Assembly (NCBI RefSeq): GCF_029870285.1
Contig: NZ_JACSYA010000044.1
Coordinates: 1 to 36,932, forward strand
Length of the DNA stretch: 36,932 bases
Origin: Delftia sp. PS-11
GTDB taxonomy: Bacteria; Pseudomonadota; Gammaproteobacteria; Burkholderiales; Burkholderiaceae_C
Direction: 5' to 3'
Below, in pieces: positions 1-36,932 of this stretch; the stretch's first letter is position 1; the number at the start of each line of letters is the position of its first letter. The position numbers were made by a program, and so were the translations under genes. The notes beneath the pieces were generated by a model that saw only the letters and a list, made by a program, of their open reading frames with translations, had not been told where the DNA came from and did no database searches.

Positions 1-15
1 CTGCTTGCCTTCGTG

Positions 16-111
16 TTGCCCGGCAGCGGGGCCATCTGCGGCGTTGCACGCGCTTGCAAGGCATGTGCATTGCAAGCGCGTGCGCCTTGCATCTGACCCG
101 CTGCCGGGCAA
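16..111. repeat. Nested perfect inverted repeat (intergenic)
   Basis: Two perfect inverted repeats lie one inside the other. The outer arms are TTGCCCGGCAGCGGG (16-30) and its exact complement at 97-111. The inner arms are GCACGCGCTTGCAA (46-59) and its complement at 70-83, around a 10-base loop. An alternative 8-bp pairing, TGCAAGGC (55-62) with GCCTTGCA (84-91), competes with the inner stem. There is no T-run on either side, so it is not a canonical Rho-independent terminator. It lies 44 bp past the stop codon of the MFS gene. It could be a REP-like element, an mRNA 3' stabiliser or an extrusion site. The structure is certain and the role is unknown. Confidence 0.8.
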
Positions 112-155
112 TGCGATCCCCAGATCAGTGTGGAACAGGCCCTCGTGCGCAAGGT

Positions 156-1376
156 TCAGCGGCTGGCGGCTGCGGTGCCTTGCGCGGGCAGCCCGTCGCA
201 TGCGCGGGCCTGCCTGCCGGCCAGCCAGCCCAGGGCCCACATGGCGACGCCGGCCAGCAGCGCGACCACGAAAGAGGTGCGCGCGCCCCAGAGGTCGGTG
301 GCCCAGCCTGCGGCAGCCGCGCCCAGTGCCACACCCATGGCCAGTCCGGTCAGCAGCCAGGTCATGCCCTCGGTCAGCCGCTGGTGCGGCACCTGCTGCT
401 CCACCAGTCCCATGGCCACAGTGATGGTGGGCCCGAAGGTGACGCCGGCCAGCAGTACGCCCAGCGTCAGCGTGAGTACATTGGTGGCCAGCAGCAGCGG
501 CACGGCCGTGATGCAGACCGAGGCGCCGACCCAGGCAATCTGGCGGTGCAGCGGCGCCTGCAGCCTCAGGGTGCCGAAGACCAGGCCCATCACGCAGGAG
601 CCCAGGGCGTAGAAAGACAGCACGATGCTGGCGGCGGCTGGCTGGCCCTGCTGGGTGGCGAAGGCCACGCTGGCCACATCGACCGTGCCTACGATGACGC
701 CCTGTGCCAGCATGAACAGCGCCAGCGTGCGCACGACCGGATGGCGGGCCAGCGATTGCTGGCGCATGCTTTGCAGCGTCCCGTCCACTGGGGGCTCGGT
801 ACGGCGCTGGGCCACGAACAGGCCCACGCCTGCCAGCAAGAGCAGGGAGGATGCCATGGGGCCGGCCTCTGGGAACAGCGCCATGCTCAGTCCCACGGAC
901 AAAGGAGGACCGACGATGAAGCAGACATCGTCGAGCACTGCCTCCAGCGCATAGGCGGTCTGCAGCTGCGGCGTGCCGCGCAGCAGCACTGTCCAGCGCG
1001 CCCGCACCATGGCTGGCATGCTGGGCAATGCCCCGACCAGTGCAGCCAGCGCCAGCAGCAGCCAGTCCGGTCCCTGCCAGTGCGAGCATGCCAGCAGCGC
1101 GAACATGGCCCCCGCGCTGATGGCAGCGGCCCAGGGCAGCACCTTGCGCTGGCCATGGCGGTCCACCAGGGCCGAGATGCGTGGCGCCAGCAGGGCGATG
1201 GACAGCGCGAAGCTGGCCGACACCATGCCCGCCAGCGCATAGGCGCCGCGCTGCTGCGACAGCATGGTGATCAGTCCGATGCCGGTCATCGACAGGGGCA
1301 GCCGGGCCAGCAGCCCGGCCAGCGCAAAGGCAGCCGTTCCAGGCAGTGTGAACAGCTGGCGGTAGGTGTTGAACAT
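156..1376 (-). CDS. MFS transporter (probable drug/metabolite exporter)
   Basis: This is a 406-residue hydrophobic protein with about 12 predicted membrane segments, typical of the major facilitator superfamily. Around residues 63-75 the loop reads APRISALVDRHGQRKVL, the inter-helix 2/3 loop signature (D-R-x-G-x-R-x-x-L) of MFS permeases. The start is placed at the ATG giving MFNTYRQLF. Longer readings to 1541 would run through the operator region into the regulator gene. No good Shine-Dalgarno sequence is visible. The gene is divergent from a TetR regulator, and a perfect palindrome sits 35 bp upstream of its start, so repression by that regulator is likely. This layout is classic for efflux pumps induced by their substrate. 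The substrate cannot be read from the sequence. Confidence 0.85.
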   Translation of the reverse strand: MFNTYRQLFTLPGTAAFALAGLLARLPLSMTGIGLITMLSQQRGAYALAGMVSASFALSIALLAPRISALVDRHGQRKVLPWAAAISAGAMFALLACSHWQGPDWLLLALAALVGALPSMPAMVRARWTVLLRGTPQLQTAYALEAVLDDVCFIVGPPLSVGLSMALFPEAGPMASSLLLLAGVGLFVAQRRTEPPVDGTLQSMRQQSLARHPVVRTLALFMLAQGVIVGTVDVASVAFATQQGQPAAASIVLSFYALGSCVMGLVFGTLRLQAPLHRQIAWVGASVCITAVPLLLATNVLTLTLGVLLAGVTFGPTITVAMGLVEQQVPHQRLTEGMTWLLTGLAMGVALGAAAAGWATDLWGARTSFVVALLAGVAMWALGWLAGRQARACDGLPAQGTAAASR

Positions 1377-1410
1377 GGCAGTCTTGTGGGAGTCCGATGG
1401 GCCGCCGCGA

Positions 1411-1431
1411 TGACATACGCAGCGTATGTCA
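1411..1431. promoter_or_regulatory. Putative TetR operator 1
   Basis: A perfect palindrome has arms TGACATACGC and GCGTATGTCA around a central A. Its core CATAC-N5-GTATG (1414-1428) recurs at 1470-1484. It lies 35 bp upstream of the MFS start. Size and symmetry fit the operators of TetR-family repressors, and the neighbouring tetR-type gene is the obvious ligand. Confidence 0.75.
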
Positions 1432-1469
1432 GTCATTCTACGGGGCGCGCATGATGCATTTATCATTGG

Positions 1470-1484
1470 CATACGTTTTGTATG
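1470..1484. promoter_or_regulatory. Putative TetR operator 2
   Basis: This is a second copy of CATAC-N5-GTATG, with GTTTT as spacer. It starts 56 bp from the core of operator 1 and ends 13 bp before the regulator's start codon. Binding here would block the regulator's own expression, giving negative autoregulation. The symmetry is seen directly; the function is inferred. Confidence 0.65.
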
Positions 1485-1497
1485 TAAATGGGCTGCC

Positions 1498-2091
1498 ATG
1501 CGCAAAAGCCGAGCCAGCATGATTGAGGAGACGCGCGCCAAGCTCGTGGCAGCAGCGCGCGATGCTTTTGGCCGCCAGGGGTACGCCCAGGCATCTATGG
1601 ATGAGCTGACGGCAAGCGCCGGGCTGACACGCGGCGCGCTCTACCACCACTTTGGCGGCAAGCAGGGCCTGCTGGCGGCGGTGGTGGCGCAAATGGATGC
1701 CGAAATGGATGCGCGCCTGGAGCAGGAGCTGGCTGCCCATGCCGATCCCTGGGAAGGGTTTCTGGCCTATTGCCGTGCCTATCTGGCCATGGCGCAGGAG
1801 GCCGAGATCCGCCGCATCGTGCTGCAGGATGCGCGCGCCGTGCTCACAGGCACGGACCAGGGCGAGCAGCATCGGGCCTGCATCGCCTTCGTGGCCGGTT
1901 ATCTGCAGCGGCTGATGGACAGCGGCGTGATCGTGCGCGCCAGCGCGCAGGCGCTGTCTCGGCTGCTCAATGGCTGTTTGGTCGAGTCGGCGTTCTGGAT
2001 TGCCGAGGAAGGCGCCCCTGCCGAACGCCTGCAGCAGGCGCTGCAGGCGCTGGAGCTGACGCTTCAGGGATGGCGGGTGCCTGGCGCCTGA
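1498..2091 (+). CDS. TetR/AcrR-family transcriptional regulator
   Basis: This 197-residue repressor has an N-terminal helix-turn-helix at about residues 33-53 (MDELTASAGLTRGALYHHFG), the hallmark of the TetR family. The helical C-terminal part is the ligand-binding and dimerisation domain. An in-frame ATG at 1426 exists, but it would put the operator palindromes inside the coding region and add 24 residues atypical of the family, so MRKSRASMIEETR is preferred. It is divergent from the MFS exporter and probably controls it, and itself, through the two CATAC-N5-GTATG sites. It ends 22 bp from the convergent lyase gene. The inducer is unknown. Confidence 0.88.
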   Translation: MRKSRASMIEETRAKLVAAARDAFGRQGYAQASMDELTASAGLTRGALYHHFGGKQGLLAAVVAQMDAEMDARLEQELAAHADPWEGFLAYCRAYLAMAQEAEIRRIVLQDARAVLTGTDQGEQHRACIAFVAGYLQRLMDSGVIVRASAQALSRLLNGCLVESAFWIAEEGAPAERLQQALQALELTLQGWRVPGA

Positions 2092-2113
2092 TGCCTGCCC
2101 CGCGCCGTGGGTG

Positions 2114-2974
2114 CTACTGGTACTTCTTTTCCAGATCGTCCCAGAACGGCTTGCCGACCAGGCGCTGGCGCTCGGCAAATGGCGTGACCACGGCGGTGTT
2201 CTCGTCCACCTTGCGCTCGCTGCGCAACTGGCCCAGCGCCTTTTGCATGCCGGCGACGGCGCCCTGCAGCGCGGCGTTGGCATAGAGCACCAGGCCGTAG
2301 CCCAGCCCGGCCAGCTCATCGGCGCTGGTGATGGGGGTCTTGCCGCCGATGACCATGTTCATGAGCTGAGGCTTTGCCAGACGCCGGGGCAGGGCGCTGA
2401 TTTCCTCGGCCCGGGTCACTGCCTCGACAAAGAGGATGTCTGCGCCTGCTTCGGCAAAGCGCTGGGCGCGCTCGACGGCAGCCTCGAAGCCCTGGGTGGC
2501 GCAGGCATCGGTGCGCGCCATGATCAGCGTGTCCTGGTCGCGGCGCGCGTCCACGGCGGCCCGGATCTTGCCCAGCATCTCTTCGGTGGAGATCACCTCC
2601 TTGCCGTTGAAGTGGCCACAGCGCTTGGGGCTGACCTGGTCTTCGAGCTGGATGCAGTCGGCGCCGGCACGCTCCAGCGTGCGCACGGCATGGTAGGTGT
2701 TGAGCGCGTTGCCGAAACCCGTGTCGGCATCGACGATCAGCGGCAGCTCCACGGCGTCGCGGATGCGGGCCGTGTGGTCGGCGATGTCGCTCAGCCCCAT
2801 GAAGGCCTGGTCGGGCAGGCCGAACCACATGTTGGTGACCCCGGCGCCGGTCACATAGATGGCCTCGAAGCCGAGGTCGGCCACGACACGTGCTGACAGG
2901 GCATTGAAAGCCCCGGGCACGAGTACGCCACGGCGCGCTTCGGCCAGCGCCTTGAGTTGTTGCTTGGTGTTCAT
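2114..2974 (-). CDS. Isocitrate lyase/PEP mutase-family C-C lyase
   Basis: This 286-residue (beta/alpha)8 enzyme belongs to the isocitrate lyase/phosphoenolpyruvate mutase superfamily. It carries the metal-binding VDADTGFG segment (residues 81-88), ED at 111-112 and, decisively, KRCGH at 117-121. That motif supplies the catalytic Cys119 of lyases such as 2-methylisocitrate lyase and 2,3-dimethylmalate lyase; PEP mutases lack it. It probably cleaves a 2-hydroxy-di- or tricarboxylate into pyruvate or glyoxylate plus a second acid. The start MNTKQQLKALAEARRG is chosen from family length; the ribosome site is weak. It lies 73 bp downstream of a Bug receptor, in the same orientation, behind a sigma-54 promoter. 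PrpB-like function is possible, but no methylcitrate synthase gene is adjacent. Confidence 0.85.
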   Translation of the reverse strand: MNTKQQLKALAEARRGVLVPGAFNALSARVVADLGFEAIYVTGAGVTNMWFGLPDQAFMGLSDIADHTARIRDAVELPLIVDADTGFGNALNTYHAVRTLERAGADCIQLEDQVSPKRCGHFNGKEVISTEEMLGKIRAAVDARRDQDTLIMARTDACATQGFEAAVERAQRFAEAGADILFVEAVTRAEEISALPRRLAKPQLMNMVIGGKTPITSADELAGLGYGLVLYANAALQGAVAGMQKALGQLRSERKVDENTAVVTPFAERQRLVGKPFWDDLEKKYQ

Positions 2975-3047
2975 CTGCGGAGGATCGAAGTGGAGAAAAC
3001 GAAAAAGCAAGGCTGGTGGCAGTCCAGCCCGATGCGGGAGGCGGTTC

Positions 3048-4040
3048 TTACTTTTCCTGCATGTTCGCGGCCTTGACGATCTCGCCCAGGCGCTTGCGCT
3101 CTGCATCGACGAACTTGGTGAATTCGGCACGCGTGCCGCCGATGGGCTCGATGCCCACGGCCTTGAGTTTTTCGGCGGTGGCGGGCTCCTTCATGGCTTT
3201 GTCCACGGCAGCGGCCAGCCTGTCCAGAATGGCCGGCGGTGTGCCTTTGGGCGCGTGGATGCCGGCCCAGTGCGCGATCTGCAGCTCGGCAAAACCCTGC
3301 TCCGTGGCCGTGGACAGTTGCGGGTAGGCCGAGATGCGCTGGGTCCAGGTCGTGGCCAGGGCCTTGAATTTGCCCTCATGCAGGATATGGGGCAGGGCGA
3401 TGATGCTGGCCTCGGAGGTGCCCTCGACCTGGCCGCCGAGCACCGCCGTCGTGCTTTCCGAGCCGCTCTTGTAGGGCACGGGCTGGAGCCTGGCGCCATA
3501 TTTCACATTCAGCATCTCGGCCACGAAATGCGGCGTGCTGCCCGTGCCGGCCGTGGCGAAGTTGAAGCCCTGGCCCTTCCTGGAAGCCTCGACGAAATCG
3601 CGCAGGTTCTGGTAGGGCGCGTTTTTGGGAACCACGATCACCGAGGGCGCCAGGCCGATCATGGCGACGGGCACCAGCGCATCGTCCTTGAAGGGCATGG
3701 TCTTCTTGATCATGCTGTTGGAGATGACGCCGGCCGCGCTGACCAGGAAGGTGTAACCATCGGGCTGCGCCTTGGCCACGATGTCGGCACCCACGGTGCC
3801 GCCCGCGCCGGGCCGGTTGTCGACGACCACGGGCTGGCCCAGGATCTTTGAGGCGCCCTCTGCAGCCGAGCGTGCCATCAGGTCATTGGCGCCGCCAGCG
3901 GAAAACGGCACGACCAGCCGGATCGGACGGCTGGGCCAGGCATCCGCCGCCCGGGCAGCGCCCAGCCCTGCCAGCGGCAGCGCGGTGGCCAGCAGCGCTG
4001 CGATGGCAGCGCGGCGGTGCAAGTGTTGTGTCATGGGCAT
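3048..4040 (-). CDS. Bug-type tripartite tricarboxylate receptor (solute-binding protein)
   Basis: This 330-residue periplasmic protein belongs to the Bug/TctC family. It has a signal peptide (HRRAAIAALLATALPLAGL, ending near ARAADA) followed by the family hallmarks WPSRPIRLVVPFSAGG and the NRPGAGGTVGADIVAKA-type loop that contacts the carboxylate ligand. The start is fixed by AGGAG five bases upstream of the ATG at 4040; an ATG six bases downstream is too far from it. No TctA/TctB membrane partners are in the window, which is common for this greatly expanded family in Burkholderiales. It is the first gene of a two-gene unit with the downstream lyase, suggesting it captures the lyase's substrate or a precursor. 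Transcription probably starts near 4076 from the sigma-54 element. Confidence 0.9.
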   Translation of the reverse strand: MPMTQHLHRRAAIAALLATALPLAGLGAARAADAWPSRPIRLVVPFSAGGANDLMARSAAEGASKILGQPVVVDNRPGAGGTVGADIVAKAQPDGYTFLVSAAGVISNSMIKKTMPFKDDALVPVAMIGLAPSVIVVPKNAPYQNLRDFVEASRKGQGFNFATAGTGSTPHFVAEMLNVKYGARLQPVPYKSGSESTTAVLGGQVEGTSEASIIALPHILHEGKFKALATTWTQRISAYPQLSTATEQGFAELQIAHWAGIHAPKGTPPAILDRLAAAVDKAMKEPATAEKLKAVGIEPIGGTRAEFTKFVDAERKRLGEIVKAANMQEK

Positions 4041-4086
4041 GGTGTCTCCTGGCAAATCTCGCAATAGGTGAAACATCTGCCCAGAT

Positions 4087-4102
4087 TGCAATCTCCATGC
4101 CA
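4087..4102 (-). promoter_or_regulatory. Sigma-54 (-24/-12) promoter
   Basis: Read on the minus strand, TGGCATGGAGATTGCA matches the sigma-54 consensus TGGCAYRNNNNTTGCW at every defined position, including the invariant GG and GC. The predicted transcript start is near 4076, about 36 nt before the Bug receptor start codon. The divergent gene encodes a sigma-54 activator with an intact GAFTGA loop, which strongly supports function. Confidence 0.8.
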
Positions 4103-4130
4103 CCGGCTTTCATGGAAGAGGGGGGATTAC

Positions 4131-4143
4131 TAAGTCATTGATT
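4131..4143 (-). promoter_or_regulatory. Putative IHF site
   Basis: The minus strand reads AATCAATGACTTA, a full match to the IHF consensus WATCAANNNNTTR, in an AT-rich stretch. It lies between the -24/-12 element and the upstream palindromes, where DNA bending is needed to bring a bound activator to sigma-54 polymerase. Confidence 0.6.
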
Positions 4144-4186
4144 GTTTTAATTTTTTTGAATGATGGGGTACTCTGCCAAACATCTT

Positions 4187-4223
4187 TTTCATGAAATTCA
4201 CCAAGTCTGTTTCACAAATGAAA
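4187..4223. promoter_or_regulatory. Putative activator-binding palindromes (UAS)
   Basis: Two dyads share TTTCA/TGAAA arms: TTTCATGAAA (4187-4196) and TTTCACAAATGAAA (4210-4223). They are about 85-135 bp upstream of the sigma-54 promoter and directly before the activator gene. That is the usual place for enhancer sites of bacterial enhancer-binding proteins, and it would also allow autoregulation. Assignment to the neighbouring PrpR-like protein is inference. Confidence 0.6.
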
Positions 4224-4234
4224 TAATTTATTGC

Positions 4235-6289
4235 ATGAATGAAACAAATGCCGCACCTTCCATGCCGCTGCAGTCCGCACTGCCGCGCATCGTCACTGTG
4301 GGGCGGCACCGTATTGGCCGCGTGCTGGAGCGCATGGGCCCTGCGGTTGCCGGGCAGGTCCGGGTTGGGCATGTGAGCGCGGCTTTCGATGAGGCGGTGC
4401 AGGCCGTGTGTGCCCTGCATGCGACCGAGCCTGTCGATGCCCTGGTGGCGGCGGGCGCCAGCGGTGCCTGGGTGCGCGAGCGCGTCGATATTCCCGTGGC
4501 AATGGTCGAGGTGCGCGGCTTCGATCTGCTGCAGGCGCTGGCCAGCGCGCGTGCCATGGCGCAGGCGCGCTCCGCTGCGGACACGCCCCGCATCGGTCTC
4601 GTATCGTTCGGGCAGCCGTCGCCGCAGCTGGCCCGGTTCGATGCCTTGTTCGGTTCGGGCATTGTGCAGTTCAGCTACCACGGTCCCGAGGATGCGCCTG
4701 CCTGCGTGCGGGCGCTGCAGAAAGCGGGCGTGGGCGCCGTGGTCGCGCCGGGCCTGGTGGCCGATCTGGCGGAGCAGGCTGGCATTCCCAGTGTGCTGCT
4801 GTACTCCGATGCCGCGGTGCTGCAGGCCTTGCACGATGCCGTGCTGCTGGCCCGTCACCGCCATGCGGAGCGCGCGCGCCACCAGCGGCTGGAGACTGTG
4901 CTGGGCCAACTGCAGGATGGCGTGGTGGCCGTGGACACCCGTGGCGCGATCCAGGCGCTCAACCCCGCCATGGCTGCACTGCTGGGTGCTCCCGCACAGG
5001 CTTTGCATGGCCGTCTGCTCGATGAGGTGGCGCCAGCGCTGGGCATGGCCCAGGTGCTGCGCAGCCCGGGCCTGGAGCCCGAGGGCAGCGAGGATGTGGT
5101 TCAACTGGCTCTGCGGACCCTGGCCGTGCGGCGTGCGCCCATCCTGGAGAACGGCCAGTTCACGGGCGCCTTGCTGGTGTGCCGCGATCCTGCCGCCATT
5201 CAGCGCGCCGATCGCCACCTGCGCGCCAACCGCAGCCTGCGCGGTGCGGGCGTGCGCTGGCGCATCGAGGACTACGCGGGCTACAGTGTGGCAGCCCGGC
5301 GCGTGCGCCGCTTTGCGCGCCAGTTCGCTGCCAGCGATGCGACGGTGCTGATTCAGGGCGAAAGCGGCACAGGCAAGGAACTGCTGGCGCAGGGCATGCA
5401 CCGCGCCAGCCGCCGCGCGGCTCAGCCCTTTTTGGCCGTGAACTGCGCGGCGCTGGGTGAAAGCCTGCTGGAGAGCGAGCTGTTCGGCTATGACGAAGGC
5501 GCCTTCACGGGGGCGCGCCGTGGCGGCAAGACGGGACTGGTCGAGGCTGCCCACACGGGCACGCTCTTTCTGGATGAGATCGGCGATATGCCGCTGGCGC
5601 TGCAGTCACGCCTGCTGCGTGTGCTGCAGGAGCGCGAGGTGCTGCGCGTGGGGGCGACCACGCCGGTGCCCGTGGACTTGCGCGTGATCGCCGCGACCCA
5701 TGCCGACCTGGCGCAACTGGTCGAGCGCGGCGCATTCCGCCGCGACCTCTACTACCGGCTGGCCGTGCTGCGGTTGTCCGTGCCTGCATTGCGCGAACGG
5801 GGCGCGGGCGATGTCCAGGCCCTGGCGCAGCGCATGCTGGCGCAGCGCCTGCATGCGCTGCACCAGCATGCGCTGCGCCAGCATTGCTCAGCGGCATCGC
5901 AGGCCGATGCCCTGCGGCTGCAGCGGCTGCTGTCAGTGTTGCTGGAGCACGCGGCAGGCTATGGCTGGCCGGGCAATGCGCGGGAGCTGGACAATTGGGT
6001 GGAGCGGCTGCTGGCCTGCCGCGATGACCTGGATGATGGCCTGTGCGATGGTGCGGGCCCGGCGGGCGTGCAGCCATGGCTGGAGGTGTTTCCCGAGTGC
6101 CGACCGCGCGCGCCGGACACGTCTGCAACTGCCGGGCGGCCTGCCATGCTGCGCGATGCACGGCGCGAAGCCGAGCGCCGGCGTGTGCGCGAAGTGCTGC
6201 AGGAAGTGCAGGGCGATCAGCGACGCGCCTGCGAGATCCTGGGCATCAGCCGGGCCACGCTGTGGCGCAGGCTCAGGGCGCAGGATTGA
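4235..6289 (+). CDS. PrpR-type sigma-54-dependent transcriptional activator
   Basis: This 684-residue enhancer-binding protein has an N-terminal PrpR_N ligand-sensing domain (about 17-190), a PAS-like segment (about 222-325), an AAA+ sigma-54 interaction domain (about 350-590) and a C-terminal Fis-type helix-turn-helix ([18 protein letters not shown]). Walker A is GESGTGKE (375-382). The sigma-54 contact loop GAFTGA is intact at 422-427. Walker B is in LFLDEIGD near 446. The start is the ATG at 4235; an upstream in-frame ATG at 4160 would translate through the palindromic sites. In the propionate system PrpR senses 2-methylcitrate. Here it probably senses a related acid and switches on the divergent receptor-lyase unit. 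No prpC, acnD or prpF is adjacent, so the name prpR is not assigned. Confidence 0.88.
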
Positions 6290-6539
6290 CGGCTACGAGT
6301 CGGTGACAGACCATTTTGCTGCCCTGTCCGCATCGCGCTACAAAAAAATCCTAGGGTTTGCCCTGTGCAGGGCTTTATCTCAGACTGGTTGCGACGATAG
6401 CGCATATGTAACGGTGGCGGTAAAGCCGTCTTCTGTTTGTCCGACTGGTGCATAAATCCATTTATCCTCCGCTCTCGGCTCCGCATGGGCTACTTCCTGA
6501 TCGATTTTTCGTGACCGCCTTTTCCGCCTTCGCCGTTTC
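6290..6539. other. 250-bp intergenic region with a weak hairpin
   Basis: This is the spacer between the activator and the GGDEF-EAL gene. The only structure seen is GCCCTG-TG-CAGGGC (6360-6373) followed by TTTAT, flanked upstream by a run of seven A. It may act as a weak terminator for the activator gene. The promoter of the downstream gene must lie here, but no convincing -35/-10 pair was found. Confidence 0.35.
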
Positions 6540-9500
6540 ATGTCAGCTTTTGCCCAGCGCACTTTAGTGGCCGTCCGGTCCGTCTGGCCTGCCATGACCG
6601 TCATGGCGGCGGGCGTCTGCATCAGTGCTGTGCTGGCATTGATGCAGCAGCGCAGCCTGGAGCAGATGGACGCGCAGCGCCATCTCAAGGAAGCTCAGGC
6701 CGCTGCGCAGGCACTGCAGACGCGGCTCGGCGCTTATGCAAGCGCGGTACAGCACGCGGCCTACCGGCTGGCCTCATCACCCGAGATGGGGCAGCAAGCC
6801 TTCTCCCGCATGGCGCAGTCCCTGCGCGTGCATGCCTTGCCGGGCATGCAGGCCATGGTCTTTACCCGGGCCATGCCAGGCAGTTTGGTGGCGGACTTTG
6901 GTAAAACTGCCGAATTCTCGCCGTTGCCGCCGGATGCGCAGCGCTATTTCGTGATCGATTACCTCTGGCCCCTGGATGGCAATGAGTCCATCGTGGGGCT
7001 TGATCTGTATGGCCGTCCGGGCGGTGTGCCCAGTCTGCTGAGGGCCCGCGACACTGGCTCGGTCGTGATTTCTGCGCCCTTTGCCCTCAAACAGCCGGGC
7101 GAGCATGTGACCGGTATTCTGGTGCGTGCACCCGTTTTTGTGCCCCCGGCCCCCCCTGAGGCGGGTGGTGAAACCATCTCCCGCCGCTTTCTGGGGACCG
7201 TGGATGTGAGCATCCGTATCCAGGGTCTGATGCAGGACCTCTATGAGCGTGGCCTGCTGAGCCAGTTGGCGCTGGCCGTCCATGATGTCGGGCTGGCAGG
7301 TGCGCCTGCGGGCAAGGCGCCGCTGCCGTTGTATCTGGGGGCCGCATGGCCCCAGGCCGGTGTGGATGATGCAGGCCAGGGTCTGTTCGAGCAGTCGCTC
7401 CAGATCCAGGACCGCCTCTGGCGGCTGCAGTTCATGCCCACGGGCTCTTCCCTGTCCTGGCCGGAGCGTGCCCAGCCTACGCTGTTGTTCACCCTGGGGC
7501 TGCTGGCTTCGGGCGTGCTGTCCGCCCTTGTCATGGTCTGGTGGCGGCGCCGGCATTCCGGCTGGGCTCAGCTGCGTGCGTCCTCGCGCTCCATGCGCGA
7601 GAGCGACGCGCGGTTCCAGGCTTTGTTCGAGCAAGCTGCGGTAGGTGTCGTACAGATCGAGGCGGCCAGCGGCCTCGTGCTGCATGTGAACCGGCGCTGC
7701 TGCGAGATCACCGGCCATGAAGTCCAGGAGCTGTGCCGCCGCCATGTTCTCTCCTTGCTCGAGCCCGAGCAGGTCCAGGCCGACATGCAGCTGCTGACCA
7801 GCATGGCCCAGGGTCGGTGCCGGGAGCTGCAGATCGAACGCCAGCTGCGCCGCAAGGATGGCAGCCTGGTCTGGGTCGAGGTCAATGTCTCGGTGCTGGG
7901 GCGTGGCCGGTCCATGCGGCTGCTGGCGCTGGTGCAGGACATCAGCGCGCGCCGGCGCCTGCTGCAGATGCAGCGCGATGGCTCGCGCCACCTGCGCATG
8001 GTGATACAGCGCCTGCCCGTGGGCCTGGCCATGCTGCAAGGCGATGGCCGCTTTGCCTACTGGAACGAGGAGTTCCTGCGCCTGGCCGGCAGCGGTGCCT
8101 CGCCAGGCATGAATGGTGATGGCTGGTGGTGCAACATGTGCCCCGACGAGCCTCGGCGCGAGCGCATGCAGCGCCGTTTCGAGGCGGCCCAGGCCCGAGC
8201 CCGCGTGGCCCAGGATGTGCAGTCTGGCCCCCAGGACAGTGCGGGCGGCGCCCTCAGTCCCGAAGAGTACATGCTGATCGGCAGCGACGGCAGGAGCCGT
8301 GCGGTTTCCCTGGGCGGCCTCTTGCTCGATGAGGGCTGCCTGCTGATTTTGCAGGACCAGAGCGAGCGTAAGATGGCCGAGGAGGAAATCCGCCGGCTGG
8401 CCTTCTACGATGCGCTGACCGGCCTGCCCAACCGGCGCCTGCTTGTTGACCGCCTGCAGCAGGCGCTTGCCGCCGGACGCCGGCGTGGGCGCTTCGGGGC
8501 CGTATTGCTGCTGGATGTGGACAATTTCAAGGGCTTCAACGATGCGTTGGGGCTGGAGCGCGGCGATGTGCTGCTGCGCCTGATCGCCGAGCGCATGCTG
8601 CAGTCCTTCGGGCATGAGGCAACAATCGCGCGCCATGGCGGCGATGATTTCGTGGTGCTGCTCGAAGACCTGGGTACCGACTCGATGCAGGCGGCGTCGC
8701 ATCTGGAGGGCGAAGTTCAACGGATGCGCGATTTGCTGCAGGAGCCGCTGCGCGTGGGCGACCTGCCGTGCCACATCACGCTGAGCGTTGGCGTGAGCCT
8801 GTTCAGCGACCAGGAGCTTACGGCCGATGAAGTGCTGCGGCGGGCCGAGATGGCCATGTACCAGGCCAAGGGCATGGGCCGCAATACGCTGCAATTCTAT
8901 GATCCCCAGCTTCAGGCCGTGCTGCGTTCGCGCACGTCCATGGAGCAGGAGATGCGCGAGGGCCTTGTGCATGCGCAGTTTGCGCTGTATTACCAGCCTC
9001 AGGTCTCGAACGGGCACATCGTTGGCGCCGAGGGGCTGCTGCGCTGGAACCACCCCCGTGAAGGCTTCATCCCTCCAGCGGTCTTCGTGTCGCTGGCTGA
9101 GGAGACCGGTCTGATCCTGCAACTGGGCGAATGGGTGCTGGACGAAGCCTGCCGGCAGCTTGCGTCCTGGGCGGCGCAGCCTGAAATGGCCGAGCTGGTG
9201 CTGGCTGTCAATGTCAGCCCGCGCCAGTTCCATCAGGCACAGTTCGTGCAGCAGGTTCTGCAGGCGCTGGAGCGCCATGGCGCCGATCCGAGGTTGCTCA
9301 AGCTGGAACTTACCGAAAGCCTGCTGCTGGCGGATGTCGATGATACTGCAGCCAAGATGGCGCAGCTCAAGGCCCATGGCGTAGGCTTTTCGCTGGATGA
9401 CTTCGGTACGGGCTACTCCTCGCTGGCCTACCTCAAGTGCCTGCCGCTGGATCAGCTCAAGATCGACCGCAGCTTTGTGCGCGATGTGCTCAGCGACCCC

Positions 9501-9746
9501 AATGACGCAGCCATTGCGCGCACCATCGTCGCGCTGGGCACCAGCCTGGGGCTGCAGGTGATTGCCGAAGGCGTGGAAACCGAGGAGCAACGCCAGTTCC
9601 TGGAGGAGCAGCATTGCCACGCATGGCAGGGCTATCTGCTCAGTGCGCCAGTGCCGGTAGGGCAGTTCGAGGCGCTTGTCAGGCGATTGAATGCTGCTTC
9701 GCGCAATCTTGCAGATATTCCGGTCCAGATGCCATTTGCCGACTGA
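6540..9746 (+). CDS. CHASE-PAS-PAS-GGDEF-EAL cyclic-di-GMP signalling protein
   Basis: This 1068-residue inner-membrane protein controls cyclic-di-GMP. An N-terminal membrane segment (about 18-36) and a second at about 317-340 enclose a periplasmic CHASE-like sensor. Two PAS domains follow (about 355-465 and 480-600), then GGDEF (about 620-780) and EAL (about 795-1050). The cyclase signature reads GGDDF (700-704) instead of GGDEF. The EAL signature reads EGL (831-833). The other phosphodiesterase residues are present: ELTES, LDDFGTGYSS, KIDRSFV and IAEGVE. The protein is therefore more likely a phosphodiesterase with a regulatory or weak cyclase domain; this is inference. The ATG at 6540 lacks a good ribosome site; another ATG follows at 6594. 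A strong terminator lies after the stop. Confidence 0.9.
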   Translation: MSAFAQRTLVAVRSVWPAMTVMAAGVCISAVLALMQQRSLEQMDAQRHLKEAQAAAQALQTRLGAYASAVQHAAYRLASSPEMGQQAFSRMAQSLRVHALPGMQAMVFTRAMPGSLVADFGKTAEFSPLPPDAQRYFVIDYLWPLDGNESIVGLDLYGRPGGVPSLLRARDTGSVVISAPFALKQPGEHVTGILVRAPVFVPPAPPEAGGETISRRFLGTVDVSIRIQGLMQDLYERGLLSQLALAVHDVGLAGAPAGKAPLPLYLGAAWPQAGVDDAGQGLFEQSLQIQDRLWRLQFMPTGSSLSWPERAQPTLLFTLGLLASGVLSALVMVWWRRRHSGWAQLRASSRSMRESDARFQALFEQAAVGVVQIEAASGLVLHVNRRCCEITGHEVQELCRRHVLSLLEPEQVQADMQLLTSMAQGRCRELQIERQLRRKDGSLVWVEVNVSVLGRGRSMRLLALVQDISARRRLLQMQRDGSRHLRMVIQRLPVGLAMLQGDGRFAYWNEEFLRLAGSGASPGMNGDGWWCNMCPDEPRRERMQRRFEAAQARARVAQDVQSGPQDSAGGALSPEEYMLIGSDGRSRAVSLGGLLLDEGCLLILQDQSERKMAEEEIRRLAFYDALTGLPNRRLLVDRLQQALAAGRRRGRFGAVLLLDVDNFKGFNDALGLERGDVLLRLIAERMLQSFGHEATIARHGGDDFVVLLEDLGTDSMQAASHLEGEVQRMRDLLQEPLRVGDLPCHITLSVGVSLFSDQELTADEVLRRAEMAMYQAKGMGRNTLQFYDPQLQAVLRSRTSMEQEMREGLVHAQFALYYQPQVSNGHIVGAEGLLRWNHPREGFIPPAVFVSLAEETGLILQLGEWVLDEACRQLASWAAQPEMAELVLAVNVSPRQFHQAQFVQQVLQALERHGADPRLLKLELTESLLLADVDDTAAKMAQLKAHGVGFSLDDFGTGYSSLAYLKCLPLDQLKIDRSFVRDVLSDPNDAAIARTIVALGTSLGLQVIAEGVETEEQRQFLEEQHCHAWQGYLLSAPVPVGQFEALVRRLNAASRNLADIPVQMPFAD

Positions 9747-9757
9747 GATTTTGCTTT

Positions 9758-9780
9758 GGCGATGATAAGCATCGCCTTTT
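9758..9780 (+). terminator. Rho-independent terminator
   Basis: GGCGATG (9758-9764), loop ATAAG and CATCGCC (9770-9776) are followed by TTTT. It lies 12 bp after the GGDEF-EAL stop and separates that gene from the chemoreceptor. Confidence 0.75.
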
Positions 9781-9787
9781 GAGATGT

Positions 9788-9817
9788 CTGACAAGTTTCT
9801 CGCATTTTAAAATTAAT
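9788..9817 (+). promoter_or_regulatory. Possible sigma-70 promoter for the chemoreceptor
   Basis: CTGACA (9788-9793) resembles -35 (5 of 6). ATTAAT (9812-9817) resembles -10 (4 of 6), at 18-bp spacing in an AT-rich stretch. A start near 9824 leaves a short leader with the AGGGA ribosome site. No FliA-type (sigma-28) motif was found. This is weak evidence. Confidence 0.35.
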
Positions 9818-9840
9818 CCCTGACGGTTTTAGGGATTTTG

Positions 9841-11532
9841 ATGAGAAACATGAAGATTTCCACGCGCCTGATGGTGCTTGTGGCGGGTGTTGCGGTTTTA
9901 TTGGTGGCTCTTGGAATGCTTGGGCGGTTTTCTTTGCAAAAAGCCAATGCATCCATGCAGACGGTGTATGAAGACCGGGTGGTCTCCCTCAAGCAACTGG
10001 GCGATCTGGCCTATCTTGTGCCCCGCAATCGCATTCTGGTCATGGACATGCTGTTGAATCCTGCAGCTGAAAATATTGAAAAGCGCACGGCTGAGCTGGA
10101 GTCCAACATCCTGAAGGCGAATGCCATCTGGGCGGACTACATGAGCACCTATTTGACGGAGCGCGAAAAAATTCTCGCGGCGAACTATGCCCGATTGCGG
10201 ACCGCATTCGTACAGGAAGGCCTGAAGGCTGCTATCGCCGCCCTCAAAAACGCTGATCAGCAGACTGCGCTCAAAATCTATCATGAACGCATCAGCCCTG
10301 TAGCGATGGAGATGCAGAATTTTGCGGATCAGTTGTTCCGGCTCCAAGCCGATGAAGCCAAATTGGAGTATGACGCCCAAGTGGCCATGTACAACGCCTT
10401 CCAATGGATTTCGTTTCTGTCCATCACAACAGGTGTCTGCCTGGTGGTCGCACTGGGCTGGGCCATCATCTACAGCGTGCGAACCTCCTTGCAGCAGGCG
10501 CAGAAAGCTGTGAATGCCGTGGCCCGTGGAGATCTTTCCTACCCGATCAAGTCATCGGGGCGTGATGAAATCGGCCAGCTTCTGCTGGCGCTGGCGGGCA
10601 TGCAGCAGGCACTGGCCACGGTGGTCGGCACGGTGCGCGGCGGGGCTGACAGCGTTGCCACGGCCAGCGCCGAGATTGCACAGGGCAATAGCGACCTCTC
10701 CAGCCGCACGGAGCAGCAGGCCAGCGCGCTGCAAGAGACCGCCGCTTCCATGGAGGAACTGGCCAGCACGGTCAGGCAAAACGCCGACAGTGCCCGCCAG
10801 GCCAACCAACTGGCAATGACCGCTTCCACCGTGGCGCAGCAGGGCGGTGAAGTGGTGGGCCAGGTGGTCAACACCATGAAGGTGATCAATGAAAGCTCCA
10901 AGAAGATTGCCGACATCATCAGCGTGATCGACGGCATTGCCTTCCAGACCAACATCCTGGCGCTGAATGCCGCCGTGGAAGCAGCACGCGCGGGCGAACA
11001 GGGCCGGGGTTTTGCCGTCGTGGCGGGCGAAGTGCGCAGCCTGGCCCAGCGCAGTGCCAGCGCAGCCAAAGACATCAAGGCACTGATTGACAACAGCGTC
11101 ACCGAAGTCGAGCATGGCACAGGCTTGGTGGATCAGGCCGGCAGCACGATGACCGAAGTGGTCAGTGCCATCCAGCGCGTTTGCGACCTGATTGCAGAAG
11201 TCAGTGCGGCCAGCCATGAGCAAAGCCAGGGCGTTGCCCAGGTGGGAGAAACGGTTTCGCAGATGGACCAGGCCACGCAGCAAAATGCTGCGCTGGTGGA
11301 GCAAAGCGCGGCAGCCGCCAGCAGCCTGAATGCGCAGGCGCAACAGCTGCAGCAGGCGGTGGCGGTGTTCAAGCTGGCCGGCGGCAGTGGCTACCAGGCC
11401 GTGCCCGCTGCATCGGTGCCCAAGGCAGCTCCAGTGCACAAGGTGGCCGCCAGGGCCGGCAGCCCCTCAATCGGGCTGAACGCGCCTGCGCAGCCAGCTG
11501 TGCCCAAGACTGGCAATTGGGCAAGCTTCTGA
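9841..11532 (+). CDS. Methyl-accepting chemotaxis protein
   Basis: This 563-residue transmembrane chemoreceptor has TM1 at about 10-30, a periplasmic four-helix-bundle sensor (about 31-185), TM2 (about 187-209), a HAMP linker (about 210-262) and a long cytoplasmic signalling hairpin. The conserved tip is [20 protein letters not shown] near residue 364, which binds CheW and CheA. The C-terminus ends NWASF, fitting the xWxxF pentapeptide that tethers the adaptation enzymes CheR and CheB in long-tailed receptors. The start is the ATG at 9841, with AGGGA five bases upstream; a TTG three bases earlier is less likely. The ligand is unknown. It stands alone, away from che genes, behind a terminator. 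Confidence 0.93.
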
Positions 11533-11606
11533 CGTGGCGCCTTGCCTGCACACATTCGCGGTGGTTTGTGGGGGCGTGAAATGGGCAGGGCGCATTCGAG
11601 CCGCTC

Positions 11607-11634
11607 GCTGCGGGCTGCGGGCTGCGGGCTGCGG
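11607..11634. repeat. 7-bp tandem repeat (GCTGCGG)x4
   Basis: Four exact head-to-tail copies of GCTGCGG lie in the 211-bp spacer between the chemoreceptor and smc, 110 bp before the smc start. Short perfect repeats of this kind can gain or lose units by slippage. Nothing else is recognised in the spacer, and no clear promoter for smc was found. Confidence 0.85.
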
Positions 11635-11743
11635 GCAGGAGGTGCCTTGCCATTCCTGAGCAGAGTGTGGCGCACTGTATCATTCTGGATCCTTCACGAC
11701 CCTGCTTTTGCCGGCTTTGCCGCCGGCCGCCACTGCCCGCACC

Positions 11744-14700
11744 GTGCGCCTGAACTCCATCAAGCTCTCCGGCTTCAAGTCCTTTGCCGAGCCCACCAAC
11801 TTCATGCTGCCAGGCCAGATGGTGGGCGTGGTCGGGCCCAATGGCTGCGGCAAGTCCAACATCATGGATGCAGTGCGCTGGGTGCTGGGCGAGAGCAAGG
11901 CCAGCGAGCTGCGCGGCGAGTCCATGCAGGACGTGATCTTCAATGGCACGACACACCGCAAGCCTGCCAGCCGCGCCAGCGTGGAGCTGACGTTCGACAA
12001 CAGTGACCACCGCGCAGGCGGGCAGTGGGGGCAGTTTGCGGAAATTGCCGTCAAGCGCGTGCTCACGCGCGAGGGCAACAGCAGCTATTTCATCAACAAC
12101 CAGCCGGTGCGCCGCCGCGACGTGCAGGACGTGTTCCTGGGCACGGGCCTGGGGCCGCGCGCCTACGCCATCATCGGCCAGGGCACGATCAGCCGCATCA
12201 TCGAATCGCGGCCCGAAGAGCTGCGCCTGTTCCTTGAGGAGGCTGCGGGCGTCTCCAAGTACAAGGAGCGCAGGCGCGAGACCGAGAACCGGCTGTCCGC
12301 CACCACGGACAACCTCACGCGCGTCGAAGACATCCTGCGCGAGCTGCACAGCAATCTGGAGCGGCTGGAAAAACAGGCCGAAGTGGCCGCCAAATACAAC
12401 GCGCTGCAGTCCCAGGCCACGCTCAAGCAGCATCAGCTGTGGTTTCTCAAGCGCTCCGAAGCCGAGGCCGAGCGCGACCGCGTGCGCGTCGAAGGCCTTG
12501 AAGCTGTCAATGCGCTGGAGTCGAGCATGGCCGATATCCGCAGCAACGAAAGCGGGTTGGAGACATTGCGCCAGGCCCACTACGAGGCCAGCGACCAGGT
12601 CAACCAGGCACAGGCCCGTCTTTATGAGGCCACGGCCGAGGTCGGCCGCCTGGAGGCTGAGATCCGCTATGTGGTCGAAGGCCGCCAGCGCGTGCAGCAG
12701 CGGCTGCAGCAACTTGCCGAGCAGATTCTGCTGTGGAACAGCCGCCGCGAAGAGGCCCAGGCCGAGATGGAGAATCTGGAAGGCGCGGGCATGGATGCCG
12801 AGGAGCATGCCGAGATGCTGGCGGCCCAGGTCGAAGAACAATCCATGCGTCTGCCCGATCTGGAAGAGGCGCTGCGCCGTGCCCAGAAGGCCGATGCCGA
12901 CCAGCGCGCCAGCGTGGTCCAGGTGCAGCAGCAGATCCAGGTGCTGGCCGCCGAGCAACGCAGCCTGGACGAGCAGCGCCGCCAGCTCGATACGCGCTAC
13001 GAGCGCCTGCGTGCCGATCGCAATGCGCTGGATACGCCCGATGAGGCGCGCCTGAACCACCTGCAGGCCCAGCTGGCCGAGGCGAGCGAACTGGCCGAGG
13101 TGGCCGAGGCCGTGCTCAACGAGCTGCAGGAAGCTGTGCCTCAGCTCGATGAAGACCGCCGCACGCGCCAGCAGGCCGTCAATGCCGAGGCGGCGCGCCA
13201 TGCCGACCTGTCGGCGCGGCTGGAGGCTCTCAAGGCCTTGCAGGAAAAAGTCAAGACCGATGGCAAGCTCCAGCCCTGGCTGGCCCGGCATGGCCTGGAC
13301 GGGCTGCAGGGCCTGTGGAGCCGCATCGGCATCGAAGCGGGCTGGGAAAACGCGCTGGAAGCTGCACTGCGCGAGCGCCTGGGTGCGCTCGAAGTGGGCC
13401 GGCTCGACATGGTGCGCGGCTTTCTGGGCGCGGGCGGGCAGGACGCGCCGCCTGCGCGCCTGGCTTTTTTCAGTCCGCCGCAGGCAGGCATTGCGCAGGC
13501 TGCGGGCCGCTGGCCGAGTCTGGCAGACCTGCTGCGGGTCGGCGATGCCGGGCTGCGCGCCGTGCTGGCCGGCTGGCTGCAGGGTTGCTACACCGCGCCA
13601 TCGCTGGACGAGGCCCTGGCACGCCGCGCCGAGCTGCAGCCGGGCGAGACCATCTACGTGCCCACGGGCCACGCCGTCAGCAGCCACAGCGTCAGCTTTT
13701 ATGCCCAGGACTCGGAGCAGTCGGGCATGCTGGCGCGGGCCCAGGAAATCGAACACCTCGAAAAAGAGGTGCGCGCCCAGGCCCTGATTGCCGATGAGTC
13801 GCGCACGGCCCTGGTGCGTGCCGAAAGCGCCTACGCCGACGCTGCGCAGCGCCTGGTAGGCGCACGGCGCGAGGCCAGCGAGTCGCGCAGCCGGGCCCAT
13901 GAACTGCAGGTCGAAACCCTGCGCCTGTCCCAGCTGGCCGAGCAGGCACGTGCCCGGCACGCTCAGATCGGTGCCGATCTGGCCGAGGTCGAGGCCCAAC
14001 TGTCGGATATCGAGGAGCGGCGCGTTGCCGCCGAGGCCCGCTTCGAGGAGCTTGACATGCAACTGGCGGACAGCCAGGAGCGCCATGCCCAGTTGGGCGA
14101 CCGGGTGCTGGAGGCGGAGCGGCGCCTCAACGAATCCCGCGAGCAATTGCGCACGCTGGAGCGCCAGGCGCAGGAGGCCACGTTCTCGCAGCGCAGCCTG
14201 CAGGCGCGCCGTGGCGAGCTGGGCCGCACCATCGAGACAGCCAGCCAGCAGGCCCGTGAGCTGGCCGACGAGCAGCAGCGTGCCAGGGATGAACTCGGGC
14301 GCCTGACCGATGCCGCAGCCCAGGGCGGGCTGCAGGATGCGCTGGACCTGAAAATGCAGCGCGAGCAGGCCGTGGCTGCACGCCGCAGCGAGTACGACGA
14401 CCTCACCAACAAGCTGCGCGCCAGCGACGAACGCCGCCAGCAGCTTGAAAAGGCGCTGGACCCGCTGCGCCAGCGCATCACCGAATTGCAGCTCAAGGAG
14501 CAGGCCGCGCGCCTGGGCCTGGAGCAATACGCCAGCCTGCTCGAAGAGGCCGGCGCCGATCTGGCGGCCCTTGCCCAGTCGATTGCCGAAGGCAACATAC
14601 GCATGCACGGCATGCAAGGTGAGATCGACCGGCTGCACCGCGAAATCGCAGCCCTGGGTGCCGTCAACCTGGCGGCGCTGGACGAGCTGCAGCTCGCCCG

Positions 14701-15271
14701 CGAGCGCAAGTCCTTCCTGGATGCGCAGACCGAGGATCTGACCCAGGCCATGAATACCCTGCAGGAAGCCATCCGCAAGATCGATGCCGAAACGCGCGAA
14801 CTGCTGTCGGGCACCTTCGAGACCGTGAACCGGCATTTCGGCCGCATGTTCCCCGAGCTGTTCGGCGGTGGCCAGGCCCGGCTCATTATCACCGGCGACG
14901 AAATCCTCGACTCCGGCGTGCAGGTGCTTGCCCAGCCGCCCGGCAAGAAAAACCAGACCATCCATCTGCTGTCGGGCGGGGAAAAGGCGCTGACTGCCAT
15001 TGCCCTGGTGTTCGCCATCTTCCAGCTCAACCCTGCACCCTTTTGCCTGCTGGACGAAGTGGACGCGCCGTTGGATGATGCGAACACCGAACGCTATGCC
15101 AAACTGGTCGCCAGCATGAGCAAGATCACGCAGTTCCTGTTCATCAGCCACAACAAGATCGCCATGGAAATGGCGGGACAGCTGATTGGCGTGACCATGC
15201 AGGAGCAGGGCGTGTCCCGCATCGTGGCCGTGGACATGGAGTCCGCCCTGTCGATGGCTGAGCTATCCTGA
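11744..15271 (+). CDS. smc: Chromosome partition/condensin protein Smc
   Basis: This 1175-residue SMC ATPase shapes and segregates the chromosome as a dimer with ScpA/ScpB. The N-terminal head has Walker A GPNGCGKS at about 31-38. Two long coiled-coil arms (about 170-500 and 660-1000, Glu/Gln/Ala/Arg-rich) flank a hinge near 510-650. The C-terminal head carries the signature LSGGEKALTAIAL and Walker B FCLLDEVDAPLDDAN. The GTG at 11744 (MRLNSIKLSGFKSF) is chosen because family members begin there. A TTG 36 bases upstream would add a short unconserved leader, and neither start has a clear Shine-Dalgarno sequence. It heads a same-strand block with zipA and ligA, an order I recall as common in this family. 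Confidence 0.95.
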   Translation: MRLNSIKLSGFKSFAEPTNFMLPGQMVGVVGPNGCGKSNIMDAVRWVLGESKASELRGESMQDVIFNGTTHRKPASRASVELTFDNSDHRAGGQWGQFAEIAVKRVLTREGNSSYFINNQPVRRRDVQDVFLGTGLGPRAYAIIGQGTISRIIESRPEELRLFLEEAAGVSKYKERRRETENRLSATTDNLTRVEDILRELHSNLERLEKQAEVAAKYNALQSQATLKQHQLWFLKRSEAEAERDRVRVEGLEAVNALESSMADIRSNESGLETLRQAHYEASDQVNQAQARLYEATAEVGRLEAEIRYVVEGRQRVQQRLQQLAEQILLWNSRREEAQAEMENLEGAGMDAEEHAEMLAAQVEEQSMRLPDLEEALRRAQKADADQRASVVQVQQQIQVLAAEQRSLDEQRRQLDTRYERLRADRNALDTPDEARLNHLQAQLAEASELAEVAEAVLNELQEAVPQLDEDRRTRQQAVNAEAARHADLSARLEALKALQEKVKTDGKLQPWLARHGLDGLQGLWSRIGIEAGWENALEAALRERLGALEVGRLDMVRGFLGAGGQDAPPARLAFFSPPQAGIAQAAGRWPSLADLLRVGDAGLRAVLAGWLQGCYTAPSLDEALARRAELQPGETIYVPTGHAVSSHSVSFYAQDSEQSGMLARAQEIEHLEKEVRAQALIADESRTALVRAESAYADAAQRLVGARREASESRSRAHELQVETLRLSQLAEQARARHAQIGADLAEVEAQLSDIEERRVAAEARFEELDMQLADSQERHAQLGDRVLEAERRLNESREQLRTLERQAQEATFSQRSLQARRGELGRTIETASQQARELADEQQRARDELGRLTDAAAQGGLQDALDLKMQREQAVAARRSEYDDLTNKLRASDERRQQLEKALDPLRQRITELQLKEQAARLGLEQYASLLEEAGADLAALAQSIAEGNIRMHGMQGEIDRLHREIAALGAVNLAALDELQLARERKSFLDAQTEDLTQAMNTLQEAIRKIDAETRELLSGTFETVNRHFGRMFPELFGGGQARLIITGDEILDSGVQVLAQPPGKKNQTIHLLSGGEKALTAIALVFAIFQLNPAPFCLLDEVDAPLDDANTERYAKLVASMSKITQFLFISHNKIAMEMAGQLIGVTMQEQGVSRIVAVDMESALSMAELS

Positions 15272-15317
15272 GTCCCGCAACCTTCTGAACCTATTCGCCG
15301 GAACGACGCTTCATTCC

Positions 15318-16628
15318 ATGAGTACCCTGCAAATCAGTCTGGCCGTCCTGGGCTTTGTGCTGCTGGCCCTGATCTTCGCCTACAACAGCTGGTCGGCACG
15401 CCGCAACGCGCCCAAGCGCGCCGATCCCACCGATGAGGCGCAGCGCGACGCGCCACGCCAGGAGCCTGGCATGGATACCGTAGGGCATGGCCCTGATCTC
15501 ACGCACAGCCTGCGTGAGCCCGTGCTCGGCGATTTCGGCACAGCCACTGCGGGCCAGGGGGCTGGCCGCTTTGCTGAAACCGACGCCGAACTGGCCCATT
15601 TGATGAAGGTCGAGGAGCAGCGCCGCCAGGCCGACGCCCAGGCTGCTCTGGCGGCCAAGGCGGCGCAGGCCGTGCAGTCGCTGCAGGCTGCCGAGACGAC
15701 AATCTCCCGCGACGAGCCGTCTTCGCCGCAGGCTGCGTCCGCCACAGGTACCGCCACCGAGGCGGCGGCGCCTGCTGCTGCGCCCGCTGCTGCACATGCC
15801 GCAAACCGCCCTGGCCTTGATGCGCTCATCGATGCCATCGCCACCGTGCAGGTCGCCCAGGCTGTGCCCGGAGAGCTGGCCCTGCAGGCCCAGCCCGCCA
15901 CACGGCGCGCGGGGAACAAGCCTTTTGCCATTGAGGGCATGAACCCGCTCACGCACCAGTGGGAGCCGCTGCAGCCCGGCCAGCGCTATCTGGGCTTTCA
16001 GGCGGGCGTGCAACTGGCCAACCGCACGGGTGCGCTCAACGAGATCGAGTTTTCCGAGTTCGTCGCCAAGGTGCAGCGCTTTGCCGATGCGCTGGGAACG
16101 ACCCCCGATCTGCCCGACATGCTCAATGAGGTGGCCCGCGCGCGCGAGCTGGACCAGTTTGCCAACGAGCACGATGCGCAGCTGACTTTCATGCTGCGCG
16201 CGCGCCAGGCATCCTGGAGCGCAGGCTATGTGCAGCAGAACGCATCGCGCCAGGGGTTTTTGCCTGGCTCCATGCCAGGGCGCATGGCCTTGCCGTCGCC
16301 CACGCCGGGCATGCCCCCCGTGCTGGTGCTCAACTACGACCCGCAGGCGGCCATGGCCGACGATCTCGATACCTCGGTGGTGCGCGAGTTTCTGCTGAGC
16401 CTGGACGTGCCCCAGGTGCCGCGCGGCGAGCAGCCCTTTGCCAGACTGCGCCAGGTCGCCGAGCGCCTGTGCCAGACCATGGACGGCGTGCTGTGCGACC
16501 AAAACGGCTACCTGCTGCCTGCCATGGCGCTGGATCCTATCCAAAACGACCTCGAACAGCTCTACGACAAGCTCGACAGCCGCGAGCTGTCGGCCGGCTC
16601 CATGCTGGCACGGCGGCTTTTCAGCTGA
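15318..16628 (+). CDS. zipA: Cell division protein ZipA
   Basis: This 436-residue protein has one N-terminal membrane segment (ISLAVLGFVLLALIFAYNSW, about 6-25), a charged then Ala/Pro-rich flexible linker (about 30-165) and a C-terminal FtsZ-binding domain (about 205-430). The topology matches ZipA, which anchors the FtsZ ring to the inner membrane. Sequence conservation of ZipA is low outside Gammaproteobacteria. The call therefore rests on topology, size and position between smc and ligA. It starts 46 bp after smc and ends 35 bp before ligA, so co-transcription is likely. Confidence 0.82.
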   Translation: MSTLQISLAVLGFVLLALIFAYNSWSARRNAPKRADPTDEAQRDAPRQEPGMDTVGHGPDLTHSLREPVLGDFGTATAGQGAGRFAETDAELAHLMKVEEQRRQADAQAALAAKAAQAVQSLQAAETTISRDEPSSPQAASATGTATEAAAPAAAPAAAHAANRPGLDALIDAIATVQVAQAVPGELALQAQPATRRAGNKPFAIEGMNPLTHQWEPLQPGQRYLGFQAGVQLANRTGALNEIEFSEFVAKVQRFADALGTTPDLPDMLNEVARARELDQFANEHDAQLTFMLRARQASWSAGYVQQNASRQGFLPGSMPGRMALPSPTPGMPPVLVLNYDPQAAMADDLDTSVVREFLLSLDVPQVPRGEQPFARLRQVAERLCQTMDGVLCDQNGYLLPAMALDPIQNDLEQLYDKLDSRELSAGSMLARRLFS

Positions 16629-16639
16629 TGCGGCAGTGA

Positions 16640-18771
<2,132 letters not shown>

Positions 18772-18772
<1 letters not shown>

Positions 18773-19767
18773 TGGCGCTCAAGCCGCGCAAGCCGGTCGT
18801 GGGCCTGGCCCTGGGCAGCGGATCGGCACGTGGCTGGGCGCATTTCGGCGTGCTGCGCGCTTTGCAGGATGCCGGCCTCAGGCCCGACATTATCTGTGGC
18901 GCGTCCATCGGCGCCCTGGTGGGCGCCTCCTACGCAGCAGGCGAGATGGAACGTTTCGAGGAGTGGGTGCTGGGCCTGGGCATGCGCAAGGTTTTCGGCT
19001 TCATGGATTTCAAACTCTCGGGCGGCATGCTCAAGGGGGAAAAGCTGATCTCCTTCTGGCGCGAGCACTTCGTGGATTCGGCCATCGAGGACCTGCAGAT
19101 GCCTTTCGGCGCGGTGGCCACCGACCTGCATTCGGGAGCCGAAGTCTGGCTGCGCGAAGGCTCCATTGCCGATGCCGTGCGCGCCTCGATCGCGCTGCCG
19201 GGCCTGTTCACGCCTGTGCACCGCTGCGGGCGCCTGCTGGTCGACGGCGGCATCGTCAATCCCGTGCCCGCCTCGCTGGCGAGGGCCATGGGGGCTGACA
19301 TCGTGATTGCCGTGGACCTGAATGCCGACATCATGCGCCGCCATATGCAGCCGCTGGCACCTTCCCTGGCGCAGGAGTCTGCCGCCATGCAGCCAGATCC
19401 CGAGCCCGAGGATCTGTCGGGCCAGGCGAGCGCCGTGGCCGGCAAGGCCTGGGTGCGACGGCTGCAGCGTGGCGTCACGGACTGGATGCCGGGCTGGATG
19501 CCAGGGCATGCGCGCGGTGAGGCTCCCCAGGATGCCGTGCCGCTCCCGCGCCTGCCCTCGATGCTGGATGTGGTCATGACCAGCGTCAACATCATGCAGA
19601 TGCGCATCACGCGCAGCCGCATGGCAGGTGACCCGCCCGAACTGGTCATCGCTCCCCGTCTCTCCCACCTGGGATTGCTCGATTTTCATCGTGCACGCGA
19701 AGCCATCGACGAGGGTTATGAAGCAGCGCAGGCCGCGCTGCCCGGCCTGCGCCACTGGGGCCTTTGA
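18772..19767 (+). CDS. Patatin-like phospholipase/esterase
   Basis: This 331-residue serine hydrolase of the patatin family resembles RssA/YchK. It shows the oxyanion-hole segment LGSGSARGWAHFGVL, the nucleophile motif GASIG (Ser45) and the second dyad residue in VDGGIVNP (Asp158). No signal peptide is visible, so it probably acts in the cytoplasm on a lipid or acyl substrate; the substrate is not known. The start ATG shares its A with the ligA stop (TGATG), which implies translational coupling at the end of the smc-zipA-ligA transcript. The segment at about 205-260 is Pro/Ala-rich and variable. Confidence 0.88.
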
Positions 19768-19797
19768 GAGGGCCCCGCCGCCGAGGCGCTCTGCAGC

Positions 19798-22532
19798 CTA
19801 TGCGGCCTCGCGCTCTTGCTGCAAAGCGCGTACTGCCACGGCGGCGCTGCTGGCAGGCTGGAGCCTGCGCATCAGTGCCGCAGGGTCCAGGCACTGGATC
19901 AGCGGCAGTCCTGCATCGGCGTGCACCAGTTCACGCACCAGGGCTGCGTACTGCGACAGTGCGGACTCGACGCTGGCTGCTTCCCGCATGGGTGAACTCA
20001 CCAACGCCGTGGAGGGCACGCGGTGCACCCCCTGCAGCGCGCTTACCAGCAGGCCTGCCCGCAGCCCTTCATGCTGGAACACAATGACCTGCGACTGCTC
20101 CGTGACCACACCGGGGCGGCCCTGAAGCAGCGCCGCAAGGTCGAAGACCCAGACATATCCGCTGACATGTCCCAGGCTGCGCCTGGCGAGCGCGCCCACA
20201 CAGCACGGCAGCCGCCCCGCTGCGACCGGCGCCACGGCACTGGCGGGCAGGGTGCGCGCAGGGCCATCAGGTTGGCTCCGATGTAGAAGCTGGCCAGTTC
20301 CACGGGGTGCTCCATGCTGCCTTGCGCCATGGGTGCAGGCGCCATGGCTGGCGCCCTGTCCGGTCGGGGGGCCGAGCGGCGCAGCGCGCGGTCGTGCGCA
20401 TCTGCATGCACGGGACCCAGGCGCTGCAGGCTCAGGCTGACCAGGCCCGCCAGGGAGCCGCCATCCGAGCCCTGGTCCAGGCGGAACTCGCGGTAGCCGC
20501 GGCCTGCCGCCATGCCAACGATGCAGTAGTGCCCCTCGATCTCCTCGATGCTGCAGCGTACCTCGCCATCGGCCAGAGAAGCCAGGCCGTCCAGGCCCTC
20601 GATGCGCTCGCCCAGGCGGTGCCCGCCGCCATGGCTGGTGGCAACGATGCGGCCGTCACGCGCCACGTAGAACGCTTCCATGGGCAGGGACGGCAGGCCG
20701 CTGTCATGCGCGTCAGTGGCTTGCGGCTGCGCGGATGCCGCAGCCTGCAGCATGGCCTGCAGCTCGCGCCGCGTGTGGAACAGCAGGGCGATGCCACCGA
20801 TGACCGGCGCCGGTGCGCTCCCCTGGCCGGGGGCGCGTATGGCGGCGTGGTACACATGCACCGGCAGGCCGTCCTCGTCGAGCTGTTGCACATGGTATGC
20901 CTGGGCATCACGCAGGCCGAACGTCGCCTGCAGTGCCTGGGGCTGCACGCGTGTTCCCGTTGCCAGAGACAGGCCCGCCCCGTCCTCGCCGCTGCACGCC
21001 AGCACCATCCCCTGTGCGTCATACAGCGCGATGCGCGCATAGACGGTGTACAGCGCGTTGAGCTGACACAGCAGTTGGCGCGTGGTTTCATGCGCCGCGC
21101 CGGGCAGGGGCAGGCCGCCCGTGTGGTCCTGCAGCACCTGCTGCAGGCTGGGTGTCAGGGCCCACCAGCGGCAGTCATTGGCGCGTTCGTAGAGGTTGCG
21201 CTCCAGCAGGTCCATCAGCAGCCGGTTCAGCGTCGCATGCTCCTGCAGCCGCGTGGACAGCGCAGTCTCGTGCAGGCCATGGATGGCGCGGGTGAACACC
21301 GTGTGTGTCAGGTCTCCGGTTTCTCCCATCTGCTCCAGCACGGCCTGCAGCGGCTCATGGCCGGATGCATCAGGCTCTGCGGCCTCTGTGCTGGTCTGAC
21401 TGGCCGCCAGTACCTGTCCATTCCATACCACCCGGCGGATATCGTCGGCGGCGCTGGCCATGGCATGCAGCGGCGGGCAAAAGCCCTTGGCCTGGGCCAT
21501 CAGCCCCTCTGCGATGGCAGGCTGCAGCGTCTGCAGCACCTGCGGCCTTTGCTGTGCCGCAAAGGCCAGGTCCAGCGCGACCATGACCTGGGTCTGCCAG
21601 CCGTCCGGACCTGCATAGCCCTGATAGGGCACGGCACGGGATGTTCGCACCAGATAGGTGCGCCCTGCATGAATCAGGGGCGCAACGGCATCCGAATGGT
21701 GCATGGGCACGCGGCTGCCTGGTGCAATCCAGTGAGGGTCGCTGCTGGCGATGACCTGGCCCTGGGCATCCAGCAACAGGCCCACTTTGGTGCTCGCGCC
21801 CGTATTGCCCAGCGCAAAGATAGCCTGCATCTCGGCGGCAAAGTCGAAACTCAGGCACAGCACACCGATCACCGCCATGGTGCGCGGATGCAGCAGACGC
21901 TGGGCATAAAGCAGGCGATCCGCGCCCGGCAGCACCTCGCTGGCCCCGAAATGGCAGACATGGCCTGCCTGCTGCAAAGCCTGCCGCAGCCATGCTTCGT
22001 GACAGTGCACAGGCAGCTCGCTGCCGGGCTGTGAACGTGCACGCACCTGGCCTTGCGTATCCAGCAGCAGGATATCGTCATACACCGTGTACTTGGCACG
22101 GTAGGCCTGCAAATGGGCGTGTAGCGGGGCGTGCCATGCGTGCAGCGCCTCGTGCGGCAATGCTTCGCCAAGCTGGGCCATGGCTTCGCAAAGCACAGTG
22201 TCGGCTGCCAGGAAGCCGACGTCTGCCGTGCGCTCGTACAGGCTGCGCACCAGCAGGTCGATGGCCTGGCTGGACTGCATGCCCAGCTGGGCCATCGCCT
22301 CCTGAGCGGACTGCGCCAGCTGCGACTGCACCAGGCCCTGCTCCAGTTGCTCCAGCCCCTGCCGCGTCTGCGTCAGCATGGGGACCAGGGCACGGCTTTT
22401 GGCGCTGGTCTGCATGCGCGCCGACGACTCGATGAGCCGCCACATCAACCGTATTTCGCGCAGGTCCGCGGCGTTGCGGCCGAGTTCGCGCAGATGGGGA
22501 AGGAGCAGGTCGGTGGGCAGGGCGGGGGCCAT
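19798..22532 (-). pseudogene. Cache-Cache-CheW signalling protein, frameshifted
   Basis: The frame from 22532 gives a long soluble protein with two related halves. Each half has LYERxxD (RSLYERTADVGFLAAD; RNLYERANDCRWWAL) followed by a Cache-like sensor (YTVYDDILLLDTQGQV; YTVYARIALYDAQGMV). Reading then passes ELASFYIGANLMALRA, the start of a CheW-like domain, and goes out of frame near 20251-20260. The remaining CheW domain (TLPASAV, YVWVFDLAALLQG, VIVFQHEGLRAGLLVSAL) continues in another frame to 19798. Removing one GC from a GCGCGC run would restore 910 residues. No membrane segment or methyl-accepting hairpin is seen. AAAGGAGA five bases before the ATG marks a good start. It is either a recent inactivation, a sequencing error or slippage; the unshifted frame would stop at 20043. 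Confidence 0.8.
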
Positions 22533-22687
22533 AGGGGCTCTCCTTTGTCATGGGCGGTCGGTAAAACCAGTGTGTCCTGGGGTGGACACGCAAAGGAGAG
22601 CAAGAAAGAAGCCAGTTTGTCAGCCAGATGTCATCAAGCCATCCAGCTTTCCTCGGTCTGGCGGCAAGCTCCCACAATGCCTGCCGG

Positions 22688-23251
22688 TCAGAGACTCAGA
22701 TCAATGCAGTGCACGCGGTGCTCACCCAGAAGGCCGTGGGCGCGGTCCGCAAAGTAGTGCTCCAGCGTCACGCGCACAGTGCGGAACGCCAGCTCTTCCC
22801 AGGGAATTTCGGCCTCTGCAAACAGGCGCGCCTCCATGGTTTCCGGGCCGGGATAGCACTGCGTACTGCGCAGGCGCGCACGGTAGAACAGATGGACCTG
22901 GCTGACCTTGGGCACATCGACGATGGAAAACAGCGGGCCCATCTCGATGTCGGCGCCCGCTTCCTCGTCGGTTTCGCGCTGTGCGCCGCGTGCGGTGGTC
23001 TCGCCCAGTTCCATGAAGCCTGCAGGCAGCGTCCACAGCCCCCTGCGCGGCTCGATATTGCGCTTGCACAGCAGCACACGCCCGTCGTCAGTGACAGGAA
23101 TCGTTCCGACCACATTGAGCGGGTTCTCGTAGTGGATGGTGTGGCAGTGCGGGCAGACGGCGCGTTCGCGCGTGTCGCCATCATCGGGCAGACGGTAGAC
23201 AACGGCAGTGCCGCAGGCTCGGCAGTGCTTGATGGGGCTGCGAAAATTCAT
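22688..23251 (-). CDS. Nudix hydrolase with N-terminal zinc ribbon
   Basis: This 187-residue protein starts with a zinc ribbon (Cys10, Cys13, Cys33, Cys36; CRAC and CPHC). It then has a Nudix fold with the box GFMELGETTARGAQRETDEE at 78-97, fitting Gx5Ex7REUxEExGU; the REtdEE glutamates bind Mg2+. The arrangement resembles NudC-type NADH/NAD-cap pyrophosphatases, but the protein is shorter and the NudC SQPWPFPxS motif is absent. The substrate stays open (ADP-ribose or a dinucleotide are candidates). It lies 67 bp downstream of the fumarylpyruvate-hydrolase-like gene and 155 bp upstream of the Cache-CheW gene, all on the minus strand. Confidence 0.9.
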   Translation of the reverse strand: MNFRSPIKHCRACGTAVVYRLPDDGDTRERAVCPHCHTIHYENPLNVVGTIPVTDDGRVLLCKRNIEPRRGLWTLPAGFMELGETTARGAQRETDEEAGADIEMGPLFSIVDVPKVSQVHLFYRARLRSTQCYPGPETMEARLFAEAEIPWEELAFRTVRVTLEHYFADRAHGLLGEHRVHCIDLSL

Positions 23252-23318
23252 GCCTGCATCATAGGATGGTAGTGGGCCGGCGCGCAGGCAGAGCCCGGGC
23301 CGGCGGGGAGGGCGAAGA

Positions 23319-24014
23319 TCAGACGATTTGCACGCGCAGCGGGCTCAGGCCCTCGACGCTGCCTTCGAGCACATCGCCGCGCACCACGGCAGATACGCCC
23401 TCGGGCGTGCCGGTCATGATCAGATCGCCAGGCTGCAGCTCCCAGGCCGCAGACAGATGCTCGATGGTCTCGGCAATGTTCCAGATCAGCTTGCCGATGT
23501 CGCTGCGCTGGCGGTCCGCGCCATTGACCTGCAGGGCAATCGCTGCCTTGGCAATATCGCCGGCCTGTGCCGCAGGGGTGATGGGGCCGATGGGCGCAGC
23601 ATGCTCGAAGGCCTTGCCGATGCACCAGGGGCGGCCCTGCTTTTTCATCTCGTTTTGCAGGTCGCGGCGCGTCATGTCCAGGCCCACGGCGTAGCCCCAG
23701 ATGTAGTCCAGCGCGTCAGCCGCCGCAATGTTCTTGCCAGCCTTGCCGATGGCCACCACCAGTTCGATCTCATGGTGCAGGTTGGACGTCAGCGAAGGGT
23801 AGGGCATGGTGCCCGTGGTGCCTGCCTCGACGGGCACGATGGCATCAGCGGGCTTGAGGAAGAAAAAGGGCGGCTCGCGGCCGGTGAAGCCCATCTCCTT
23901 GGCGTGCTCCTCGTAGTTGCGGCCCACGCAGTAGATGCGGTGCACGGGAAAGCGTTCGGCGCGGCCCAGTACGGGGACGCTGGCCACGGCGGGGGGGGTG
24001 AAAACGTAGCTCAT
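23319..24014 (-). CDS. Fumarylacetoacetate hydrolase-family protein (probable fumarylpyruvate hydrolase)
   Basis: This 231-residue enzyme of the FAH family has metal ligands in [12 protein letters not shown] (Glu82, Glu84) and [10 protein letters not shown] (Asp113). It also has the lid motif [12 protein letters not shown] and the GTPEGVS turn. Size and sequence match single-domain fumarylpyruvate hydrolases, which split fumarylpyruvate to fumarate and pyruvate in the gentisate pathway. Related FAH proteins are acylpyruvases or oxaloacetate decarboxylases, so the exact reaction is inferred. Support comes from the divergent gene 89 bp away, an isomerase that would make this substrate. The start is MSYVFTPP, with AGAGGAA upstream. 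Confidence 0.85.
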
Positions 24015-24103
24015 GTCGGGTGTTCCTCTGGCGCCTTGTCTCATGTGCGCCGCGCGCCAGTGTGCCATGCATCAGGCCCTTCGCACGGTATGCTGTGCAG
24101 CCT

Positions 24104-24769
24104 ATGAAGCTCCACACCTACTTCCGCTCGTCGGCCTCCTACCGCGTGCGCATCGCGCTGCAGCTCAAGGGCCTGGACTATGAATCCGTACCCGTGCACC
24201 TCCTGCGCGGTGACCACAGGGAGGTGGCCTATGCCCAGCATGTCGGCGATGCGCTGGTGCCGGCCCTCGAAACCGCCGAGGGCCACTGGCTGACCCAGTC
24301 CATGGCCATCATCGAATATCTCGATGAGACCCATGCCGAAATACCATTGCTGCCGCGCGACGCGCTGGGCCGCGCCCATGTGCGTGCGCTGGCGCAGATG
24401 GTGGCCTGCGAAATCCATCCGCTCAACAACCTGCGCGTGCTCAAGTACCTGGTGCGTGAGCTGGGCGTCTCTGACGAGGCCAAGAGCGGCTGGTATGTGC
24501 ACTGGGTGCGCTCGGGGCTGGAGGCTTTCGAGCGCCAGCTGGGCCTGCTGGCCGCCGAACGCGCAGCCGCCGGCCTGCCGCCTTCCCTGTTTTGCTGGGG
24601 CGACACACCCACGCTGGCCGACTGCTGCCTTATTCCACAGATATTCAATGGCCGCCGCTTCAACGTGGGCCTGGAGGGGCTGCCGCGCGTGGCCGCGATT
24701 GCCGAGCGCTGCGAGGCGCTGCCTGCATTCCAGCGCGCCCATCCTTCGGCCTGCCCGGACGCGGAGTGA
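24104..24769 (+). CDS. Zeta-class GST: maleylacetoacetate/maleylpyruvate isomerase
   Basis: This 221-residue glutathione S-transferase has the zeta-class glutathione site SSASYRVRIALQLKGL (residues 9-24) and the second-site motif TQSMAIIEYLDE. The C-terminal helices hold the conserved DTPTLADCCLIPQIFN. Family members catalyse glutathione-dependent cis-trans isomerisation of maleylacetoacetate (tyrosine/homogentisate route) or maleylpyruvate (gentisate route). Pairing with a short FAH protein favours the gentisate reaction, as for NagL with NagK, but no dioxygenase gene is in the window. The downstream pgeF starts 2 bp after its stop codon. Confidence 0.88.
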   Translation: MKLHTYFRSSASYRVRIALQLKGLDYESVPVHLLRGDHREVAYAQHVGDALVPALETAEGHWLTQSMAIIEYLDETHAEIPLLPRDALGRAHVRALAQMVACEIHPLNNLRVLKYLVRELGVSDEAKSGWYVHWVRSGLEAFERQLGLLAAERAAAGLPPSLFCWGDTPTLADCCLIPQIFNGRRFNVGLEGLPRVAAIAERCEALPAFQRAHPSACPDAE

Positions 24770-24771
24770 GC

Positions 24772-25650
24772 GTGGCTCTGCCCCTGCCCGGCTCCTGGCT
24801 GCGCCCCGAATGGCCTGTGCCTGCCGGCGTACATGCGCTGTGCACTTCACGCGAGGGCGGTGTCAGCGTCGCACCCTGGGACAGCCTCAACCTGGGTGAC
24901 CATGTCGGCGATGATCCGCAGGCTGTGCGCGCCAACCGCCAGCGCCTGGAGGGCAGCCTGCGCGCCATCACGCCTGGCGCCCGTGCTGTTTTCATGCAGC
25001 AGGTCCACGGGGTGGAGGTGGCCGTGCTGGCGCCGGACAGCACCCAGGGCCAGGCTTTCGATGCCTGTGTGACCAGCGCTGGCGGCGTAGCCTGCACCAT
25101 CATGGTGGCCGACTGCCTGCCCGTGTTGCTGGCCCATCGCAGCGGCGCCGTGGTGGGCGCGGCCCATGCCGGCTGGCGCGGGCTTGCCGGCATGCCGCCA
25201 GGCCACGCATCGCCCCTGTCGGCAGGCGTGCTGGAGACCTTGTTTGCGCGCTTTGCGCAGGAAGTCCGGGCGCAGCCCGGTGCCGCTGGCCAGACTGCCG
25301 CTGATATCGCATCGCAGACCCTGGCCTGGCTCGGTCCCTGCATCGGGCCCCGGTCCTTCGAGGTGGGCGCCGAGGTGCGCGCGGCCTTCATCGCCCACGA
25401 TGCTGCGGCCGCCACACATTTCACGGCTGCTCCCGCGCAGGGTCAGAGCAGTGCGCAAAAGTATCTGGCCAGTCTGCCCCGGCTCGCACGCCAGCGACTG
25501 GCGGCACTGGGCATCACCGCCGTCCACGGCAACGACGGCACGGATGCCTGGTGCACAGTGCTCAATGCCTCACAGTTCTTTTCGCACCGGCGCGATGCTG
25601 CCCGCCTGGGCAGCAGCGGGCGCTTTGCTGCCTGCATCTGGAAAGACTGA
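24772..25650 (+). CDS. pgeF: Laccase-domain protein PgeF (peptidoglycan editing factor)
   Basis: This 292-residue protein belongs to the YfiH/PgeF family. Three metal-site residues are visible: His79 in FMQQVHG, Cys115 in VADCLPVLLA and His132 in GAAHAGWRGLA. The family was first described as polyphenol oxidases and later linked to removal of mis-incorporated serine from peptidoglycan precursors. The GTG at 24772 is chosen because GGAG lies five bases upstream. A GTG at 24766 overlaps the previous stop codon and lacks that site. The last 81 bases are also coding, in antisense, for the small membrane protein that ends at 25570. Confidence 0.88.
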   Translation: MALPLPGSWLRPEWPVPAGVHALCTSREGGVSVAPWDSLNLGDHVGDDPQAVRANRQRLEGSLRAITPGARAVFMQQVHGVEVAVLAPDSTQGQAFDACVTSAGGVACTIMVADCLPVLLAHRSGAVVGAAHAGWRGLAGMPPGHASPLSAGVLETLFARFAQEVRAQPGAAGQTAADIASQTLAWLGPCIGPRSFEVGAEVRAAFIAHDAAAATHFTAAPAQGQSSAQKYLASLPRLARQRLAALGITAVHGNDGTDAWCTVLNASQFFSHRRDAARLGSSGRFAACIWKD

Positions 25651-25965
25651 AGAACCTGCCACAGGTGTGCCTGCCACAGGTTCGCCTGCCGCAGGTGTGC
25701 CTGCCACAGGTTCGCCTGCCGCAGGTTCGCCGGCCGCTTCTGCCTGCTGCTGCGCCAGCCATTGCTGGCGCTCTGCCAGCTCGCGCGCATGGCGCTTTCT
25801 CTTGCGCGCGGGCGTTCCCATGATGTAGATCAAAATGGACAACGGCAGCAGTCCGTAAAGCGCGAAAGTGACCACTGCGCCAAGTATGCTGCCTGTGGGG
25901 CCTGCGGCTTCTGCCACGGCCATCATCAGCGTGACATACAACCAGGCGATAACGACGAGATACAT
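25570..25965 (-). CDS. Small membrane protein with repeat-encoded tail
   Basis: This 131-residue protein has two N-terminal membrane segments (MYLVVIAWLYVTLMMAVAEA and a segment around VVTFALYGLLPLSILIYIMG). A basic stretch (ARKRKRHARELAERQQ) follows, then a Pro/Ala/Gly tail of five-residue units of the type [AV]AG[ET]P. I recognise the membrane part as a conserved protein of unknown function in Comamonadaceae. The tail is the variable part. The start at 25965 (MYLVV) is preferred; a GTG at 25992 would add nine residues. It is convergent with pgeF, overlapping it by 81 bp, and divergent from phaC. No function is assigned. Confidence 0.72.
   Translation of the reverse strand: MYLVVIAWLYVTLMMAVAEAAGPTGSILGAVVTFALYGLLPLSILIYIMGTPARKRKRHARELAERQQWLAQQQAEAAGEPAAGEPVAGTPAAGEPVAGTPVAGSSVFPDAGSKAPAAAQAGSIAPVRKEL
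25655..25729. repeat. 15-bp minisatellite, five units
   Basis: Five tandem 15-bp units of the form CCTGCC[AG]CAGGT[GT][TC]G start five bases after the pgeF stop, with a degenerate sixth copy after them. On the minus strand they encode the five-residue repeats of the small membrane protein. The unit length keeps the reading frame if copies are gained or lost. Confidence 0.9.
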
Positions 25966-26106
25966 GGTTGGATTGCGAAAAAAGAAAGGCACGGGTTTTT
26001 TTGTAGGCCGTGACGGTAAATAGGGCTCCCGCCTGGGTCACAATGAAAATGGCTGCTGTGCAGGCCATGAGCTATTGCACACGGTTGCCGAGAATAAGGA
26101 TGCAGC

Positions 26107-27966
26107 ATGAATTTTGACCCACTCGCAGGCTTGATGGGCCAGCCCATACAGCAATTCTGGAACGAGCAATGGAGCCGCACGCTGCAATCGCTGCAGCAGA
26201 TGGGACCATTGGGCATGAATGGTGTGGCGGCTTCGACACCGCCTTGGAAGGCAGCCCTGCCCGAATCCACAGGGCTGCCCGTCGATGCTGAAAAGCTCGT
26301 CGAGCTGCAGCAAAGCTACCTGGACAGCACCAAGGCGTTGTGCGAGCCCGGTGGCGCGCAGGCGCTGCTTGCCAAGGACAAGCGCTTCAATGCGCCGTCA
26401 TGGACGGAAAACCCCGTAGCCGCCGCCACAGCGGCCACCTACCTGCTCAACAGCCGCATGCTCATGGGGCTGGCCGACGCCATGCAGGGCGACGAAAAAA
26501 CGCGCACGCGGGTGCGCTTCGCGGTCGAGCAATGGGTGGCGGCCATGGCGCCCAGCAACTTTCTTGCCCTGAATGCCGAGGCCCAGAAAAAGGCCATAGA
26601 AACCCAGGGCGAAAGCCTGGCCCAGGGCGTGGCCAATCTGCTGGCCGACATGCGCCAGGGCCATGTGTCCATGACCGACGAAAGCCTGTTCACCGTCGGC
26701 AAGAACGTGGCCACCACCGAGGGCGCCGTGGTCTTCGAGAACGAGCTGTTCCAGCTCATCGAATACAAGCCCCTCACCGACAAGGTGCATGAGCGGCCCT
26801 TTCTCATGGTGCCGCCCTGCATCAACAAGTTCTACATCCTGGATCTGCAGCCTGACAACTCGCTGATCCGCCATGCCGTCAGCGAAGGCCACCGCACCTT
26901 CGTGATGAGCTGGCGCAACCCCGACGAAAGCCTGGCGCGCAAGACCTGGGACGACTACATCGAGGAAGGCGTGCTGACCGGCATCCGTGTCACCCGCGAG
27001 ATCGCGCAGGCCGAGCAGATCAATGTGCTGGGTTTCTGCGTGGGCGGCACCATGCTGTCCACGGCGCTGGCCGTGCTCCAGGCGCGCCACCAGCGCGAGC
27101 ATGGCGAAAGCGCTGCTGCGGCTGCCGTCAAGCCTGCAGCCAGGCGTGCCGCTGCCAGCCGCAGTGCTGCACGCAGCTCCACGGCGCGCGCTGCGGCTCC
27201 TGCAGGCGTGCCTTTCCCCGTGGCCAGCGTCACGCTGCTGACCACCTTCATCGACTTCAGCGATACCGGCATCCTGGATGTGTTCATCGATGAGTCGGTG
27301 GTGCGCTTCCGCGAAATGCAGATGGGCGAGGGCGGGCTCATGAAGGGCCAGGATCTGGCATCGACCTTCAGCTTCCTGCGGCCCAACGATCTGGTGTGGA
27401 ACTATGTGGTGGGCAACTACCTCAAGGGCGAGACGCCGCCTGCGTTCGATCTGCTGTACTGGAACAGTGATTCCACCAATCTGCCCGGTCCCTATTACGC
27501 CTGGTATCTGCGCAATCTTTACCTGGAAAACAAGCTGGTGCAGCCTGGTGCGCTGACCGTATGCGGCGAGCGCGTGGACATGGGAGCGCTGCAGCTGCCC
27601 GCCTATATCTATGGCTCGCGCGAAGACCATATCGTGCCCGTGGGCGGCTCTTATGCCTCGACCCAGGTACTGGGCGGGGAAAAGCGCTTTGTCATGGGCG
27701 CTTCCGGCCATATTGCGGGTGTGATCAATCCGCCGGCCAAGAAAAAACGCAGCTACTGGACACGCGAGGACGGCGAATTGCCAGCCACGCTGCAGCAGTG
27801 GCAGGCCGGTGCCATCGAGCATCCGGGCAGCTGGTGGTCCGACTGGAGCCCCTGGCTGGCTGGGCATGGCGGCAGGCTTGTCGCCGCGCCAAAACAGTAT
27901 GGCAATGGCCTGCAATACCAGGCCATTGAACCGGCCCCGGGTCGCTACGTTCTGGTCAAAGCCTGA
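26107..27966 (+). CDS. phaC: Class I polyhydroxyalkanoate synthase PhaC
   Basis: This 619-residue enzyme polymerises (R)-3-hydroxyacyl-CoA into storage polyester at the granule surface. The N-terminal domain is followed by an alpha/beta-hydrolase domain with lipase-like box GFCVGGT (Cys311). Asp507 (SREDHIVPV) and His535 (SGHIAGVINPP) complete the triad. Between Cys311 and the conserved VASVTLLTT there is an insertion of about 40 residues (about 329-371), rich in Ala, Arg and Ser with a KPAARR stretch, absent from the Cupriavidus-type enzyme. I recall a comparable insertion in the Delftia acidovorans synthase. AAGGA six bases before the ATG supports the start. It is first gene of the phaCAB operon. 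Confidence 0.96.
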   Translation: MNFDPLAGLMGQPIQQFWNEQWSRTLQSLQQMGPLGMNGVAASTPPWKAALPESTGLPVDAEKLVELQQSYLDSTKALCEPGGAQALLAKDKRFNAPSWTENPVAAATAATYLLNSRMLMGLADAMQGDEKTRTRVRFAVEQWVAAMAPSNFLALNAEAQKKAIETQGESLAQGVANLLADMRQGHVSMTDESLFTVGKNVATTEGAVVFENELFQLIEYKPLTDKVHERPFLMVPPCINKFYILDLQPDNSLIRHAVSEGHRTFVMSWRNPDESLARKTWDDYIEEGVLTGIRVTREIAQAEQINVLGFCVGGTMLSTALAVLQARHQREHGESAAAAAVKPAARRAAASRSAARSSTARAAAPAGVPFPVASVTLLTTFIDFSDTGILDVFIDESVVRFREMQMGEGGLMKGQDLASTFSFLRPNDLVWNYVVGNYLKGETPPAFDLLYWNSDSTNLPGPYYAWYLRNLYLENKLVQPGALTVCGERVDMGALQLPAYIYGSREDHIVPVGGSYASTQVLGGEKRFVMGASGHIAGVINPPAKKKRSYWTREDGELPATLQQWQAGAIEHPGSWWSDWSPWLAGHGGRLVAAPKQYGNGLQYQAIEPAPGRYVLVKA

Positions 27967-27986
27967 GGCACAATCATCTGATGCTG

Positions 27987-28044
27987 CGGTGCAATAACAC
28001 CGTGGCTTGAATCCAGGGAGCACTGCCGCAGTTTGTGGCAGTGC
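27987..28044 (+). other. Stem-loops in the phaC-phaA spacer
   Basis: The 122-bp spacer holds a small hairpin CGGTG-CAATAA-CACCG (27987-28002). It also holds a perfect 8-bp stem GCACTGCC / GGCAGTGC (28020-28027 and 28037-28044) with a 9-base loop. No T-run follows, so termination is unlikely. They may define mRNA processing or stability ends between the genes; this is inferred. Confidence 0.55.
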
Positions 28045-28088
28045 ATGCCCGGGTATCCCTTCGAGAGTCCAAAGAAAGGTCCGTCACC

Positions 28089-29270
<1,182 letters not shown>

Positions 29271-29325
29271 GACGGTGAATAACCGTTAGCAAGCTTTCAG
29301 GGTAGATCCTAGGTTGTCCTGGGGG

Positions 29326-29431
29326 ATGCCCGATAAGGAACGCAGCGCCCGCGCTGCATACTAACCACACGAGAGTCCGGGCATGGGCCTGGAGACTCCC
29401 GGTGGCATCCGGCTCCCAGGTGCCGGATGCC
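29326..29431 (+). other. Structured phaA-phaB intergenic RNA
   Basis: In the 208-bp spacer ATGCCCG (29326-29332) pairs with CGGGCAT (29378-29384). This encloses a hairpin GCAGCG-CCCG-CGCTGC (29342-29357). A second, perfect 10-bp stem follows: GGCATCCGGC / GCCGGATGCC (29404-29413 and 29422-29431) with an 8-base loop. There is no T-run. Several GGA triplets fall in or near loops. It does not match any riboswitch I know. It could regulate phaB independently or be an mRNA processing element. Confidence 0.55.
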
Positions 29432-29478
29432 GTGGATAAATTGATCGTGAAGCAACCATTGACTGACAGGAGAGATGA

Positions 29479-30216
29479 ATGGCTCAAAAAGTAGCGTATG
29501 TCACAGGGGGGATGGGAGGCATTGGAACGGCTATCTGCCAGCGTCTGCACAAGGAAGGCTTCAAGGTCATTGCCGGTTGCGGCCCGTCGCGCGATTTCCA
29601 GAAATGGCTCGATGAACAAAAGGCGCTGGGTTACACCTTCTACGCGTCGGTTGGCAACGTTGGCAATTGGGAGTCGACCGTCGAGGCCTTCAATCAGGCC
29701 AAGGCAGAGCATGGCACCATCGACGTGCTGGTTAACAATGCGGGCATCACCCGCGACCGCATGTTCGTCAAGATGACGCCCGAAGACTGGCAGGCCGTGA
29801 TCGAAACCAACCTCAACTCCATGTTCAACGTGACCAAGCAGGTCGTGGCCGACATGGTGGAAAAGGGCTGGGGCCGCATCATCAACATCAGCTCCGTCAA
29901 CGGTGCCAAGGGGCAGGCTGGACAGACCAACTACTCGGCTGCCAAGGCCGGCATGCACGGTTTCACCATGGCGCTGGCGCAGGAGCTGGCAACCAAGGGC
30001 GTGACCGTCAATACCGTGAGCCCTGGCTACATCGGTACCGACATGGTCAAGGCCATCCGTCCCGATGTGCTGGAAAAGATCGTGGGCACCATCCCCGTCA
30101 AGCGCCTGGGCGAGCCCAGCGAGATCGCCTCGATCATCGCCTGGCTGGCATCGGACGAGGGCGGCTACTCCACCGGCGCTGACTTCTCGGTCAACGGCGG
30201 CCTGCACATGCATTGA
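29479..30216 (+). CDS. phaB: Acetoacetyl-CoA reductase PhaB
   Basis: This 245-residue short-chain dehydrogenase reduces acetoacetyl-CoA with NADPH to (R)-3-hydroxybutyryl-CoA, the monomer used by PhaC. The dinucleotide motif is VTGGMGGIG at the N-terminus. NNAG appears in LVNNAGITRD. The catalytic Ser, Tyr and Lys are in NISSVNGAKGQ and TNYSAAKAG. AGGAGA five bases before the ATG is a strong ribosome site, stronger than that of phaA. It closes the phaCAB operon and is followed 21 bases later by a terminator. Confidence 0.96.
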   Translation: MAQKVAYVTGGMGGIGTAICQRLHKEGFKVIAGCGPSRDFQKWLDEQKALGYTFYASVGNVGNWESTVEAFNQAKAEHGTIDVLVNNAGITRDRMFVKMTPEDWQAVIETNLNSMFNVTKQVVADMVEKGWGRIINISSVNGAKGQAGQTNYSAAKAGMHGFTMALAQELATKGVTVNTVSPGYIGTDMVKAIRPDVLEKIVGTIPVKRLGEPSEIASIIAWLASDEGGYSTGADFSVNGGLHMH

Positions 30217-30237
30217 TCGCGCAGGCGATCCATTGCC

Positions 30238-30262
30238 AAAGGAGCCTGCGGGCTCCTTTTTT
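30238..30262 (+). terminator. Rho-independent terminator of the pha operon
   Basis: AAAGGAGCC (30238-30246), tetraloop TGCG and GGCTCCTTT (30251-30259) continue into more T. It lies 21 bp after the phaB stop codon. Confidence 0.88.
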
Positions 30263-30276
30263 GTTGCGCCTCAGGC

Positions 30277-30297
30277 GGCACATCATGTTGATGTGCC
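30277..30297. other. Perfect 9-bp hairpin between two terminators
   Basis: GGCACATCA and TGATGTGCC flank TGT. No T-run follows. It may be a protein-binding dyad or part of a multi-hairpin insulator between phaB and the opposing transcript. Confidence 0.5.
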
Positions 30298-30307
30298 CAT
30301 ACATGAC

Positions 30308-30330
30308 AAAACCCGCCGCAGCGGGTTTTT
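30308..30330. terminator. Bidirectional Rho-independent terminator
   Basis: AAAACCCGC, loop CGCA and GCGGGTTTT form a GC stem flanked by A-run and T-run, so it can terminate in both directions. On minus it would end the ABC-F/micro-ORF transcript; on plus it backs up the pha terminator. Confidence 0.82.
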
Positions 30331-30420
30331 GTGGAATAGGGGGCCTGCACGTTGTGCGCCAGGCCTATGGCATCTGGATTGACTGGGGCACTGCCTTGAT
30401 GCGTGCGCCAGGCGCGCAAT

Positions 30421-30480
30421 TCAGCGCTTGCGATCGCGTTCGTCTTCGGGCCAGATGGACATGATGGCGGTGGTTTGCAT
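30421..30480 (-). CDS. Micro-ORF B (19 aa), WPEDERDRKR tail
   Basis: This 19-codon ORF has AGGAG seven bases before its ATG. The peptide ends IWPEDERDRKR. The same W-P-x-[DE]-[DE]-R-D-R-K-R pattern appears in the larger micro-ORF 105 bp upstream on the same strand, which argues against chance. It lies downstream of the ABC-F gene and before the bidirectional terminator. It may be a small translated protein or a leader peptide. No family is recognised. Confidence 0.5.
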   Translation of the reverse strand: MQTTAIMSIWPEDERDRKR

Positions 30481-30585
30481 GGAAAATCTCCTGTACTGCT
30501 CTCTTAACGTGGGCTGCCTGCAGTGCGTTGACAGGTTTTCGGAAAATTTTTGGGGAATCCGCAATTTTTTTCGGCCAGGCCCAGG

Positions 30586-30711
30586 TCATGCCTGGAGACG
30601 GCCGAGGGGTGCGCGCTTGCGGTCACGGTCATCCCACGGCCAGACAGCTTGTGCCATCGCGGCGGCTGCAAAGCGGGCTTGCAGGGCGGTGTCGGAAAAG
30701 ATGTTGGTCAT
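30586..30711 (-). CDS. Micro-ORF A (41 aa), WPWDDRDRKR motif
   Basis: This 41-codon ORF has a strong ribosome site (AAAGGAG, eight bases before the ATG). The N-terminal part (MTNIFSDTALQARFAAAAMA) is mildly amphipathic. The second half contains AVWPWDDRDRKRAPLG, a highly charged motif shared with the 19-residue ORF downstream. It starts 191 bp after the ABC-F stop on the same strand, so it could share that transcript or have its own promoter in the spacer. No clear -35/-10 pair was found there. No function is assigned. Conservation of this peptide in related genomes would settle whether it is real. Confidence 0.6.
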   Translation of the reverse strand: MTNIFSDTALQARFAAAAMAQAVWPWDDRDRKRAPLGRLQA

Positions 30712-30902
30712 GGTGGTCACTCCTTTGCGTGTTCAACGCCAGGGGTGCACCACCGGTTGACACTGCCATTCACCAAGACGCAAATAAATGCAAGATTGCA
30801 GTGATCACAGCGTCAGCGCGGCGACAGCATTGCATGAAGATCCGGCTGCATCTTCTTGCTGTGCAAGGCTTTTTGCGGCCCGCCCAGGACGGGCCGATGC
30901 AG

Positions 30903-32915
<2,013 letters not shown>

Positions 32916-32996
32916 GAATGGGCCGGATTATCCCAGCGATTGCATTGAAGCAGTAGCCAAGCCCTTCATGACCGCAGGCAGTGATGCGGGCCGCCA

Positions 32997-34007
32997 TCAG
33001 ATGGGATGTATGCCGACGCGCTGCATCATCGACTCCGTGAACTGGATCTCGCGTTCGAAGCCTTTGGCATAGGCCTCGGCGCTGGTGATGGCGACCTTGC
33101 CGCCTTCCTGCTCCAGCAGCGCGATCACCCTGGGCTGCCTGAGCACTTCCTCCAGTCCCGCACGCAGGCGCTGGACGATGGGCTCGGGCGTGGCGGCCGG
33201 CACGGAAACGCCTCCCCAGGAAGTGAGATTGACATGGGGCACACCCAGTTCGGCCAGGGTTGGTACCTGGGGCAGCTTGGAATTGCGCTGGGGACCGGCG
33301 ATGGCCAGTGGCAGCAGCTTGCCTGCCAGCACCTGGGGGTAGGCGACAGAAAACAGCGGTGCGCCAAAGTCCACCTGCCGTCCCAGCACGGCATTGACCA
33401 GCTCCGACGCGCCTTTGTAGGGGACATGGTTGACCTGCAGGCCCATGCCGGAAGCCAGCATCTCCACGCCCAGATGCGATGGCGTGCCCACGCCGCCGGA
33501 AGCGTAGTCGAGCGCGCCCGGCCTGGCCCGTGCCCGTGCCGCCAGATCATCCAGCGCGCGCATGCCCGAGTCCGTGTGCACCACCAGCAGGATGTCGGAG
33601 CGCGACATGCCCAGTACATGGCGGAAGTCCCTGAACACGTCGTAGCCAGGATTCTTGTACATGCGCATGGCCGCCGCCATGGGAGAGCCGGAATAAAGCA
33701 GGGTATAGCCATCAGCGGGCGCCTTTGCCACCTGGCGTGCGCCGATATTGCCCCCGGCCCCGGCGCGGTTGTCGATCACCACGGGCTGGCCCAGCTGCTG
33801 CGACAGTGCCTCGGCCACGATGCGTGCCCCCGTATCGGGGCTGGTGCCCGCCAGGTAAGGCACGACCCATTTGATCGGCCGCATCGGCCAGGCAGGGTCT
33901 GCGGCCCGTCCCGTGCGGTGCGCAAGTGCCGCCGGGACAATGGTGCAGGCCAGTGCTGCATGCATGAACTGGCGGCGGCTGGCGCCGCGCGCAGGTGTTG
34001 CGGGCAT
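32997..34007 (-). CDS. Bug-type tripartite tricarboxylate receptor with Tat-like signal
   Basis: This 336-residue periplasmic binding protein belongs to the Bug/TctC family: WPMRPIKWVVPYLAGTSPDT near the mature N-terminus, the NRAGAGGNIGARQVAKA loop and the VPYKG motif. Its signal peptide contains ASRRQFMHAAL, which fits a twin-arginine export motif. The ATG at 34007 follows AAGGAG by eight bases. It lies 40 bp downstream of the acyl-CoA dehydrogenase gene and is the last gene of the ligase-dehydrogenase-receptor unit. It probably captures the organic acid that the ligase activates. No TctA/TctB partners are present. Confidence 0.9.
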   Translation of the reverse strand: MPATPARGASRRQFMHAALACTIVPAALAHRTGRAADPAWPMRPIKWVVPYLAGTSPDTGARIVAEALSQQLGQPVVIDNRAGAGGNIGARQVAKAPADGYTLLYSGSPMAAAMRMYKNPGYDVFRDFRHVLGMSRSDILLVVHTDSGMRALDDLAARARARPGALDYASGGVGTPSHLGVEMLASGMGLQVNHVPYKGASELVNAVLGRQVDFGAPLFSVAYPQVLAGKLLPLAIAGPQRNSKLPQVPTLAELGVPHVNLTSWGGVSVPAATPEPIVQRLRAGLEEVLRQPRVIALLEQEGGKVAITSAEAYAKGFEREIQFTESMMQRVGIHPI

Positions 34008-34047
34008 GGCGATGTCTCCTTGCATTGTCTTGTGCGGTGCTGGGGTC

Positions 34048-35271
34048 TCAGGCATTGGCGGTTTCCAGCAATTGCCTGGCGATGGTGTTGCGCTGGATTT
34101 CACTGGTGCCCGTGAGCACGCGGTACATGCGCAGCATGCGGAACAGGAATTCCACGCGCCGGCCCTGGACGATGCCTTCGCCGCCATGGATCTGTACGGC
34201 ACGGTCAGCAATGCGAAAAGCGGTTTCCGAGCAAAACAGCTTGCTCATCGACGCCTGCGCCCGCGCATCGATGCCTGCATCGATGGTGCGTGCTGTCTGA
34301 ATCATCAGCGCGCGGGCTGCCATCCATTCGGTGGCCATATCTGCCAGCATGTGCTGTATGGCCTGGAACTGCGCAATGCTGCGGCCGAACTGCTGGCGGC
34401 CCAGGGCATAGTCGCGCGCATCGCACAGTGCCACATGCGCCAGGCCCAGCATGGCAGGGCAGTGCAGCAGCCGGTTGACCGTGATGCGGCCCAGCGCCAG
34501 GGACAGCCCCTGTCCAGGTTCGCCAATCAGCTGGGTGGCATGGACCCGGCAGCCGTCGAGCACAATGTCGCCAGTGCTGGACTGGCCGGCCATGGTCTTG
34601 TAGCCGCTGATCACTTGCGCACCGGGGGCCTTCAGGTCCACGAAGAAGGCGCTGATTTCGCGCTGCGGGCTGCCCTGCGGCGCAGTGGATGCCAGCAGCA
34701 CGGCAAAGTCGGCAAATGGCGACCCCGAGATGAAGCGCTTTCGGCCGTGCAGCACGTAGCTGTCGCCTTCCGGCGTGGCGCGTGTTTCCAGTGCTGCGGC
34801 ATCCGAGCCTGCCGAGGCCTCTGTCAGCGCGAAGCAGATGGCTTTTTCGGCACGGGCCACCGGGTCAATGAACTGCTCCATCTGCAGCGGCGTGGCTTTG
34901 CGCACCAGAGCGCCAATGCGCGGGGGGCCGCTGAGTTCGCCCAGCACATGCGGCGCGAAAGGCGATCCTGTGGCGTAGATGGCTTGCTTGACCAGCACCT
35001 GATCGAGCACGGACAGGCCTGCGCCGCCCATGGCCGTGGGCAGTGTCATGCCATAAAAGCCCCGGGCGTGCGAGAGCTTCCAGACCTGCTGCAGCAGCTG
35101 CCGTGAGGGGCTGTTTTCATGGTCCACGCCATGTTCACGGGCCAGTCCGGCCAGATCCCCATGGATGAAATCCCTGAGCGCCGAGATCAGTCCGGCTGCA
35201 TGCACCGAACCTTCGAAAGGCATCTCCAGCAGCGGCTCGTGGATGCAGGAAGCAGTGTTGTGGGCATTCAT
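34048..35271 (-). CDS. Acyl-CoA dehydrogenase-like flavoprotein
   Basis: This 407-residue protein has the three acyl-CoA dehydrogenase domains: an N-terminal helical domain, a central beta domain with CFALTEASAGSDAAAL (FAD/substrate loop), and a C-terminal helical domain with RQQFGRSIAQFQAIQHMLADM and AVQIHGGEGI. The usual catalytic Glu of the YEGT motif near the C-terminus is replaced (RVLTGTSEIQR has Thr), and the alternative helix-G Glu also seems absent (TVNRLL). It could use another base or a different reaction. The ATG lies 1 bp after the ligase stop codon, so translation is coupled. It presumably oxidises the acyl-CoA made by that ligase. Confidence 0.88.
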   Translation of the reverse strand: MNAHNTASCIHEPLLEMPFEGSVHAAGLISALRDFIHGDLAGLAREHGVDHENSPSRQLLQQVWKLSHARGFYGMTLPTAMGGAGLSVLDQVLVKQAIYATGSPFAPHVLGELSGPPRIGALVRKATPLQMEQFIDPVARAEKAICFALTEASAGSDAAALETRATPEGDSYVLHGRKRFISGSPFADFAVLLASTAPQGSPQREISAFFVDLKAPGAQVISGYKTMAGQSSTGDIVLDGCRVHATQLIGEPGQGLSLALGRITVNRLLHCPAMLGLAHVALCDARDYALGRQQFGRSIAQFQAIQHMLADMATEWMAARALMIQTARTIDAGIDARAQASMSKLFCSETAFRIADRAVQIHGGEGIVQGRRVEFLFRMLRMYRVLTGTSEIQRNTIARQLLETANA

Positions 35272-35272
35272 C

Positions 35273-36883
35273 TCAGTTGACCTTGCGGGCGTGGTGGGTC
35301 CAGTAGGGGGCCTGCACGGTTCTGCGCATGACCTTGCCGTTGGGGTTCTTGGGCAACTGCTGCACAAACTCGATGTGGCGCGGCCGCTTGAAGCCGCCCA
35401 GGCGTTCGGCGCAGAACCTGTCCAGCGCTGCGCCGTCTGCGGCCTGGCCCGGCTTGAGGACGATGTGCGCTGCCACGGCCTCTCCCCACTTGTCGTCGGG
35501 AATGGCGAATACGCAGGCATCGGCCACCGAGGCATGCTCATGGAGCACGGCCTCCACCTCGGACGGGTAGACGTTGAAGCCGCCGCTGATGACCATGTCC
35601 TTCTTGCGGTCCACGATATAGACAAAGCCCTGTCCGTCCACGCGCGCCAGGTCACCCGTGTGGTAGCGGCCATTCCTGAGCACCTCGGCGGTCAGCTCGG
35701 GTGCGCGCCAGTAGCCCGCGAACACATCTGCGCCGCTGACCACGATTTCGCCGATCTCGCCTTCTGGCACCGGCAGGCCGGCATCATCCACCACTTCGAC
35801 CAGGGACTCCAGAAAGGGCCGGCCGCAGGAGGCCAGACGCTCTGGATGTGATGCCCGTGCCTGCAGGTGATCTTGAACGGTCAGTCCGCACACGCCCGAG
35901 GTGGTTTCGCCTGCGCCATAGCCCTGGGACAGAATGGGGCCGAAGACATCCATGGCCTGCAGGATGCGCGATGGCGCCATGGGCGCAGCGCCATAGCCCA
36001 GGCGCAGCAGGTCGGGCAAGGGGCGGTAGCGGCCACCGACCTCGGTCAGCAGCATGTTGATCATGGTTGGCACCATGAAGGTGTGCGTCACGCGGCGTGC
36101 CTGCATTTCGGCGATGAAGGCGCCAGGCTCGAAGCCCTGGAACAGGTGAATGGTCGCGCCTGTGCAAAGCGCGGGCACCATTTGCATGCCCGAGGCGTGT
36201 GTGATCGGGCCGACCAGGCCCAGCACATGGCCGGACTGCATGCCTTCGCCGCGCATCAGGAACTTGCGCAACTGGGCCAGACGGTTGCCAAAGGTCTGCA
36301 TGGCAGCCTTGAGCACCCCAGACGAGCCTGAGGTGTAGTGCAGCACGGCCACTTCGTGCTCGTGCACGGCTACTGGCTCAAACCGGTCGCTGGCGCTGGC
36401 CAGCAGGGCCTCATAGTTTTCATGGCCAGGTCCATCCAGCAGCAGCAGGCGCGGCCCGGGGACAGGCAGATAAGGCTTGAACGCCTCGGCGCGCGCTGCC
36501 GTGGTCACGATGATGGCGGCATCGCTGTTGGCCGCGATCTCGCCGACCTCGCGCGCAGACAGGCGGGCATTGAATGGCGCCTTGATCCATCCTGCCTTGT
36601 AGCAGGCCATCTCGATCTCGACGATTTCCACGCAGTTGGGCAGATAGATGCCCACGCGTTCGCCGCGGCCCAGGCCCTGGGCGAGCAGCACATTGGCCAG
36701 ACGGTTGGAGCGTTGCTCCAGTTCTGCATAACTGATGCTGCGTGTGGCGCTGGTCACTGCAGGCTGTGAGGCATAGGCCTTGCAGCTTCGTGCGACGAGT
36801 GCACCGACGTTGGGTATGGGCTGGCCCATCATGGGCTGGCCCATTCCGGGCTGGCCCATGGCTGGCCGCTGAGTCTCTTGCAT
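35273..36883 (-). CDS. AMP-dependent acyl-CoA ligase (ANL superfamily)
   Basis: This 536-residue enzyme activates a carboxylic acid to its CoA thioester via an acyl-AMP. Motifs in order are the phosphate loop YTSGSSGVLKA (a variant of YTSGTTGxPKG), YGAGETT, YHTGDLARVDGQGFVYIVDR (hinge region), KKDMVISGGFNVYPSEVE and the C-terminal lysine in PKNPNGKVMRR. The N-terminus (about 9-21) has three MGQP-type repeats that are not part of the fold. AAGGA five bases before the ATG at 36883 supports the start. It is the first visible gene of an operon with the acyl-CoA dehydrogenase and Bug receptor. The substrate is unknown; a short or branched organic acid is plausible. Confidence 0.9.
   Translation of the reverse strand: MQETQRPAMGQPGMGQPMMGQPIPNVGALVARSCKAYASQPAVTSATRSISYAELEQRSNRLANVLLAQGLGRGERVGIYLPNCVEIVEIEMACYKAGWIKAPFNARLSAREVGEIAANSDAAIIVTTAARAEAFKPYLPVPGPRLLLLDGPGHENYEALLASASDRFEPVAVHEHEVAVLHYTSGSSGVLKAAMQTFGNRLAQLRKFLMRGEGMQSGHVLGLVGPITHASGMQMVPALCTGATIHLFQGFEPGAFIAEMQARRVTHTFMVPTMINMLLTEVGGRYRPLPDLLRLGYGAAPMAPSRILQAMDVFGPILSQGYGAGETTSGVCGLTVQDHLQARASHPERLASCGRPFLESLVEVVDDAGLPVPEGEIGEIVVSGADVFAGYWRAPELTAEVLRNGRYHTGDLARVDGQGFVYIVDRKKDMVISGGFNVYPSEVEAVLHEHASVADACVFAIPDDKWGEAVAAHIVLKPGQAADGAALDRFCAERLGGFKRPRHIEFVQQLPKNPNGKVMRRTVQAPYWTHHARKVN
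36818..36859. repeat. Three GGGCTGGCCCAT copies at 15-bp period
   Basis: GGGCTGGCCCAT occurs at 36818, 36833 and 36848, each separated by three variable bases. In the minus frame it encodes the MGQP repeats at the N-terminus of the acyl-CoA ligase. The unit is itself close to palindromic (GGGC..GCCC), so it could pair in mRNA. Confidence 0.85.
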
Positions 36884-36900
36884 GGCATTCCTTGGCTGGA

Positions 36901-36919
36901 GCCGCACACTCTGTGCGGC
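36901..36919. promoter_or_regulatory. Palindrome upstream of the acyl-CoA ligase
   Basis: GCCGCACA and TGTGCGGC flank CTC, a perfect 8-bp dyad ending 17 bp before the ligase start codon. It fits an operator or a 5'-UTR hairpin that could affect initiation. The window ends 13 bp beyond, so the promoter and regulator cannot be seen. Confidence 0.55.
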
Positions 36920-36932
36920 ATGCATGCACTTT

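Follow-up and report, generated by a model that had tools for sequence, protein, structure and literature searches.

Two very short open reading frames (ORFs) lie between an ABC-F ATPase gene and a convergent phaB gene in the window, that is, the whole 36,932-nt stretch of Delftia sp. PS-11 DNA analysed here, and both encode the motif W-P-x-[DE]-[DE]-R-D-R-K-R. Are these ORFs genes, and what would turn them on? We consider it highly probable that they belong to a translated peptide family of the Comamonadaceae, whose members have their own promoters and would be read by an ECF sigma factor linked to DUF3619 and DUF3106, released by stress and subject to feedback from a site within its own gene.

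Two motif-bearing ORFs and their signals

The original prediction described two tiny same-strand ORFs of 41 and 19 aa sharing a motif, and both are present on the minus strand. ORF B ends with the motif, and ORF A contains it and runs eight residues past it. The strong ribosome sites claimed for both correspond to an AGGAG that, read from the sequence, lies 7–8 nt before each ATG. The original prediction did not include the promoter-like element that each ORF has of its own, and missed the regulatory link. The features are as follows, in minus-strand reading order.

30903..32915, minus strand: ABC-F ATPase gene, upstream neighbour, outside the peptide unit (profile match and synteny)
30734..30762, minus strand: ORF A promoter element, 23 nt 5′ of the ATG, with −35 TGTCAAC (30756-30762), a 17-nt spacer and −10 CGTT (30735-30738)
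30720..30724, minus strand: ORF A Shine-Dalgarno sequence AGGAG (read from sequence)
30586..30711, minus strand: ORF A, 41-aa peptide MTNIFSDTALQARFAAAAMAQAVWPWDDRDRKRAPLGRLQA then stop, the long first-copy type also found in other genomes of the genus
30613..30642, minus strand: ORF A motif WPWDDRDRKR
30505..30533, minus strand: ORF B promoter element, 25 nt 5′ of the ATG, with −35 TGTCAAC (30527-30533), a 17-nt spacer and −10 CGTT (30506-30509)
30488..30492, minus strand: ORF B Shine-Dalgarno sequence AGGAG (read from sequence)
30421..30480, minus strand: ORF B, 19-aa peptide MQTTAIMSIWPEDERDRKR then stop
30424..30453, minus strand: ORF B motif WPEDERDRKR, with the stop codon directly 3′
30308..30329: inverted repeat AAAACCCGC..GCGGGTTTT in the gap between ORF B and the convergent phaB, a candidate shared terminator (by eye)
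29479..30216, plus strand: phaB acetoacetyl-CoA reductase gene, convergent neighbour, outside the peptide unit (profile match and synteny)

From this layout, each ORF appears to be its own transcription unit behind TGTCAAC-N17-CGTT. The inverted repeat at 30308..30329 was not among the terminators listed by a terminator scan, and an Rfam search gave no matches at gathering scores. Considered as a possible cis-acting leader peptide, ORF B has no co-directional gene downstream of it in the window, the convergent phaB lying there. The ABC-F ATPase has its best NCBIfam match to PRK10636, which we take to be YheS, at 705 bits, under the model cut-off of 917.

A peptide family found in the Comamonadaceae

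A back-translated motif pattern matched only two sites in the 5.44-Mb genome of the window, namely ORFs A and B, with no match for the reversed control. In wider sets the pattern, which is biased to close relatives, gave matches in 49 of 53 genus genomes (mostly two to three copies; 45 of the 46 with ≥90% completeness and ≤5% contamination) and in 44 of 299 family genomes (17 of 141 genera). Of 398 phylum genomes it matched 6, every one of them from the window's family; the reversed pattern matched nothing in any of these sets. The two sites in this genome, the empty controls and the recurrence across the genus agree with the earlier judgement that chance duplication is unlikely. At least 118 stretches with the motif were found in a named genome collection, and the titles of the matches listed are mostly of Comamonadaceae genera (among them Comamonas, Delftia, Acidovorax, Paracidovorax, Simplicispira, Giesbergeria, Curvibacter, Xylophilus, Diaphorobacter and Corticibacter); some others are MAG titles or odd ones. 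Three loci (L077, L102 and L184) were read as chance motif matches and removed before counting, together with duplicates of identical DNA.

What defines the family is W-P-x-[DE]-[DE]-R-D-R-K-R, after which comes either a stop codon or a brief A-P-x-R tail, and its 185 distinct copies encode peptides of 15–42 aa, the long first-copy type and the short type both recurring in other genomes of the genus. In a comparison with type I toxin peptides, which combine a hydrophobic membrane helix with an antisense RNA, the distinct peptides have, by eye, no membrane-length hydrophobic stretch and carry a charged segment at the end; they are probably cytosolic. Neither four representatives nor one divergent 25-aa member matched any Pfam or NCBIfam family at E<=1, and a full-text literature search found no paper on the WPx[DE][DE]RDRKR motif. 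As far as these sequence searches reach, the peptides form an unnamed family so far found only in Comamonadaceae.

Codon-phased conservation and translation

An ATG start was present in 183 of the 185 distinct copies, and 179 had a Shine-Dalgarno sequence matching at ≥4 of 6 positions, the start codon of each copy having been picked for the best Shine-Dalgarno match. Conservation within the motif is partly by construction, because the search pattern fixed codon positions 1 and 2, and since much of the motif is fixed in this way the codon-phase test was run outside it. For the 89 distinct ORFs of the 24-aa class, comparing copies in pairs gave 11613, 8846 and 15789 differences at the first, second and third codon position of the N-terminal part and 4438, 3221 and 10133 in the tail, and an upstream control was even by phase (26631, 26544 and 26588). 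Hence third codon positions vary most outside the motif. In an alignment of 26 copies (26 of the 62 listed reference loci), sequence conservation starts near the ribosome site and ends at the stop codon. Codon-phased conservation of this kind supports translation, and with it the view that both window ORFs are translated and belong to a tiny-peptide family. The proposal of a small-protein family has thus held up, with a motif conserved across genomes, codon-phased change and, for four representatives, no Pfam or NCBIfam match.

A shared promoter element before the peptide genes

The element seen before both window ORFs recurs across the family. Among 163 distinct regions taken from upstream of the copies, 141 carry a strict GTCAAC-N17-CGTT shortly 5′ of the ATG, with TGTCAAC in 119 of them and CGTTG in 129. 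Among the 22 non-strict regions, judged by eye, seven have a 16-nt spacer, nine a one-base −35 variant (five GTAAAC and four GTCATC, two of the latter also with a 16-nt spacer) and one an altered −10, and five are second tandem genes without an element of their own; most peptide copies therefore have their own promoter element. In a subgroup of the genus (L011, L016, L030, L098 and L161), the second tandem peptide gene is promoterless and seemingly co-transcribed with the first.

Strict elements number 3 in the window's genome against 2 reversed-control sites, and 91 against 39 in the 53 genus genomes (our own count). Because these counts only modestly exceed the reversed control, the case for a promoter rests on position, not number. 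A promoter profile, trained partly on the ORF A and ORF B sites themselves, matched these in the window's genome with E values of 4.5e-5 and 6.3e-4, respectively, and they were the only sites under E 0.01.

A full-text literature search found the same core in the report on SigAb, an Acinetobacter ECF sigma factor (PMC12153292). In that report, the SigAb promoter was mapped by mutagenesis to a −35 GTCAAC and a −10 CGTT, with a 17-bp spacer (16 tolerated) and an A/T-rich UP stretch; the direct targets named are its own operon, relA and the small RNA SabS, and SigAb responds to copper stress. The sigma factor is reported to be specific to Acinetobacter and to regulate itself through a site upstream of its gene (PMC12153292). 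Set beside that account, the peptide promoters have an identical core, a 17-nt spacer (16 in seven peptide regions) and an A/T-rich upstream stretch, and both systems appear to combine a small direct regulon with a short transcript among its targets. Two differences stand out. The short targets in Comamonadaceae are codon-conserved peptides, whereas that of SigAb is the sRNA SabS, and the window's family has a site inside the sigma gene, whereas the SigAb site is upstream. The promoter of a sigma factor described as specific to Acinetobacter is thereby extended to quite different bacteria.

A candidate sigma factor and its operon

The genome of the window contains an operon of an ECF sigma gene, a DUF3619 gene and a DUF3106 gene (contig C2, about 145.4-147.2 kb). 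By eye, DUF3619 has a single membrane span and DUF3106 is exported, so that the operon resembles that of SigAb, AabA and AabB in joining an ECF sigma factor, a transmembrane protein and an exported protein in three genes. The putative link to SigAb rests on the promoter and on this operon layout. By profile, the sigma factor resembles NF006550 (PRK09047), scoring 257.8 bits (cut-off 173), and its partners match DUF3619 (PF12279) and DUF3106 (PF11304). A full-text literature search found no paper with DUF3619 or DUF3106, and therefore no promoter or function for them.

Support for a connection between this operon and the element comes from other orders of the class. DUF3106 had matches in 115 of 369 class genomes, and the 30 best loci, all from other orders, included 25 in which the sigma gene was located and which were counted. 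GTCAAC-N17-CGTT precedes the sigma gene in 12 of these 25 loci, with 0.04 expected from dinucleotide shuffles; 13 have no site there. The recognition helix is similar between these sigma factors and that of Comamonas (GCSEGSVKTH and close variants), a likeness that the search expression favours.

Within the family, the promoter profile matched in 159 of 299 genomes and DUF3619 in 256, with both in 154. Thus 154 of the 159 profile-positive genomes also carry DUF3619 (Fisher p 1.2e-9 over the 299 genomes, phylogeny ignored), as do 43 of the 44 genomes with the peptide motif (p 0.006, phylogeny ignored), the exception being G068. DUF3619 was present without a profile match at E 0.02 in 102 of the 299 genomes, the profile search having used stricter filters. 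It also occurs in 213 of the 255 motif-free family genomes, and since the sigma factor is so common without the peptide, the regulon would be wider than the WPxDERDRKR peptide.

A conserved site inside the sigma gene

The strict pattern has a third match in the window's genome, within the ECF sigma coding sequence.

G000:C2:145798-145825 (L061 1501-1528): GTCAAC-N17-CGTT inside the ECF sigma gene (strict-pattern search)

This site has the form CGTCAAC, spans the codons R-Q-R-E-A-F-L-M-R-Y and lies about 125 nt 5′ of the DUF3619 start. We dropped the idea that it is a chance match: it matches exactly in all 30 family loci picked only by DUF3619 score, and then in 51 of 51 sigma genes when the gene of the window's genome and those of 20 motif-bearing genomes are added; the genes are related, so that the 51 matches are not 51 independent events. 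The codons that the site requires, CGT, CAA and CGT, are each so in all 51 genes. Elsewhere in the same frames, arginine is encoded by CGT at 28 of 474 codons and glutamine by CAA at 124 of 400, and at the same positions in sigma genes of other orders the three codons are CGT, CAA and CGT in 3, 8 and 6 of 29, respectively.

The simplest reading is that the intragenic site is a selected promoter for DUF3619 and DUF3106 that provides negative feedback. It would be a clean candidate for a promoter embedded in a sigma coding sequence and maintained through selection at synonymous sites.

Other targets of the promoter

Among the best profile scores in motif-free family genomes we inspected 40 sites by eye, a non-exhaustive set, and none had an ABC-F or phaB match in its 2 kb of sequence. 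Three of them precede divergent relatives of the peptide (such as ...NWPSDDRDRRRMPAR). Fifteen precede a family of about 53 aa ending in DRKR or DKKR, in other genera of the family (MKSQHRTE...DKGRKHEAFE...DRRSLARALRFDRKR; L322, L329, L332, L334-L336, L338, L339, L341, L344, L348, L350, L354, L356 and L358); one of these proteins had no NCBIfam match and, in Pfam, a sub-threshold match to YnaL (13.1 bits vs 27). Small exported Ala/Lys-rich proteins follow another 12 sites (L325-L328, L333, L340, L342, L347, L352, L353, L355 and L359; for L326 and L347 the assessment used just the beginning of the ORF). The one compared with Asr-type acid-shock proteins had a weak match of 20.3 bits, below the Asr cut-off of 50, and in our view the WPxDERDRKR peptides are unrelated to Asr by sequence. 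Five sites precede other proteins, four of them with an apparent signal peptide, and the remaining five (L321, L330, L337, L343 and L357) had no plausible target by eye.

A 49-aa small protein (...MPDPRSPEEVLSMLSQNPPEGEYSVDAF, ...PRSPEEVL...) is a second recurrent target of the promoter (L193, L205, L194 and L217-L240). By sequence it occurs in 22 of the 53 genus genomes and is absent from the window's genome; of 17 upstream regions judged by eye, the element is present in 14, altered in one and missing from two.

Alternative readings

Readings other than a sigma-controlled peptide family have to be weighed against the same observations. The loci could be small regulatory RNAs of the SabS kind, their ORFs being incidental or mere carriers, and indeed their transcripts are probably short and driven by the kind of promoter found before SabS, an sRNA reported to be under direct SigAb control (PMC12153292). 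However, the conserved part runs from near the ribosome site to the stop codon and follows the codon phase, and the consensus fold of the 26 aligned copies has three pairs, none with changes on both sides. No conserved RNA fold is thus supported in these copies, an RNA element was rejected, and we hold the sRNA reading to be very unlikely. Slightly less likely again is that the peptides belong to the ABC-F gene as a downstream cistron acting on the ribosome. The position downstream of a same-strand ABC-F gene, also mentioned in the original prediction, is conserved in many genera. Among the first 60 loci, which are 3-kb stretches and include the window itself twice, 50 adjoin an ABC-F gene, phaB or both. 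The link nevertheless looks positional and nothing more: the other 10 lie away from both neighbours and keep the promoter, most copies have their own promoter, and some genomes have copies at two distant loci. We therefore rejected membership of an ABC-F operon.

Another possibility is a genuine promoter that is recognised by a different ECF sigma factor of the Comamonadaceae. Besides the DUF3619-linked gene, the window's genome has 14 other PF04542 matches, several of ECF type by eye, and one of them (L257; contig C4, about 120.8 kb), which we take to be of ECF16/SigF type beside a bufferin-like gene in a buf-like operon, has a promoter of related form, TGTAACC-N16-CGAA. That promoter is an ECF promoter of the same general build, yet it has another −35, another −10 and another operon and appears separate from the peptide regulon, and with this form of its own the ECF16-like sigma factor was the one among the 14 to be set aside as the peptide regulator. 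Both the 12 of 25 DUF3106 loci with the site ahead of the sigma gene and its intragenic occurrence in all 51 family genes examined tie the element to the DUF3619-linked sigma factor, and we judge this reading unlikely. Finally, a chance repeat or a mobile element might be suspected from the multiple copies per genome, sometimes far apart, but the reversed-control motif patterns gave no match in the window's genome or in the genus, family and phylum searches, and genomic position is conserved. When one 24-aa member was compared by tblastn with 72,556 plasmid and 50,697 phage records, no match emerged, and a mobile element was rejected; this reading is extremely improbable.

A proposed stress regulon

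From the genomic evidence, most likely the peptide family is an effector arm of a DUF3106-linked ECF regulon. In this model, which builds on the family, its reading frame, the promoter and its spacing, the intragenic site and the co-occurrence with the sigma factor, TGTCAAC-N17-CGTT before each ORF would be read in vivo by the ECF sigma factor of the sigma-DUF3619-DUF3106 operon. The membrane protein DUF3619, aided by the exported DUF3106, probably keeps the sigma factor inactive until stress occurs, as AabA and AabB do for SigAb; both anti-sigma roles and the releasing stress signal are presumed. Once freed, the sigma factor would turn on the peptide genes and also fire the promoter inside its own gene, yielding more DUF3619 and DUF3106 and so closing a negative feedback loop. 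We would guess that the peptides act as stress effectors, each binding one conserved partner through WPxDERDRKR. The promoter and its candidate sigma factor offer a function-first handle on a peptide family that gene finders may easily miss.

A broader proposal, to which we give even chances, is that in several orders the stress output of DUF3106-linked ECF sigma factors consists largely of tiny proteins, with a different family in each lineage, and that in Comamonadaceae the feedback site moved into sigma region 4 as a promoter for the anti-sigma genes. The lineage-specific families behind one promoter would then include the WPxDERDRKR peptides, the 53-aa proteins (...DKGRKHEAFE...FDRKR), the 49-aa proteins (...PRSPEEVL...) and the exported Ala/Lys-rich proteins. 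In other orders of the class, the promoter occurs a second time past DUF3106, near 2.8-3.0 kb of L266, L284, L286 and L290 and on the strand of the sigma gene, where it precedes a lipoprotein-like gene, which we assume to be DUF4382-like.
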